Source: a virus
Reading direction: 5' to 3' (one strand)
DNA length: 58,493 bases
IMG/VR virus record: IMGVR_UViG_3300043449_000801
Span: 1 to 58,493 of that record
This document shows, piece by piece, positions 1 to 58,493 of this stretch (position 1 is the stretch's first letter; each line of letters starts with the position of its first letter). The translations under genes were made by a program, and so were the position numbers. A model generated the notes under the pieces. It saw only the letters and a program-made list of their open reading frames with translations. It was not told where the DNA came from and made no database searches.

Positions 1-229
1 GTGGATTGCGTGTGAGTGTGAAGGATGGTATCAGGGAATGTACCTCAACCAATTGTCTGTTCACAATAAACGTTTGGAGAAGGCCAACTACCTTGTTGAC
101 CTAGCCAGTAGGAACGAAGACAACATGGATAGGTTGCAGATATTACTAGAAAGAAAGAACATGCTATTGGAAAAAATACAGGAGATTTATCAACTGTATT
201 CAAATTTACCATATGTTTGTAACCCCTAA
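1..229 (+). CDS. 3' part of a small hypothetical protein that spans the window ends
   Basis: The frame is open from base 2 to a stop at 227-229 and has no start of its own at the left edge (codons read W-I-A-C-E-C-E-G before the first Met at 38). It matches in frame the open end of the gene starting at 58288, giving a protein of about 144 residues. The C-terminal half is rich in Leu, Glu, Lys and Arg and looks helical (DRLQILLERKNMLLEKIQEI). No function is recognised. The next gene may start on the overlapping TAATG at 229. The Met at 38 is a possible but less likely start. Confidence 0.7.
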   Translation, partial: WIACECEGWYQGMYLNQLSVHNKRLEKANYLVDLASRNEDNMDRLQILLERKNMLLEKIQEIYQLYSNLPYVCNP

Positions 230-276
230 TGACAGAGGGTGAAATCTGTCTTAACTCAATTCAATTTTATTTAATT

Positions 277-786
277 ATGGCACATTGGAGAGCTAACTTC
301 AAGGAGTCTGATAAGTACCTAGGTGCAGTAGACCTATGGGATGATCAGAAGAAGAACTACAAGCAGGTTGTGGTTCACGTTGAGAAATTTTTTCAAGACG
401 AAATGGTTGGACAAATGGGTAAGGAGCGAAAGGTATTCGCCAAGCTTAAGGAGTTCACTAAACCTATGGTGGTAAACGTCACCAACTTCAAACGACTACA
501 GAAGTTGTTTGATTCAGTTGAGCAAGACCTATTCGTTGGGAATCCTATCGCACTAGGTGTTGAGAAGGTAAGCAGTCCGGAGGGGAAGGTAGATGCGCTT
601 CGCTTCAGTTCTCGCGCACCACAGGTGCAAGCAGCGAATAAAAAGCCTGCGCTACCAGATGATTCCCTACCACGAGCGATTGCATCAATCACTAGTAAGG
701 CGATGTCGATTAAGAGTATACTCGATAAGTATACAGTAACAGCAGAACAACGTAAAGCTTTAGAAGATGCAGCTAAGGACCTATAA
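277..786 (+). CDS. Conserved phage early protein, function unknown (MAHWRANF-type)
   Basis: A soluble protein of about 169 residues beginning MAHWRANF. I recall this N-terminus from hypothetical proteins near single-strand binding and recombination genes of Bacteroidota phages. Residues up to about 110 look globular; the rest is a flexible Ala/Lys/Pro-rich tail. I chose the ATG at 277 because the family motif starts there; the ATG at 229 overlaps the upstream stop (TAATG), is in frame and would add 16 residues. It lies before a PD-(D/E)XK nuclease and an SSB-like gene, so a role in DNA replication or recombination is likely by context only. Confidence 0.75.
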   Translation: MAHWRANFKESDKYLGAVDLWDDQKKNYKQVVVHVEKFFQDEMVGQMGKERKVFAKLKEFTKPMVVNVTNFKRLQKLFDSVEQDLFVGNPIALGVEKVSSPEGKVDALRFSSRAPQVQAANKKPALPDDSLPRAIASITSKAMSIKSILDKYTVTAEQRKALEDAAKDL

Positions 787-1591
787 CATTGCGCCATTAT
801 TCCTAGGCACGGATGGCTTGACTGACAGCCAAGCAGCAGAGCTGTCTAAGCTACAGCAGAGGCATGCGGACTTCCTTACAGAGGAAGACCCAAAGAAACG
901 AGCCAAGCTTAAGCTTACAGAAAAAATGGAGGCTGAGTACGATCGCTTAGTAAACATAGTGCATAACCTTTCAGAAGGAAAGGTAGAACTATCTCAGGGA
1001 GCGAAGACCTTGATACGAGAGTACGTTGATGAGGAGCTGTATGGATACAAGCCAACGTTCAGCAGCAAGGAAACGGAGAAGGGTAACGAGGTAGAGGATG
1101 ACAGCATCGACCTTTACAACAGGCTGTTCTTCAAGGACCACAAGAAACTAAAACCTGGTGACAAGTACTACGAACTTAAGCATGGTATTATTGTCGGACA
1201 TCCTGACATTGTTTGTGACCTTGAGAAGAAGGTTAAGGATGCCAAGTCCGCATGGAATAAGAAGACCTTTCCAAAGCTACCGGAGGATGCCTACAACGCT
1301 ACGCATGTGTGGCAGGTGAAGACATACCTGTACATGCTTAAGATGATGACAGGCGAAGAGTGGAGACACGGAGAAGTATTCTATGCACTAGCAGACACAC
1401 CTGAAGGTCTTGTTCCGGAGTGGGAGGATGACAGCTTACATGTTATGAGTAACGTTCCGTTGAATATGCGTTTAACGGTGGTTGATGTCGAGCTTACAGA
1501 TGCAGATATCGAACACATGGAGAGAAGAATAAAGGCTGCAATGAAGTTCGCAGCAGAGTATAAAGAGCAATTATTAAATAAAAACCGATGA
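767..1591 (+). CDS. PD-(D/E)XK superfamily nuclease
   Basis: A 274-residue protein. The middle has the core of the PD-(D/E)XK fold: an invariant-type Asp in GHPDIV, a second acidic-x-Lys element in KDAKSAWN, and a following helix with WQVKTYLYML, in which the Gln is typical of RecB/Cas4/lambda exonuclease relatives. The N-terminal third is helical and charged. It overlaps the previous gene by 20 bases and the next (SSB-like) gene by 4 bases, which suggests coupled translation. A role as exonuclease in recombination or end processing is inferred from fold and neighbours; the exact substrate is not shown. Confidence 0.75.
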   Translation: MQLRTYNIAPLFLGTDGLTDSQAAELSKLQQRHADFLTEEDPKKRAKLKLTEKMEAEYDRLVNIVHNLSEGKVELSQGAKTLIREYVDEELYGYKPTFSSKETEKGNEVEDDSIDLYNRLFFKDHKKLKPGDKYYELKHGIIVGHPDIVCDLEKKVKDAKSAWNKKTFPKLPEDAYNATHVWQVKTYLYMLKMMTGEEWRHGEVFYALADTPEGLVPEWEDDSLHVMSNVPLNMRLTVVDVELTDADIEHMERRIKAAMKFAAEYKEQLLNKNR

Positions 1592-1938
1592 GTGATTTCA
1601 AAGTAGAAGGTGTGCTTAAGCACATTGGTGATACAGTGGTTGTATCAGAAAAGTTTAGCAAGCGTGAGTTCGTGTTGACTGTTCCTCACGATCAGTATCC
1701 ACAGCACGTGTCTTTCCAATTGACGCAAGCTAAATGCGACAACATTAACTCCTATGGTGTAGGACAAAATGTTGCCGTGTCTTTTAACCTACGTGGTAGG
1801 GAGTGGACATCTCCACAAGGAGAAGTAAAGTACTTCAACACACTAGAGGCATGGCGCATTGAGTCAGCAGGTAGTTCAGCACCTCAAGAAGTAGTGGCCA
1901 CAGAAGTATTGCCAGAAGAGGGAGATCTTCCGTTCTAA
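1588..1938 (+). CDS. DUF3127-like single-stranded DNA binding (OB-fold) protein
   Basis: A 116-residue protein with the beta-rich pattern of DUF3127 proteins of Bacteroidota (VEGVLKHIGDTVVVSEKFSK near the N-terminus). The C-terminus ends in EEGDLPF, which resembles the acidic-aromatic tip of bacterial SSB (DDDIPF) used to recruit replication partners. It starts on an ATGA overlap with the nuclease gene and is followed by a strong terminator hairpin. I infer that it coats single-stranded DNA during phage replication; OB-fold assignment is from sequence pattern only. Confidence 0.75.
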   Translation: MSDFKVEGVLKHIGDTVVVSEKFSKREFVLTVPHDQYPQHVSFQLTQAKCDNINSYGVGQNVAVSFNLRGREWTSPQGEVKYFNTLEAWRIESAGSSAPQEVVATEVLPEEGDLPF

Positions 1939-1960
1939 TCTTTAACCATTAACAGTTCAG

Positions 1961-1989
1961 CCCACAGACATTACATCTGTGGGTTTTTT
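1961..1989 (+). terminator. Rho-independent terminator or attenuator in the early operon
   Basis: CCCACAGA and TCTGTGGG form an 8-bp stem around a 7-base loop, followed directly by a run of six T. It sits in the only sizeable gap of the left early arm, between the SSB-like gene and the primase gene. The primase ATG lies 15 bases after the T run, so the element may lower rather than stop transcription of the downstream replication genes. Confidence 0.8.
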
Positions 1990-2004
1990 AACCAAATTAA
2001 AATC

Positions 2005-4395
2005 ATGATAACGTTATTTAGAGATTTAAAACAAACAGATAGTCCTTACTACCTTCCGGTAGAGAAGGTGTTGGACAGAATAAAGAACGGTAACTCACGA
2101 GAACTGTGTGAGAAGATTCGCATGTACGAAGGTGCTGACAACAAATCCAAGCGTAACGAACTAAAGAAGCTACTACCTGCTATTTGTTTTAGTGGAAAGT
2201 TCATTAACCGAAGCAAGCAAGGAATCGTAGAACACAGCGGTCTGATATGCATAGACTTCGATGGATTCTTAGATGAGTGGAGCATGCTTGACTACAAGGC
2301 GTTCCTAATCAATGACGAGTACTCATACGCTGTGTTTGTTAGCCCATCTGGAGATGGTTTGAAGGTGCTAGTAAAGATACCACCAAGCATCGACAACCAT
2401 GTGAACTTCTTCCTGTCACTTAAAAGATACTACAACGTACCTGAGTTCGATTCTACCACTAAGGATATCAGCAGGGTATGCTTTGAGTCATGGGATCCAG
2501 ACCTATACATTAATGAGAACAGCACACTATGGGAAGACCTCACAGAGGAAGAACACCTAGTGTATGACACGAAGACTAGCCGTAGTACTATACGATTGAC
2601 AAACCACGAAGAGATTGTGCGTAGACTACTTGTATGGTGGGAGCGTGACTTCGGAATGGTGCAGGGACAGAAGAACAATAACCTGTTCATCTTAGCTGCT
2701 GCGCTTAATGACTTCGGTGTATCAGAGAGCGATGCACGACAAGTGTTGCTGTCATATGACGAGGGAGGAAAGGAGCGCGAGATTCTTAACATCCTACGCA
2801 GTGCATACAAGAACGTATCTGCACACGGAACGAAGTTCTATGAGGACAATAGCCGGACAGACAGCATCCGTACTATGGCCAAGCAAGGTGTGCCACTTGG
2901 GGAAATCATGAGCCGTAACGCATCTATTAGTCAGGATGTTATTAAGAGTATTACTCAGGATGCCAACGACAATGACGTTACTATCTTCTGGTCGAAGAAT
3001 ACTAGAGGAAACGTGGTGCATATCAACCACTTATATAAGGAATACCTAGAGTACATGGGGTATGGTAAGTACTACGTTGAGAATGGTAACACGTTCGTGT
3101 TTGTGCAGGTGGGTAATAACATCATCTCAGACGCATATGATACTACCATCAAGGACGCGGTACTGAATGACTACTTGTATAAACTAGAGGATAAGAGTAT
3201 CTACAACTACTTCGCTGATAAGAAGGGCCTATTCAAGGAAGACCACCTATCGTTCCTTAACACCATTAAGCCTAACATTATGGTAGACAATGCACATACA
3301 GCATACCTGTACTATCGTAACTGTATGGTCAAGGTGACAGCCAACGATGTAGAGATTATGGATTACAGCGACATCGATGGATACATATGGGAGAAGCAGA
3401 TAATCAACAGAGACTTTGTCAAGGCTGACTATGAGAACGCTGTGTATAAGAAGTTCATAGCCAACATCGGAGGGAAGGACGACATAAGGATACGATCAAT
3501 CGAATCGACAGCAGGATACCTTATGCATAGCTACAAGCCACCAAGCTATGCTCCAGCTGTAATCATTAACGATGAAGTAATCAGCGACAATCCGGAGGGA
3601 GGAACAGGTAAGGGTATCTTTGTTAATAGTCTAGGCCACATGAAGAGATGCGTGACTATAGACGGTAAGTCGTTTACATTTAACAAGTCGTTTCCTTATC
3701 AGACAGTGTCGGCAGATACTCAGTTGTTGGTGTTTGATGACGTTAGCCGGTACTTTGACTTCGAGAAGCTGTTCTCTATCATTACGGAAGGGATAACGCT
3801 TGAGAAGAAGAATAAGGATGCAATTAAGATACCTTTTGAGAAGAGTCCTAAGATTATTATCACAACAAACTATGCGATTAAAGGTGCAGGTAATTCGTTT
3901 GAGAGACGTAAGTGGGAGCTAGAGTTCGCACAGCACTATCATAAGGGCTTTACTCCAGAGCATGAGTTTGGGCATCAGTTGTTCACAGAGTGGGACAAAG
4001 ATGAGTGGGCTAGGTTCGACAACTACATGATTGCTAACCTACAGCTATACCTTCGTAATGGTCTACAGGAGAGTCAGTTCAAGAACCTTCGCGAGCGGAA
4101 GTTTATCGCTGAGACATCTATGGACTTCTATGAGTGGTGTAAGGATAGGTTCAACGTGATGACTAAGAACGGATCCGAGACGTTAGGCATAGACCTACAT
4201 CGTAGCTTTGTGTTACAGAACCCTGACTACAGCGAGAGAGGTAAGTACTGTATACCTCTTGCTAGGTTCTACAGATGGATAGACCTTTGGGGAGAGTTCC
4301 AATTCAATCAACGTCCGGTAACGTTTAGGAGTAGTAATGGTAAGATGATTAGGTTTGAGATGAAGCCTGATGAACAGGGTGAACTAAATTTTTGA
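2005..4395 (+). CDS. Primase-polymerase / superfamily 3 helicase fusion
   Basis: A 796-residue replication protein. The N-terminal domain resembles BT4734/VirE-N archaeo-eukaryotic primases: a hydrophobic strand with DFD at about residues 84-86 and SPSGDG at about 113-118. The C-terminal third has an SF3-type ATPase: Walker A GGTGKG near residue 532, Walker B LLVFDDV, and a sensor-like IIITTNYA followed by an arginine-containing FERRKWEL. This architecture primes and unwinds DNA, as in P4 alpha-like proteins. The gene starts after a terminator and is 3 bases from the methyltransferase gene. No DNA polymerase gene follows, so host polymerase is probably used. Confidence 0.85.
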   Translation: MITLFRDLKQTDSPYYLPVEKVLDRIKNGNSRELCEKIRMYEGADNKSKRNELKKLLPAICFSGKFINRSKQGIVEHSGLICIDFDGFLDEWSMLDYKAFLINDEYSYAVFVSPSGDGLKVLVKIPPSIDNHVNFFLSLKRYYNVPEFDSTTKDISRVCFESWDPDLYINENSTLWEDLTEEEHLVYDTKTSRSTIRLTNHEEIVRRLLVWWERDFGMVQGQKNNNLFILAAALNDFGVSESDARQVLLSYDEGGKEREILNILRSAYKNVSAHGTKFYEDNSRTDSIRTMAKQGVPLGEIMSRNASISQDVIKSITQDANDNDVTIFWSKNTRGNVVHINHLYKEYLEYMGYGKYYVENGNTFVFVQVGNNIISDAYDTTIKDAVLNDYLYKLEDKSIYNYFADKKGLFKEDHLSFLNTIKPNIMVDNAHTAYLYYRNCMVKVTANDVEIMDYSDIDGYIWEKQIINRDFVKADYENAVYKKFIANIGGKDDIRIRSIESTAGYLMHSYKPPSYAPAVIINDEVISDNPEGGTGKGIFVNSLGHMKRCVTIDGKSFTFNKSFPYQTVSADTQLLVFDDVSRYFDFEKLFSIITEGITLEKKNKDAIKIPFEKSPKIIITTNYAIKGAGNSFERRKWELEFAQHYHKGFTPEHEFGHQLFTEWDKDEWARFDNYMIANLQLYLRNGLQESQFKNLRERKFIAETSMDFYEWCKDRFNVMTKNGSETLGIDLHRSFVLQNPDYSERGKYCIPLARFYRWIDLWGEFQFNQRPVTFRSSNGKMIRFEMKPDEQGELNF

Positions 4396-4398
4396 TTT

Positions 4399-5862
4399 AT
4401 GATTAAAGTAGGAAGTGATTTTAGCGGAGTGGGTGCATTCAATCAGGCACTAATGAGATTAGGAGTTGAGTATACTGAGTTGTTCGCATGTGACATGGAT
4501 AAGTATGCTAGGCAAACATTCATTCATAACTATGGAGAGCCTGCATACTATCCAACAAACGTATATGATAGAGAGATACCAACTGAATCATTGGATATTT
4601 ACATGACATCACCTCCATGCCAGGCCTTTAGTTTAGCTGGCAAGCGATTAGGCAAGGACGATAAACGAGGTATATTGTTCTTTAATTCGCATGAATTTAT
4701 TAAGGAAAACAAACCAAGGTATTTCATATTTGAGAATGTCAAAGGATTGTTGTCTGATGATGGAGGTAAGACCTTTAGTGAATGGTGTAATATGTTAGGT
4801 GGTAAATCAGTCAATGGTAATCCTGTAATATTTCCATACGAAGAAAGCGTACCTTATCATATCTATTGGAAGGTATTGAATGCAAAGCATCACGGAGTAC
4901 CACAGAACAGGGAGCGTGTGTTTATAATTGGCATTCGTGATGATGAGGATAACACATTTAGATGGCCTGTTGAGGAGCATTTGACTAAGCGATTGAATGA
5001 TGTGTTACAGGAGGATGTGGATGATAAGTATTTTTTGAGTGAAAATACTGTCAACAAACTTGTGGAGTATGATAAAAAACAAAAAGAAAACGGCAATGGA
5101 TTTGGAGCAAAATTTCATAATTCTACAGATGTAATGTCCGCATTGAAAGTTGGTGGGGGTGGTTGTGATGACCTTGTTAAAATCAAATCAGCCACATCAA
5201 AAGGATATGAGGAGGCAACTGAAGGTGATAGTATAAACTTCAGCGTTCCTAATTCAGAAACAAGGAGAGGTCGTGTTGGTAAAGGTGTAGCTCAAACATT
5301 GGACACGGCTTGTAATCAAGGGGTGATGATAGGCGCATTTAGAGGTAGAAATCCTGACAATCCATCAGACAGAACAACAGGAGTACCAACGGAACAAAGA
5401 CTTGAAATAAACAATCAAGGAACAAGCAACACCATTACATCTGTGCAGAAGGATAATGTTGTTATTCAAGTAGGAGACTATCGAAAAGATGAAGGATATG
5501 AGGAGGCAACTGAAGGAGATAGTATAAACTTCAGCGTTCCTAATTCAGAAACAAGGAGGGGCAGGGTAGGTAAAGGTGTAGCTCAAACATTAGATACAGC
5601 TTGTAATCAGGCAATAATACATAATTGCATAACAGAAGCAATAGGTAGACAAGGTTCATCAATGGAATATATCGATTCTTGTAAAAAAGTTTATAAATCA
5701 ACACACCAAATACGCAGGCTAACACCAAGAGAATGTTTCCGCCTCATGGATTTCCCTGATACGTTTACATGGCCTGTATCAGACAGCCAAGCATACAAGC
5801 AGGCAGGGAATTCGATTGTGGTAAATGTACTTTATAAAATACTTAAGAACCTGAGCCTATGA
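4399..5862 (+). CDS. C5-cytosine DNA methyltransferase with internal duplication
   Basis: A 487-residue enzyme expected to methylate cytosine C5 using S-adenosylmethionine. Motif I DFSGVGAF (residues 7-14), catalytic motif IV SPPCQAFS (about 71-78, nucleophile Cys), motif VI ENVKGL, motif VIII QNRERV and C-terminal motif X AYKQAGNSIVVNVL are all present in order. The target-recognition region is enlarged: a segment of about 39 residues starting GYEEATEGDS and ending DTACNQ is present twice (bases about 5200-5320 and 5493-5612), separated by about 58 residues. Likely role is self-protection from host restriction. It overlaps the SF2 helicase gene by 4 bases. Confidence 0.9.
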   Translation: MIKVGSDFSGVGAFNQALMRLGVEYTELFACDMDKYARQTFIHNYGEPAYYPTNVYDREIPTESLDIYMTSPPCQAFSLAGKRLGKDDKRGILFFNSHEFIKENKPRYFIFENVKGLLSDDGGKTFSEWCNMLGGKSVNGNPVIFPYEESVPYHIYWKVLNAKHHGVPQNRERVFIIGIRDDEDNTFRWPVEEHLTKRLNDVLQEDVDDKYFLSENTVNKLVEYDKKQKENGNGFGAKFHNSTDVMSALKVGGGGCDDLVKIKSATSKGYEEATEGDSINFSVPNSETRRGRVGKGVAQTLDTACNQGVMIGAFRGRNPDNPSDRTTGVPTEQRLEINNQGTSNTITSVQKDNVVIQVGDYRKDEGYEEATEGDSINFSVPNSETRRGRVGKGVAQTLDTACNQAIIHNCITEAIGRQGSSMEYIDSCKKVYKSTHQIRRLTPRECFRLMDFPDTFTWPVSDSQAYKQAGNSIVVNVLYKILKNLSL

Positions 5863-7100
5863 AAGAGCTACGAGGCTACCAATCTCAAGGTGCTGTTAAT
5901 GGATGTAACATCCTTAAGATGCACAATATACTATACATGGCATGGAGTGTAAGGACTGGAAAGACTGCAACATCTATGGAGGTGTGTAGGTTATATTATG
6001 CAAAAGAAGTGTTGTTCCTAACTAAGAAGAAAGCAATTAAGAACATCGAGGAAGACTATCGTGACTTTGGTTTTGATAAGCACTTCAACATCACAGTTAC
6101 CAACAACGAGTCCATGCACAAGATTGAAGATCCATCTAAGTTCGATGTTGTGATACACGATGAGTCCCATCGCTTCGGATCTCTAGCCAAGCCTAACACA
6201 GGAGCCAAGCTTTTTAAGAAGTTATTCTCCGGTAAGCCAATCATCCTTCTGAGTGGTACACCTTCACCAGAGTCCTTTAGTCAGATGTACCATCAGTTCT
6301 GGATATCAGACTACTCGCCTTGGAGGAGATATCCTAACTTCTATAAATGGGCAGCAGACTATGTAAAACCTGCTCAGAAGAGAGTTGGTGCGTTCATGTA
6401 CAACGACTACTCGCATGGAATAGAGGACAAGATAATGGCTGACCTACAGTACATTATGACAACCTATACGCAGGAGCAGGCAGGGTTCAAGTCTACCATA
6501 GATGAAGAGGTGCTGCACGTTAGGATGCTACCACGCACATACGATATGGTTGACAAACTATTCGCAGACAGAGTTGTGCAGGGGAAGAATGAGGTGATAC
6601 TCGCAGACACAGCTGCAAAGCTGTTGCAGAAAGTACACCAGCTGTATAGTGGCACAGTTAAGTTTGAGAGTGGTAACTCAATGATACTTGACTTCAGTAA
6701 GGCAGAGTATATTAAAGAGCGTTTTGCCAATTCACGGATAGGAATATTCTATGTATTCAAGGCAGAGCTAGAAGCACTGCGTCAAGTGTTTGGTGATGAG
6801 AACCTTACAACCAATATAGATGAGTTCGACTCCGGAAAATATCAGTCTATAGCCTTACAAACAGTGTCCGGTCGTGAGGGTATAAGCTTAAAAAATGCAG
6901 ACTATCTTGTGTTCTATAACATTATGCATAGTGCTGTATCCTATTGGCAGGCACGAGATCGGATGACTACAATGGATCGCACGTACAACAAAGTGTATTG
7001 GGTATTTGCTGATGGAGGAATAGAGGATAAGATTTATAAGGTAGTAAAGAGCAAGAAAAAGTATACAACTAATATTTTTAAAAATGATTATTTCAAGTGA
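5859..7100 (+). CDS. Superfamily 2 (SNF2/DEAD-like) helicase
   Basis: A 413-residue SF2 ATPase. It starts RGYQSQG (a Q-motif-like region), has Walker A SVRTGKT at residues 30-36, the DEAH-type box HDESH near residue 100, motif III LLSGTPSP, and a C-terminal lobe with QTVSGREGISL and YWQARDRMTTMDR (motifs V and VI with the arginine finger region). Such small phage helicases act on branched or double-stranded DNA in replication or recombination. It is coupled by ATGA to the methyltransferase gene and lies in a run of overlapping early genes. Confidence 0.85.
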   Translation: MKELRGYQSQGAVNGCNILKMHNILYMAWSVRTGKTATSMEVCRLYYAKEVLFLTKKKAIKNIEEDYRDFGFDKHFNITVTNNESMHKIEDPSKFDVVIHDESHRFGSLAKPNTGAKLFKKLFSGKPIILLSGTPSPESFSQMYHQFWISDYSPWRRYPNFYKWAADYVKPAQKRVGAFMYNDYSHGIEDKIMADLQYIMTTYTQEQAGFKSTIDEEVLHVRMLPRTYDMVDKLFADRVVQGKNEVILADTAAKLLQKVHQLYSGTVKFESGNSMILDFSKAEYIKERFANSRIGIFYVFKAELEALRQVFGDENLTTNIDEFDSGKYQSIALQTVSGREGISLKNADYLVFYNIMHSAVSYWQARDRMTTMDRTYNKVYWVFADGGIEDKIYKVVKSKKKYTTNIFKNDYFK

Positions 7101-7101
7101 T

Positions 7102-7359
7102 ATGACACCTAAAGAAAAAGCACAGCAACTGTATGACCTATTTTATTTTGTGGATACACACGATGGGTATGGACAATACGACAGGGAATTAACGCATGAA
7201 GACCGGAAGGAATGTGTTAAGATACTAGTAAAGCAAATCATTAATGTGTTGGTATTTACAGATATGTCTACAATGGTTGGTAGGTTTTGCGAACGCCACA
7301 GGAGCTACTATGAAAAGGTTATTAATGAGTTGGATAACATTGAACGTGATTGGCTATGA
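7102..7359 (+). CDS. Small hypothetical protein, TPKEKAQQL family
   Basis: An 85-residue soluble protein starting MTPKEKAQQLYDLFYFV. The N-terminus resembles that of the end-spanning gene (SPEEKAKKIFDYYYFF), and both have a hydrophobic helix with a V/A-rich core later on, so the two may be paralogues. I recall similar short proteins in many Bacteroidota phages; function unknown. The ATG at 7102 is one base after the helicase stop and is preferred over the ATG at 7084, which would overlap the helicase gene. Confidence 0.65.
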   Translation: MTPKEKAQQLYDLFYFVDTHDGYGQYDRELTHEDRKECVKILVKQIINVLVFTDMSTMVGRFCERHRSYYEKVINELDNIERDWL

Positions 7360-7610
7360 GTATACTAGATGACCCGAATGTACAGCTGTTGGTTAAGACA
7401 TTTGATTTAAAACTACCTCCTCCTGCATCGTTTGAGGTAACAGAGTACAAGTACATTGAAGACGTAGGAATCGTTATTAAAACTGTAAAGGTGTTGGATA
7501 GTAGTGGGAATTTAATTAAGTTTGCCAAGCTTAAGGAACTAACTCCTTACTTGCATAGATTTCCAGTTAAATTCAGTGGAGGCGAAAGTACAAAAGAAAC
7601 TAATAAATGA
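7356..7610 (+). CDS. Small hypothetical protein
   Basis: An 84-residue protein beginning MSILDDPNVQLLV. It starts on an ATGA overlap with the previous gene and its end overlaps the VRR-NUC gene by 35 bases, as expected for a tightly packed early operon. Sequence is mixed alpha/beta with no motif that I recognise. Confidence 0.65.
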   Translation: MSILDDPNVQLLVKTFDLKLPPPASFEVTEYKYIEDVGIVIKTVKVLDSSGNLIKFAKLKELTPYLHRFPVKFSGGESTKETNK

Positions 7611-7836
7611 CCTTGAGTCCAAGGGATACTACGTTATCAAACTTTCGGTAACCAACAAGAACGGAATACCTGACATCATCGCCATACCTAAGGACTGCAC
7701 ATGCGAGTTCTATGAAGTCAAAAGACCTGGTGGTGTGGTTAGTCAGCTACAGAAGTTCAGAGCAAAAGAATTAGAAGAACACGGAATTAAAGTATTTATG
7801 CACGATGGAACATCAACTAGAATATCAGATTTATAG
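7576..7836 (+). CDS. VRR-NUC domain nuclease
   Basis: An 86-residue stand-alone VRR-NUC domain of the PD-(D/E)XK superfamily. The active-site elements are visible: a Lys/Asn-rich lead, NGIPDIIAI with the metal-binding Asp, then FYEVKRPGG with the Glu-x-Lys pair, and SQLQKF with the conserved Gln. Small phage VRR-NUC proteins cleave branched DNA and are thought to resolve junctions. The start is a GTG at 7576 inside the previous gene; the next ATG would remove the first helix. Confidence 0.8.
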   Translation: MEAKVQKKLINDLESKGYYVIKLSVTNKNGIPDIIAIPKDCTCEFYEVKRPGGVVSQLQKFRAKELEEHGIKVFMHDGTSTRISDL

Positions 7837-8101
7837 AGAGTACTTAGGAGGTAATATAGGGCATGTCGAGATACAGAAGAAATACAACATCACAGCTACA
7901 GTCCTTGATAGAATCATGGATCACTTCTACTATAGAGAACAGCCTGGAAGATGTAAGCTTGGAAGCAAGACAGCACCATACTATGCAACTGAAGCAGAGA
8001 TGCTTATACCTGAATACAAATACGATGATTTAAGTTTAATTGAAAAACAGTTTTATGAAAGTAAAAGTAAAGAAAGCGAAGAAGGAGGATGCATGGTATG
8101 A
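7805..8101 (+). CDS. Small hypothetical protein with a possible helix-turn-helix
   Basis: A 98-residue protein. Residues about 17-40 (GNIGHVEIQKKYNITATVLDR, read in two parts) look like a helix-turn-helix: a helix, a short turn at the conserved-type Gly/Asn, and a second helix. It may bind DNA, but this is a weak pattern. It overlaps the VRR-NUC gene by 32 bases and the following gene by 47 bases. Confidence 0.6.
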   Translation: MEHQLEYQIYREYLGGNIGHVEIQKKYNITATVLDRIMDHFYYREQPGRCKLGSKTAPYYATEAEMLIPEYKYDDLSLIEKQFYESKSKESEEGGCMV

Positions 8102-8507
8102 CATGCACATTGGTAGAACCTTTGAAGTAGTTGGTACTGATGACTATAGCGGAACGTATGCTGTGCTAGTTAAGGACAGTATCAAGTATATATACTCTGA
8201 TGACGTAGAGGTAGTAAAGGAGGATGAGCATTACGATAATAGTAACGGAAGTATTTACAAGTTTGCTCAAGATCATAAACTAAATGCGTATGAGTTCGAC
8301 ATCATTAAGCGTGTAGTGCGATGCCGAAAGAAAAACCAATTCGAAAGTGACTTAGAAAAAACTAAAAGAGTCATTGACCTGTACTTAAAAGAGTTTAATT
8401 ATGGTGCATATAAATACAAAGTTGATAAATGTATATGCGATCATAAGGTAACATTTGTTGGATATGACAACAAAACCTATTGTCTTAAATGCCACTTGCC
8501 AAAATGA
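8055..8507 (+). CDS. Hypothetical protein with SH3-like N-terminus and Cys cluster
   Basis: About 150 residues. The N-terminus MKVKVKKAKKEDAWY followed by IGRTFEVVG and a beta-rich stretch resembles small SH3-like phage proteins. The C-terminus has CICDH and CLKCHL, four cysteines spaced like a zinc-binding ribbon. The ATG at 8055 is chosen because the family-like sequence starts there; an ATG at 8040 is in frame. Function unknown. It ends on an ATGA overlap with the next gene. Confidence 0.6.
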   Translation: MKVKVKKAKKEDAWYDMHIGRTFEVVGTDDYSGTYAVLVKDSIKYIYSDDVEVVKEDEHYDNSNGSIYKFAQDHKLNAYEFDIIKRVVRCRKKNQFESDLEKTKRVIDLYLKEFNYGAYKYKVDKCICDHKVTFVGYDNKTYCLKCHLPK

Positions 8508-8809
8508 AGAAGCCATCCATCCCACAAAAATACCTTACGTTAGCTATAGTCCTTCCAGTGCTAGGTGACTTTATCGAGGACCTAAGAGATAGCAACATCT
8601 TTCGTCAAGACCTTAAGAGAAGAGCGAACATGTTCTTAGATATTCTCAGAACTGCCGATAATAAGTTCTACGATCGAAGCAGGTTCAAGAATCTAACTGA
8701 TGAAGAATACCAACAAAAGATAAGAGAGATGGGAGACAAACAACATGAGGTTGCTATGTTGTTTAGAAATTGGGTCGCTGAAAATATGTATGACCCTATG
8801 GAAAAATAG
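8504..8809 (+). CDS. Hypothetical early protein
   Basis: A 101-residue, helix-rich protein beginning MKKPSIPQKYLTLAIVLPVLGDFIEDL, with no predicted membrane anchor beyond one hydrophobic helix at residues about 10-20. The start at 8504 overlaps the previous stop as ATGA. No function recognised. Confidence 0.65.
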   Translation: MKKPSIPQKYLTLAIVLPVLGDFIEDLRDSNIFRQDLKRRANMFLDILRTADNKFYDRSRFKNLTDEEYQQKIREMGDKQHEVAMLFRNWVAENMYDPMEK

Positions 8810-9011
8810 TATATCTTTGTTAAAAACAACTGTGCATCAAGAATTACTCATCTATGTTAATTCTGTCATGAATGAATTCTATGACCTAGGAGCTAGGCTC
8901 TACGAGGGAATGGTAGACAAGGATGAGGAAGAAGTTGAAGAGTCAATCAGACAACTTAAGAAGATGCTTACAGACGTACAAAGATCATATTCCCATGAGT
9001 CCGAAAAGTAA
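8790..9011 (+). CDS. Small helical early protein, start uncertain
   Basis: The frame from 8817 onward gives LLKTTVHQELLIYVNSVMNEF and a helical, acidic C-terminus. The only ATG that does not lie deep in the upstream gene is at 8790; a TTG at 8817 or GTG at 8832 could also serve. A TATCTTTG box lies at 8812-8819, so a promoter with a non-ATG start is possible. It overlaps the metallophosphoesterase start by 17 bases. Function unknown. Confidence 0.55.
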   Translation: MTLWKNSISLLKTTVHQELLIYVNSVMNEFYDLGARLYEGMVDKDEEEVEESIRQLKKMLTDVQRSYSHESEK

Positions 9012-10002
9012 AGAACTAGACAAGGTAATTTATGAGTACCTAGAAAATTTCTCTGAGTATCCTACGCTTACAATAGCCAAGATGATTCGTGAGGATTATC
9101 CTGGATTATTTAACACATTGGAAGATTCTCGCCAAGCAGTAAGATACAGAAGGAACGAAAGAATTGAACGTAAAAATGAAAAGCACGAGAAGTATCAGAG
9201 AACTTCTGAGCAAAGGAAAGCAGCTCTAGGTGCTTTTAAACTTCCGGAAAGTGATTATCAGAAGAAGGATGACTACCTTATTCCTGTAGGTAATAATCGT
9301 GGATTAATTATGAATGACATCCACATACCTTACCACGACATGACAGCTCTTGAGGCAGCTATCACTCATGGTATTAATTTCAAGCCTAACTTCATTTACT
9401 TGAATGGAGATACTATTGATATGTATCAGGCATCTCGATTCATTAAGGATAGACTTAAGAGAGACATTGCCGGAGAGCTTGAGCTTACTCGTGAGTTCTT
9501 GCGTATGCTTCAAGATACATTCAGCTGTACCATTTACTTTAAGATGGGTAACCACGAAGATCGATGGGAGCATTACATGATGACTAAGGCTCCAGAATTA
9601 TTAGGTATAAAGGACTTTAAATTGTCAGAGATACTTAGATTCGGTGAGCTTGGAGTTCAGCAGGTAGACAGCAAGCAATTGTGTCGTATGGGCAATATGA
9701 TTGTAATGCATGGTCATGAGTTCGGTCAGAGTGTATTTAGTCCTGTGAATAGTGCGCGAGGTCTATACATGAAGGCTAAGGCTAACTGTGCTGTAGGACA
9801 TCACCACCAGACTAGTGAACACACGGAGAAGGATGTAAACGGAAACGTAGTTACTACGTTCTCTATTGGATCCTTGTGTGGATTGTCACCGGACTATTTC
9901 CCTTACAACAAATGGAATCACGGATTTGCCACCATTGAGACTGAACCCAATGGTGACTATGAATTTCGGAACTATAGAATCATCAATGGCAAAGTCCAGT
10001 GA
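8995..10002 (+). CDS. Metallophosphoesterase with N-terminal DNA-binding-like region
   Basis: About 335 residues. All calcineurin-like phosphoesterase motifs are visible in order: DIHIP (D-x-H), GDTID, GNHED, VMHGHEF and AVGHHHQ, which together bind two metals. The first 100 residues are basic and helical (KIYE..., TLTIAKMIREDYPGLF then RQAVRYRRNERIER), resembling a winged-helix or resolvase-like region. Similar phage proteins could be nucleases or phosphatases; the substrate is unknown. The start at 8995 is taken over the longer 8923 form because it lies just inside the upstream stop. It is the last rightward gene; the next is convergent. Confidence 0.8.
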   Translation: MSPKSKELDKVIYEYLENFSEYPTLTIAKMIREDYPGLFNTLEDSRQAVRYRRNERIERKNEKHEKYQRTSEQRKAALGAFKLPESDYQKKDDYLIPVGNNRGLIMNDIHIPYHDMTALEAAITHGINFKPNFIYLNGDTIDMYQASRFIKDRLKRDIAGELELTREFLRMLQDTFSCTIYFKMGNHEDRWEHYMMTKAPELLGIKDFKLSEILRFGELGVQQVDSKQLCRMGNMIVMHGHEFGQSVFSPVNSARGLYMKAKANCAVGHHHQTSEHTEKDVNGNVVTTFSIGSLCGLSPDYFPYNKWNHGFATIETEPNGDYEFRNYRIINGKVQ

Positions 10003-10019
10003 TGAGTGTGAAAGAAAGA

Positions 10020-13000
10020 TTACTTTCCATATTTGCTGTAGTAAATTTGAAATGCTTTATCAGATACTTTTTCACCTGATAACCCCATTATTTCTTGTAA
10101 GTAAGCCATTTCATCTCCACTCATTTTAGGACCAAACTCCATGTACAGCTTGTATGCTTGAACCTCTGGTACAGTTTCATATACGATATCTAACATTCCC
10201 TTATTTAAGTTTCTATTGCGAATGTATGTGTCATACTTTCTAACGTATTTCTCAACATCCTGTCCTTCAAAGTTATCTGTAATAATATCTGTCAATTCAC
10301 CGTATGACATCTCTTTTCCTGAATCGTAAACCTTATTGATTTTATTGTATATACTTTGTTCTTTCATCCATATTTCAGACTCAATACTAGTCTCCATATC
10401 TTTCATTTTGTCTTGTCTAACAAAACTTAATATGTCTGGATCCGTATACTTTACTAATTTATTTCCAGCAGACTCAATCATCAAGTTACCACATGCCTTT
10501 ATATCTTCTACAAAACCTGTTGCTCCGAACATGCCATTCATTGCTGCATATGCAATGTGGACCATTGGATTAGTAGAAGGAGATGTAATTATTTTCTCTA
10601 TGGCTACCTTTGTTTTTGCAGGAGACATTTTAAAAGCAGGAGCAATTACTTTATAAAACTCTTCTATTTTATTATCGTAAACACCTTGATACTCTTCTTT
10701 TATTTTTTTATCCCTTGGCTGCTTGAATATTTCTTTACCTGTAAATGTATCTATGTTATATGATAAAGCTATATATGCTGCTACGCCTGGATTTTTACCA
10801 GCTAATTCAGTAGGCCATATTGGCATTGATTTTTTAAATGTTTCATACATTAAACCTGTATCTACATTGTAATCACTACCACCCATTTCAAAAAACATTT
10901 TGTATGCATACTGTTCTATTATAGTAGTAAGTATAGATACAACAGGTAATTTTTTAATCTTCGCATATTGAAGATTTCCATCTTTATCTTTTTTACCTGT
11001 AAATACTACGTGATATCCAGCTTTTGTATGTGCAGGAACTGAATCAAGGGCATCTTTTAGCTTTCTCATTTTCTCCTCTTCATCATCTCCATCGATTGCT
11101 GATAATGCAACTGCTAATGAATAATATGCCATACCTCCAGTTGCTAATGCAACTTGCGACATACTAACTCCAAATGCAATTGGATTTTCTTTAGCAAACT
11201 TAAGAGACTTTCTAACACCTTGTGTTGAAGCATTCAAATAAGGCATTACAGGATCAATTGCTTTTATGGTGCTTCCTCCTTGACTAAAGTCAACAAGCTC
11301 CCTAGCTTCTCTAGCTGCATCCCACATAATATCATCAAGTGCCTGTCCTGTTGGCTCTTGACCGTTATTTTCTTTTTTGTATTTAGCAATAAGATTATTT
11401 TTTTGTTTAGAATATACAGCAATTCTCATCGCGAATTCAGACTTTGTACCTAAATAAGACATACATGCGCCAACTGCTAAGAATGGTTTTGCTACATATG
11501 ATTTAATAGAACCTGCACTAAGCATAGATTTTATTCCTACTATTCCATCTTGTGAAAGAAAATCAATAGCTCCACCATGCTCAACATACTCTCTATATAG
11601 TTTATTTTCATATTCTTCATTCATTATTGATCTAATGTCATCATAGATACCACGAATAAATTTCATTGAGAACCCAGTAGTTGCTTGAACTATTGCTAGA
11701 GGTTTAAACCAACTATAAACATTTGTTAGAAACGTAGCATTGAATATATCTACAGGAACGTTACCTATGATAAACAATGGGTTACCAACGGTTGCCATAT
11801 ATCTAAGTATACCTACTCCTGTAAATTGACCTACTTTTCTCATTTTGTTGTTTAATTCAACATTCTTTATATCAAGTATTTGATTAGCGTACATTGAATC
11901 AACAACCATTATCCTTTGTTGTCCATTAACAAAGTAAGTTATTGGAGTAAATCCTACCAACTCTGCTTTTTGATTAGGACCTGAGAAATCCCCTAGTTCA
12001 TACTTTTGTACAGGTCTACCATCTTTAGTTGTTTTTACTATCGGGTTTTCCTTTATATATTTTGATATGGCATCCTTTTCTTCTTGTGTAGCTGTTTCAA
12101 TTGCTTCTGCCCAAGCTACTAACATATCATTCTCAAATGCCCTTGCAGCTACCGTATGAATGTTCATCATTAGTAACCACCTAGAGTCCATGATTATATC
12201 ATTCTCGTTTTTGTCAGATAATGCTTGGATATCTTTTCTACTTACACCTAATGTAGAGGCTTGGCTATCTGCATTACCAGGATTAGCATTATCACCAATA
12301 ATATACTTAATGACTTTTATTGGAGAGTATTCTCTATCCTTAAATCTTAAATATGTTTCTTCATTTATACGACCAGATTCAAACAGAATTCTTAGGTTAT
12401 CATTAAACTCTAAGAAGTATCGTTTTGCTCTTTTGTTTAAATTATCAAAATTATTTTCTCCTATACTTTCTCTAATTCGATTTAAGTCAGCCATAGCATT
12501 GGCTTCATTATATCCATTTATACCTGTGTAGGGGGGTTTACCCTCGTTTCTTCTATTAACATTAATATCAATAATACGTCTAGCATAAATTATTTGATTT
12601 AATATTTCCAAAGACTTAGAGTCTAGTCCTCCGTACACTACTCTATCTATACGCTTAAACCTATAAGATGCGAATCCTGTTGCTCCAGCTTTAGTAATAA
12701 GCATATTAAAAGCTCGTTTGGCAGCATCATTCTTGATGCCTTTCATTAATCGCTTAATACCCTCTTGACGATCAAATATTGCTTTGTTTGCATATCGATA
12801 CGCCCTAACAAATATATTAGCATCGTATCTTCTTTTTAATGCATCTTGACTTTGCTTGTAAATTTCTTCAACAGTAATATCTTTAGCAGGCTTCATCTGA
12901 GTCATTGCCTGAATAATATCTGCATCACTAAATCCATTGTTTCTAAGGTATACCTCTATAGCATCGTCCTTAATATCATTAGCCCTAGCAGTAGCAACAA

Positions 13001-16000
13001 TGTAATCAATGTTGTTTTGCTTAGAGAATAATACTTGTAGAGACTTTATATTATCTGTTGTTATTTCTTTTCCTCCAAGTAAAGACGCTAGTGATCCATC
13101 AACAAATTGATTTAATGACAATTTTTGGAACTCTTCTGGAGACAAATTCTCAAATGCTTTGAACTTAGATTTAACATAATTGAATACGGCATTCAACCAA
13201 TTCTTAAATTTTGATTTTGTTCCGGCTTCAATTAAAAGTTCTCCACGACTTGCAATCAAATCGGCCATTGCTTCTTCTCTTGCTAATTCGTTATCTCCAA
13301 GCTCTTTAATTTTTTGCTTGAGTATAGATGTTCCTTCCAAGAGATCAAATCCCTTTTGTAATAATCCTGGATTATTTGCTCTTAAGAAGTTCATCCATAT
13401 GTGAGAGAACTCGTGTATGGCTGTATTAGAATTAGCCTTCTCAGGATTCAAGAATATTTTTCCATCAGTTGTAAATCCATATACTACTTCTCCATCCTTT
13501 ACAAATTGTTTTACATTAGGATCTTGTAAAGCAGCATCAAAATCTTCTTGAGTATCTACTATAGTAACTGTAGGAAAAGCTAACTTAAGCTTGGCTATTA
13601 ATTTTTGTAGTTCAGTCATCTTGTCAGATAACTTAGCTCCTACAAACGCTTTAGTTGTAGCTATAGCTCCAGAAACAGCGATTGATTGACTTATTGCTGA
13701 ACTTACACTAGGTAACTCACCACTTGTATTAGGTTTAAGCATAGCAAATGTTTTGCTATACATTTCAGGAAATACATCGGCAGCATGAACAGGATTCTCA
13801 AGAATACCTATTAGCTGTCCTTTCATACCAAAAGGATAATTACCATGAACCAATTCTCCTTTAGCAGCAGATGTAACACCTCCATTCAATACATCTATAC
13901 CCACGATAGCAATAACATGGTTAGGTGGAATTTTACTACTTGCTTCTTCTTGAATTATATTATTCAATGTTTGAAGGTGTATGTATTTATAGAATTCACT
14001 TCCTTTATTTCCAACTAATGCTAAACCAGCTTTACTTCTAGGTTCTCCAGGTTTTGTTTCTTTATCTAATTCAATTCCACCTGTAAATAAGAAATCTGTA
14101 ACTATCAATCTTTTACCTATTGGTCTTAACTTAGACATGTTATCTAAAAGCTCATCAATAGTTTTAAAGTTGTTTTCTTTAATGAATTTTATAACTACAT
14201 TTTCTTGTATTTCCTTTTTATATATTTGATTTGCTTCTTTCTCACTTAATAATTTTTTGCCTTCTTTTTTTCTTTTATTATTTTTAGATTTTACAGGTTT
14301 AGAAGCGATATCATCTATTAAACCGTTTAAAGAATCTGTCCTTTCTTTTTTATTAAAATTGCTTTTAATAGTATCAGATGCTAATCTAAATAGTGCCTCA
14401 TTTGTTTTTATTGATGCTTGACCCATTTTAACAACAGCCATAGGAATATGACCATTTGGAAGTTTTCCTTCAGCCCAAAGCCTATCAAATAAAGACTTGT
14501 TTTTATTATATATTTCTAATGCTCTTTTATATGTGTCCTTACTTGATTTTAAATCAGTATTTGCCCATGCATTATTTTCATTACCATCTGTCAGATTAAA
14601 TCCAAGCCCACCATTTATATCAATAGTATTTCCTGTGAATGGATTACTAACAGAACCAGATGAAAGCTGATCAGATATAGTGAATATAAAAGGAATACCA
14701 TTGTATTCAGAAATATTTTTTATTACACCTTTATTCCAAGCTGCCTTAAGTTTATTGCCAAATCTAGATATCAATGATTTGATATTGATTTTGTTTTTGG
14801 TAGTTAAATTAGATGGAACATCAAACTCAGCAAATTCTTCAGGAAGCTGATTCATTTCATCTGTTACTTCTTCTACATCTCCTGCATCTATTGCATTCTG
14901 TGGCTCCTGTTTTTCCTTCTTAAACTTAGGCGGAGTCTTACCAAGTAATGCATCAAGTTTAGCAACATCTGCATCAATATCCTCCTTAGTCCTAGGCTTT
15001 TCTTCCGTAGTTACTTCTTCTTCTGGAGCAACCTCTTCTTCTGCAACTACTTCAGCCTCTACAGGTTGGGCTGCTGCTGTGGGTTCAGCTGTAGGTTGTT
15101 CTCCTGCTGGTTCAACTGCTGCTGCTGTTGGTTGGGTTGCTGTTGGTTCAACTGTTGGTTGAGCTTGTACAGGTACTTCAACTGCTGCCGTTTCGACAGG
15201 AGCTGTAACTTCTGGAAGTTGGATAGACTCTGTTGCTGCTTGGAATTCTTCATCTTGTTCTAATAAATCGTTTATAAATTGCTGTTGTTCAGGCGTCTGT
15301 ATCTTTTGCAATTCAATTTGATATGCAATATCTACAGCATCCTGTCCGGTAAACATTTGAGTTTGTCCTGCATCATTTTTCAATGACACATTCATTACTT
15401 CTCCTGCCGGATTATATTCAATACCTTGAGTAGGTAGTTCCATCTGCATGTTCCAATTGTTTCCGTCAATTGAAACTTGACCTTGTGGAGTTACAGAAAC
15501 TCTTTCTTCTTGTACCTCAAGACCTGGAAGTTCAGAGTTCATCACCTCATCTACATTTCCAAGCTCGTATATCTTTCCAGAATCTCTGTCTTCAAATACT
15601 ACTTGCTGCCCTTCAACATAAACATCACCTGATAATGGAGCATCTAATTTAGCTCCTCCAAATGAAGTTAATGTAGCAGGTCTATTTATTACTTCAGAAA
15701 CAACTACTCTAGGTGTTTCTGTTGCTACTACTTCTTCCTCCCTGATGTCTTGCCCACCTTCTTGGGTAGTGACTTGAGGTTCTGCTTGGGGTACTCCTTG
15801 CGCCATTTCTCCGCTAACTTCGGCTTTTGGCTGAACAGGTACTTCACTTGTTGTTTGCTCTTGAACGGCATTTTCTGAAATTTTTATAAGTTCAACATTA
15901 ATTTCTGCAATCCTTCTCCTTTGAGGTGTGGCAAGACTTTCATCTTTATTCGCTATATATTTCTCTAAGTTAGCTTTTTCTGTCATTAAATCAAGTGCTA

Positions 16001-18986
16001 CAGACTTATCTTCTACACTCATATTATCAGGCATAGAATTAATCCTTCCTTGAATATCTTTAAATGAGTTAGAAATTTCTTTAGCTTGCTCCTTAGTATA
16101 CTTGCCACTAATTATACCTGCCTTAAGATTAGCCAATAGAGCTTGATCAATATTCTCCATCTTGGCGGCATTCATTAATACCTCAAGTTGTTCCTTATTT
16201 AAATTCTCTCTAAACTTATTTCCTGTTATTGTACTAGCAGTTGTAACCGTACTCATGATACCACCACCTAATGCACCTAGGTATCCTTCATACAATACAT
16301 CTGCATATATTTCTTTTGCGCTCTTATTGTTAAAGTAATCAGAGCCAACCATTCCGTCATATACCTCCTGTATTCCAATCTTTGATACAGCTTGAGTCAT
16401 CTCAGTTAATCCCTCACCTGCGCCTCCAATCAAGGCATCCATAGGTAAAGTGGCAAACATTTTCTTTGTGCTATTGACAATAGCTGCTTGAATAAATTCC
16501 TTTGATGCATTCTCAGGAATATCCATAAAGGCATCCTTAATAACAGCATGAGTTATTTGTCTTCCAAGACCTGTTTTTTGTAGTGCTAAGTCTAAACCAA
16601 ATTTTTCAAGTATTGAACTTACAATACCATATGTTCCAGCCATTAATACCTTAGATGTTTCTGATGGTCCAGCACCACTAGGATCTTTAATCATATCAAG
16701 CTCATCCTTCATCTCATTGTATGACTGAGCAAAGAATGATGCATATGTAGCAGGCCCTCCACCCATAGCAAGACCTGTAGTTAATGCTCCAAGTGATTCA
16801 CCTAAACTAAATATTGCCTTAGTAACATCGCTTCTATTTTTAGAGTTCATATACTCCTCTGTAGTATAATCTCCAGTAATAAAATTAATGATACTTTCTT
16901 GTTCTTTTTTAGTTAACATTCCTAATCTAGGTAATGCTGTTAATCCTTTAATATATTTTTTAGAAATACCACCAATGAAAGTACCTCTTGCTTCATTAAC
17001 AATATATTCAGCTGCAATTGATTCGTCTATTGATTTAGTAATAGTTCCTAGATATTTAGTCTCATCTTTTAAATCAACCCCCATTTGTTTTATTTCACCT
17101 TGGAGTTGTTCCATTTTAGGCTTATACTGTTCGTTGAACTCCTCTTCACTTATCTTTCCTGATCTGATTCGCTCATTTGCATCATCAGCATAAATCTGAA
17201 GAAGCTTCATTTTTGCATTATAATTTTGAAATGACTTATTTATATCATCTGCAAACTTACTTGCGTTACCTATTGTCTCTTTGTCATTAGGAAGATATGC
17301 AACCATATTTTCCACCTCTTTATCATCGTATGGATTCTTTCCGGTTTCAATTGCTTTCTTCTGCTTGTAGTATATATCACGAAGAACTAAATAAGATTCT
17401 CTAGCATATTCTTTACGAGCTAGTCTTTCTTTCTCTTCTAATTTAAACTTATCTTCTTTTGTAACATTAATAATTTTATCTAAAACCATTGGTTGTTGAT
17501 CTGGAAGTCTATCATCTATATATTCAGGATCGCTATATATAGCTCTTCGATACTTATAGTTAGGACCAACCCAAGCACTATTTTCTTTTTCAGCTATTTC
17601 AAGTGACTTAGATGCATCAGCTAAATCTTTACTAGAATTTACTTTAATAAATTGACGCAGTCTTCTTGCCTCTTCGCTATCTCCTGCATCTGTCCAGTTA
17701 TCAAGACTGATTTTAATTGTATTCTTCCCATCTGGTGAAACCACTTCTATAGCATCACCAAACATGTCAGATATGGTATCATAAGTTCTTCCAAAAGAAA
17801 ACGTAGGGAACTTAGCTTTAAGTTTCTTAATTACTACATCTTCTTCATTGCCTATAAGTGATGAATTAACTGATAACAAGTTTGTGTCAAACTCTTTCTT
17901 TTTAATTAACTCTACATCCTCAGCAACACCTGAAAACTTGTCTCGTGCAGCATCGTATTTTATCTGCTTATTGAATTGAGCATTCAATGCATCAATTGAA
18001 CCCTTTGAAGTAATCCTAAAGAAATCACTGTATCCTTTAGGACGCTTTTCCCAATAAGGTTCGTTTGTTGCTTTATCTACACCTATTCTATACTCAACGT
18101 CATCCTTTCCTGGATATCCTACATATGTTTGTTCAATCGTACTAGATGATGCATTCTGATTAAACATTTTGTTTAATGTAGCTACCCTCTTAGGATCCTT
18201 TACCTGTTTGTAATCAAATACGTATCCTGTCTTTCCTGTCTTTTCATTTTTATATGTAAGTGGCTTTCCGTTTTGATATTGAATTACACTTTCATTCCAA
18301 ACAGGTATGCCTGATTCAGTATAAACTAATTCATATTCTTTATCTGTTTTACCAGGTATAGTATATTTCTTAGGAGCTTCATACTTTTCTGCCTTTGGTT
18401 TTGTTTCTCCTGCAAGAACTTTACCTGCGCCTACTACAGCTTCAGTTATTTCTTTATTTATTTTTTGAGATACGCCTTCAGGAACAGTTGATTTTACAGT
18501 TGTAAATTCCTTAGTCTTAACAGGAGTGTATGTCTTGGCATATTTCTCTAGTGCAGAAATTCTACTTTTTTCGTTTATCTTAACGTAATTTCCTGTTTCA
18601 CCTAAATCAATATACCACTGATTATTTGTCTTCTTGTATACTGCATCTTCCCTTCCTGGATACCGATATGATCCACTAGGTTTAACAATAGACTCAACAG
18701 CCTTTTGTACTCCTGCACTAACTGCCTTCGACAACGCACCCGAAGAAGAAGGTTTTGCTGCCCCACTTCCAGGAGATGCCGTAGTGACTTTTTTTTTTGG
18801 TGGTTGAATGAATGCTGAACTAAAAGTATTAAAGTCAGTTGTTTGAAATATCTTAGCTTGTCTTCCTAAGTTATATAACTTCTTTATCTGATCTCCACTA
18901 GCTGATTTAAATGTGTTAAAGTCTGTGCTTTGTATTAAGCCAGATTGAACATACAAATCATACAGTTTCTTTAGTTTATCATTCAT
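10020..18986 (-). CDS. Giant polyvalent virion (ejection) protein with zincin protease motif
   Basis: A 2988-residue protein, last in the late operon. The N-terminus has two copies of a KLY(D/N)L...TTDFNTF motif (residues about 7-25 and 34-52), then three modules with YPG(R/K)xDxxY...W. Hydrophobic glycine-rich stretches lie near 730-760, 850-910 and 2600-2640. A Pro/Thr/Glu/Ala-rich linker covers about 1250-1370. A zincin motif HEFSH near residue 1857, preceded by DGKIFLNPE, matches the polyvalent-protein metallopeptidase (MPTase-PolyVal). Near 2580, DPVMPYLNASTQG resembles the LPD38 polyvalent domain. Such proteins are packaged and injected with DNA. No RNA polymerase motif was found. Confidence 0.8.
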   Translation of the reverse strand: MNDKLKKLYDLYVQSGLIQSTDFNTFKSASGDQIKKLYNLGRQAKIFQTTDFNTFSSAFIQPPKKKVTTASPGSGAAKPSSSGALSKAVSAGVQKAVESIVKPSGSYRYPGREDAVYKKTNNQWYIDLGETGNYVKINEKSRISALEKYAKTYTPVKTKEFTTVKSTVPEGVSQKINKEITEAVVGAGKVLAGETKPKAEKYEAPKKYTIPGKTDKEYELVYTESGIPVWNESVIQYQNGKPLTYKNEKTGKTGYVFDYKQVKDPKRVATLNKMFNQNASSSTIEQTYVGYPGKDDVEYRIGVDKATNEPYWEKRPKGYSDFFRITSKGSIDALNAQFNKQIKYDAARDKFSGVAEDVELIKKKEFDTNLLSVNSSLIGNEEDVVIKKLKAKFPTFSFGRTYDTISDMFGDAIEVVSPDGKNTIKISLDNWTDAGDSEEARRLRQFIKVNSSKDLADASKSLEIAEKENSAWVGPNYKYRRAIYSDPEYIDDRLPDQQPMVLDKIINVTKEDKFKLEEKERLARKEYARESYLVLRDIYYKQKKAIETGKNPYDDKEVENMVAYLPNDKETIGNASKFADDINKSFQNYNAKMKLLQIYADDANERIRSGKISEEEFNEQYKPKMEQLQGEIKQMGVDLKDETKYLGTITKSIDESIAAEYIVNEARGTFIGGISKKYIKGLTALPRLGMLTKKEQESIINFITGDYTTEEYMNSKNRSDVTKAIFSLGESLGALTTGLAMGGGPATYASFFAQSYNEMKDELDMIKDPSGAGPSETSKVLMAGTYGIVSSILEKFGLDLALQKTGLGRQITHAVIKDAFMDIPENASKEFIQAAIVNSTKKMFATLPMDALIGGAGEGLTEMTQAVSKIGIQEVYDGMVGSDYFNNKSAKEIYADVLYEGYLGALGGGIMSTVTTASTITGNKFRENLNKEQLEVLMNAAKMENIDQALLANLKAGIISGKYTKEQAKEISNSFKDIQGRINSMPDNMSVEDKSVALDLMTEKANLEKYIANKDESLATPQRRRIAEINVELIKISENAVQEQTTSEVPVQPKAEVSGEMAQGVPQAEPQVTTQEGGQDIREEEVVATETPRVVVSEVINRPATLTSFGGAKLDAPLSGDVYVEGQQVVFEDRDSGKIYELGNVDEVMNSELPGLEVQEERVSVTPQGQVSIDGNNWNMQMELPTQGIEYNPAGEVMNVSLKNDAGQTQMFTGQDAVDIAYQIELQKIQTPEQQQFINDLLEQDEEFQAATESIQLPEVTAPVETAAVEVPVQAQPTVEPTATQPTAAAVEPAGEQPTAEPTAAAQPVEAEVVAEEEVAPEEEVTTEEKPRTKEDIDADVAKLDALLGKTPPKFKKEKQEPQNAIDAGDVEEVTDEMNQLPEEFAEFDVPSNLTTKNKINIKSLISRFGNKLKAAWNKGVIKNISEYNGIPFIFTISDQLSSGSVSNPFTGNTIDINGGLGFNLTDGNENNAWANTDLKSSKDTYKRALEIYNKNKSLFDRLWAEGKLPNGHIPMAVVKMGQASIKTNEALFRLASDTIKSNFNKKERTDSLNGLIDDIASKPVKSKNNKRKKEGKKLLSEKEANQIYKKEIQENVVIKFIKENNFKTIDELLDNMSKLRPIGKRLIVTDFLFTGGIELDKETKPGEPRSKAGLALVGNKGSEFYKYIHLQTLNNIIQEEASSKIPPNHVIAIVGIDVLNGGVTSAAKGELVHGNYPFGMKGQLIGILENPVHAADVFPEMYSKTFAMLKPNTSGELPSVSSAISQSIAVSGAIATTKAFVGAKLSDKMTELQKLIAKLKLAFPTVTIVDTQEDFDAALQDPNVKQFVKDGEVVYGFTTDGKIFLNPEKANSNTAIHEFSHIWMNFLRANNPGLLQKGFDLLEGTSILKQKIKELGDNELAREEAMADLIASRGELLIEAGTKSKFKNWLNAVFNYVKSKFKAFENLSPEEFQKLSLNQFVDGSLASLLGGKEITTDNIKSLQVLFSKQNNIDYIVATARANDIKDDAIEVYLRNNGFSDADIIQAMTQMKPAKDITVEEIYKQSQDALKRRYDANIFVRAYRYANKAIFDRQEGIKRLMKGIKNDAAKRAFNMLITKAGATGFASYRFKRIDRVVYGGLDSKSLEILNQIIYARRIIDINVNRRNEGKPPYTGINGYNEANAMADLNRIRESIGENNFDNLNKRAKRYFLEFNDNLRILFESGRINEETYLRFKDREYSPIKVIKYIIGDNANPGNADSQASTLGVSRKDIQALSDKNENDIIMDSRWLLMMNIHTVAARAFENDMLVAWAEAIETATQEEKDAISKYIKENPIVKTTKDGRPVQKYELGDFSGPNQKAELVGFTPITYFVNGQQRIMVVDSMYANQILDIKNVELNNKMRKVGQFTGVGILRYMATVGNPLFIIGNVPVDIFNATFLTNVYSWFKPLAIVQATTGFSMKFIRGIYDDIRSIMNEEYENKLYREYVEHGGAIDFLSQDGIVGIKSMLSAGSIKSYVAKPFLAVGACMSYLGTKSEFAMRIAVYSKQKNNLIAKYKKENNGQEPTGQALDDIMWDAAREARELVDFSQGGSTIKAIDPVMPYLNASTQGVRKSLKFAKENPIAFGVSMSQVALATGGMAYYSLAVALSAIDGDDEEEKMRKLKDALDSVPAHTKAGYHVVFTGKKDKDGNLQYAKIKKLPVVSILTTIIEQYAYKMFFEMGGSDYNVDTGLMYETFKKSMPIWPTELAGKNPGVAAYIALSYNIDTFTGKEIFKQPRDKKIKEEYQGVYDNKIEEFYKVIAPAFKMSPAKTKVAIEKIITSPSTNPMVHIAYAAMNGMFGATGFVEDIKACGNLMIESAGNKLVKYTDPDILSFVRQDKMKDMETSIESEIWMKEQSIYNKINKVYDSGKEMSYGELTDIITDNFEGQDVEKYVRKYDTYIRNRNLNKGMLDIVYETVPEVQAYKLYMEFGPKMSGDEMAYLQEIMGLSGEKVSDKAFQIYYSKYGK

Positions 18987-19004
18987 ACTATTTAATATTA
19001 TTAA

Positions 19005-20555
19005 TTATCCTCCACCAAATATAGCGTCACCTTTTCCTTGGGTTGAACCCATTCCACTACCTCCTGATTTTGTTTTAGGAGCAGGACCTCTCCAGTTTCT
19101 TGATCTCCATATCTCTTGTTGTCGTTTGCCTTCGTTTTGTTGTGTAGGGCTATCTCCAAAGAATTTTATTAACCAAAAATCATTAAGGCCTGATGATCCA
19201 GTTTTAGGTATAGGATTCTTATATCCCACATCCCATTTCTGATATAATGCATAACCATCGATTTTATTACCATTCTTATCTCTATTTGGCCCTACAATAT
19301 AATTCTTATCATTTAGATTAGCAGATAACATATTATAGTCTCCGTTTTGCCAAGCAGGACCTATTTGCTCATACTTAGTTATTGGCTTTTCTTCTTTTGG
19401 CTGATTACCGCCACCGCCACCGCCACCGCCTCCAGTTCCTCTAATGTTAGGCTGTAATGGTGTTCCTGAAATCTTGTTAGCAAAGCTAAAGTCTATCTCA
19501 CCTCTAACCCTATTTTTAGCTAGTTCCTTCTGCTCTTCTGTAAGTACAGGCATATATACTCCATCAGGAGTCAATTCATTATTTATAAGACTTAGTTCAA
19601 TTCTTTTTATCTCTTCTTCTGTAGGAAACATTGCTTGCCCTTTATAACCTGAGTCTTTTCTAATTTGCATCAACTCAGCTATCTTTTCCTGCATAATGGC
19701 ATCTCTCTGCTCTGGAGTGTCATAGTACTCTGGGCTATCAATTTCACCATTATCTACAAGAATACTTACCTGCGCCTTAGGATTACTATCTGGAGCAATA
19801 GAGTTTACTGCTCTTTCAACCATATATTTATATTCAGGTCTTGTTTTTACGCCTTCAATATTCATTTCTCCCTTTTGACCTAAGTCTTTCCAAATTGTTT
19901 CAGTTGCCCAATTTTGAGTTATATCCTCTACCCTTGCTGGCAAATTAATTCTAGAAGCAGCTAAGTTCTCCGGAAGTGCCATAGAACGAACGTCCATTAC
20001 TTCGTTAGTAACTAGACCTGTTTGTGGGTCTACTTTAGCAATGTATATTCTACCGTCAGATCCTGTCTTAATTTGTTTGTCTTTGATACCTTCAGTAAAT
20101 TCACCGAACTTCTTCAACAAATAATCTGTCTCATAGTTACTAGCAGGAATAACTCCATTCTCATCCGGCTCTTGTCGTTGCAGAATTGTAGTTACCCTTT
20201 CATCTTGGCTCTTCAATACATTGGCAAGCATCTGATAACTTTCCTCAAGATTACGGTTCCTACGAACGTATTCTGTTTCGGACATCTTACCAGCCTTTAG
20301 GTCTTTGTTCCACTGAAGTAAATCCTTACGCATATTATCTACTCCATTAAGCATGAAGTCATTTAATGTCTGAGTTTTACCAGGAATCCAAGAGTCTAAT
20401 AGCTTTTGGTTAGCTACTTCTACCTGATCAAGTTTTTGTCTTCTTTCTTGACGCTTATCTAATACACCATAAATCTTTTCAGCAAGTTCATTAGATAACG
20501 CACTGTAGTCAGGTCTTGATGTTGGAACATATCCAGCGTATGTAATTTCTGCCAT
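19005..20555 (-). CDS. Internal virion or tail protein, function unknown
   Basis: A 516-residue, largely helical and charged protein lying between the small internal virion protein and the giant polyvalent protein. Residues about 10-120 look coiled-coil; a run of nine glycines near residue 375-385 separates a helical N-terminal part from a basic C-terminal part. Position suggests an ejected internal core protein, like the middle genes of T7-like core operons. No conserved enzyme motif seen. Confidence 0.65.
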   Translation of the reverse strand: MAEITYAGYVPTSRPDYSALSNELAEKIYGVLDKRQERRQKLDQVEVANQKLLDSWIPGKTQTLNDFMLNGVDNMRKDLLQWNKDLKAGKMSETEYVRRNRNLEESYQMLANVLKSQDERVTTILQRQEPDENGVIPASNYETDYLLKKFGEFTEGIKDKQIKTGSDGRIYIAKVDPQTGLVTNEVMDVRSMALPENLAASRINLPARVEDITQNWATETIWKDLGQKGEMNIEGVKTRPEYKYMVERAVNSIAPDSNPKAQVSILVDNGEIDSPEYYDTPEQRDAIMQEKIAELMQIRKDSGYKGQAMFPTEEEIKRIELSLINNELTPDGVYMPVLTEEQKELAKNRVRGEIDFSFANKISGTPLQPNIRGTGGGGGGGGGNQPKEEKPITKYEQIGPAWQNGDYNMLSANLNDKNYIVGPNRDKNGNKIDGYALYQKWDVGYKNPIPKTGSSGLNDFWLIKFFGDSPTQQNEGKRQQEIWRSRNWRGPAPKTKSGGSGMGSTQGKGDAIFGGG

Positions 20556-20567
20556 GATTATAATGTT

Positions 20568-21194
20568 TTATCCTTCTGGTGTAGTATTGGGTTTATCAAC
20601 CTTATATTCAAACCACTTGTCCCAATTTTTTCCTTCAGGAGCAAATGCAGGTAACGCACCTAATCCAGATGCAAGACCACTTCCAATACTTTCAAACATT
20701 CCGCCAACAGCTGCGTTCTTATTCGCTTGTGCAGTACCTGCTGCTAATTGTGCGCCCTCAAGTTCAGAAGAATATAAATCTCCAAGCCTTGCTTCTTTGC
20801 GCTTATTCATTTCTTCTTGTACAGAAGCTTGATCTCTCTTCAATTGGTATTGAGCCTCAGCTGCTTGCGCTCCTACATCAAGTGCTCCTGCTTTTACTCC
20901 TTGAGTTAAGTTTCCTACACCTCCAATAAGAGACTCAGCTCCTGCGCCTTGCAACGCTTGAAGACCTTGTGACGCTCCACTTTTAATAGCGTCCATAGCC
21001 ATGTTATATCCCTGCATAGGCACTTGTACTGATGCGAATGGATTCTCAGAGGATATCCCTTCAATTCGTTTCTTAGCCGCTAAAGCTGCATTCTGAGCAG
21101 CCTTCTTTTCTTTATTGGCTTGCACCATCTGAGCAATACTCATTCCGGTTCCTAATAAGGATGTTGCTAAACCTGTAATTAATCCTATTGGCAT
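20568..21194 (-). CDS. Small internal virion protein (T7 gp14-like by position)
   Basis: A 208-residue protein with a hydrophobic Gly-rich N-terminus (IGLITGLATSLLGTGMSIA), a long Ala/Gln/Lys-rich helical centre and a glycine-rich hydrophobic segment near the C-terminus (GMFESIGSGLASGLGALP). This composition and the position just before two long virion proteins match the small core or channel protein of podoviruses, which enters the host envelope during ejection. Assignment is by pattern and context. Confidence 0.65.
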   Translation of the reverse strand: MPIGLITGLATSLLGTGMSIAQMVQANKEKKAAQNAALAAKKRIEGISSENPFASVQVPMQGYNMAMDAIKSGASQGLQALQGAGAESLIGGVGNLTQGVKAGALDVGAQAAEAQYQLKRDQASVQEEMNKRKEARLGDLYSSELEGAQLAAGTAQANKNAAVGGMFESIGSGLASGLGALPAFAPEGKNWDKWFEYKVDKPNTTPEG

Positions 21195-21205
21195 ATCTAT
21201 AATTT

Positions 21206-21937
21206 TTAAGGAGAACTTTTAAATACTGATGACGATACTTCAAACAACTCAACCTCTGACCCTTCAAATATAGAAAGTTCTACTTGCATGTAGTAACCTC
21301 TAAGACCAAAAGATTCAGCTAAGTTGTTTTTTATGTATACGATATAATCACCCAATGCTGGAGACGCAACTAGAGAAAATGTCACAGATGTATCTGTGTT
21401 ACTAATTACTGTACCAATTAGTGTGAGTGAGTTTATGTTAATATCGTATACATATAGAGAATCTCCTGCACTAATATTACTATCAACATTTGCTAGTTCT
21501 ATAGTGTTAGGAGGAGTAAGACCAAGTACTTGACCAAGTCCTTGTGTGTACAATTCGTGTGAGTCGTTTGTACCAGCAACGCTTCTAATGTAAGACATCC
21601 ATGAGCCTTCTTTCTCAAGGAAATAAGTAGAGTCGTTGTATCCATTGCTTAGGTCAGTATTAAACGTAGCACTCCAAGGATGTGTACTCTCTAGCTCAAG
21701 TGTCTTAAACATCTTATTCTGAGTAGGTTCTTGGTTGAATACTGTTGTTATAACCGATGGGTAACTAACACCATAAAAACTGTTGCGACTACTGTTTGAG
21801 TCATGCTTGTATAATTGACCCTGCTTCCATGTATAAAATGAACTATTTAATCCTAACATCCAATCTGGATTGTAACTCCAAAAAGAAGTCCAACCGTTAG
21901 ATGATGGAGAAAACGTTATTGTATTAGGATTTGGCAT
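21206..21937 (-). CDS. Tail structural protein of crAss-like/Bacteroidota phages
   Basis: A 243-residue beta-rich protein beginning with NTITFSPSSNGWTSFWSY and PDWMLGLNSSFYTW, a signature I recognise from tail proteins of crAss-like and other Bacteroidota phages, where it is found near the large tail protein. It has its own promoter box TACCTTTG exactly four bases before the ATG, implying a leaderless transcript. The exact position in the tail (muzzle, hub) is not certain. Confidence 0.7.
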   Translation of the reverse strand: MPNPNTITFSPSSNGWTSFWSYNPDWMLGLNSSFYTWKQGQLYKHDSNSSRNSFYGVSYPSVITTVFNQEPTQNKMFKTLELESTHPWSATFNTDLSNGYNDSTYFLEKEGSWMSYIRSVAGTNDSHELYTQGLGQVLGLTPPNTIELANVDSNISAGDSLYVYDININSLTLIGTVISNTDTSVTFSLVASPALGDYIVYIKNNLAESFGLRGYYMQVELSIFEGSEVELFEVSSSVFKSSP

Positions 21938-21941
21938 AGTA

Positions 21942-21949
21942 CAAAGGTA
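21942..21949 (-). promoter_or_regulatory. TAnnTTTG promoter box, four bases from the ATG
   Basis: On the minus strand the box reads TACCTTTG and is followed by four bases and the ATG of the tail protein gene. The spacing places the transcription start at or near the A of the ATG. Confidence 0.65.
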
Positions 21950-21955
21950 GTAAAT

Positions 21956-22870
21956 TTATACCAAACAACTATTGACAGACTTCATTGCTTGGTAGTACAT
22001 GTATGAACATCTACTCTTGTCTATGTCCAATGTTTCCTTGAATGGAAACTTATCTATGTATGCAGCTTTGAAGAACATTCCTTGACTCGCATTAGGTACT
22101 CCGGCATTATGGAAGAAGTGTACATAGTCCCACCTCTCAGATGGACATGTGGCCCAACAGAAGTCAAACTCCCTTGGCACAACAATCTCGTGTCCCCTTC
22201 TCCACGCTACCCATAATTCTGCCCACATACTTGCAGTCCAACATTGGATGCCATACGGATCACCTTCCTTCTTTAGATGGCTCACACTTCTTAGGTATGT
22301 GTATATGTCTCTGCATCCTTTATAGACCTCTGCCCAATAAGATGCATCAATATTCTTCATCAGCTTCTGTGCGCCACCAGAGTTTTCTTGGTTAGCCTCA
22401 ACTACTGAACGCTCTATGCCTATTATTTGACACATGCCGTCAAGTATAGACTCATCCTTGCTCTTGATGTAGTTGGCTCCAATATAGCTGATAGTATCAC
22501 TGAAGTACCACTTATCGTCATTTAGGAAAGGAGTAAAGTCGAAGTACCTAGTAAACAAGAAGTCACAGTCGTGGAAAAATACAGAGCAGTCTTTAAGGTA
22601 TGTGTGTTGCTTGAAGTGCTTCTCTAGTATATGTGCCTGTATTGCAGGAGGATAGTCGCACTCTCCCATTGTGTCTTGGTATATGTATATACCTACGTCA
22701 GGGAAGTTTTCCTTTAGCTTGTACCACGAATCAGGAATCTCTTCTAGGTATCCTGCCACTACGTGTATGTCCTCTTCCTTATATCCTAATGATATGAAGT
22801 TGTGAAGGTAGACCTCAACCTGCCAAGCGTAATAGTCTATTGCAGGTTGAGCTGAAATTAATTTTAGCAT
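21956..22870 (-). CDS. Glycosyltransferase-like protein inside the tail module
   Basis: A 304-residue protein with features of a GT-A glycosyltransferase: a strand ending in the metal and nucleotide-sugar binding motif DCD (residues 101-103 in FFHDCDFLF), followed by SDTISYIGANYI and an ENSGGAQ loop, and a late HFFHNAGV. It overlaps the adhesin gene by 7 bases, so the two are co-translated. The donor sugar and acceptor are not known. The neighbouring adhesin has long Thr runs, so it may add sugar to those, or it may act on host or virion surface structures. Confidence 0.6.
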   Translation of the reverse strand: MLKLISAQPAIDYYAWQVEVYLHNFISLGYKEEDIHVVAGYLEEIPDSWYKLKENFPDVGIYIYQDTMGECDYPPAIQAHILEKHFKQHTYLKDCSVFFHDCDFLFTRYFDFTPFLNDDKWYFSDTISYIGANYIKSKDESILDGMCQIIGIERSVVEANQENSGGAQKLMKNIDASYWAEVYKGCRDIYTYLRSVSHLKKEGDPYGIQCWTASMWAELWVAWRRGHEIVVPREFDFCWATCPSERWDYVHFFHNAGVPNASQGMFFKAAYIDKFPFKETLDIDKSRCSYMYYQAMKSVNSCLV

Positions 22871-25740
22871 GTTATTGAATTACCGGTCCAATCGTTACCA
22901 TCCCACTCGTAAGCAACAAAGGTATTAATTTGCCGGTAATATGCAGCATCTGCAAGTATATAATTTCCAAGATATAGTTGATACAACTTATTTCCTATTA
23001 CACCTAGTGCTCCGTCTGCAAATCTTTGAACTACAACATCAGTACATACAGATGATACCGAGCCTTTTCTTGCATATATTGTAGTTAATGGAGGAAGTGT
23101 AGTAGTTGTGGTTGTGCTTGTAGTTGTACTTGTAGTTGTGCTTGTAGTTGTTGTAGTTGTTGTAGTGGTCGTAATACCTGTACAATCAAAACAACTAGCA
23201 TAAGTAAACAATACCATTGGTACAGCTGGTGCAAATGAACCTATATTAACTATAGTATAGCAGTTACCATCGTCACACTTAACTACTGTAGTATTTGGTA
23301 TTATACTAAATGATTGTTGTGCAATTGTAGTAAGACCCATACCTCCACATATTCTTGCTAAATAGTAATTAGTAGGAACAGTTGTAGTTGTGGTTGTAGT
23401 TGTAGTTGAACAAATAACAAAGTCTAATACCTGTCCTGTAGATGATATTTGGATAGACCAATCTCCACCCATTGTGGGTACATTGTACCAATATCCATTA
23501 CCTACTACAGGTACAGTTCCAAGTGAATCTGAATAAACAAAATCATTTATAGTTGGTAATGCTGATACCCCATTGTGATAGAACACTGTATATGGTCCTC
23601 CTGTGTTACTACACGCATCGTATGCTGATGCATATTGGGTAGGATCCATATTAAATGACGTGTATACAGGTGCTGTAGTAGTGGTTGTCGTAGTTGTTGT
23701 AGTAGTTATACCAAGACAGTCATTACAGTCAATATATAAGTTAACTGGATTCTCTATTGTTTGATATGGGAACGATGCTGTTGTAACGCCTGTTATTTCC
23801 CAACAGTTACCATCAGTAGTCTTAACATAATCACCTACAACTATTCCAAATGTGGTTGAGTCAAAAAGAACGGCTGTTACTGTTGGGTCAGTACATAGCG
23901 TTGCATCAAACCAATCTCCTGTTGGAAGGGTAGTTGTCGTAGTAGTTGTGGTAGTAGACGTAGTTGTTGTTGTGACCGTAGGACACTCGTTCTTTTCACA
24001 TACGTTACCTGTCTCACATATCTTAATAGAGTATGTAGAGTGGTCGATGTGATACCACTGACCTCCTCCCATAAATTTGGTCTGAGCAGTAGCGTCTGTG
24101 TATATAGTGTCATTTACATCTGGAACTCTTCCTTGTCCATTGTGATACAACAAACTATAGATTGGTGACACAGCACATGCAGCGTCTCCGGTATCTCCAA
24201 AGTTTTCTACATCAATAGCAAAAGGTGTTAACTTAATACCTGTTTGTATGACGATATTTATATCTTTCGTGGCACTAGGCCCAGAGCAGTTTGAAGCTCT
24301 TAATGTTAACGGGAAAGTACATGACTCTTCAGGAATACCTGTAATATTTCCTGTGTCAGCAGAGAATGTTAGACCTTTAGGTAATAAGAACTCAGGACAT
24401 ATTTTGTCAAAAAGAGTACTTATACCATCTCCAACTACAACTACTGGATCTCCACTTGTTGAACAAACATACACAGGTATATTATCTACTCCTACCGTTA
24501 TGTTTTGTGAATTTCCATAACAATCTGTATAGGTATACAATGTGCCTCTTGTTCCTCCTGTTAACTCATATGTTTCGCACGTTGTAATCAACTGCCAATT
24601 AGTAGGATTTCCAGATGCTTGTAAATATATATTAATTGACTCACCTTCAGTTAGATATATGTCATCTTGATAAATGAATGGAACAGCTGCTTCATTGCAG
24701 TCACACGGTCCGTGTAAAGTAACCAATCCACTTTCATTAACAAATGTGTATATTCCACCACTTACTGGTGGAGATACCATTACTGTATCGCTTACTATAT
24801 GATAAGCATTTTCACCATTATATAGTGTGGATCCGATTGAATCTGTATATATAGTATCACCAGTTACAGGATATGTACCAGAGCCATTATGCCAATATTG
24901 AGTTGTTGCTGTTTGAGAACATGCTGCAGACACGTCTGCACCAGGCGTTGTATCAATATAAAATGTTTTTAGATATGTATTTACTTGATTTAATACATAA
25001 GATGCCACAGATAATGGCGCATATACTGTAAGCACAGCCTTTGGTTCTTCTATTATTTTTTTGAATAATAATGAACCTGTGCCGTTGTCTACTAATCCAT
25101 CATAAGGAAATACTAGATTAATTTCGTCTTGACTTATACCTGCTGCAAGTAATGAAGACACATTTCCAAGACTATTTAATCCTATGTATCCAGTGTCAAA
25201 TATTGTCTCATTATTATACTCAAGTACATATCTACATGGTCTAGCTAATGTTTGATAGTCAACACCTGAAATACCTCTTCTAGTACCATAGTCAATGCTG
25301 ATATACCTTGTAGATGGGTCACCTGTATAAGATGCTATACCGGAATTTAGATTGTCTTGATAATCCCATATTAGATACAGGTTGTCGTAGTCATTTGGAT
25401 TACTAAATACGAACGACCCTTCATACCTTCCTCCAACTAGTGCTACAGGAACGGCTGTAGCCAATGATATCATTAGGTCTTTCTGAGTGCTGTCATATAC
25501 TTCATTAGTAACTAAGTAATACAGCTTGTTATTCAATGAAGGCTCAAAGTTTTTCAATGAAGGATCAGCGTTAATTAACCCCGTATATGCAGTAACAGTA
25601 GCCCCATCATAAGGCATGAAGTCAATTCCTCCAATACCTGTTAATGAATCAAATAAAGCTACTTGTGACGGACCAAGCTCGATATTGTTTATATCGAAAT
25701 TTGAGCTTCCTGTATATGAAAAACCTTGATTAGTAAACAT
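22864..25740 (-). CDS. Modular threonine-rich tail adhesin or fibre
   Basis: A 958-residue protein. After an N-terminal half with beta structure come repeated domains: type A (three copies, each with Y(W/Y)HNG...P...D.(I/V)Y.D) and type B (two copies, ending C.DC.GI). At about residues 440-500, LPKGLTFSADTGNITGIPE is the signature of a cadherin/Ig-like (He_PIG) fold. Four long Thr tracts, each 9-25 residues (about 588-605, 676-688, 778-790 and 858-882), link the modules like beads on a string. This architecture fits a host-binding fibre; Thr tracts may be sugar-modified. Confidence 0.7.
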   Translation of the reverse strand: MFTNQGFSYTGSSNFDINNIELGPSQVALFDSLTGIGGIDFMPYDGATVTAYTGLINADPSLKNFEPSLNNKLYYLVTNEVYDSTQKDLMISLATAVPVALVGGRYEGSFVFSNPNDYDNLYLIWDYQDNLNSGIASYTGDPSTRYISIDYGTRRGISGVDYQTLARPCRYVLEYNNETIFDTGYIGLNSLGNVSSLLAAGISQDEINLVFPYDGLVDNGTGSLLFKKIIEEPKAVLTVYAPLSVASYVLNQVNTYLKTFYIDTTPGADVSAACSQTATTQYWHNGSGTYPVTGDTIYTDSIGSTLYNGENAYHIVSDTVMVSPPVSGGIYTFVNESGLVTLHGPCDCNEAAVPFIYQDDIYLTEGESINIYLQASGNPTNWQLITTCETYELTGGTRGTLYTYTDCYGNSQNITVGVDNIPVYVCSTSGDPVVVVGDGISTLFDKICPEFLLPKGLTFSADTGNITGIPEESCTFPLTLRASNCSGPSATKDINIVIQTGIKLTPFAIDVENFGDTGDAACAVSPIYSLLYHNGQGRVPDVNDTIYTDATAQTKFMGGGQWYHIDHSTYSIKICETGNVCEKNECPTVTTTTTSTTTTTTTTTLPTGDWFDATLCTDPTVTAVLFDSTTFGIVVGDYVKTTDGNCWEITGVTTASFPYQTIENPVNLYIDCNDCLGITTTTTTTTTTTAPVYTSFNMDPTQYASAYDACSNTGGPYTVFYHNGVSALPTINDFVYSDSLGTVPVVGNGYWYNVPTMGGDWSIQISSTGQVLDFVICSTTTTTTTTTVPTNYYLARICGGMGLTTIAQQSFSIIPNTTVVKCDDGNCYTIVNIGSFAPAVPMVLFTYASCFDCTGITTTTTTTTTTSTTTSTTTSTTTTTTLPPLTTIYARKGSVSSVCTDVVVQRFADGALGVIGNKLYQLYLGNYILADAAYYRQINTFVAYEWDGNDWTGNSITC

Positions 25741-25741
25741 A

Positions 25742-28700
25742 TTAATTATTAATTTTTGGTGGAGGGTCGTGATTGACTACTACATTCAAAACAATAGGCT
25801 TAGAACGCCCTTGAATTAAAGTAAAGTAAACCATTTTATCACAATATGAAACTCTGAATATTATAGACCTAACAGCACCTGAATTATTTACCGCTACGTC
25901 TGCAAATATATCTGATGATTGGTATCCTGATGTTTGAAATCCTGTAACCCAGTTAGTTCCAAATCCATTATCAACTAATGCTAGTGACCAATTGACATCT
26001 GTGATGATTGTGAAGAGATTAATATTATTTCCACCAAATTTACCAACAGACCATTGGTTTCTGCTTAATGCAAGAGTGCATCCTAGAATTGTTATACTAT
26101 TGTTTGATAAAGTATACAATTGATTGTTAGGATCGTATGCGCCAAGTTTTTGTGTATTTGGATAATCTCTCAACAAGTCAATAAAATAATCCTTCATTCC
26201 TGTATCAGATATTTCTACTACTTGATTATCTGATAGCGCAAGTACTACACCTCTTCTAGCATCCGTAAAGAATGACTCAGATCCCCATGTAGCAAACGAC
26301 TCAGGATTCTTACTTATTCCGTACTCATGAGGGAACATTACTTGATTGCCTAATACTTGTGGAATAGAAGCAATAGATCCACCTCCTGAAGCGTCTGATA
26401 GGATATTCTTTTCATAAAGAACCACACTTATTTTATCCTCTTGAAGAACAAGGATATCAGACTCTCTAGCATAAAGCTTTTGAATGGACCCATATTCACC
26501 ATCTAAGTACTTGAAGTTAGCTGTAGATAGATTGAACTCGTTTAACCTATTTACTCCTGTATTCTCTCCCAATATGCTACTATAACAAATAGCATTCTTG
26601 CTTACTTTTCTTCCGTAGCTATCAACAATTGCTGATGTTCTAGGGCTATACTCCAAAGTAAATCCATTCCAGTCATCCCTTATCCTATTTGTTTCAAGAC
26701 CATTAGCGTAAGCCCATGCATTGAAGTCAGAGTTAACCGTAGCTCTAGGATTATTAAGAACTACCTTTGCTCCTAATAAAGATGTTTGATTTTGCTCAAA
26801 TGCATCATATCCTGCTGTACCGGCATACGGAGTTGTGTATGCAGGCATTATATAGTCAACAATTACATTGTATGGGTCTGGAGTACTTATTATCTCATAG
26901 TATCCATTCGGTAAGTTTGGATTACTTGACTTTACATATATGCTCTCACCAACAACATACTTATGCATTTGATCAGTAGTAGGTGTTGAACCAGGTACTA
27001 ACTGACCTAAGTTCGTTTTACCAACTAATGTTGATGGACCAGATGGGACTATTGTAGCATCAGCGAATGACCATAGAACAGTATGTAGATTGTTTCGTAT
27101 AGGAAATGTTCTGCTTAGTTCATGGTATATGTTCAAGTCATCCTCTTCTGGAACTGTCTCTGCAATCAATGAATTGTCAAAACGTTTCACTGTAATAGAT
27201 GCCGACATTCTGTTAAAACCTTCTCCTTGTGAAGTATATGGAATAATACTACCCCTAATCAACATGTACATTGGATTAGTAACTATGTTCGAATAATTTC
27301 CGAATATAGGACCAGTATTTATTGTTGTATATACTACATCTATAAAGTTATTTAATTGTTGTCCTTGATAAAAAGTACTAACATTTACATTTTGTGATAA
27401 AGTATTAAAGTTAGATCCCCTCCTAAATGATACAGCTGTTTTATTTAATTGTACTCCTGCTGCATCTGTGTATGAAAAGTTCAAATAAGTTCCAGATTCA
27501 ACAAACCATTCTTCAATGTTTTCATATGTTCCATTGCTGTAAAATGTTTGTATATAATCTGATGCACTTGGATTTAATAATTCATTTATTTTTATTTCAA
27601 TAATGTCACCAGGAAATATTTCAGTGTCATTATATATACTAACCGCCAATGGACATATTGGCGCACCACTTTGATGTGGTTGATTTGGAACAAAATAATT
27701 ATAATTTATATTCCCTCTTAAATTTATTTTCCAAACATCACCTATTGATGGTTGTTGATTCCATACAATCCAAACACCTAATGAATTATTTTGACTAAAT
27801 ACAGTTCCAGCAGAAGTAACATTAATCCAATATGGAGTATTTATTGAAATATTACTTGTTGTCCATGAACCACTTAAATCAACTGCTGTTGTCCATCTAA
27901 ACTGAGTATTGCTTATTACTTGTACTGTAACTCTATAGCTACTATTTGCATTATACTTATTTGGAGATATAGTTGGATTTGTTGGTGGTGATGAAAGTGC
28001 TAATGCTGTTGGATTTGATTCCCCATAATATATAGGATTTTCAGCATATTTTATAGTTTGATTTCCTACAGATGTAAATTGTGTTGTTGGTGTATATGAA
28101 GCTCCATAAGATTCTGTATAGTAAGTAGTTAATCCTAATGTGTTGTTTAATTCGTATGCAGAATCAACTTTTATCTTAAAGTAAAGTCCTGCTTGCGCTC
28201 CATTGATAAAGTTTGTAGGTTGAGATTTTAATTCTAATACCTTATACTTTTTATTTACAAATGTTGGCCCTGTAGCAGTACACTTAAAAATAATATACCC
28301 TCCCACAGGAATTTTATCTTTATCAGATTCATGTATTAAGAAATACCTAAACTGATCTTTAAGATAAAAGTATATAGGGAATATATTATAATAACTTCCC
28401 TTTCCTTGCTTGATAACTAACCTATAGTTAGTTGCCCACTGAGGAGGTCTATTTGCTATGTTTACGGTTAAACTATTCCCCTTGTTTGACTGAGTAGGAG
28501 GTATGTATACAGTACTCGCATTATTTAGATTGTCAGGAGCTAATACAGTAGTTGTTCTTCCGTAGTCATCTAGGTATTGGATACCTATTTGGTAATCTCT
28601 GTCAGATCTAAATGTTTGTATTGGCGCACCTTCATCAAGTATGTCAAAAGACTTGTACTTGACAGATAATACAATCTTCTCAAACACATCATAAAACTGA

Positions 28701-29752
28701 GTGTAGTTACCATACATTATTCTATTACCAACATAATCCTGTGCCTTAGCTAACAATGGAACATTGTCAAAAAGCCTAGTTAGTTGCTCAGGAGATAAAA
28801 CAGTATATGTTTTATCATTACTGAACTTGTATTCGGTATATATGTTGTCAGATATGTTTGAGTTTTGTTTATTTATAGTGTCAACTACAAAGGTATTTAA
28901 GCTACGAGCATCACGCATGATTATCTGTATCTCCTTCACAAACTCATTACCTGTAAACATAGTAATGTATGCAAGGTTATACCTATTGAGCATGGCCTTA
29001 TTAAACCCTGCATTGTAGTCAACCAAGTAATCTTTTGCTTGAAATGCTACAGCAGAGAATGGAGATAACGAACTATATTGATTATCAACATACTTATACC
29101 TATAAGAAAAGTATAAGAACCTATCCTCCATGTTGTTTGCTTGGTCAACCAAGTTAGGATCTTCTGTATTCTCAAAGCGTAGCTTTGGAGCATTCAATGG
29201 AGGAGCCATAATAACATTAATGTCTTGGTCAATGCGTGGATCATCAACTGCATACCCACCATTACCATTAACATCTGCTTTTACTCTTGATATGTTTATC
29301 TTTCTTGGTGGATTATAGTTATCAGTCCAATAAAGAAAACCATTTACATAGTTGATTCCAGTAACAATAAACTCCCTATTGAAATTAAGCTTACTAATAC
29401 TTGAAGGAGTAGCTTTGTTAGACTGTAATACCCTAACTATGTTTCCAGATATTTCATTGTATTCGTAAATACCATCAAATTCATCAGCAGTAACAAGCCA
29501 ATAGATAAGATTATCCTTCTCACTTGCTACAGCACCGATAGTCCTAGCGTTTGTTAAATTCCTATTAGTGACATTCGCAAGGTTACCAATTAAGATGTTA
29601 CCCTTCTGATTTTTTACAGCACCAATATTTCCTGAGTCAGCACTATCAACACTTACGTTTTCAGCATGTCTATATACTCCTTCAGGTATAAGCCTCTCAT
29701 CGAGGTCTTTATTCATGATACCTGTTACAAATGTATTTTTTACTTCAGGCAT
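25742..29752 (-). CDS. Large tail structural protein (nozzle/muzzle-like)
   Basis: A 1336-residue beta-rich protein. The N-terminus contains NKDLDERLIPEGVYRHAEN followed by GNIGAVKNQKGN, a signature I recognise from large tail proteins of Bacteroidota and crAss-like phages. C-terminal half has RDWNGFTLEYSPR-type and SWGSESFFTDARRGVV-type segments like beta-propeller tail-tube proteins. By size and place between the ring proteins and the adhesin, it most likely forms the distal tail (T7 gp12-like). It abuts neighbours by 1-2 bases. Confidence 0.75.
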   Translation of the reverse strand: MPEVKNTFVTGIMNKDLDERLIPEGVYRHAENVSVDSADSGNIGAVKNQKGNILIGNLANVTNRNLTNARTIGAVASEKDNLIYWLVTADEFDGIYEYNEISGNIVRVLQSNKATPSSISKLNFNREFIVTGINYVNGFLYWTDNYNPPRKINISRVKADVNGNGGYAVDDPRIDQDINVIMAPPLNAPKLRFENTEDPNLVDQANNMEDRFLYFSYRYKYVDNQYSSLSPFSAVAFQAKDYLVDYNAGFNKAMLNRYNLAYITMFTGNEFVKEIQIIMRDARSLNTFVVDTINKQNSNISDNIYTEYKFSNDKTYTVLSPEQLTRLFDNVPLLAKAQDYVGNRIMYGNYTQFYDVFEKIVLSVKYKSFDILDEGAPIQTFRSDRDYQIGIQYLDDYGRTTTVLAPDNLNNASTVYIPPTQSNKGNSLTVNIANRPPQWATNYRLVIKQGKGSYYNIFPIYFYLKDQFRYFLIHESDKDKIPVGGYIIFKCTATGPTFVNKKYKVLELKSQPTNFINGAQAGLYFKIKVDSAYELNNTLGLTTYYTESYGASYTPTTQFTSVGNQTIKYAENPIYYGESNPTALALSSPPTNPTISPNKYNANSSYRVTVQVISNTQFRWTTAVDLSGSWTTSNISINTPYWINVTSAGTVFSQNNSLGVWIVWNQQPSIGDVWKINLRGNINYNYFVPNQPHQSGAPICPLAVSIYNDTEIFPGDIIEIKINELLNPSASDYIQTFYSNGTYENIEEWFVESGTYLNFSYTDAAGVQLNKTAVSFRRGSNFNTLSQNVNVSTFYQGQQLNNFIDVVYTTINTGPIFGNYSNIVTNPMYMLIRGSIIPYTSQGEGFNRMSASITVKRFDNSLIAETVPEEDDLNIYHELSRTFPIRNNLHTVLWSFADATIVPSGPSTLVGKTNLGQLVPGSTPTTDQMHKYVVGESIYVKSSNPNLPNGYYEIISTPDPYNVIVDYIMPAYTTPYAGTAGYDAFEQNQTSLLGAKVVLNNPRATVNSDFNAWAYANGLETNRIRDDWNGFTLEYSPRTSAIVDSYGRKVSKNAICYSSILGENTGVNRLNEFNLSTANFKYLDGEYGSIQKLYARESDILVLQEDKISVVLYEKNILSDASGGGSIASIPQVLGNQVMFPHEYGISKNPESFATWGSESFFTDARRGVVLALSDNQVVEISDTGMKDYFIDLLRDYPNTQKLGAYDPNNQLYTLSNNSITILGCTLALSRNQWSVGKFGGNNINLFTIITDVNWSLALVDNGFGTNWVTGFQTSGYQSSDIFADVAVNNSGAVRSIIFRVSYCDKMVYFTLIQGRSKPIVLNVVVNHDPPPKINN

Positions 29753-29754
29753 GG

Positions 29755-30657
29755 TTACTTAATTTGTTTACCTTGACCACGAAGAGTCATTAGTAATCTA
29801 GATGGATGTAAGTTACTTAGTCTAAGCTTTGCATTTCGTAGCTCGGCATGTTTCTCATCCCTTGCCATTTTTCTTTCGTACATTGGAACACCTAACTTAG
29901 CGTTAAGCAAACACCATTTAACGTATCTATACACAAACTCTTCAGCAAATTTATGCACTACAATCTCTGATTCATTTCCGTTTGCCATTCCATCGGAAAT
30001 GTACTCAAGAACAATTGTCTGATCTGATACACCAGATGAGAAGTCAATCACTCCATTGTTAATTCTGAAGTGTGGTCCGGCAGAAAGAGTTGATGGATCT
30101 ACCATAAACTTAGCCCCTACTTCATAACCAAAACACCAAAGGCCGTCTACACACCAACCATAACATCCGTTGTATAGACCTGGGCCTTCGTATAGTGTTT
30201 GATTTATTCTATCTAGGTCTAATCTTGAGGTTCCTACCAATACCTCTCCGTTGTTGTCGAATAAGATATTGTTGTTGTTATCTTGTAGATATCCAAGTGC
30301 GCTATTAGCTTGTCTATTTTCATACAGTGGACGAAGCACACCATTAATCAAAATGGATATACGAACATAATTAACGTAGTCTGAAGGAAGGATAAACTTA
30401 AGGTTGCTACCAACGTTCATCTCGATGGTCTTAATCGCTCTAAGCGCATCGTAATGAAGCATCTTTATTCCTTGCTTTGCGTGGAATATAACCTCATAAC
30501 GTTTGACGTTATTAACTAGCTTATCGTTTCCGACATACATTGCCATAAAATTATTCACTATATCAGCTAAAGATACATACTGATATGACCCCCAGTTTTG
30601 GTCTTCTGGAACTACACCGTTATTGGTATAGTACTGATATGGAGTAATATATGGCAT
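29755..30657 (-). CDS. Tail ring protein (adaptor-type), crAss-like
   Basis: A 300-residue protein with a helical N-terminal segment (KLVNNVKRYEVIFHAKQGIKMLHYD) and a beta core (FILPSDYVNYVRISI). This pattern and its position downstream of the portal/capsid and next to another ring-like gene match the head-tail ring proteins of crAss-like phages. It should connect portal to tail. Four bases separate it from the following gene. Confidence 0.7.
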   Translation of the reverse strand: MPYITPYQYYTNNGVVPEDQNWGSYQYVSLADIVNNFMAMYVGNDKLVNNVKRYEVIFHAKQGIKMLHYDALRAIKTIEMNVGSNLKFILPSDYVNYVRISILINGVLRPLYENRQANSALGYLQDNNNNILFDNNGEVLVGTSRLDLDRINQTLYEGPGLYNGCYGWCVDGLWCFGYEVGAKFMVDPSTLSAGPHFRINNGVIDFSSGVSDQTIVLEYISDGMANGNESEIVVHKFAEEFVYRYVKWCLLNAKLGVPMYERKMARDEKHAELRNAKLRLSNLHPSRLLMTLRGQGKQIK

Positions 30658-30660
30658 TTA

Positions 30661-31392
30661 TTATGTTTTTTGTTGGCTATTTAACAATTCATTTGCTGTT
30701 GCTGCTTGAACAACTTCAGCCTCTCCAATTGATATTCCTGCGTATCCTAATATTTTTAGAACTAGGTCTGTCTCATATTTCAATGGTAGTTCGAAGTCTT
30801 GGTAGTCCACTGCTGATGGATCAAAGAAAGGGACACCATTGGTGAATGACTGCCATGTCCATTTAGGATCAAGTGGATACCTAATGTATTGAGCTGTAAC
30901 TATACCTGTTCCAGAGATAACATCTGGATACACTTGTATTTCATTAGAGGAATTAGTGTATATGGGATATGTTGTAGATGGCTGTGTAAAGCCTGACAAC
31001 AATACGTTGTTTATTTTTGAGTGAGATATTTTCTCTATCTCATTAATATTGTCATACAATACCTTATCGAGATAGTAGCAGTCTGCGGGAATCTCGTATT
31101 TAAGTGTGATGTTGTTGTAGGTAAGTATACCGTATGTAGAGAATATGTCGATTGCTTCTTCTACTTGTTTTGCTATATCAGTATATCCTGCGTTGTGTAC
31201 CCTATCATCATATACGCTTCCATTATATCTGTTATTTTGTTTATTAACAGCCTTACTATACATGTAGAACATATTCTCAAATATCTCTAGCTGTGCTTGC
31301 TTTGCGTATAGATTAAACTCCATTGGAGTTATGTACCCACGATTATCTTTGCTAATAATTGAAAGGACTGTATTTCGTACACTATTAATCAT
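30661..31392 (-). CDS. Tail ring/adaptor protein, crAss-like
   Basis: A 243-residue protein with the conserved start RNTVLSIISKDNRGYITPMEF and LYAKQAQLEIFENMF, which I associate with ring/adaptor proteins of marine Bacteroidota phages. Middle has EIPADCYYLDKV, a beta strand, and a C-terminal helical part. A TATCTTTG box lies four bases before the ATG, implying a leaderless mRNA, and a terminator precedes that box. Confidence 0.7.
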   Translation of the reverse strand: MINSVRNTVLSIISKDNRGYITPMEFNLYAKQAQLEIFENMFYMYSKAVNKQNNRYNGSVYDDRVHNAGYTDIAKQVEEAIDIFSTYGILTYNNITLKYEIPADCYYLDKVLYDNINEIEKISHSKINNVLLSGFTQPSTTYPIYTNSSNEIQVYPDVISGTGIVTAQYIRYPLDPKWTWQSFTNGVPFFDPSAVDYQDFELPLKYETDLVLKILGYAGISIGEAEVVQAATANELLNSQQKT

Positions 31393-31396
31393 AGTA

Positions 31397-31404
31397 CAAA
31401 GATA
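31397..31404 (-). promoter_or_regulatory. TAnnTTTG promoter box, four bases from the ATG
   Basis: Reads TATCTTTG on the minus strand, then four bases (TACT), then the ATG of the ring protein gene. It sits just downstream of a terminator, so it marks a new transcript. Confidence 0.7.
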
Positions 31405-31406
31405 AT

Positions 31407-31433
31407 AAAAAAGGCACTAACAAATAGTGCCTT
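31407..31433 (-). terminator. Rho-independent terminator
   Basis: AAGGCACTA and TAGTGCCTT form a 9-bp stem around a 5-base loop. On the minus strand the stem is followed by a T run, after the gene at 31457-31732. Confidence 0.85.
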
Positions 31434-31456
31434 CTTCATGTGTTAAGTACAAGGTG

Positions 31457-31732
31457 TTATGCTAGTGTAATACTAGTTACTTCAACTGGAGGAGTTACTG
31501 TAAAAACAGGATTAGTCCAAGAAGTAGTTAATGCTGAAGCAATTTGATTCTGAACGAAATCACGGAAATCGTCATTTGCCACAGTATCATGTGTAATAGT
31601 AAGTATCTCTGTTGTTCCTACATATTGAATAGTAGTTGTGGTTGCAGTAGCTTGTGAAACAAGAACTACACCTTTAACAGAAACTAACTGATAAGTACTA
31701 CCAGCAATTGGGAATTTTAAAAACTTTTCCAT
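31457..31732 (-). CDS. Small structural (decoration-like) protein
   Basis: A 91-residue beta-rich protein (VKGVVLVSQATATTTTIQYV) placed between the capsid and ring genes. It has its own promoter and terminator. The region, size and composition fit a small head or head-tail decoration protein, but I recognise no named family. Confidence 0.6.
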   Translation of the reverse strand: MEKFLKFPIAGSTYQLVSVKGVVLVSQATATTTTIQYVGTTEILTITHDTVANDDFRDFVQNQIASALTTSWTNPVFTVTPPVEVTSITLA

Positions 31733-31762
31733 TTTAAAAAAATTAATGGGTTAAACAAAGTA

Positions 31763-31770
31763 CAAAGATA
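31763..31770 (-). promoter_or_regulatory. TAnnTTTG promoter box
   Basis: Reads TATCTTTG on the minus strand, about 30 bases before the ATG of the 91-residue gene, with an A/T-rich leader. It lies immediately after the stop of the 251-residue gene. Confidence 0.6.
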
Positions 31771-31773
31771 ATA

Positions 31774-32529
31774 CTATTTGTTGAACTCGTCTTCAAGGTA
31801 CTTGTATAGCTCAAGTCCTTCATCAGACATTAGCCAAGACATAAATACATCTTCTTTGTTTTCACCAAATGGAACAGTTAGAATTTTCTTTTTGTTATTC
31901 TTTAAGTTATAATGTATATCTTTTCCTGCTCTAAATGTAACATATCCTTCGTTGAATGCTCTTGCAGCAGCATTTGTTACATCTAAATTAGGATCATCAA
32001 TTGCATCTAAAAAGTCTTGAGGATAATTTCGTGCAAACAACAAGATATCATGCTTTAATTCAGCAGATGTCATCTTGTCTACATTTACATTTAAATGCAC
32101 ACGAGCAATAGATTGCATTTTCGTTAACTCTAAAGACCTAGCTGCAATAAGTGCGTCTACCTCAAGATTTAAGTTATGTACCCTTTCTTCAGCTGCTTTC
32201 TGTGGGTCAAATTCATAGAATAATGTACCACCATTTTTTATATTATCTGGGTGATAATCCATAAATTGCTGAAGAATTGGATTTGTTTTTGGAATGTTTA
32301 ACTTTCCGTCTTCCATTACAATAGGCTCTAAGATAGCAGTGCCATCTTGCTCATCTTCAAAAATAGATTTCTGATTTTTAGAATATCGTAGTGGACGATT
32401 AATTCCTTTTTCTTCATCAAAGTGAAGTAACTGTCTACGCTTATTACTTCTTGATTGAATAAAAAAACTAACTGGAGTTTTGTCTTGTTTTAAAAGATAA
32501 GTTCTATCCTTTAGATTTGTTGTTTTCAT
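31774..32529 (-). CDS. Head-associated hypothetical protein
   Basis: A 251-residue soluble protein directly after the major capsid gene. The sequence is mixed, with a basic N-terminus (SRSNKRRQLLHFDEEKG) and a helical charged middle. A protein of this size often follows the capsid gene in related Bacteroidota phages, but I can name no function. It follows the terminator of the capsid gene, so it needs read-through or its own promoter, which I could not find. Confidence 0.6.
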   Translation of the reverse strand: MKTTNLKDRTYLLKQDKTPVSFFIQSRSNKRRQLLHFDEEKGINRPLRYSKNQKSIFEDEQDGTAILEPIVMEDGKLNIPKTNPILQQFMDYHPDNIKNGGTLFYEFDPQKAAEERVHNLNLEVDALIAARSLELTKMQSIARVHLNVNVDKMTSAELKHDILLFARNYPQDFLDAIDDPNLDVTNAAARAFNEGYVTFRAGKDIHYNLKNNKKKILTVPFGENKEDVFMSWLMSDEGLELYKYLEDEFNK

Positions 32530-32546
32530 TTGATTTTATTTAAATT

Positions 32547-32580
32547 AAAAAATAAAGAGAGCCTCACTGATGAGGCTCTC
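32547..32580 (-). terminator. Rho-independent terminator after the capsid gene
   Basis: GAGAGCCTCA pairs with TGAGGCTCTC (10-bp perfect stem) around a 4-base loop. On the minus strand it is followed by a T-rich run. It lies 10 bases after the capsid gene stop and probably limits downstream expression relative to capsid. Confidence 0.9.
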
Positions 32581-32590
32581 TGAGAATTTA

Positions 32591-34000
32591 TTAGTCTTTG
32601 AACAATACAAAGTTATTCGCTCCAAGAGTACAAAGCGCACGCTCAGAAAGGAAATTAACCTCCATTGCATCCAAATCACTAGTAGCTGCACCACCAGCAG
32701 AACCTGTAACCCAAGTTTTCAACTTACGGTTTTCAGCTTCAGAAGCACGGTAACGAACGTGAAGGAATGGTCGCTTCATGTTTTTACCCATGATTTGATC
32801 GTATACTGACATAGTACCAGCAGGGATAAGAACTCCGTTAATAGCACCACCAACGATACCTCCGCGAAGAGCTGCATCATTCAAGTACTTCCAGTCAGAC
32901 TTATAGAAGTCATAACCTCTTCGGAAAGAACTAAATCCTAAGCTAATAGACATATCCTTATCGTTATCAAACAAACCATAAGAAGTGCCACCAACTCCGT
33001 AAGAGTTTTGAGCAGCTAACATATCATCGATATCGAAAGAGAACTCACGATTAACAAACAATACGTTTTCAGCGATAGCACCTTGCTTATCCAATCGATT
33101 AACGATATCATCGAATTCACCAAGAGTGGAAGGATTACCTCCAGACCATACGTTACCACGAGTTTCGATGGCATCGAATAAACCTTGGGATCCTGAAGTA
33201 ACTGTCAAAGGAGTAGCTGCAACACCTGAAAGAGCTTCAGTAGGAACATGCTCAATCATCATCATTTCAAGATAGTCATCAAAACGAAGACGAGTCTCAT
33301 GCTCTGCTTTAACATACCAAAGGTATCCAGAAGCACCGTTCTCAGTAGTAACCTCAACCCAACCAATTTGAGCCATATCAGAACCTGATACTTCAAATTT
33401 GTCTTTAATGATTACAGGCTTAACTTCGAAGATATCATCTACTGGGTCAAGTGAACCCTGCATTCCTTGGCTACCTTTTCTGAATTCAGAACCATATACA
33501 AAAGCTGTAATACCAGCAGATGCTTGGAATCCTGTAGGTTGACCAGCAGCAGCATAGTAAGCTACGGTGAACTCATCTGGTCCTCCAACTCCAACTGTAT
33601 CGATATATGCCTTAGCAGAAACATTTAATGTGTTATCTGATAAAAATACAGTTTGACCAGCTCGGAAGTTACATGTACCACCACCAACTTGAAAAGTTGT
33701 GGTTGGGTCACCATCAGTTCCTGCTGAAATAACTGTTACATCTGTATACTTAGTATGCAAACGACCTTGCTCTGCCCACTTAATCAAGTCAGAAGCTGAA
33801 GGAATTTCAGCACTAACATTACGTAGGAAAGAAGCAATAGAACGATTTCCATATCGCTCAAATTCTTGCTCATAAGTATCAGGAAGATACTGATTCAAGA
33901 AATCGAAATCAGAGCTAGAAAGATAATTTGTTGGTAAAGTAGTCTTTACCGAACTAGGGGTTAAACTTACCCCTGGCGTTGTTAACAATGAACCTGCCAT
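32591..34000 (-). CDS. Major capsid protein, crAss-like HK97 fold
   Basis: A 469-residue protein. The C-terminal half holds the hallmark segments of crAss-like major capsid proteins: SISLGFSSFRRGYDFYKSDW, YLNDAALRGG, INGVLIPAGT, YDQIMGKNMKRPFLHVRYRA and TSDLDAMEVNFLSERAL. These support an HK97-fold subunit that builds the icosahedral shell. It follows the scaffold-like gene with an 11-base gap, and is the last gene before a strong terminator, fitting high expression. Confidence 0.88.
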   Translation of the reverse strand: MAGSLLTTPGVSLTPSSVKTTLPTNYLSSSDFDFLNQYLPDTYEQEFERYGNRSIASFLRNVSAEIPSASDLIKWAEQGRLHTKYTDVTVISAGTDGDPTTTFQVGGGTCNFRAGQTVFLSDNTLNVSAKAYIDTVGVGGPDEFTVAYYAAAGQPTGFQASAGITAFVYGSEFRKGSQGMQGSLDPVDDIFEVKPVIIKDKFEVSGSDMAQIGWVEVTTENGASGYLWYVKAEHETRLRFDDYLEMMMIEHVPTEALSGVAATPLTVTSGSQGLFDAIETRGNVWSGGNPSTLGEFDDIVNRLDKQGAIAENVLFVNREFSFDIDDMLAAQNSYGVGGTSYGLFDNDKDMSISLGFSSFRRGYDFYKSDWKYLNDAALRGGIVGGAINGVLIPAGTMSVYDQIMGKNMKRPFLHVRYRASEAENRKLKTWVTGSAGGAATSDLDAMEVNFLSERALCTLGANNFVLFKD

Positions 34001-34011
34001 TTTACTTTAGT

Positions 34012-35127
34012 TTAACGTTTACGAATTTTTAATTTACCTTCGTAACCATTATCCTCTAACACTTTGACTTGGAATCCACCTGCCTTTGGTGAAGGTGTCG
34101 GTGAACTTCTCATATCTATGTTCTTAGACTCTCTATCAAAATTAGTCACTGCATCAGCTTTTCCTTTTTCATAGAAAAACCTAGCGGTTTTATCTGGATC
34201 CATAGCCATAGCGATAGCTTTGTGGAACTGTTCGGCATCCCTCAAGTATCCTTTATCATCTAAAAAGTTGTTGATAAAGTTCACTATATTAGATTGCTTC
34301 GCCATGATGTCTTTCGCTTCACCAGGTTTGAAAACGATGTCGTTATTATCATCAACATTAAATCGAAATCCATCGAAGTTGTTGGAGAAGAACTCATCTG
34401 TCTTCTTCTGAAAAAACTCAGACTTCTTGGTCTGTTCTTCAAGCTCAGAGGACTGGTCACGCTTATATGCTTTAAAGGATTCATAAGCTTCTCTCTCTTC
34501 CTGTGGAACGAATGATTCTCTTGACTCAAGAGGAACCTTGTATTGTTCCTTTAGACCTTCAAAATACTTAATCGCCTTTTTCAGCTCTTGTTTCTTAGAC
34601 AGCTTGCGTTCGCGAATGTCGTCCTCAGAATCTAGGTCTTCATCATAAGAAAACTTACTCAACCTATATTCCACATCCTCGTCATCATCACCTTGTTCTC
34701 GGTAATAATCAGCAAGTAGTCTTTCGGGGTCTGCTGTGGTTAAGTCTCTGTTCAACTTAACAAAGTCTTCTATTCCACGCCCTGTTTCTCTTTTGTACTT
34801 TTGAAAAGCAGCTACATCTGACTCTAATTCATCTTGAACAGCTCGTTCTTGAATTAATTCGTCAATAGAACTAACCTCTCTATTGTACTTGTTTTTAATG
34901 TGAGAAAGAATCACGTTATCATCAATCTCTATATTTTGTGGGGTTTCAGACGTTACTGAACCCTCTTGCAATGAAGCATCAACCGTTTCTTGTTGTGCTT
35001 CTCTAGGAGCCTCTGAAGTTGCTTCAGCTACCTCCTGTTGATGCTGCTCGACTAATTCTGTCTCTAGCTCTTGCAGAGACTTTTCTTCAAAGTCGACAGC
35101 GCGTACTTTAAATTTCGGTTCTTCCAT
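34012..35127 (-). CDS. Scaffold-like acidic protein upstream of the capsid gene
   Basis: A 371-residue, Glu/Lys/Asp-rich, largely coiled-coil protein with Gln-rich N-terminus. It sits immediately upstream of the major capsid gene with its own promoter, the usual position of the scaffold protein. Composition supports a transient assembly role. No protease motif was seen. The predicted start is ATG at 35127; an ATG followed at once by TAA lies at 35131-35126 just before it (see the promoter finding). Confidence 0.7.
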   Translation of the reverse strand: MEEPKFKVRAVDFEEKSLQELETELVEQHQQEVAEATSEAPREAQQETVDASLQEGSVTSETPQNIEIDDNVILSHIKNKYNREVSSIDELIQERAVQDELESDVAAFQKYKRETGRGIEDFVKLNRDLTTADPERLLADYYREQGDDDEDVEYRLSKFSYDEDLDSEDDIRERKLSKKQELKKAIKYFEGLKEQYKVPLESRESFVPQEEREAYESFKAYKRDQSSELEEQTKKSEFFQKKTDEFFSNNFDGFRFNVDDNNDIVFKPGEAKDIMAKQSNIVNFINNFLDDKGYLRDAEQFHKAIAMAMDPDKTARFFYEKGKADAVTNFDRESKNIDMRSSPTPSPKAGGFQVKVLEDNGYEGKLKIRKR

Positions 35128-35147
35128 TACATTTGATTTAATTGGTA

Positions 35148-35155
35148 CAAAGTTA
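35148..35155 (-). promoter_or_regulatory. TAnnTTTG promoter for the scaffold-capsid genes
   Basis: Reads TAACTTTG on the minus strand, with a TTGACA-like sequence about 20 bases upstream, and a leader of TACCAATTAAATCAA before the start region. It drives scaffold and capsid genes. Confidence 0.65.
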
Positions 35156-35178
35156 AGTAAATTTTTCTATATATATTG

Positions 35179-35481
35179 TCAAGAGCCTTTTATCCACTTT
35201 TTACTAGGTGATCCTGTTTTACTAGGACTCCACTTTACTCTGTCGGCCCAGTAAGCAGCAGATAGTTTTCCCTTAGAAATATTTTTAGCATGACGGCTTT
35301 TAAATGCCTCACGTTGCCCTACAGTTTGATTCGTCTTAACTCCTTGTTGACCAAAGCGTATAGTCTTAATAATATCACCAACCTTAGCTACAACGATGTG
35401 TGACTTTGTTGGATGACTTGGTGTCTTCTTTGGTTTATTGAACCCTTCAACACCAGCTCTTGCTAAACGAGAATCTTTCAT
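35179..35481 (-). CDS. Small basic conserved phage protein
   Basis: A 100-residue Lys/Arg-rich protein. The segment KPKKTPSHPTKSHIVVAKVG and IKTIRFGQQGVKTNQT, then AFKSRHAKN and LSAAYWADRVKW, is a conserved small protein I recognise from diverse phages, often annotated as unknown. Its place between portal and scaffold genes suggests a head-related or DNA-binding role. Confidence 0.7.
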   Translation of the reverse strand: MKDSRLARAGVEGFNKPKKTPSHPTKSHIVVAKVGDIIKTIRFGQQGVKTNQTVGQREAFKSRHAKNISKGKLSAAYWADRVKWSPSKTGSPSKKWIKGS

Positions 35482-35483
35482 TT

Positions 35484-35876
35484 TTACCCTCTGTATTTTG
35501 CAGTTTTTTTCATTATGCTTCTGGGTTGGCGAACAAATTGTTTACCCATTGCTTTGCCTATTCTTTTAGCTCTTGTAGTAGCACCATATTCTTGAGGGCT
35601 TAACGCTTCTCTAGCCGCTTTAGGTAAATACCTTTCACCTGTCTTTAGACTAGGCTTACCACTTTTGGTTCCCCATTCTTCTTTTGTCCATTTAGACAAA
35701 CTATTACTCGATGACTTCTTACCAATATAACCCCCACCAGATTCTTTGTACTTAGATACAGCAAGCTGTGCTTTTCGTGCTGACCATTGGCCTGCATTGC
35801 CGCCCTTTGTTCCTGCCTTAACAGAAGATACAATCCTGCTCCAAAGACCTGGATTTGATTTCTTAGAAGTACTCAT
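35484..35876 (-). CDS. DUF5872-like protein
   Basis: A 130-residue basic protein. GGNAGQWSARKAQL, YKESGGGYIGKK, WTKEEWGTKSGKPS and RYLPKAAREALSPQE in this order match the DUF5872 pattern. Function unknown; found together with the previous small basic gene in several phage genomes, and here adjacent to it and to the portal gene. Confidence 0.75.
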   Translation of the reverse strand: MSTSKKSNPGLWSRIVSSVKAGTKGGNAGQWSARKAQLAVSKYKESGGGYIGKKSSSNSLSKWTKEEWGTKSGKPSLKTGERYLPKAAREALSPQEYGATTRAKRIGKAMGKQFVRQPRSIMKKTAKYRG

Positions 35877-36094
35877 TATAGAAACCTACGTTTGTTCTTT
35901 ATGCGCTTAGTGATAGGAATATTTACACTAAGTGTAATATCAGATTCAGGCTTATAGTCGCTTCCTGAAGAAGTAGAGATATCTAAAGAAATAGGACCCC
36001 GAGACATTGTTACACCTCCAGTTATGTCATATCTGTTCTTACTGCCTGTTCCGGACAAGTAAGGATTCACTTTTAGTTTGCTAGGCTTTAACAT
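35876..36094 (-). CDS. Small hypothetical head-region protein
   Basis: A 72-residue beta-rich protein (GGVTMSRGPISLDISTSSGS) that overlaps the start of the preceding gene by one base and ends just before the DUF5872-like gene. Similar small proteins sit next to portal genes in Bacteroidota phages. No function seen. Confidence 0.55.
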   Translation of the reverse strand: MLKPSKLKVNPYLSGTGSKNRYDITGGVTMSRGPISLDISTSSGSDYKPESDITLSVNIPITKRIKNKRRFL

Positions 36095-36096
36095 AA

Positions 36097-38532
36097 TTAT
36101 CTCGGTTCAAACGATCCTAAATCAAAGTTATCCAATGAATCTTCTTCTGATTCAAAGCTCAAAGGTGGAAGGTTGTTTTTACGCTGATTAATAAGCTCTG
36201 ACTGACGGGTTGCTTGTAGGTCTACACGCTTGTCTTTTGCTTTCTCACGTTCTTTCTCACGCTTCATCAATCCATCTGTCTCAATACCTTTAAGCTGCAT
36301 ATTGTACTCAAACTCAAGTGCCATCAATTCTTTTTTCTTCTCAACCTCAAACTGCATACGTTGCATATCTAGTTGAGCTTCATTTTGTTTGATAGCAATC
36401 TTAGCTTGTGCCTCCATCTGTGCTGTCTGTTGCTTCTGCTGTGCAGCAGCTTCTTGAGACTGCATATTAATCTGCATTTGTATCTGAGACTGCATGTCTT
36501 CTCGTTTCTGACGCTCAAGTGTTTTACGCTTACGCTTAACCTTAAGTAGTTCATTAGCGAGTTTCAGATTCTTAATCATACGAATATCAATAGCGTCCTC
36601 AAGATCAATCTGATCTCTGCTAAGTGCTATCTGTATGTTCTGCTCTACTTGCTGTTTTTCTTCTTCATCTGGTGCAAGTTCTATGAATATACCAAATGAA
36701 TGTAAGTATAGGTTCTTGATATCATCAAGTATGGAAAGATTGTACTTACCAACCTGCATCGCGAACTCCTCTCTGAAGTCTGCGTAGTTAAGTATATCAG
36801 CTACACGTAGTGATATGCCTTCTGCCAATCGCTTAGTAACCATTAAACCTCCTTGTAGGATGTGTCGTGTAGCTACGTTGCTATTTAGTGCAGCAAGCTT
36901 CTGAACACCAACAAGTGCGTTTGGATCAGGAGAAGAACCGTCACGAGCTTCATTAAGACCTGTGACATCACGTATCATGTTTAGGTTATAGTTGTAGTGA
37001 TTAATCAACGCAGACATCTTAGATGCACCACTATTGGTCTGTAGTTCCTGAATAGGAACTCGTGCGTTGTTAAACTCACCATCACCGGTATAGCTCCGAC
37101 CAACTACCGAACCAGTTTGGAAGTACATCTTAAGTGCATCCTCTGGATTGTATGCTGCTCCTGTACCAAGGTCTACTTCAGAGATACCATCTGCATCTAT
37201 GAATACACCATCAGGAACAACTCGTGACATCACTTGCTGTAGCTTAAGGTGTGTTAATTGTATCTGATCGGCAAATGGAATCATTCGTTTTACAAGAGAC
37301 TGTATTTGTCCCTTGTACATACTTGGTGAATTTATAATGTAATTACAAAGTGCTTTCTGAGTAGCTGCTTCTGGACGAACCATATTTTTCAGAAGGTCCC
37401 ACTTAATAATAATATTACTACCTAAAACAAGAACTCCTTCGTACCATACATCCTTAACAATATCCAATCGCTCAAACGATGGATTGTCAGGTGTAGGCTT
37501 AAAGTTCTCATCTCTTTTAATAACTCGCTCCCCTCCGTTCTCTAGTTTTTTCTTTTTGTATACAAAACGTTTTTCAGTCTTGTAGTTAAAGTACAGAAGA
37601 GTGACCATCTCGTTATTAAAGACATCCTCTTGGAATGTTCTAATAACAGGCCAATAGTTATACCACGCAGAGCCAGAGTTCTTGATGTCTGTTAAATCTT
37701 CATCCGTTAGTTCCGGATTCATCTTGCGTAACTCAGTGTAGTGTACCTGCTTTACTTCACCAATGTAGTACACATCGGAGAAGTCAGGCTTCTCTGTATA
37801 ACTATAAACAAGTGCAGCTGGGTCAACATATTCTATTTTAACCCCTGCTCCAGGATAGAATGAATGCTTTACAGCACCTATGCCAATCTCTGTTAAGTCT
37901 CTATCTACTTGTGGCTTAACTACATCCTTGTAGTCATTCATGTCGAAAAGAGTATTGATTGCAATCTCTTCTGCGATTTCGATAGATGGCTTATACTTTA
38001 ATTGCATGTAAAGAGCAAGCTCCTCATCATTCTCAGGTATTTCATCTGGTGGAACATTGTAGGCATCAATGCCAAACTCTTGTTTCGTTTTCTCTAATAT
38101 GTTTTTTGCAAGCATATCAGATTCAACCATGTCCTGAAATACATTCTTTTTTTCAGCAGACATTACGTCTTGCGATTCTGCCTTAATTGAATAAAGACGG
38201 TCAGCCATACCGTTAACAACTATATCCACAAACTTTGGGATAATTGATACAGGCTTCCAATCTAAATTAAGGTAAGATAAATCTCCATCTACAGCCAAAA
38301 GTTTCTTGTACATCTCTGTGGGCTGCTCGCCTCGTCCGTACAAACGTAACTTATGGAACTCTAAATATTGATCATAGTAACGACAGTTTCCGGAGTTAAC
38401 TCTTCTAAACCATTCGCCTTCAATAGACTTCCCAACCTTTAAACCATAATCCTTAGATGCCTTCTCAGCATCCGTGGCCATTTGATTTGGAAATGGAGTG
38501 CTACTAATAACTACAGATGGTTTTTTATCCAT
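36097..38532 (-). CDS. Portal protein, crAss-like
   Basis: An 811-residue protein. After a helical N-terminus (EWFRRVNSGNCRYYDQYLEFHKLRLY) it contains DLSYLNLDWKPVSIIPKFVDIVVNGMADRL, read here in parts, a signature of crAss-like portals. The middle has the wing and stem region, and the last 200 residues are a Gln/Glu/Lys-rich coiled coil, typical of an extended portal barrel. It overlaps the terminase large subunit by one base and is transcribed with it. Confidence 0.85.
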   Translation of the reverse strand: MDKKPSVVISSTPFPNQMATDAEKASKDYGLKVGKSIEGEWFRRVNSGNCRYYDQYLEFHKLRLYGRGEQPTEMYKKLLAVDGDLSYLNLDWKPVSIIPKFVDIVVNGMADRLYSIKAESQDVMSAEKKNVFQDMVESDMLAKNILEKTKQEFGIDAYNVPPDEIPENDEELALYMQLKYKPSIEIAEEIAINTLFDMNDYKDVVKPQVDRDLTEIGIGAVKHSFYPGAGVKIEYVDPAALVYSYTEKPDFSDVYYIGEVKQVHYTELRKMNPELTDEDLTDIKNSGSAWYNYWPVIRTFQEDVFNNEMVTLLYFNYKTEKRFVYKKKKLENGGERVIKRDENFKPTPDNPSFERLDIVKDVWYEGVLVLGSNIIIKWDLLKNMVRPEAATQKALCNYIINSPSMYKGQIQSLVKRMIPFADQIQLTHLKLQQVMSRVVPDGVFIDADGISEVDLGTGAAYNPEDALKMYFQTGSVVGRSYTGDGEFNNARVPIQELQTNSGASKMSALINHYNYNLNMIRDVTGLNEARDGSSPDPNALVGVQKLAALNSNVATRHILQGGLMVTKRLAEGISLRVADILNYADFREEFAMQVGKYNLSILDDIKNLYLHSFGIFIELAPDEEEKQQVEQNIQIALSRDQIDLEDAIDIRMIKNLKLANELLKVKRKRKTLERQKREDMQSQIQMQINMQSQEAAAQQKQQTAQMEAQAKIAIKQNEAQLDMQRMQFEVEKKKELMALEFEYNMQLKGIETDGLMKREKEREKAKDKRVDLQATRQSELINQRKNNLPPLSFESEEDSLDNFDLGSFEPR

Positions 38533-40772
38533 TATCTCTTTAATTGACTAACGTTGCCAACACTATTGTCGTATCTTGCAAATTTAATACTAATTTTTGA
38601 CTTTTGTACCACACTAGTATTTTGGTTCTTACGTGTTGCCATTATCGCTAATCCTGAACTAATTGCAGCATCGAACTTAGTCCTGTTGTTTATATCAAAC
38701 TTAGCCCATTCTTCTAGTGTTCTTGTGAAGTACATGTTACCCATTTCATCGGGTTCTCTGTACGTACCTTCTGAATCATAACCTACGTACTGCTCTATAT
38801 ACGAACCTATTCCAGAGGCGTGAGCCTGCTTAACGTCTTCAGATGAGTTGGGTATACCTCCTACCTCAGCTTCAAACCTAGATAGTTTTGATATGTGTTT
38901 GTCAGGTCTGTTTAATGAGAATGCTCTGTATCCTCTATCTTTTAGGTAGTATAGTAGCCTAGTCTTGTTATTCTCAATAAGTATTGGCATACCATAGAAG
39001 TGGATAGCCATCAGCACATCTTCAAAGAATATCTCTGCTGTTTGTGTTCTTGTTACATATTCAAGAAAAAACTGATTAGTAGGCGCATTGGTGTCCATAT
39101 GGAATCCGGTGAGGCCATGTAAAGCACCATTAGATCCACCACCGCCAACTGTGCCAGATATATCGTAGGGGTCACAACCAAAAGCACCCAAATGATCATT
39201 TCCAGGTCTTCGTTTTCCATTTCTATCTTTTATTATATTATTTCTAACACCTATAGGAGGTATCCAAGACAATGTAAACTTGCCGGATGGATCAGGTGTC
39301 CATATTACTTCTGTATCTTTCTCACCATTCTTCCAATGGAAGTTTCCTTTTGTGAGTACTCTATCTTTGATTAGAGAGTCGTTATAATCGATTTGCTGAT
39401 ATATCTTTGATAGGTTGTACAAAGACTGCTTAGACTCATCCCTAAATGCATGAGACTCAGTCCTAGGCATCTGTCTGTAGAACTCATTAAGTGCATCAGG
39501 ATCATTCTTAAGTGCATCAACTTCGTTATTCCAATATGTGATTACACCATTTTCAATCATTTCACCATCAATACCCTCAATAGGTTTCTTTGGGTCTTCT
39601 AATACAGGCCATCCATATTTGTCAATGTAACCCTCAAAGTTCCACTCCATAGGTATGAATAAACTATATAATCCTGATTTAGTCTGTCCATTGGAAGAAC
39701 GCTTGCGTGGATCAGAGTCATTAAATAACTTCTTGAAGTTGTCACCACCCTTTGCAAGTGCGTTCGATGTAGAACCCATCATACACTTACCAATAATCCT
39801 ACTACCGAGACGAAGACATGTCTTTGTTACGCGCCAGTTGTTAAGAATGTTTTCTGGCTTTTCCCATTTACCGGATTCATCATGAACTAGTAGTAGCAAC
39901 TTCTCACCGTCATAGCTGTTGTCAGCTGTATTCTTCCAGTCAATAGTTGTATCAAGACCTTCGATTCCAAGCTCCTTTTCTTCGTTCATGCTCTTCTTGG
40001 TAATCTTAGATGCAGGAACTCTAAACGAAAGTTCTGTCTTTGGATTATCCATACCATCCTGTACGGGCTTGAAAAAGAATGGATAGTTCCTTACAATAGG
40101 CACTACCTTATCTGTAAACATCTTCTTGGCATCACCACCGGTCTTTGATAGTATACCTAAACGTGAGTCTTTGGATATTGTACCTATGTTACATGTTTCT
40201 CCTGAACTCATAAACGAGAAACCACTACGTCTGTTTTTTAGATAGCACATACCATAGCATCTATTGTCTGCCTTACACGCTTCCCAATAAATAAAGAATA
40301 TCCTATTTGATTCACGAAAATCAGGAAGACCGATATCTATCTTGGACCATTGCAGGTACATGTAGTGTGTTCCTGTAATGTATGTTGGTTTATTGTTATT
40401 CATAAACCAATGACCTAGTTCTCTTCTGTCGAACTCCTGCTCGATGTAGTCAATCCATTGATTCTTAAAAACATTGTCTCTACGCATCCATTCGAAGGAT
40501 GTCTTTATGTTCTTAAGTTCTTTTGGATATTCAGCAGCAACCCATCTATTTTCTCCTTGTGGTACATCTGATGGTGTTTTAGGAAGTCCTATAAATAACC
40601 CATTAATCTCATATATATCACCAAGTGTTCCATCTTTCGATATGACCACAATATCATACTCCTTATGATATCCATAACTCCATGACTTTGACCTATTCTT
40701 ATTCCTAATAGAAGTTTCTCCAATATGATCATTGGCAACTCGGTATATGTCATAGTTATGATTTTTTACCAT
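38532..40772 (-). CDS. terL: Terminase large subunit
   Basis: A 746-residue packaging motor. The ATPase domain has a degenerate Walker A (KNRRSGFSF) and the Walker B strand LLLVHDESGKW; motif III is SRIIGKCMMGSTSNALAKGG. The C-terminal RNase-H-like nuclease has an acidic strand FGCDPYDISGTVG, and a late DKHISKLSRFEAEV segment. It overlaps the small upstream gene by 17 bases and the portal gene by 1 base. Its size and motif order match crAss-like phage terminases. Confidence 0.88.
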   Translation of the reverse strand: MVKNHNYDIYRVANDHIGETSIRNKNRSKSWSYGYHKEYDIVVISKDGTLGDIYEINGLFIGLPKTPSDVPQGENRWVAAEYPKELKNIKTSFEWMRRDNVFKNQWIDYIEQEFDRRELGHWFMNNNKPTYITGTHYMYLQWSKIDIGLPDFRESNRIFFIYWEACKADNRCYGMCYLKNRRSGFSFMSSGETCNIGTISKDSRLGILSKTGGDAKKMFTDKVVPIVRNYPFFFKPVQDGMDNPKTELSFRVPASKITKKSMNEEKELGIEGLDTTIDWKNTADNSYDGEKLLLLVHDESGKWEKPENILNNWRVTKTCLRLGSRIIGKCMMGSTSNALAKGGDNFKKLFNDSDPRKRSSNGQTKSGLYSLFIPMEWNFEGYIDKYGWPVLEDPKKPIEGIDGEMIENGVITYWNNEVDALKNDPDALNEFYRQMPRTESHAFRDESKQSLYNLSKIYQQIDYNDSLIKDRVLTKGNFHWKNGEKDTEVIWTPDPSGKFTLSWIPPIGVRNNIIKDRNGKRRPGNDHLGAFGCDPYDISGTVGGGGSNGALHGLTGFHMDTNAPTNQFFLEYVTRTQTAEIFFEDVLMAIHFYGMPILIENNKTRLLYYLKDRGYRAFSLNRPDKHISKLSRFEAEVGGIPNSSEDVKQAHASGIGSYIEQYVGYDSEGTYREPDEMGNMYFTRTLEEWAKFDINNRTKFDAAISSGLAIMATRKNQNTSVVQKSKISIKFARYDNSVGNVSQLKR

Positions 40773-41055
40773 TTGACTTTGCTCTACCTTCTGCGAATCC
40801 GCTATTAGGGTTAACTACCTTTTGTTCTACTTCAGACACTTTTGCTCTCTCTTGGTCTATGCGCTCTAATATCGATAGCGCATCCTCAAAAGCCAACCTT
40901 TTTGCTGCTGCTGCGTTCTTCATTTTATCTGCACCTAAATCATCATCGTAAGAGTTAGTTATGATAGGCATCTCAAGAACCTTAATAAGCTCATCTACAG
41001 ACCTTTCAGCAGCCTCAAGAACTCTATCTTTTTTTGCTGTTAAATCTTTAAGCAT
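40756..41055 (-). CDS. Candidate small terminase subunit
   Basis: A 99-residue helical, charged protein (DRVLEAAERSVDELIKVLEM) ending with GFAEGRAKSNGKKS. It overlaps the terminase large gene by 17 bases and precedes it, the classic place of a small terminase. The sequence has no clear helix-turn-helix, so the assignment rests on position. Confidence 0.5.
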   Translation of the reverse strand: MLKDLTAKKDRVLEAAERSVDELIKVLEMPIITNSYDDDLGADKMKNAAAAKRLAFEDALSILERIDQERAKVSEVEQKVVNPNSGFAEGRAKSNGKKS

Positions 41056-41603
41056 AAGTTCTTAAGTTTTATACGATACATTATCTCTTCATTTATTCTA
41101 AACTCATACTCTGATTCTGGCTGGAAGGATACCATATCTCCTTTCTTAAGTATATTGTTTTCAGGAACGTACTCAAGAATACCATGAAGATGCATTAATA
41201 TATCTGTGTCAGTTAGAATCTTTTGATTTAAGTCTTTCTTTATAGGTTTAACAAAACAGAACGGATATGGCGCACACCATTCGCCATTTGGTTCCCTATA
41301 TAAAAAGACTTGATCAAGTTCCACAATAAACACATCATCCTTGTAGTGATTCCAACTTGAACGCTCATTACCTTTCATGTCGTAATAGATACGAAATACA
41401 TTGTGATGAACGATTATTTGGTCACCAGGTTTAATGTTTCCATCGTAACCAATTGGCACTGACTCAACTATACCTATTCTATTTGTGACAGTATGGTCTT
41501 CCTGAGAAGAAGATATAATGAAATCCTTATCGCCATATTGGCGCATATTGTCGTATCTAACGCCTTTGTTGGGGCGTATTACAAAGTAATGTGGTGACCT
41601 CAT
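41040..41603 (-). CDS. Tandem Cpn10/GroES-like beta-barrel protein
   Basis: A 187-residue protein with two GroES-like barrel halves. Half 1 contains GIVESVPIGYDGNIKPGDQI, and half 2 contains GILEYVPENNILKKGDMVSF; both match the phage GroES gene's GIVVVSSEHNGSIKKGDRIV. Half 2 also ends EFRINEEIMYRIKLKNL, which aligns with DYRSGESMYRMIQYRDV of GroES. This protein is a common neighbour of terminase in Bacteroidota phages. It overlaps the terminase-region gene by 16 bases. A co-chaperonin or assembly role (compare T4 gp31) is inferred. Confidence 0.7.
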   Translation of the reverse strand: MRSPHYFVIRPNKGVRYDNMRQYGDKDFIISSSQEDHTVTNRIGIVESVPIGYDGNIKPGDQIIVHHNVFRIYYDMKGNERSSWNHYKDDVFIVELDQVFLYREPNGEWCAPYPFCFVKPIKKDLNQKILTDTDILMHLHGILEYVPENNILKKGDMVSFQPESEYEFRINEEIMYRIKLKNLCLKI

Positions 41604-41604
41604 T

Positions 41605-41823
41605 TTAGAAATTTATGTTATACTCTATTGTTACGGGCATTGTGGTATTAACGGATTTCCACTTTACAGCTTCTCCATTCTTTTCTACCCACACATCGAT
41701 TAACCCTTCATCATTCTTAATAATATCGTACACCATATATTCACCCTTCATTACAGGCTTTCCTACCTGATAATGCATGGCGTTAAGTGGGTCTGTACCT
41801 ATTGATATTTTTCTAATGATCAT
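41605..41823 (-). CDS. Small hypothetical protein
   Basis: A 72-residue beta-rich protein (GKPVMKGEYMVYDIIKND, VDVWVEKNGEAVKWKSV). It ends one base before the tandem Cpn10-like gene and overlaps the previous gene by 4 bases (ATGA). No family recognised. Confidence 0.55.
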   Translation of the reverse strand: MIIRKISIGTDPLNAMHYQVGKPVMKGEYMVYDIIKNDEGLIDVWVEKNGEAVKWKSVNTTMPVTIEYNINF

Positions 41824-42065
41824 TGAGTAATTATCATTCCGGATTCAGTGTCTATACGACCTTCTCCATATTTTTCATAAAATTCCTTCTGCAAGTTACC
41901 TACTTCATTCTGAGCAATCTCAATATTTGTAAGTGTAGTTTGCTTGTCAATCTTAAGCCTTTCTTCTGTAATAGTAATGTCGGCTAAATGAGAACGTAGC
42001 TCGTAGTAATTTTTACGTGAGGCATTAAAACGTTCTAGTTCTTCTGATGTTAATTGTTTTTCCAT
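41820..42065 (-). CDS. Small coiled-coil protein
   Basis: An 81-residue protein, mostly heptad-like helix (RKNYYELRSHLADITITEERL). It starts the transcript with a TATATTTG promoter and a conserved leader. No function recognised. Confidence 0.55.
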   Translation of the reverse strand: MEKQLTSEELERFNASRKNYYELRSHLADITITEERLKIDKQTTLTNIEIAQNEVGNLQKEFYEKYGEGRIDTESGMIITQ

Positions 42066-42081
42066 TTTATTTAATTTGGTA

Positions 42082-42089
42082 CAAATATA
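42082..42089 (-). promoter_or_regulatory. TAnnTTTG promoter with a 16-base leader
   Basis: TATATTTG on the minus strand, then TACCAAATTAAATAAA and ATG. Nearly the same leader precedes GroEL, and a similar one precedes the scaffold gene. Confidence 0.75.
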
Positions 42090-42117
42090 TAAAAAAAAGG
42101 GCTACCGAAGTAGCCCT
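42090..42117 (-). terminator. Rho-independent terminator with a TTCG-type loop
   Basis: AGGGCTAC pairs with GTAGCCCT (8 bp) around a TTCG tetraloop on the minus strand, followed by eight T. It separates the 144-residue gene from the next transcript. Confidence 0.9.
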
Positions 42118-42168
42118 AATCTAACAGTAAGATGCAAGAAAAATTAAGAGTACACAAATATACAAAAA

Positions 42169-42603
42169 TTATACTGTATGTACTATTAACTCAACATACA
42201 AATCATCTAACAATGCATCTTGAGCAACTCCTGCTGAATATGTGTTAAATGAAACTTCGTTATCGTTTAAAACAGAAAAATCAAAGGTGTTATCTTCTGC
42301 TGTTGAAACACCTATAATCATTCCTGCTTTTGCGTTATCAAATGTACCTGTGGATGTAAATATATATTGACCTACTCCATCATAAGACCATGTACCAGTA
42401 ATTGTATTTCCTGGAACTAATGTTGCAACTGGCGCAGTAACACCTGTTTGAGTAAGATAAGCACGATAAATACTCGTAGAACGCTCAATATCAATAATCT
42501 CTTGAGGGGTAATGTTCTTAGTTACACCTGTGTCAGCGTCAGAACAAATGATTTTATCGCCTGCCTTAGCAGTACCTACAGTATAGTTATTTATCTTTCC
42601 CAT
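42169..42603 (-). CDS. Small structural protein (fibre or head-decoration-like)
   Basis: A 144-residue beta-rich protein (TVGTAKAGDKIICSDADTG, ITGTWSYDGVGQYIFTS) that resembles short fibre or decoration domains in Bacteroidota phages. It has its own promoter box four bases before the ATG. Its location between the lysis cassette and the terminase group is unusual for a tail gene. Confidence 0.55.
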   Translation of the reverse strand: MGKINNYTVGTAKAGDKIICSDADTGVTKNITPQEIIDIERSTSIYRAYLTQTGVTAPVATLVPGNTITGTWSYDGVGQYIFTSTGTFDNAKAGMIIGVSTAEDNTFDFSVLNDNEVSFNTYSAGVAQDALLDDLYVELIVHTV

Positions 42604-42607
42604 AATG

Positions 42608-42615
42608 CAAAGATA
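42608..42615 (-). promoter_or_regulatory. TAnnTTTG promoter box, four bases from the ATG
   Basis: TATCTTTG on the minus strand, four bases (CATT), then the ATG of the 144-residue gene. Predicts a leaderless transcript. Confidence 0.7.
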
Positions 42616-42622
42616 CTAAATT

Positions 42623-42760
42623 TTATCTTCCCTGTCGATTATACGACTTAGTGTAGTTCTTACTACTCTTTAGCTTAGATGTTTTGCTCTTAGCATGAAC
42701 TCCAGGACGGGATACTTTGTACTTTCCTACCCTTACAACATTTGGTGATTTAGATGCCAT
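42623..42760 (-). CDS. Very small basic phage protein
   Basis: A 45-residue protein: MASKSPNVVRVGKYKVSR, then PGVHAKSKTSKLKSS and KNYTKSYNRQGR. Such short basic proteins with the PGVHAK(S/T)KTSK pattern recur in Bacteroidota phage genomes. It overlaps the amidase gene end by 11 bases. Function unknown; may bind nucleic acid. Confidence 0.7.
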   Translation of the reverse strand: MASKSPNVVRVGKYKVSRPGVHAKSKTSKLKSSKNYTKSYNRQGR

Positions 42761-43445
42761 TGGTAAGTGATTTAAGCATTTCAATCATCTTTGGTTGAGG
42801 AGAAATATCGCTCTTATCTCTTCTATATGAGTTGTGTGTATACAATCCTGGAACAGCAGTCAATGCGTTCTTGGATACCTTCCACATGTCATTTTCATTA
42901 TATGTAATCGGAATATTCCAGATTTTGTTCCAATATATTGACAACTTACGTACAGATTCAATCTGTGCATCTGTGTATGCATGGTAGTATTTATGCCCTT
43001 TATATGGTACAGGAAGCTCACATACTTGATCATTAGGAACTACTCTATCTACATAGTTATAGTATTTTCCATCTGATTTCAATCTAAGAGGTCCCCAGTT
43101 ACATATCTCAATACCAATAGCATTAGGATCTAGTGAACGATAAGGAACACCCATAGCTCGGAATACATCAGGTTTAATACCTAAATGGTAAGCCCAATAC
43201 TTAGAAGAAAATGCTTGGCAAATCTCCCCATCATAAGTATCCTTGCTAAGTCCTTTACCTGAGATAGTAACACAAGTAGCTATTCTACCTCTATCGTCAT
43301 TATCCCACATCTTTATTACACCAGGACCGGAAGAGTTTCCAGCTGTGTGATGTAGAACAATTTGTAACTTTTTAGTTTCCTTCTTGATGTACTGAGACTC
43401 AGACATCGGAACCTGCTTTATCTTAGATAGGTCAAGCAAAGACAT
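42750..43445 (-). CDS. N-acetylmuramoyl-L-alanine amidase (endolysin)
   Basis: A 231-residue amidase_2 (PGRP-like) enzyme that would cut peptidoglycan between MurNAc and the peptide. The zinc ligand site is visible at LHHTAGN near the N-terminus, plus YWAYHLG, GIEICNWGPL and the C-terminal THNSYRRDKSDISPQ. No signal peptide, so release needs the neighbouring holin. It overlaps the small charged gene by one base and lies at the end of the lysis cassette. Confidence 0.85.
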   Translation of the reverse strand: MSLLDLSKIKQVPMSESQYIKKETKKLQIVLHHTAGNSSGPGVIKMWDNDDRGRIATCVTISGKGLSKDTYDGEICQAFSSKYWAYHLGIKPDVFRAMGVPYRSLDPNAIGIEICNWGPLRLKSDGKYYNYVDRVVPNDQVCELPVPYKGHKYYHAYTDAQIESVRKLSIYWNKIWNIPITYNENDMWKVSKNALTAVPGLYTHNSYRRDKSDISPQPKMIEMLKSLTNGI

Positions 43446-43708
43446 TACTTTCTAAATTTACGAGTAACTAATTTAACGATAATCTCACCAACCTTTTTGA
43501 AGAACCCTTTCTCTGCATCAACATGTACATTAGTTCCTTCTGGTGTCTTATCAACTTCAACAGTAAGGTTTTTACCGTGTAATTGAAAATGTTTATCTGT
43601 CTCATTCTTTTCGAATTCAACATTTACATTCTTAGTATCAACCTTAACATCGATGTTTTTTCCTTGCTTTTTGACTTTTACTTCAAAGTCTTCTTTTCGA
43701 TTTTCCAT
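43445..43708 (-). CDS. Small charged protein of the lysis cassette
   Basis: An 87-residue, Lys/Glu/Asp/Val-rich beta-like protein with alternating strands (KNIDVKVDTKNVNVEFEK). It sits between the holin and the amidase. Similar proteins sit in the same place in related phages; a role in lysis control is possible but unproven. Confidence 0.55.
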   Translation of the reverse strand: MENRKEDFEVKVKKQGKNIDVKVDTKNVNVEFEKNETDKHFQLHGKNLTVEVDKTPEGTNVHVDAEKGFFKKVGEIIVKLVTRKFRK

Positions 43709-43714
43709 AGTTAA

Positions 43715-43894
43715 TTATTCTTCTGAGAACAAATTTGATAAAAATTTTCCAATTACACCGCTAAATAATGCAATATATGCAAGCCAATCTACTTTTTCAT
43801 ATATGGCAAACGATGTAATGGTTGCGCTTGCAGCAAGCAAAGAGTCTCCAATTTTTCTCCATTTCTTAGGAGTAGGAGCATAATACTTTTTCAT
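43715..43894 (-). CDS. Putative holin
   Basis: A 59-residue membrane protein too short for typical gene calls. It begins MKKYYAPTPKKWRKIGDS with a positive N-terminus, then two hydrophobic segments (LLAASATITSFAIY and WLAYIALFSGVIGKFL). Size, charge and place between the coiled-coil membrane protein and the amidase fit a class II holin. It overlaps the upstream gene by 4 bases (ATGA). Confidence 0.7.
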   Translation of the reverse strand: MKKYYAPTPKKWRKIGDSLLAASATITSFAIYEKVDWLAYIALFSGVIGKFLSNLFSEE

Positions 43895-44178
43895 CTGTTT
43901 ACTATTAATTCTCTTACAGCTAAAGATAAGTCACTCACATTTCTAGCTAGGTTTTTTATCTCTAGTTGTGTCTGTTCCATCAAGGCTTGATACTTTAGGC
44001 GTGATTCTTGTTCTACTAGTTCTATCTTACCTTTTAACTTTCCTTGATCTTCAATGACCTTATTTTGGCCATCTACAACCTTCTTAAGGTCTGCGTGAGC
44101 CATTCTTAGAAAGTATCCTATAATTGCTATCACTGTTGCAATTACAAATAATATTACGGGTACGCTTGAGTTTGTCAT
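43891..44178 (-). CDS. Membrane-anchored coiled-coil protein of the lysis cassette
   Basis: A 95-residue protein with one N-terminal transmembrane helix (SVPVILFVIATVIAIIGYFL) followed by a charged coiled coil. This topology resembles XhlA-like or spanin-like lysis accessories. It is the first gene of the lysis group and its end overlaps the holin start as ATGA. Confidence 0.6.
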   Translation of the reverse strand: MTNSSVPVILFVIATVIAIIGYFLRMAHADLKKVVDGQNKVIEDQGKLKGKIELVEQESRLKYQALMEQTQLEIKNLARNVSDLSLAVRELIVNR

Positions 44179-44180
44179 GA

Positions 44181-44531
44181 TTATTCTCTTGTTGTTTGTT
44201 CACTATCTCTTATTAATACAGGGCTTGTTATGGCTAATGAGGCTCCTTGTCTGTTATATGCCGTAATTACACACTTTATATTACATCCAACATCACTTTG
44301 AGTTAACTCATATGTGTCTGAACTAGAAGCAATTAAATCATTTCTATACCAAAGATAATCATATGACTCAACATCATTTTCCCACCTACCTAGGTCTACA
44401 TATAATACTCCTCCTGGTGAAGGGGTTCCAGATAATGATGGGGCAACTACACATATTGGAATTCCTTCCGGATTCTTCTCTATCAGGTTATTGTTAGAAG
44501 CAAAGAATGGTATGGATCCAAAGTTGTACAT
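44181..44531 (-). CDS. Ig-like decoration protein
   Basis: A 116-residue protein with an Ig-like fold pattern: LWYRNDLIASSSDTYELTQS, then DVGCNIKCVITAYNRQGASLA. Such Ig modules are common on phage capsids and tails and bind weakly to surfaces. It overlaps the next gene start by one base. Confidence 0.65.
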   Translation of the reverse strand: MYNFGSIPFFASNNNLIEKNPEGIPICVVAPSLSGTPSPGGVLYVDLGRWENDVESYDYLWYRNDLIASSSDTYELTQSDVGCNIKCVITAYNRQGASLAITSPVLIRDSEQTTRE

Positions 44532-44821
44532 TACTTAAGAATAAGTGTTACGCTACCTGAAGTAAGTTGAATGTTATAGAAAGGCTTGTTGATATCAAGA
44601 GGTGTAAGTAATGCACCTGCTTTTACTGCTACAAGTGGAGCAGCTATTTGATCTGCAAGAACATTATAAATAACATCATTAGTATCAATACTTTCTAATG
44701 TATCAAAAATTGTATCCTGTAAAACAGCGATTGCATATACTCTTCCAGTATAAAGCGAAGTGTCATTCAAGATATATGAACCTCCTCGTGCTGTTAATAT
44801 TTCACCATATGAATTTGCCAT
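44531..44821 (-). CDS. Small structural (decoration-like) protein
   Basis: A 96-residue mixed alpha/beta protein (NSYGEILTARGGSYILND) with a beta C-terminus. The position between small structural genes suggests a head decoration or fibre base. No named family recognised. Confidence 0.55.
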   Translation of the reverse strand: MANSYGEILTARGGSYILNDTSLYTGRVYAIAVLQDTIFDTLESIDTNDVIYNVLADQIAAPLVAVKAGALLTPLDINKPFYNIQLTSGSVTLILK

Positions 44822-44827
44822 CTGACG

Positions 44828-45094
44828 TTATTTTTTTGTTGTTTTACCGTTTGCTCCGTTTCTTGCCCTATTTGTTCTATAGTTTTCCTTTACCATTTTT
44901 CCACCCCTCGTGTGGCTCATGTCAAGGTTATCACCATTTCCATACGTACCAGCCTTTCGATTAGCACGATTTAACTCTACTCTTTTCTTGCGCTCCCTGT
45001 CTGTCTTGTTCAGCTCACGCTGCTGCTTAAGCCTCTTCTCACGAGCTTCAGGATTAGCTGCGTAGTACCTCGCTGTCCTCCCTCTTGTTGCCAT
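44828..45094 (-). CDS. Small basic conserved phage protein
   Basis: An 88-residue Arg/Lys-rich protein starting MATRGRTARYYAANPEARE, with KRVELNRANRKAGTYGNGD later. The RTARYYAxNPxAR and GTYGNGD parts are conserved in many phages in my experience; the function is unknown. I chose the internal ATG at 45094 (the longer frame starts at 45103). Confidence 0.6.
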   Translation of the reverse strand: MATRGRTARYYAANPEAREKRLKQQRELNKTDRERKKRVELNRANRKAGTYGNGDNLDMSHTRGGKMVKENYRTNRARNGANGKTTKK

Positions 45095-45257
45095 AAGGTA
45101 CAAGTTTATTTAATGACTGCTTACGCTCTTCGCATCCACAGTCTTCAATTATTCCTAACTCAACAGCCTTATTAACAGCGTACTTGATGCCCGTCTTCTC
45201 CGCGAGAAACTCTACCGTATCACCAAGTCCTTTATGCCGTTTAATAACCTGTATCAT
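45054..45257 (-). CDS. Small hypothetical protein
   Basis: A 67-residue protein (GLGDTVEFLAEKTGIKYAVN) with a CGCE motif near the middle. Overlaps the next gene's start by about 40 bases and the previous gene by 4 bases. No family recognised. Confidence 0.5.
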   Translation of the reverse strand: MIQVIKRHKGLGDTVEFLAEKTGIKYAVNKAVELGIIEDCGCEERKQSLNKLVPYGNKREDSEVLRS

Positions 45258-45457
45258 TTTTTCTTCTTCATCATGTTCATCATGGACATAGAACTCATGT
45301 TGTTCATGCCATTCATCATGGACATTTTAAGTCGAATTTCTTTAGCCTCACCCTCCATTTCTTTCATATCTTTCATTGACTTCTTTAATGAAATCAACTT
45401 ATCGATATAAGTCTCATTTGAAGAGTATGGCTTATTGTATGGGTACTTATTTTTCAT
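45254..45457 (-). CDS. Small methionine-rich protein
   Basis: A 67-residue protein, helical at its centre and ending with a Met-rich, Lys-tipped segment (MNGMNNMSSMSMMNMMKKKK). It has a promoter box four bases before the ATG. Function unknown; the composition is unlike its neighbours. Confidence 0.55.
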   Translation of the reverse strand: MKNKYPYNKPYSSNETYIDKLISLKKSMKDMKEMEGEAKEIRLKMSMMNGMNNMSSMSMMNMMKKKK

Positions 45458-45461
45458 ACCA

Positions 45462-45469
45462 CAAATATA
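45462..45469 (-). promoter_or_regulatory. TAnnTTTG promoter box, four bases from the ATG
   Basis: TATATTTG on the minus strand, four bases (TGGT), then the ATG of the Met-rich gene. Confidence 0.7.
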
Positions 45470-45503
45470 CGTAAAAATATGTATCTAATTGAAAGTAAAA
45501 ACA

Positions 45504-45728
45504 TCAGAGATAAAGAGCAGAAATAAAGCTATCTATATCTTCGTAAGACTCACCATCTATGGTACAACTCAAATCAAGAAGAATAATCCCAGAGTCTGTG
45601 TACACGTGTACTTGGCTATTGCTTATGACTTGGTAGTATTGGCCGTCTATATCTATGAATTGGTAGAACACATCGTAATGTGAAAATCCACCTTCTATTT
45701 TCGTAATATTATACATATCGTTTTGCAA
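45504..45728 (-). CDS. Small hypothetical protein
   Basis: A 74-residue beta-rich, acidic protein (GGFSHYDVFYQFIDIDGQYY). It overlaps the fibre gene end by 20 bases. No family recognised. Confidence 0.5.
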   Translation of the reverse strand: MQNDMYNITKIEGGFSHYDVFYQFIDIDGQYYQVISNSQVHVYTDSGIILLDLSCTIDGESYEDIDSFISALYL

Positions 45729-47325
45729 ATGCGTATTGTACTACCGCAGTAGTGGCTGTTGATGATGGTTGTACTGCAAATATAAGATAATAAGTAAGTG
45801 TTTCGTCAAATGTAATACTTCCATTCGCACCTGTTGACGTGAAGTCAGTTGCTACTGTCGTACCTGTATTAACGCAAATTAAGTTGTTAATTGTTGGGTT
45901 GATAAACAATGATCTACGTCCTTGAGTAAACCAGTTACTTGTTGTCATTGAATTAAATACCCCAAGCAACGTTGCACCTGTCAAGGAATCCGATGTGTTA
46001 ATGTATACTTGAAACGCTATAGTACCTGTAAGTGTTGCAACCCTTATCGCCCTTGCTTCAATCTCTAATATACTAATTGCACTTATTGTGTTCGCAGGAA
46101 GAGTAATTGTTGCACTCTTGGTCATGGCAGTAACACCTGTAACATTGGTTCCTGTTACAATTCCAAGGGATGGGTTTCCATTTATTGTGATGTTGCCTGA
46201 TCCAAGTAAGGAAGTACTGTTGATTGTCTTTATGTTTGTTCCGGATATAAGCAAATCCTGCTTACCATTGAATGTGTTCCAATCAGTTGATGAAAGGTAA
46301 CCACTTGTAGATGTTGTTGCTTGAGTTATTCCTATAGTGCCTGATGTTGTAATAGGTCCACCTGTAATAGGTGCTGATGTAGCAACAGATGTTACCGTTC
46401 CTGACCCCCCGCTTGGTGCTTGTGCTACCCATAACGAACCGTTATATGTAAGAACATCGTTAGTAGTTGGAGGTATAGTTATTAAGTCAACATCGTGTAT
46501 CTCATCTAACTCATAACCGTTTTGAACCCTTACGTATATCTGACCGTTACCAGCGTTAGCTCTCTCAACAATACCTGCATATACCAAGTGATTTGGAGCA
46601 TAAGGCTTTACGTTTGTAAGAGATCCTGCTGTAGCACCTACATATAAGGTATCTCCTGCTGTATACATACTTGTGTTTAAGTTCTGTATTACACCCTGAG
46701 TTATTATAAACCCTGTGCCGTTTGAAGGAATAGAGCTGCTAAATACAAGGCCTACAGTCTTAGCAGATGTTGCATCACTCGTGTTATTCGCTAATTTAAC
46801 AGACATCCTATCTCCTGATGCGCTAAATGCATATACTGGCTCACCCTTGTTTATTGTTACACTGTCATCATTGGTTACAAACGCAAACATCTGATTAGGT
46901 GCTATACCAATCATTTGGAAGTTAGTCCCATCGTAAATAACTAAAAACTCTTGGCCTACACGTATGTCTCCACCTATTATATTTACATCGTTATTCTTAA
47001 CAAGATTAATCGCACCTAATCCATTGATATCCAATGTGGCTCCATTAACATTATTCGTATTAAACTTTATAATGTAAGCTTCGTTTGTAGTATACGATGT
47101 TACTCCAGCTATAGTTGTTGTATAAATATCTGTAACAGCTGCTGTAGCTGTTCCACTCTTTATCCCACTACCAGAAGATGGAGTGGACCATGTTCCGTCA
47201 CCCCTTAAGTATGTCGTAGCATCATACGTACCACTACCAAGATTAAACAACGGGACCTTATCCTCCTGAGAGAAAGGTATAATCTTGTCTAAAACTTTCT
47301 TAAGTGGACGAGGGAATATGCTCAT
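45709..47325 (-). CDS. Tail fibre or collar protein
   Basis: A 538-residue beta-rich protein. The N-terminus MSIFPRPLKKVLDKIIPFSQ then an LRGDGTWSTP element, and a repeated GTVTSVATSAPITGGPI plus GYLSSTDWNTFNGKQD pattern are typical of Bacteroidota phage fibre/collar proteins. It lies with GroES/GroEL upstream and decoration-like genes downstream. The C-terminal part is likely the host-contacting tip. Confidence 0.7.
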   Translation of the reverse strand: MSIFPRPLKKVLDKIIPFSQEDKVPLFNLGSGTYDATTYLRGDGTWSTPSSGSGIKSGTATAAVTDIYTTTIAGVTSYTTNEAYIIKFNTNNVNGATLDINGLGAINLVKNNDVNIIGGDIRVGQEFLVIYDGTNFQMIGIAPNQMFAFVTNDDSVTINKGEPVYAFSASGDRMSVKLANNTSDATSAKTVGLVFSSSIPSNGTGFIITQGVIQNLNTSMYTAGDTLYVGATAGSLTNVKPYAPNHLVYAGIVERANAGNGQIYVRVQNGYELDEIHDVDLITIPPTTNDVLTYNGSLWVAQAPSGGSGTVTSVATSAPITGGPITTSGTIGITQATTSTSGYLSSTDWNTFNGKQDLLISGTNIKTINSTSLLGSGNITINGNPSLGIVTGTNVTGVTAMTKSATITLPANTISAISILEIEARAIRVATLTGTIAFQVYINTSDSLTGATLLGVFNSMTTSNWFTQGRRSLFINPTINNLICVNTGTTVATDFTSTGANGSITFDETLTYYLIFAVQPSSTATTAVVQYAFAKRYV

Positions 47326-47332
47326 TATGTCG

Positions 47333-47340
47333 CAAATATA
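47333..47340 (-). promoter_or_regulatory. TAnnTTTG promoter for the fibre gene
   Basis: TATATTTG on the minus strand, seven bases from the ATG. It lies head-to-head with the plus-strand box at 47344-47351. Confidence 0.7.
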
Positions 47341-47343
47341 CTC

Positions 47344-47351
47344 TATTTTTG
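47344..47351 (+). promoter_or_regulatory. TAnnTTTG promoter for the winged-helix gene
   Basis: TATTTTTG, four bases from the ATG at 47356. The two divergent boxes are three bases apart. Confidence 0.65.
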
Positions 47352-47355
47352 TGAC

Positions 47356-47901
47356 ATGATTGGAACAGTTAAGAGGAAACCAGTTATCCTAATAAAGAGG
47401 AAAAATCCTAAAAAAAAGAAGAAGAGAGTACTCATCGCAGACCGTGAAGAGCCAGAGCATAACTTCATGAAGTACTACAAAGTCATCAAGTACTGGGCGA
47501 AGCGAAACTACAACCTTACAGAGCCTGACCTAGAGATGCTGTTCTTCCTTCATGACGAACGCCTGTTCAAACAGGCGAACTTCGAAGAATACAACAACAT
47601 ATTCTCGTGGGACTCAAGACGCTTCCAACGTCTCATGCGTAATGGCATGATACACGTATGGCGTAAGCCTATGGGTAATGAGGCACGACTCTATGAGCTT
47701 ACGCGCACCGGCAAAAGACTAATCACAAGAATGTACCAAATGATGCTTGGAAATGAGCCGATTCCTACATCCCCAAGAAGGAACACTATCTTCTCATCGA
47801 AGAGATTCTCCGATAAGGTCTATGCAATGGCAATCAATAAGTTCAACGAAGAGATCAAAGCACCAAAGCAACATCTCGATACTGAATCATCCGATACATA
47901 G
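47356..47901 (+). CDS. Winged-helix DNA-binding protein, opposite to the late operon
   Basis: A 181-residue basic protein. The N-terminus is very Lys/Arg rich (KKKKKR), followed by YWAKRNYNLTEPDLEMLFFL, FSWDSRRFQRLMRNGMIHVW and LYELTRTGKRLITRMY, a MarR-like winged-helix layout found in many Bacteroidota phages. It stands alone on the plus strand inside the leftward late arm and its 3' end overlaps that of the GroES gene by 47 bases. Likely a regulator; target unknown. Confidence 0.7.
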   Translation: MIGTVKRKPVILIKRKNPKKKKKRVLIADREEPEHNFMKYYKVIKYWAKRNYNLTEPDLEMLFFLHDERLFKQANFEEYNNIFSWDSRRFQRLMRNGMIHVWRKPMGNEARLYELTRTGKRLITRMYQMMLGNEPIPTSPRRNTIFSSKRFSDKVYAMAINKFNEEIKAPKQHLDTESSDT

Positions 47902-48115
47902 ATTCACCACTCCTGTAGTCGTGTCCCTGTACCGCATCGTATACGATCCTATCACCCTTCTTAATGCTTCCGTTGTGTTCGCTAGATACCACAACGATAC
48001 CCTCTTGGTATCGCTGCTTAGTAACCTCCTTCCCACTGAGCAATAGTCCGCTGCTGCTTTCCTGAACCTCAACCTTACAAGGCTCAACCAACAAAAAGTT
48101 ATTTAACGCTATCAT
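47855..48115 (-). CDS. groES: Phage co-chaperonin (GroES/Cpn10)
   Basis: An 86-residue Cpn10. A mobile-loop-like segment ESSSGLLLSGKEVTKQ is followed by the barrel signature GIVVVSSEHNGSIKKGDRIV and YRSGESMYRMIQYRDV at the C-terminus. It starts inside the GroEL end (17-base overlap), so both are made from one message. Its short C-terminus and host partner specificity are not shown; it probably caps the phage GroEL. Confidence 0.85.
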   Translation of the reverse strand: MIALNNFLLVEPCKVEVQESSSGLLLSGKEVTKQRYQEGIVVVSSEHNGSIKKGDRIVYDAVQGHDYRSGESMYRMIQYRDVALVL

Positions 48116-49688
48116 TCTCTCTTACATTAGTTATTATCGCATTGGTGCTTAGTATCGTCACAGCGACACTCACAGCGTTCATCAGCGCACTCTTAGTGAC
48201 CTTACACGGATCAATAACACCCATCTTCATCATGTTACCATACGTGCCATTCTTAACGTCATAACCAAACCAAAAGTTCTCTGCAATAACATCAGTGAAC
48301 ACGTTGTCCCATCCAAGGCCTGCGTTCGCGCAGATCTTCTTAAATGGCGCATACACCGCATTCAACAGAATGTTCTTCGCCTCAACCTGATCACTGCTGT
48401 ACGACTTTGTTGGAAGGGAGTCATCGATGTCATACATCGCACGAATCAACGCCATACCGGACCCAGGCAATACACCCTCCTCCTTGGCAGCCTTTACAGC
48501 CAACACCGCGTCATCGATCCTATCCCTCAACTCCTTCTGTTCAATGTCGCTCTGCGCTCCAACGTAAATAACACCTATGCCACCGTATATGTTGGCAATC
48601 CTTTCGTTTATGAACTGCACATCAGCCTCAGTTGTCTCCTGCTCTATGCTATCCTTAAGCTGTGCAATGTATCCCTTCAACTCAGGACTCTCTTCCGCAG
48701 GAACAATAACAGTGTTATCCTGACCAACGATTATTCTCTTCGCCTTACCAAGCCCCTCCATCGAACACAACGCTAAGTTGTCACCAGTAGACTCACTATA
48801 GTAATGCGCCCCAAGAGCTACTGCGATGTCGCGCATCATGTCATCCTTCCTATATCCGAAGTTAGGAGGCATAATGTGGCAGCAACGTATCTTGTTCTTC
48901 ACTACGTTCATGCTTAATGTCGCAAGAACCTGTGGAGATAAGTTACCGATGATCAACAACGGCTTATTGTCTCTCACTATTGGTGCGAGTATCGCCTCAA
49001 TATTAGCCAAGTTACTTATCTCAGCATCTGTCACCAATACATACGCGTCCTCTAGAACACACTCGTTCTTCTTATGGTCCGTAACAAAGTACTTCGATGT
49101 CCATCCTCGCTGAACCCTGATACCTGAGATCACTTCACTGTATGTCTTCGTAGTCTTACTGTTCTCAACAACAACGTACTCCACGTTGCTGTAAACATCA
49201 GATATTAACTTCCCAATCACAGGGTCGTTGTTCGAAGAGATAGTTGCCACATCGAGCAACACCTTCCCATTAACTCTCTTAGACTTCTTGTCAAGTACCT
49301 TACATACCTTATCAGCGATAGCCTGGATGTTACGCAGCACCTCAGTCTTGTTAGCCCATTCACCCATAGACTCAAACGAATCAATAATGGCCTTAGTCAA
49401 CACGATGCTCGTAGTTGTTCCATCACCTGCCATCGTGGCTGTCTTCGATGCTGCCTCTCTTACAAGCTGCACCGCTAGGTTCTCCACCGGATCGTACAAG
49501 TTAATCGACTTGGCTACAGTCACTCCATCCTTCGTTACAGTCACACCACCAACGTGGTTCTCTGACTCTACTAATACCGTCTGTCCGCAAGGACCTAGCG
49601 TGGATGACACCGCAGCTTCAATGATCGAGATGCCGGACTTAAGCTTATTACGCCCGTTCTCGTCTAATAATACCTGTTTAACTATCAT
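48099..49688 (-). CDS. groEL: Phage chaperonin (GroEL/Cpn60)
   Basis: A 529-residue Cpn60. Conserved elements are present: TLGPCGQTV near residue 31, KDGVTVAKSI with the ATP-associated Asp at about 54, MAGDGTTTS with the catalytic-loop Asp at about 89, LLIIGNLS in the apical domain, IERIANIYGGIGVIYVGA, and DDAVLAVKA with the Asp corresponding to E. coli D398. It lacks the GGM tail of most bacterial GroEL. It is transcribed from its own promoter and overlaps GroES. It may fold phage capsid or tail subunits. Confidence 0.9.
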   Translation of the reverse strand: MIVKQVLLDENGRNKLKSGISIIEAAVSSTLGPCGQTVLVESENHVGGVTVTKDGVTVAKSINLYDPVENLAVQLVREAASKTATMAGDGTTTSIVLTKAIIDSFESMGEWANKTEVLRNIQAIADKVCKVLDKKSKRVNGKVLLDVATISSNNDPVIGKLISDVYSNVEYVVVENSKTTKTYSEVISGIRVQRGWTSKYFVTDHKKNECVLEDAYVLVTDAEISNLANIEAILAPIVRDNKPLLIIGNLSPQVLATLSMNVVKNKIRCCHIMPPNFGYRKDDMMRDIAVALGAHYYSESTGDNLALCSMEGLGKAKRIIVGQDNTVIVPAEESPELKGYIAQLKDSIEQETTEADVQFINERIANIYGGIGVIYVGAQSDIEQKELRDRIDDAVLAVKAAKEEGVLPGSGMALIRAMYDIDDSLPTKSYSSDQVEAKNILLNAVYAPFKKICANAGLGWDNVFTDVIAENFWFGYDVKNGTYGNMMKMGVIDPCKVTKSALMNAVSVAVTILSTNAIITNVRENDSVK

Positions 49689-49704
49689 TTGATTTAATTT
49701 GATG

Positions 49705-49712
49705 CAAATATA
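49705..49712 (-). promoter_or_regulatory. TAnnTTTG promoter for GroEL-GroES, 16-base leader
   Basis: TATATTTG on the minus strand, then CATCAAATTAAATCAA and ATG. The leader closely matches the one at 42082 and resembles the one at 35148. Confidence 0.75.
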
Positions 49713-49745
49713 TAAAAAAAGTGACCCGATTGAGCCACTTTTTTT
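49713..49745. terminator. Bidirectional rho-independent terminator
   Basis: AGTGACCC and GAGCCACT pair (8 bp with G-T pairs) around a 4-base loop, with A and T runs on both sides, so it can stop transcription on either strand. It separates the paralogous gene pair from GroEL. Confidence 0.85.
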
Positions 49746-49764
49746 GATTTATTGGTGTAGAGTG

Positions 49765-50298
49765 TTATTGTTTTTTACCTTTCTTATACGTTCTTGTATA
49801 GAGAGTTGTTTCAGTTTTAGGGTCATATTTAAAATTACTAAATCTAACAGAAGGATCTTTTCTCTGATACCCTTTCATTTGATTTAGCATATAACTACGA
49901 TCAGATGCAGGTAATGCATTCATATATGTAGTTGAATCCATAGCATTCATTTTTTCCATTTGAGCAATACTTCTTCCTCCCTTCTTAGCATTTATTGTTC
50001 TTACAACTAGTGGTTTAGTATTCTCTTTTTTTACAGGTTGCTTCTTACGCGTAACAGTTACTCCAGGTAAGTTCTTTGTTAACGCTTGATCAAGCAACTT
50101 CTTGTTTACTTGACTTTTTCCAGTATAAGCTGTACCAGAAGTGCTAGTTGTTCTCCTAGTAGAAGAAGTAGTGCTTGTCTTCTTTGTAGGAGCTTTTTGT
50201 GTGTTTTTTGCAGCAGTCTTAACCTTACTAACTGCTGTTTTCATCATTCGACCAGCTACCTTAAATGGGTTTCCTGGATTTTTTCTAGTTGTTGCCAT
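49765..50298 (-). CDS. Basic protein, paralogue of the upstream gene
   Basis: A 177-residue Lys/Arg/Thr-rich protein; N-terminal half is low complexity and likely disordered, C-terminal half contains KMNAMDSTTYMNALPASDRS then RFSNFKYDPKTETTLY. It shares this C-terminal pattern with the 202-residue gene just upstream (residues AMDS(T/A)T(Y/F) and F(S/K)(N/D)FKYDPKT). Function unknown; possibly DNA-binding. Confidence 0.65.
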   Translation of the reverse strand: MATTRKNPGNPFKVAGRMMKTAVSKVKTAAKNTQKAPTKKTSTTSSTRRTTSTSGTAYTGKSQVNKKLLDQALTKNLPGVTVTRKKQPVKKENTKPLVVRTINAKKGGRSIAQMEKMNAMDSTTYMNALPASDRSYMLNQMKGYQRKDPSVRFSNFKYDPKTETTLYTRTYKKGKKQ

Positions 50299-50323
50299 AG
50301 TATTTTTTATTATATATTATTAT

Positions 50324-50932
50324 TTAATAGGCCGTAAACACGTAACTTCCTGTTTTAGGATCATACTTAAAATCCTTAAATCTTGTTCCAGGTCCATACT
50401 TTTTTTGAGCAGCCTTCATTTGTCTCATTGCCATATCTTTTGAATTTGCTCCATATTTCTGTCCAGCGGAACCAGTAAATGGCAAACCAGATTTAGGAGA
50501 AGCAGGTGCATTTCTTATTGTATTAACAAATGTAGCTGAATCCATCGCTGGTAATGCTGATATTTTTTGTCGAGTCATACCACCTAAAGATAGATATCCT
50601 CCACCTTTACCTTTAGGCTTAACTGTTACTCCTCTTAGGTTCTTAATCTTAGCATTGGCCTCCTTACGAGTCATCTCTCCAGACTTCTTCTTAGCCTTGT
50701 AGCCCTTAATAACGTCTTTCTTCTTTGGACCTACGCTAACTGGAGCAAATTCTCTAACTCCTCCTACACGAGATACGACACCGGAAGCAGCTGAACCTCC
50801 CTTAGACTTACCCGTTCCTTTCTCTCCTCCAAAGACGCTTCTAATCTTACTAACAACGTCCTTGCTTGTAACCTTCCTGCTGGAAGATGTAGTCTTGGCC
50901 TTTTTACCAGGCCCTGTTCTCATTATCGCCAT
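50324..50932 (-). CDS. Basic protein, paralogue of the downstream gene
   Basis: A 202-residue basic protein with disordered Gly/Lys/Ser-rich N-terminus (KGTGKSKGGSAASGVVSR). The C-terminus has LPAMDSATFVNTI and GTRFKDFKYDPKTGSYV, matching the downstream paralogue. It starts the late operon after a promoter and terminator. Function unknown. Confidence 0.65.
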   Translation of the reverse strand: MAIMRTGPGKKAKTTSSSRKVTSKDVVSKIRSVFGGEKGTGKSKGGSAASGVVSRVGGVREFAPVSVGPKKKDVIKGYKAKKKSGEMTRKEANAKIKNLRGVTVKPKGKGGGYLSLGGMTRQKISALPAMDSATFVNTIRNAPASPKSGLPFTGSAGQKYGANSKDMAMRQMKAAQKKYGPGTRFKDFKYDPKTGSYVFTAY

Positions 50933-50965
50933 GACAATTTTTTTTTTTAAAGTTTAAACATAATG

Positions 50966-50973
50966 CAAATATA
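50966..50973 (-). promoter_or_regulatory. TAnnTTTG promoter for the paralogous pair
   Basis: TATATTTG on the minus strand, with a 34-base A-rich leader before the ATG. A terminator hairpin lies just upstream, so this starts a new transcript. Confidence 0.65.
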
Positions 50974-51002
50974 TAAAAAAAGCGCAACATTACGCTGCGC
51001 TT
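50974..51002 (-). terminator. Rho-independent terminator after the secreted-protein gene
   Basis: AAGCGCA and TGCGCTT form a 7-bp stem with a 9-base loop; on the minus strand a T run follows. It ends the short transcript of the secreted protein. Confidence 0.8.
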
Positions 51003-51024
51003 CTTATAACCACCACTACTAAAC

Positions 51025-51393
51025 CTATTCCTCAGCCTTTATTATAGACACTACATTGTCCTCCTCTGAGTAACATACCACAACAGTTGATTGAGTACCA
51101 TCGCCATCAAGACCCTCGTATACACGACTTACCAAACCATCCTCCTTATCAATCCTAGTAGGCTTACTAAAGTCACCACCCATGTACTCCAAGTACTCCT
51201 TAATGTAGTCATCCATCGTCTCATCATCTATCTCTCCGAAGAAGTAGAACATCCCAACCTCTCCCTTAACCTGATACCATGTGTCAAAGTTCTCGATGCC
51301 ATCCTCAGACGAAACAGTTACAACATCATACTGACCAAACGAACCGAACGATAATCCCATCACCATCCCGATTAAAAAAACTACTTTCTTCAT
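51025..51393 (-). CDS. Secreted acidic protein
   Basis: A 122-residue protein with a classical signal peptide (MKKVVFLIGMVMGLSFGSFG followed by Q), then an acidic, beta-rich mature part (SSEDGIENFDTWYQVKGEVG, FGEIDDETMDDYIKEYLEYM). It is the first gene of the late arm and lies next to the left iteron block. A periplasmic or surface role, such as exclusion of other phages, is possible but not shown. Confidence 0.65.
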   Translation of the reverse strand: MKKVVFLIGMVMGLSFGSFGQYDVVTVSSEDGIENFDTWYQVKGEVGMFYFFGEIDDETMDDYIKEYLEYMGGDFSKPTRIDKEDGLVSRVYEGLDGDGTQSTVVVCYSEEDNVVSIIKAEE

Positions 51394-52371
51394 ATCTATT
51401 AATTTTTAGTTACAGACCTATAACGGGGCGTAAGCCCATATGTAACAACACCAATTAAAAAAAATGTTGGGAAATGACGGTCTGTGACGGTCCAGTGCTG
51501 ACTTTGTGCTGACATTTTTTGGGTTAAATGCCTACTAATGAGGGCGTTAGCCTTTTTTGTGTCAAGATTACGGCTCTGACGCGATTTTTTTTTTTTTATT
51601 TTTCTATTTTCTCTATTTTCTTATATATATATTATTTTTTTTTTTTTTCGTAATATAGTAACATCTTAACACTAAATAGAGCTAACTAACTGATAATCAA
51701 CAAATTAACCCTTTTTCAACTAAGCATTTAGGCAGCACTAAATGGCAAATCTTAACACTTTTCGACCAATCTTGACACTATCACATATGCTGGGGGAGTG
51801 GGTAATAAATACAATTCACGAGCTTTGCTCGTGGCGGAAACCGACCTAAATCAGCATGGGGGGTATGTATTTCCATAACTTTCTCCAAACTTTTTGGCGT
51901 TTTTATCTAGGTAGGTACATGCATACATAGGTAGGTCTATCATTCGTCGTGGATGCACCCCCTATAGTTGTGTTATCCTACTGGTAGTCAGGCACTTATA
52001 TTTCTATTTAACATAATAGTAGTTATAGGACATCGAGACATAACTAACTGACAATCAATTGACTATAAGAATGAACATCCCTGGACGCGTCTATATTTAC
52101 GTAGCTTTCCAATAATCGCACATGAATTCACGTGCATTATTCGTATCGATACGCATCGATTCGTATCACATTTGATTGCGTTTTGTTCGGTCCGGTTTTG
52201 CGTTTAGGAGCGCACATCTTCGGACGTTCAAAAATCACCCAACCAAATCCGAACAAAGAAACGAATCTGCGCTTTATTGAATCCCGCGCACGTAAGGAGA
52301 TGCATAACTAACTGAATATCAATAGCTTGGATGAATGTTAGTCAGATGTGGATATCTGTCGGCATAAAAAA
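51394..52371. other. Long non-coding control region
   Basis: No convincing gene. Contents in order: left iteron block (51494-51779) with a long T-rich tract and TTATATATAT; a 7-bp hairpin CACGAGCTTTGCTCGTG (51817-51833); GTAGGTA repeats near 51908-51935; an imperfect 18-base palindrome with GAATTC (52119-52136); a 12-base palindrome CGTATCGATACG (about 52142-52153); and three copies of TAACTAACTGANNATCAA at 51683, 52041 and 52305. Inverted TTTGTTCGG and CCGAACAAA lie near 52181 and 52248. Together these suggest an origin or regulatory hub. Confidence 0.6.
51494..51779. repeat. Left block of spacing-conserved inverted iterons
   Basis: Holds GTGCTGAC at 51494-51502 and GTGCTGACAT at 51506-51515, a T-rich tract with ATATATAT, TAACATCTTAACACTAAA (51659-51676), TTTTCAACTAAGCA (51713 on) with CACTAAA, and ATCTTAACACT (51749-51759) and ATCTTGACACT (51769-51779). 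A reversed copy of the iteron lies at 51559-51569. The mirror image of the whole arrangement is present at 55271-55487 with identical spacings between the main elements. Confidence 0.85.
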
Positions 52372-52706
52372 ATGTTAAAATCAAAAAAAAATTTCATCCA
52401 TAACTCTCTATTTATCAGTCAGTTAGATGTAACTACAAAAAAAAGATTAAAAAATATTGCACAAAGAATGTTACTAATTCAAAAGAAAGTAGTTATATTT
52501 ACAGAAGTGATTCAAACGAGACATCACAACGACACAAGATCTTTGACATATGTAAGTATATATCAGCAAGCGGTGCGGATGTTATATACTTTACACATTG
52601 GGTGCAACATCTAGTTCGGGATGTTGATAACACTGACTTAGTAGAACGGCATATGGGATTTTATCCGCGATATGCACAACATGGTGTAGTTAGAGTGACT
52701 AATTAA
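52372..52706 (+). pseudogene. Frameshifted or recoded small gene
   Basis: One frame starts MLKSKKNFIHNSLFISQLDV and then runs into a non-protein-like tail. From an A8G run at 52437-52445, a second frame (-1) continues with natural-looking sequence: KIFDICKYISASGADVIYFT, then HWVQHLVRDVDNTDLVERH and MGFYPRYAQHGVVRVTN, stopping at 52706. The second frame has no ATG upstream. A -1 shift on A AAA AAA would join both into about 110 residues. It could be programmed frameshifting, a decayed gene or an error in the A8 run. Confidence 0.45.
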
Positions 52707-52752
52707 TGGTAGCGATAACCACTACACCACTAACCAAATAAAACAAGTAATC

Positions 52753-52917
52753 ATGGAGTATGCATTGTTTAAAGGATTCAACAAAGTAGGTATCTTTCCT
52801 AACTACGAATCAGCAAAGAAAGCTATCAATGGAGATGGTATTTATAATATTTGCGCCATTAAAGCCATTAACGGAAAGCTAACAATATTATCAAGGGAAG
52901 CAATAAGAATAGGTTAA
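52753..52917 (+). CDS. Very small hypothetical protein
   Basis: A 54-residue protein (MEYALFKGFNKVGIFPNYES, AKKAINGDGIYNICAIKAIN). The leader CTAACCAAATAAAACAAGTAATC resembles the leaders of the next genes. Its stop codon (in GGTTAA) is the first strand of stem I of the downstream hammerhead. No family recognised. Confidence 0.6.
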   Translation: MEYALFKGFNKVGIFPNYESAKKAINGDGIYNICAIKAINGKLTILSREAIRIG

Positions 52918-52967
52918 CTGATGAGTCTTTAGTAGACGAAATGCCGTAGCAATACGGCATCTTAACC
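52912..52967 (+). ncRNA. Type I hammerhead ribozyme (HHR1)
   Basis: Stem I GGTTAA/TTAACC (52912-52917 with 52962-52967); core CTGATGA (52918-52924); stem II GTCT/AGAC with loop TTAGT; GAAA (52938-52941); stem III TGCCGTA/TACGGCA with a GCAA loop; and UC before the cleavage site after 52961. Base 52941 (A15.1) pairs with U16.1, and G10.1-C11.1 is kept. Every conserved position of the hammerhead core is present. It starts inside the stop codon of the upstream gene and leads directly into the next gene's leader. Confidence 0.92.
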
Positions 52968-52983
52968 AAATAAATCAAGTAAC

Positions 52984-53106
52984 ATGAGAGCAATCAATTT
53001 AACAGTGAACATCCTATTTGTAGGAATGGTAGTAGTAGCAATCGCATTCGCGATGTACAAAGTAATCAGTGGTGCGCCAATCGGCAGCTATACTGCAATG
53101 GGATAA
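52984..53106 (+). CDS. Tiny single-pass membrane protein
   Basis: A 40-residue protein with one hydrophobic helix (ILFVGMVVVAIAFAMYKVI) near the middle. Translation follows the ribozyme-derived leader TTAACCAAATAAATCAAGTAAC. It is the first cistron of the RNA between the two hammerhead cleavage sites. No family recognised. Confidence 0.55.
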   Translation: MRAINLTVNILFVGMVVVAIAFAMYKVISGAPIGSYTAMG

Positions 53107-53139
53107 ACAGAGTATTAATAACCAAAAAAAATCAATCAC

Positions 53140-53247
53140 ATGAGCGCAAGAATTTTAAAGATAGAAGGCCGTTACGAAGTTATCGGTTTCTTTCAAAATG
53201 ACGTACTAATTAGGACTACCAAAAGGTTAGTTACTAACTGGAAATAG
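53140..53247 (+). CDS. Tiny hypothetical protein
   Basis: A 35-residue protein (MSARILKIEGRYEVIGFFQN, DVLIRTTKRLVTNWK). Its stop TAG shares a base with the start of the second hammerhead. Second cistron of the RNA between cleavage sites. No family recognised. Confidence 0.5.
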   Translation: MSARILKIEGRYEVIGFFQNDVLIRTTKRLVTNWK

Positions 53248-53303
53248 GTTAACTGATGAGAATTTAGTATTCGAAACGGCATTCACGAGATGCCGTCTTA
53301 ACC
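53247..53303 (+). ncRNA. Type I hammerhead ribozyme (HHR2)
   Basis: Stem I GGTTAA/TTAACC (53247-53252 with 53298-53303); core CTGATGA (53253-53259); stem II GAAT/ATTC with loop TTAGT; GAAA (53273-53276); stem III CGGCAT/ATGCCG with a 7-base loop; cleavage predicted after C at 53297. Compared with HHR1, stem II and stem III pair with different bases while the core and stem I are identical, which is compensatory covariation and strong evidence that the RNA structure is selected. Confidence 0.92.
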
Positions 53304-53319
53304 AAAAAAATCAATTATT

Positions 53320-53658
53320 ATGGAAAGGAAAGAAATTATTGCAGCAATTGAGAACATGTGCAGCGAAGATTTATTCATGCTTAACAACATTTTTTGTGAT
53401 GTAATGAGCTGCTACGATGACCAAATATTTGGTAACGATGAGGAGTTTTTTAACATGTTTTTTGAGGGGAAACCAATGGAAGCCGCAAGGGCTGCCGTGT
53501 TTGGTGATTACAATTTTCATCACGAATATGTAAAGTTCAACGGATACGGAAATTTGGAAAGCTTTGATTTTATTGGTATTGAAAATCTACCTGACAGTTT
53601 GGATAGAATTGTAGATGCAATTGAAGAAAGCTTTAATGCATTTGAGGATTTATTTTAA
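53320..53658 (+). CDS. Small acidic protein
   Basis: A 112-residue, strongly acidic protein (SEDLFMLNNIFCDVMSCYDD, DRIVDAIEESFNAFEDLF). The leader follows the HHR2 cleavage product (TTAACCAAAAAAATCAATTATT). Acidic composition could fit a DNA-mimic such as an antirestriction protein, but no specific family is recognised. Confidence 0.55.
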   Translation: MERKEIIAAIENMCSEDLFMLNNIFCDVMSCYDDQIFGNDEEFFNMFFEGKPMEAARAAVFGDYNFHHEYVKFNGYGNLESFDFIGIENLPDSLDRIVDAIEESFNAFEDLF

Positions 53659-53710
53659 TTAATTAATAGAGGGGCGCGCATTCTGTCAACGCGAAATTAA
53701 ATTAAGGGTT

Positions 53711-53863
53711 ATGAAAAAGTTAATTCAAATTTTAATGCTCGTATGCATGTTCTTATTGACGTTAAGTTTATTGGACAATCCGAATACAGACCTATGCCTA
53801 TTGGGGATGGGTTATGTATTGACAATGGGAATATTATTGGTATCAATCACAGAAAAAAAGTAA
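53711..53863 (+). CDS. Tiny two-helix membrane protein
   Basis: A 50-residue protein with two hydrophobic segments (LIQILMLVCMFLLTLSLL and LCLLGMGYVLTMGILLVSI). It sits just upstream of another tiny membrane protein in the same operon. No family recognised. Confidence 0.55.
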   Translation: MKKLIQILMLVCMFLLTLSLLDNPNTDLCLLGMGYVLTMGILLVSITEKK

Positions 53864-53866
53864 GTT

Positions 53867-53998
53867 ATGTTAACACGAATTTCATTAGTAGGATTGGCCA
53901 TGTACATTCCGATAGGATTGTATCTAGGCATCGTTGAAGAGACAAGGCTAGCGATGACGATAGCTGTATTATTAATCATTAAAGCATTAAGGAAATGA
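53867..53998 (+). CDS. Tiny membrane protein
   Basis: A 43-residue protein with two hydrophobic helices (ISLVGLAMYIPIGLYLG and LAMTIAVLLIIKAL). Follows the previous tiny membrane gene by 3 bases and overlaps the next gene as ATGA. No family recognised. Confidence 0.5.
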   Translation: MLTRISLVGLAMYIPIGLYLGIVEETRLAMTIAVLLIIKALRK

Positions 53999-54549
53999 AA
54001 GCACAAACTTTTTTACCGCTGTTCAGCGGATTCTACGGGTCACATTGGGATAGTGTTGATTTTTATGGGGAGGAGGAATACTTCTCCCTTCCAGATGGGG
54101 ATGAATTTTGGGAGTACGTTGATTGGGACAAATACCATAACCACATCGCAAAGGAAATGTGTTATGAGGTATGTATGATGCTGAGTGAATTCGTAACTGA
54201 TATTGAATTCGAATCCATATCAAGCCCTAAGTACTACAATTTTGAGAACGATAGCATCAATTGCACTATCGAATTTAACGAGGGAAAAGTGAATGACTAC
54301 ATACGTTCAAAGGGTCACGCATTTTCTGAATACATCCGCAAAAAATATACTAGCCGTGATGGATTCATATCGTTCTATTCAAACGATGCAAACGAATGGA
54401 TTGATTCATGGACGGAAGATCCGCACATGGTTGGGGCTGTTCTTCAATTCATTTGTGAAGAGGAGGGATTTGAAGAGCCTTTTGATTTGAATGATTGTCA
54501 CATCGGATTGTTTTACAAAGATGAAATTTACCAACACCAAATAGTATGA
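53995..54549 (+). CDS. Acidic early protein
   Basis: A 184-residue, strongly acidic protein beginning MKAQTFLPLFSGFYGSHWDS. The GFYGSxW start is seen in mobile element proteins of Bacteroidota; the function is unknown. Acidity might fit a DNA-mimic or antirestriction role, which is a guess. Overlaps both neighbours by 4 bases (ATGA), in a coupled operon. Confidence 0.6.
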   Translation: MKAQTFLPLFSGFYGSHWDSVDFYGEEEYFSLPDGDEFWEYVDWDKYHNHIAKEMCYEVCMMLSEFVTDIEFESISSPKYYNFENDSINCTIEFNEGKVNDYIRSKGHAFSEYIRKKYTSRDGFISFYSNDANEWIDSWTEDPHMVGAVLQFICEEEGFEEPFDLNDCHIGLFYKDEIYQHQIV

Positions 54550-54854
54550 AAAGAAATTTCGAAGACTTACCTCAGGCAGTGCAGGACGCATTGCTTGAGG
54601 CCCGCGATGCACAAGGTGCATTGATGCTGTTGTTCAGGGCAGGCTATACCTGTACGATAATTGAAGGAGATGTAGACCTTTCCTCGATAAAGGAACGCGA
54701 AAAGGATTTACGCAAGGTTATTAATCCTAACCTGAAGAGTAACGGCAAAATCGTTGAGGTAATCCGGACCATTGGATGGAAATGCGTTTGCTTGTTTGAG
54801 GGGAGCAATCGCGAGTATATTATTAACAAAGGAAGTCTCCAAAGGATTTCCTAA
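54546..54854 (+). CDS. Hypothetical early protein
   Basis: A 102-residue soluble alpha/beta protein (EDLPQAVQDALLEARDAQGA). ATGA overlap with the previous gene. No motif recognised. Confidence 0.6.
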   Translation: MKRNFEDLPQAVQDALLEARDAQGALMLLFRAGYTCTIIEGDVDLSSIKEREKDLRKVINPNLKSNGKIVEVIRTIGWKCVCLFEGSNREYIINKGSLQRIS

Positions 54855-54868
54855 TAACACTAACAGAT

Positions 54869-55048
54869 ATGAAAAGTTTAGAAGAAATGAGAGAGGAATT
54901 AGGCCATGAAACTGTACGTGAAATGGTCTACGATTACGCATTTTCAAGTATTGTTCCAGCATGCTGTGATAATGGATGTATGGTAGAGCCTGATGGCAAA
55001 TGTTCACATGGTCATCCGAGCATACTGTTGGAATATGGTTTGGTATAA
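54869..55048 (+). CDS. Small Cys-rich protein (PACC..GC family)
   Basis: A 59-residue protein with CCDNGCMVEPDGKCSHGHPS, four Cys and two His likely binding a metal. This Cys-rich motif is widespread in short proteins of plasmids and phages (pattern C-C-x-x-G-C-x-V-E-P-D-G-x-C), though function is unknown. Confidence 0.65.
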   Translation: MKSLEEMREELGHETVREMVYDYAFSSIVPACCDNGCMVEPDGKCSHGHPSILLEYGLV

Positions 55049-55065
55049 ATTCGTAACTTCAAGGT

Positions 55066-55272
55066 ATGAAAAAGTTCATAGCGTCAGTAGTCCCATTTGG
55101 ATTAGCAGAAGAATGGGTGTTCAAAGGCCTGGAGGGTGATGATGACAATTCACGAATCGTTGAGTTAATTGTAAGCATGAGCGATACAGGAATACCTCTG
55201 TTTAAGATCAATCACTACGGCCCACAGAACAAGATATCGAAAGTAATTATCGAAGACATCTTCCTAAATTAG
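55066..55272 (+). CDS. Small hypothetical protein
   Basis: A 68-residue protein (FIASVVPFGLAEEWVFKGLE). Its stop TAG overlaps the outermost motif of the right iteron block (AGTGTTAAGA at 55271). No family recognised. Confidence 0.55.
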   Translation: MKKFIASVVPFGLAEEWVFKGLEGDDDNSRIVELIVSMSDTGIPLFKINHYGPQNKISKVIIEDIFLN

Positions 55273-55487
55273 TGTTAAGAATGCTGTAAAAGTGTCAAGA
55301 TTCAGTGTTTAGTGTTGACTAAGTGCTTAGTTGAAAACAGCTGAATCCTTTACTGTATCTATCTTTCCTTTATTTTAGTGTTAAGATGTTAGTATTATTA
55401 TAAAAAAAAAAAATAAGTATATATATAAGAGAGAATAAGAGAGGAAAAAAATAAAAAAATTTCGTGATGCTGTCGTCATGTCAGCAC
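55271..55487. repeat. Right block of spacing-conserved inverted iterons
   Basis: Mirror of the left block: AGTGTTAAGAAT at 55271-55282, AGTGTCAAGAT at 55291-55301, TTAGTTGAAAA region 55308-55337 (reverse of TTTTCAACTAAGCA...CACTAAA, 27 of 30 positions equal), TTTAGTGTTAAGATGTTA at 55374-55391, an A-rich tract with ATATATATA, and ATGTCAGCAC at 55478-55487. Distances 54, 36 and 20 bases between successive elements match the left block exactly. Confidence 0.85.
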
Positions 55488-55578
55488 TAATAAAATTAAG
55501 TAGTTCATAATCAATTGTTTAACCAATGTTACTTGCAACACAACGTTAGCACAACGTAGCATTAATCTCATTATCAAT

Positions 55579-56070
55579 ATGTTAGATAACATTAAGTATT
55601 TGGTCGCTAAGTACGACCTTGATTCGCCACAAAAGACTAGAGATAGGTCTTACAGAAGGTATTTCCTTTATGACTACCTGTATCCGCTGCTTACCTTAGA
55701 AAAGATAGGCGAGTTGTTTAACCGTGACCATGCAACAGTTCTCAAGGGTATCCGCATGGCGCAGCTCTTTGAGTCTGCCAATGACAATGTGTATTTGGAA
55801 ATGGTGAAGGATGTCCGCGATGATTTAGTTGGCGCGGTTGCCTCTGGTGACGTTCAAAGGACTGCGGCTGGCGTGGTTAAGCATTTCCATGAGATTCTTC
55901 TGAAGACTCAGGACGATCCATTTGAGGATGTCGCATGGGAGATTGCGGTTAGTGTGGTGGAGATGATTGCAGGAACGCAGCAAGATAGGCAGCAGCTGTT
56001 CTGGAAGGATGTCGCTAAAAAAATAAAAGGGATAGGTTGTAACCATTTTGAGAAAGATACGTTATCTTAG
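55579..56070 (+). CDS. DnaA-domain-IV-like DNA-binding protein (candidate initiator)
   Basis: A 163-residue protein. Residues about 20-60 match the DNA-binding domain IV of DnaA: a basic helix with RRYFLYDYLYPLLTLEKIGE then FNRDHATVLKGIRM, where RDHATVL (49-55) equals the DnaA signature (G)RDHTTVLHA. No AAA+ domain is present. The gene starts 92 bases after the right iteron block. Domain IV binds DnaA boxes, so this protein may bind the nearby iterons. Gene symbol withheld because only the DNA-binding part is present. Confidence 0.7.
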   Translation: MLDNIKYLVAKYDLDSPQKTRDRSYRRYFLYDYLYPLLTLEKIGELFNRDHATVLKGIRMAQLFESANDNVYLEMVKDVRDDLVGAVASGDVQRTAAGVVKHFHEILLKTQDDPFEDVAWEIAVSVVEMIAGTQQDRQQLFWKDVAKKIKGIGCNHFEKDTLS

Positions 56071-56191
56071 CACATTCTATCTGACAGCAGGTTTTTTAGG
56101 TATCCCTCCTGATGGGCACATCAGAAGTACGAATAGAGTGATATCTGTTCGTACTACGAAACGCTTTCATGGTGTTTTTTTGGTTATAGAG

Positions 56192-56221
56192 TCGGGAGGC
56201 GTGATTTCCTCCCGATTTTTA
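56192..56221 (+). terminator. Rho-independent terminator
   Basis: TCGGGAGG and CCTCCCGA form an 8-bp stem around an 8-base loop, followed by TTTTT, 120 bases after the DnaA-like gene. A second hairpin (GTACGAA..TTCGTAC, about 56128-56155) lies just upstream. Confidence 0.85.
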
Positions 56222-56245
56222 TGTCTAACTTAAATTAAATTAATT

Positions 56246-56791
56246 ATGTTATTTTATTTCAACAAAAAGAAACGAAGGTACATGCGAGTGCCAAATGAGG
56301 TTTACTACGCATTGATTGCAGTGTTGGTTGGTTACCTTGTGCTAAACAGGCAGAAGATTATTAAGTCTGATCCTAAGATAGTAAAGGTAGTAGTCCATGA
56401 CACGATTGTATCAGGACCTATTAAACCTACACGGGAGAACATCTACAAGTACATCGTTGCGTGTGGCATCAAGCACCCGGATATCGTATACAGGCAGGCG
56501 TTGTTAGAGAGTGGGTTCTGTTCGAACCTATATAGGAAGGCTAACAATCTGTTCGGCATGCGCGTAGCACGTAGCAGGCCAACAACAGCGAAGGGTGAGT
56601 ATAGTGGCTTCGCGCGTTATGACAATTGGATGGAGAGTGTGCAGGACTACGCGTTGTATCAGGCTGCATACATGAGGAAGGCGAGAACTAGAGAACAATA
56701 CTTCAACGCATTGGATGACAGCTATTGTGTTGGGCATGGCTACAGCACGAAGCTTAGGTCCTTGAGTGACGAGGTGTTGCGTAAACTATAA
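56246..56791 (+). CDS. Membrane-anchored glucosaminidase (peptidoglycan hydrolase)
   Basis: A 181-residue protein. Basic N-terminus, one transmembrane helix (YYALIAVLVGYLVL), then a glucosaminidase/lysozyme-like domain with the catalytic Glu in RQALLESGFCSNLY and the conserved NNLFGMRVARSRPTTAKGEY, then FARYDNWMESVQDY. Membrane tethering is unusual for an endolysin and places the domain outside the cytoplasm. It sits with early genes, away from the amidase. Confidence 0.75.
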   Translation: MLFYFNKKKRRYMRVPNEVYYALIAVLVGYLVLNRQKIIKSDPKIVKVVVHDTIVSGPIKPTRENIYKYIVACGIKHPDIVYRQALLESGFCSNLYRKANNLFGMRVARSRPTTAKGEYSGFARYDNWMESVQDYALYQAAYMRKARTREQYFNALDDSYCVGHGYSTKLRSLSDEVLRKL

Positions 56792-56794
56792 GTT

Positions 56795-57433
56795 ATGGCA
56801 TACATAGAGAGTAATTTTTTCCCCATTAAAGTATTCGTAAGGAACGAGTACATGTACCAAGGTACGAAGGGTCACGGTACTTTTTCGGAGGGTGTGGTGT
56901 TGTCTGTTAGATGCATGCCTGGACAGGCAGCCTTGTTTCAGGTGTTGTTGGACAATGGCGTGGTACGTGACAAGTTACCGAGTCATGCGTTGTTGACAGC
57001 TCCTAAGATACCATCTCCCGACTTGCCGTTCCACTACCTACAGATATGGAACTGCTTCAGTTATCGGTTCAGTGTGCATACGATTAACTATTTGTACGAC
57101 ACACCGGTATCTGTGTACATGAAGGATAGAGTATGGTACGAGGGAAGTTACTACGCTACTATTAATTGGGGCGCGAATGATTTGAACAGCGACTATACCT
57201 TAGCGGAGGATCCATTGGAGCATAAGTGTCACCATGTGATTCTTTTGGACAATGGGCAGATAGCACTACAGCCCAACAACAGGATAAGGTGGTCGGAGCC
57301 ATCGTTCGTTACGAAGCCTTTCCCAAGCAGACCGGACTACATGGTGAATAAGGACTACTACAACTGCGAAGGGTTTGATAAGTGGCATACGGAGGATAGC
57401 GATGTAATGTTTTACGAAATAGAGAAGATATGA
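56795..57433 (+). CDS. Conserved phage protein of unknown function
   Basis: A 212-residue protein beginning FFPIKVFVRNEYMYQGTKGH with a later LPSHALLTAPKIPSPDLPFH and LQIWNCFSYRFSV. I recognise this as a protein shared by many marine and Bacteroidota phages with no assigned function. It starts 3 bases after the previous gene and overlaps the next by 4. Confidence 0.7.
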   Translation: MAYIESNFFPIKVFVRNEYMYQGTKGHGTFSEGVVLSVRCMPGQAALFQVLLDNGVVRDKLPSHALLTAPKIPSPDLPFHYLQIWNCFSYRFSVHTINYLYDTPVSVYMKDRVWYEGSYYATINWGANDLNSDYTLAEDPLEHKCHHVILLDNGQIALQPNNRIRWSEPSFVTKPFPSRPDYMVNKDYYNCEGFDKWHTEDSDVMFYEIEKI

Positions 57434-57678
57434 ACACACCAATGCAGATGTTGATTGCCTATCTGGAGGCATCGATAGTGATTAATGACGATGGTCATTC
57501 GGACCGTAACGAGACGTACAGTAGGGTTATAGCCATTGCGAAGATATACGCAGAGCATGAGTTGTATCTGTTGCGTACTTTTTTTGAGGCAGGGCATAAC
57601 CATGCGGTAGGAAAGAAGATAGGTGCTGTAGATAAGTTCCCTGAGTTTGATGAATATATTAAGAGGTATGAAGAATAA
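57430..57678 (+). CDS. Small helical protein
   Basis: An 82-residue helical protein (MQMLIAYLEASIVINDDGHS) that overlaps its neighbours by 4 and 11 bases. No family recognised. Confidence 0.55.
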   Translation: MNTPMQMLIAYLEASIVINDDGHSDRNETYSRVIAIAKIYAEHELYLLRTFFEAGHNHAVGKKIGAVDKFPEFDEYIKRYEE

Positions 57679-58291
57679 AGTAGAGTTATTAGGTTGGTAT
57701 GGGTCTGACTTAGTGCATGCCCAATCGGCATGGACGAGTACTAGTAGAGACCTAACGGAGGAGAAGTTAGGAAGGGTTGATAAGCTGTTGACGATGTTGG
57801 CGAGCGAAGGACACCACACACCATTTGAGAAGTCTTCACTACACTTCTTGGTGACTTGCGATCAGGCATCACACATCCACTTGCTGAAGCACAGAATAGG
57901 CGTGAGTGTGAACGGAGAGAGCGCACGTTACAAGGAACTGACGGAAGACAAGTCATACATTCCGGAGGATTGGTATGGTACAAGTTGGGGATCGATGTTA
58001 TCGATTTACACACACAAGATGAACGGATTGTATCACGCGTGTTTGGAGGACCTTACACCTAAGCTAGGAAGAAAGAGAGCAAAGGAGAGTGCGCGGTTCT
58101 TTAAGATGATGAACAGTCAGATTACGTTGGATGTGATGTTTAACTGGAGGTCTTTCTACCACTTCTTGAAGCTGAGGGATAGTGAGCATGCCCAGGTTGA
58201 GATTAGGCAGATAGCACAGGAGATGTTGCGGTTGGTGAAGGATATTGAAGGAAATCCATTTGAAGAAACAATTAAAGCGTTTAAATTATGA
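57668..58291 (+). CDS. thyX: Flavin-dependent thymidylate synthase ThyX
   Basis: A ThyX enzyme that makes dTMP from dUMP using FAD and methylene-tetrahydrofolate. The ThyX signature is visible as HLLKHRIGVSVNGESARYK: (K/R)HR-x7-S with the first Arg replaced by Lys, and NGESARY. I use the ATG at 57668 (MKNKVELLGWYGSD), inside the previous gene; the longer form at 57647 is less likely. It would supply thymidine for phage replication. Confidence 0.9.
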   Translation: MKNKVELLGWYGSDLVHAQSAWTSTSRDLTEEKLGRVDKLLTMLASEGHHTPFEKSSLHFLVTCDQASHIHLLKHRIGVSVNGESARYKELTEDKSYIPEDWYGTSWGSMLSIYTHKMNGLYHACLEDLTPKLGRKRAKESARFFKMMNSQITLDVMFNWRSFYHFLKLRDSEHAQVEIRQIAQEMLRLVKDIEGNPFEETIKAFKL

Positions 58292-58493
58292 TTAGTCCAG
58301 AAGAAAAAGCAAAAAAAATATTTGATTATTATTATTTCTTTATGCGTAATAACAAAGATAGAAGGTATTTATCTATACAATGCGCATTAATTGCAGTTGA
58401 TGAATGTATTGAATCAACAAAACAATTAATACATCATTACATAAAATCAGATGAAAGTAGATACTCTGATATATATTTATCGATGTCTATATC
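58288..58493 (+). CDS. 5' part of the gene that spans the window ends
   Basis: Starts on the ATGA overlap with ThyX and runs to the end of the window without a stop (MISPEEKAKKIFDYYYFFMR, then LSIQCALIAVDECIESTKQL). The two last bases TC join with G at position 1 to give Ser and continue in frame to the stop at 229. The QCALIAVDE element is one that I associate with a common short-protein family in Bacteroidota phages. Confidence 0.7.
   Translation, partial: MISPEEKAKKIFDYYYFFMRNNKDRRYLSIQCALIAVDECIESTKQLIHHYIKSDESRYSDIYLSMSI

Follow-up and report, generated by a model that had tools for sequence, protein, structure and literature searches.

Type I hammerhead ribozymes between small genes of a flavobacterial phage belong to a family of probable mRNA processing sites

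The window analyzed here, one virus record of 58,493 bases, carries two sites, RZ1 and RZ2, which are confirmed from their bases and their relatives as genuine type I hammerhead ribozymes predicted to self-cleave. With a probability of roughly 0.8, we infer that both, and the sub-family to which they belong, cleave in the cell and are processing sites within polycistronic phage mRNA. Judged from the contigs scanned, this family is large, resides mainly in phage contigs and is poorly catalogued. The two sites are located within a series of small forward genes at ~52.7–55 kb of the window (Table 1).

Table 1 Features of the ribozyme-bearing gene series, in window coordinates
Feature	Position	Strand	Basis
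54-aa ORF; TAA stop (52915-52917) inside RZ1 stem I	52753..52917	+	ORF call
RZ1, A bordering stem I on the 5' side; A.A mismatch with 52968	52911..52911	+	cluster comparison
RZ1, type I hammerhead	52912..52967	+	read from bases; R1 covariance model; minimum free energy (MFE) fold is the hammerhead
RZ1 predicted cleavage site, C17/next base	52961..52962	+	H17 position after A15.1-U16.1
22-nt leader left by predicted RZ1 cleavage, ATG at 52984	52962..52983	+	bases
RZ1, A bordering stem I on the 3' side	52968..52968	+	cluster comparison
40-aa ORF directly after RZ1	52984..53106	+	ORF call
35-aa gene; TAG stop (53245-53247) shares its G with RZ2 stem I	53140..53247	+	ORF call, homologues
RZ2, A bordering stem I on the 5' side; A.A mismatch with 53304	53246..53246	+	cluster comparison
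RZ2, type I hammerhead	53247..53303	+	read from bases; R1 model; same-junction counterpart in L418
RZ2 predicted cleavage site, C17/next base	53297..53298	+	bases and structure script
22-nt leader left by predicted RZ2 cleavage, ATG at 53320	53298..53319	+	bases
RZ2, A bordering stem I on the 3' side	53304..53304	+	cluster comparison
112-aa gene directly after RZ2, phrog_4534	53320..53658	+	PHROG match

Structure and detection of RZ1 and RZ2

In 5' to 3' order, RZ1 is composed of GGTTAA / CTGATGA / GTCT-TTAGT-AGAC / GAA / ATGCCGTA-GCAA-TACGGCAT / C52961 / TTAACC, and RZ2 of GGTTAA / CTGATGA / GAAT-TTAGT-ATTC / GAA / ACGGCATT-CACGA-GATGCCGT / C53297 / TTAACC. Both thus contain the catalytic core CUGANGA...GAA, as CTGATGA and GAA, together with the A15.1-U16.1 pair and an H17 that is not G (A52941-T52960/C52961 in RZ1, A53276-T53296/C53297 in RZ2). 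Helices measure 6 bp (stem I), 4 bp (stem II) and 8 bp (stem III), the RZ2 stem III having been lengthened to 8 pairs by the structure script. Three helices meet at the core, with covariation support in RZ1, RZ2 and their relatives, and stem I is open while stems II and III are closed by loops, the arrangement of a type I hammerhead. Stem I, core and loop II are identical in the two copies, whereas stems II and III differ. The earlier note, made from the letters alone, had placed complete type I hammerheads at 52912-52967 and 53247-53303, with cut sites 3' of 52961 and 53297; the bases agree with that description, a covariance model built from relatives (R1, see below) finds both with E-values of ~1e-14, and both predicted cleavage positions are correct from the bases (C17).

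Thermodynamic modeling yielded the hammerhead fold as the MFE structure of RZ1 (-18.6 kcal/mol). Stem II of RZ2 is weak, and in a model without tertiary contacts a misfold surpasses its hammerhead fold by 0.7 kcal/mol (-15.9 versus -15.2). It is extremely improbable that both sites are mere hairpins serving as terminators, RNase sites or DNA spacers, with a core not used for catalysis. Such a role would suit a stable stem III between genes and loops that are often UUCG or GNRA, yet no terminator-like site (stem plus U run) was called at RZ1 or RZ2, and the invariant CUGANGA, GAA, A15.1-U16.1 and H17 fit catalysis, not a simple hairpin.

The bare pattern CTGATGA-N6-30-GAAA has five occurrences in the window, of which three are chance. 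Rfam returned no match in the window at gathering thresholds. At relaxed thresholds, the sole credible match was RZ1 with RAGATH-1-hammerhead (RF03152; 36.3 bits, cut-off 56.3), and RZ2 matched no Rfam hammerhead. This RZ1 match spans the full model, with which RZ1 shares type I stem order, CUGAUGA core and short stem II; in place of the 5' hairpin of RAGATH-1-hammerhead, RZ1 has only a weak 4-bp A/U stem. Hammerhead_1 (RF00163, cut-off 34 bits) describes the same ribozyme type as RZ1 and RZ2 and gave no match over 52860-53340 at E<=10, and some relatives (L011, L068, L009) reach 22.7-30.2 bits on it, all below the cut-off. Neither the window copies nor the relatives checked reach the Rfam cut-offs, so members of this sub-family are likely to go unannotated. 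R1 was built from 90 relatives, window sequence excluded, and scored 68.9 bits on RZ1 (E = 5.5e-14) and 71.1 bits on RZ2 (E = 1.6e-14), with no further match in the window at E<=10 and a next best score of 8.4 bits with filters off. The covariance-model check proposed in the earlier note therefore came out divided: Rfam has no match at gathering thresholds, while the relatives-only model finds both copies. At these model scores, a chance origin of RZ1 and RZ2 is excluded.

Covariation and the loop II rule in the family

Relatives were collected by a first scan, in which IMG/VR contigs were searched for a loose stem I-core pattern and then passed to a structure script, yielding at least 106 matches versus none in reversed sequence. 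Counts from such pattern scans are minimum values drawn from a sample biased towards the patterns used. In the resulting alignment 99.9% of cells are paired and both sides have changed in 12 of 15 pairs among the matches listed, counts that are in part circular, pairing having been a criterion of membership; a second scan was made to remove this circularity. Its only constraints were CTGATGAG, the loop TNAAT and CGAAAC, so that any sequence was allowed in stem I, in stem III and at three positions of stem II. Among the matches listed, all three free stem II positions pair in 137 of 138 unique sites, and 135 of the 138 form type I hammerheads; two of the remaining three (L295 and L246) close as type I by eye, with a bulge or a G-U pair. 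The compensatory change in stems II and III claimed in the earlier note is hence borne out, and more strongly once relatives are considered. Base pairing across these sites shows that the hammerhead structure is under selection in the family.

Clustering of the second-scan sites at 75% identity gave 117 clusters with 52 stem I sequences among the matches listed. We therefore rejected the apparent conservation of GGTTAA as a meaningful signal, since the first scan had fixed TTAA/TTAA and the diversity appeared once this constraint was dropped. Nearly all of 117 matches listed for a GGTTAA-type pattern in genome contigs were likewise dismissed as chance, and only L235, L244 and L218 are structurally valid copies among them; the GGTTAA stem I type thus looks mainly viral.

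Although the second scan left the positions flanking stem I unconstrained, stem I is exactly 6 bp long with A on both flanks in 117 of 117 clusters among the matches listed. Extended to all clusters with a 13-nt stem-loop II, which are not phylogenetically independent, a U-NNN-U loop II (mostly U-N-A-N-U in the family) is accompanied by A.A bordering a 6-bp stem I in 245 of 245 clusters among the matches listed. In 26 clusters with another loop II, the position is occupied by a seventh stem I pair (13), A.A (9) or something else (4), and a fifth stem II pair is possible in 24 of these 26 (both counts among the matches listed). Natural hammerheads require a tertiary contact between stems I and II for fast cleavage (PMC3088659), and the association of U-NNN-U with A.A suggests such a contact, in which loop II would dock onto the mismatch. 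No earlier account of this signature was found in the open papers searched. The link between loop II and A.A can be tested as a structural rule in a natural hammerhead of very small size.

Placement between stop codons and translation starts

Among the matches listed, 280 of 322 unique ribozymes with enough flanking sequence are positioned 15-45 nt upstream of a frame-opening ATG, compared with 28 of 322 when the opposite strand is tested and 18% of random same-strand positions. The predicted cut precedes the start by a median of 24 nt (quartiles 21-28; the same 280 ribozymes, among the matches listed). An upstream ORF stop is present nearby for 299, and falls inside the ribozyme in 189 and flush with it in 40, together 229 (among the matches listed); favoured positions straddle or abut the start of stem I, place TAA in stem I or use the TGA of the catalytic CUGA. 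Strands are not mixed at any of 72 multi-copy loci, and the neighboring genes are small, with medians of 79 aa downstream and 81 aa upstream (both among the matches listed). Compact phage genomes commonly have short intergenic spacing anyway, a point against the processing reading. ORF calls across the family show sense orientation and a fixed order of stop, ribozyme, leader and start.

The earlier note had also put the ribozymes between small cistrons, as both the ORFs and the family layout bear out. Its statement that each begins inside a stop codon is accurate for RZ2 (TAG 53245-53247) and does not hold for RZ1, where TAA 52915-52917 lies wholly within stem I. The close fit that it called distinctive is real, but is common to the whole phage family, and clustered hammerheads were published in 2011 (PMC3088659).

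The predicted post-cleavage leader is 52% A and contains a Shine-Dalgarno-like motif in 122 of 280 cases among the matches listed; with or without this motif, the start region would be left intact by the predicted cut. Just upstream on the + strand no sigma-70-type promoter was found, flavobacterial promoters being outside the search model. A TAACCAAAWAAAWCAA leader is common to four successive starts of the window (ATG at 52753, 52984, 53140 and 53320; 52731-53319), only two of which are preceded by a hammerhead, and TTAACC of stem I may belong to a leader that exists independently. Some leaders of L099, L011 and L235 carry a GGCGAAAGCC hairpin immediately 3' of stem I.

In the processing reading, each ribozyme would fold into three helices as RNA polymerase passes, with stem I of 6 bp, stem II of 4 bp and stem III as a hairpin. 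Loop II would dock onto the A.A mismatch closing off stem I, and the RNA would self-cleave 3' of C52961 or C53297. On the upstream mRNA the stop codon would be retained, and the folded ribozyme would form a structured 3' terminus bearing a 2',3'-cyclic phosphate; the downstream mRNA would begin with a 5'-OH and a 22-nt A-rich leader containing its complete translation start region. Each resulting mRNA would carry one gene or a few and have standard ends, and its stability and translation may be independent of those of its neighbors. RiboJ, an engineered insulator derived from the hammerhead of a plant satellite and positioned downstream of promoters, similarly has a hammerhead just 5' of the ribosome-binding region and produces a uniform short mRNA leader; unlike RiboJ, RZ1 and RZ2 are natural and lie between genes.

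A wider reading is tentative, and we lean somewhat against it: hammerheads with the A.A and U-NNN-U tertiary lock at small-gene junctions might constitute a phage-wide system yielding many standard-ended mRNAs, with terminating ribosomes as a possible gate. Gating by upstream ribosomes is conceivable since stem I or the core incorporates the stop codon; ribosomes terminating inside stem I might delay folding and so tie cleavage to translation.

Clustering of hammerheads in phages, and the idea of processing, were already published in 2011. Perreault et al. described phage and prophage hammerheads in proximity that flank single genes or short gene blocks, and proposed that they process long phage transcripts (PMC3088659). 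Three phage hammerhead arrays were shown to cleave in vitro, the Agrobacterium one also in E. coli, and a halovirus HF1/HF2 hammerhead lies 13 nt before a start codon (PMC3088659). That set comprises mixed types I-III, many with loop-loop pseudoknots (PMC3088659), in contrast to the lean type I of the RZ1/RZ2 family with its 6-bp stem I, A.A cap and U-NNN-U loop II; incorporation of the upstream stop codon into the ribozyme likewise sets the family apart from the 2011 descriptions. By the descriptions compared, the structural and positional form is new. The purpose of phage hammerheads has been in question since 2011, and the sub-family offers a clean case with uniform placement: ~300 distinct examples among the matches listed, named cultured phages with one copy (Flavobacterium elemo phages, Cellulophaga phi18:3) and precise cut-site predictions. 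If the processing reading is true, many phages appear to cut long messages into single-gene messages.

The segment between the predicted cuts (52962-53297, 336 nt) holds the 40- and 35-aa genes, and paired ribozymes could instead make circular RNA from it, re-ligated by the second ribozyme or a ligase. We consider this highly unlikely. Religation by the second ribozyme is conceivable because both copies share stem I GGUUAA/UUAACC, as do the copies of many multi-copy genomes (L058, L117, L064), and hammerhead cleavage ends (5'-OH, 2',3'-cyclic phosphate) are ligatable. Against this, circularization is unlikely as a general role because several genomes carry copies with differing stem I (6/6 in L265, 5/5 in L358, 4/4 in L318); moreover, single-copy phages exist, and Perreault et al. 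sought circular or spliced array products and found none (PMC3088659).

Distribution among phages and genomic surroundings

Copy number reaches nine in a phage record of 51 kb (G005). Single copies are present in Flavobacterium phages elemoA, C and E, Cellulophaga phage phi18:3 and Pelagibacter phages HTVC019P, Jormungand, HTVC131P and HTVC022P, and no ribozyme match was obtained in MW202828, Panino, phi13:2, phi38:1, Calle_2 or Gundel_1. This patchy distribution argues that the role is dispensable and counts against the processing reading. Two weak matches, one in VPv64 (E 0.64) and one at a second elemo site (E 0.7), were attributed to chance.

Homologues of the 35-aa gene (34-36 aa, identity 52-61%) were found in L418 and L414, and no relatives of the 54-aa ORF were found. 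In L418 the RZ2 counterpart, whose stems are nearly those of RZ2, lies between a 34-aa homologue (52% identity) and a next gene that differs from that of the window; the 40-aa ORFs of L418 and the window have no detectable similarity. In L414 the ribozyme is upstream of the homologue, not downstream. Ribozymes therefore persist at junctions while the surrounding genes change. Such persistence at an orthologous junction with a different next gene, and the reversed order in L414, could also be expected of mobile or hitch-hiking junction modules that mark small-gene swap sites, cleaving genuinely with little benefit to the phage. Patchy distribution points the same way, as does the lack of a common family among the downstream genes in a sample of 126, for which a shared function was likewise sought and none found. 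We regard such modules as unlikely, given that the narrow start-codon spacing and strict strand bias point to an expression role, and that the copies of one genome are not recent duplicates, their stems II and III being different. Processing of polycistronic messages remains our preferred reading.

Hammerheads of other kinds may be present in phage contigs of the family as well: L068 has a type III-like match at 12931-12985 (39.9 bits, cut-off 48.5), and an HH9 match (28.4 bits) at 7633-7714 of L012 overlaps a type I copy found by the structure script. Several Pelagivirus genomes, for example Pelagibacter phage KC465901 (~2945-3011; L247), have a related hammerhead in a long intergenic stretch 5' of a MarR-type regulator and an integrase. 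Neighbors of published phage hammerheads include ardA, marR and integrase, and the Pelagivirus setting recalls the marR/integrase context in Agrobacterium (PMC3088659). The annotations of elemoC and elemoE place a small antisense ORF over the ribozyme.

The capsid protein, portal and terminase of the window match PHROG head/packaging families. The closest relative of capsid and terminase is podovirus MW202828, followed by Maribacter, Flavobacterium (Elemovirus) and Cellulophaga phages, with capsid identities of 48-59% among the records listed; the host group is flavobacteria. Approximately 1.3 kb without convincing genes (51400-52740), possibly a control region or origin, separates a reverse structural module from the small forward genes. 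The window phage also encodes a C5-cytosine DNA methylase (4399-5862, PF00145), in whose sequence a ~40-aa segment (GYEEATEGDSINFSVPNSETRRGRVGKGVAQTLDTACNQ) occurs twice, and a Cpn60/GroEL-type chaperonin (48099-49688; PF00118, E 9e-52). A single reverse-strand ORF of 2988 aa spans 10020-18986, with no Pfam match for its last 826 codons.
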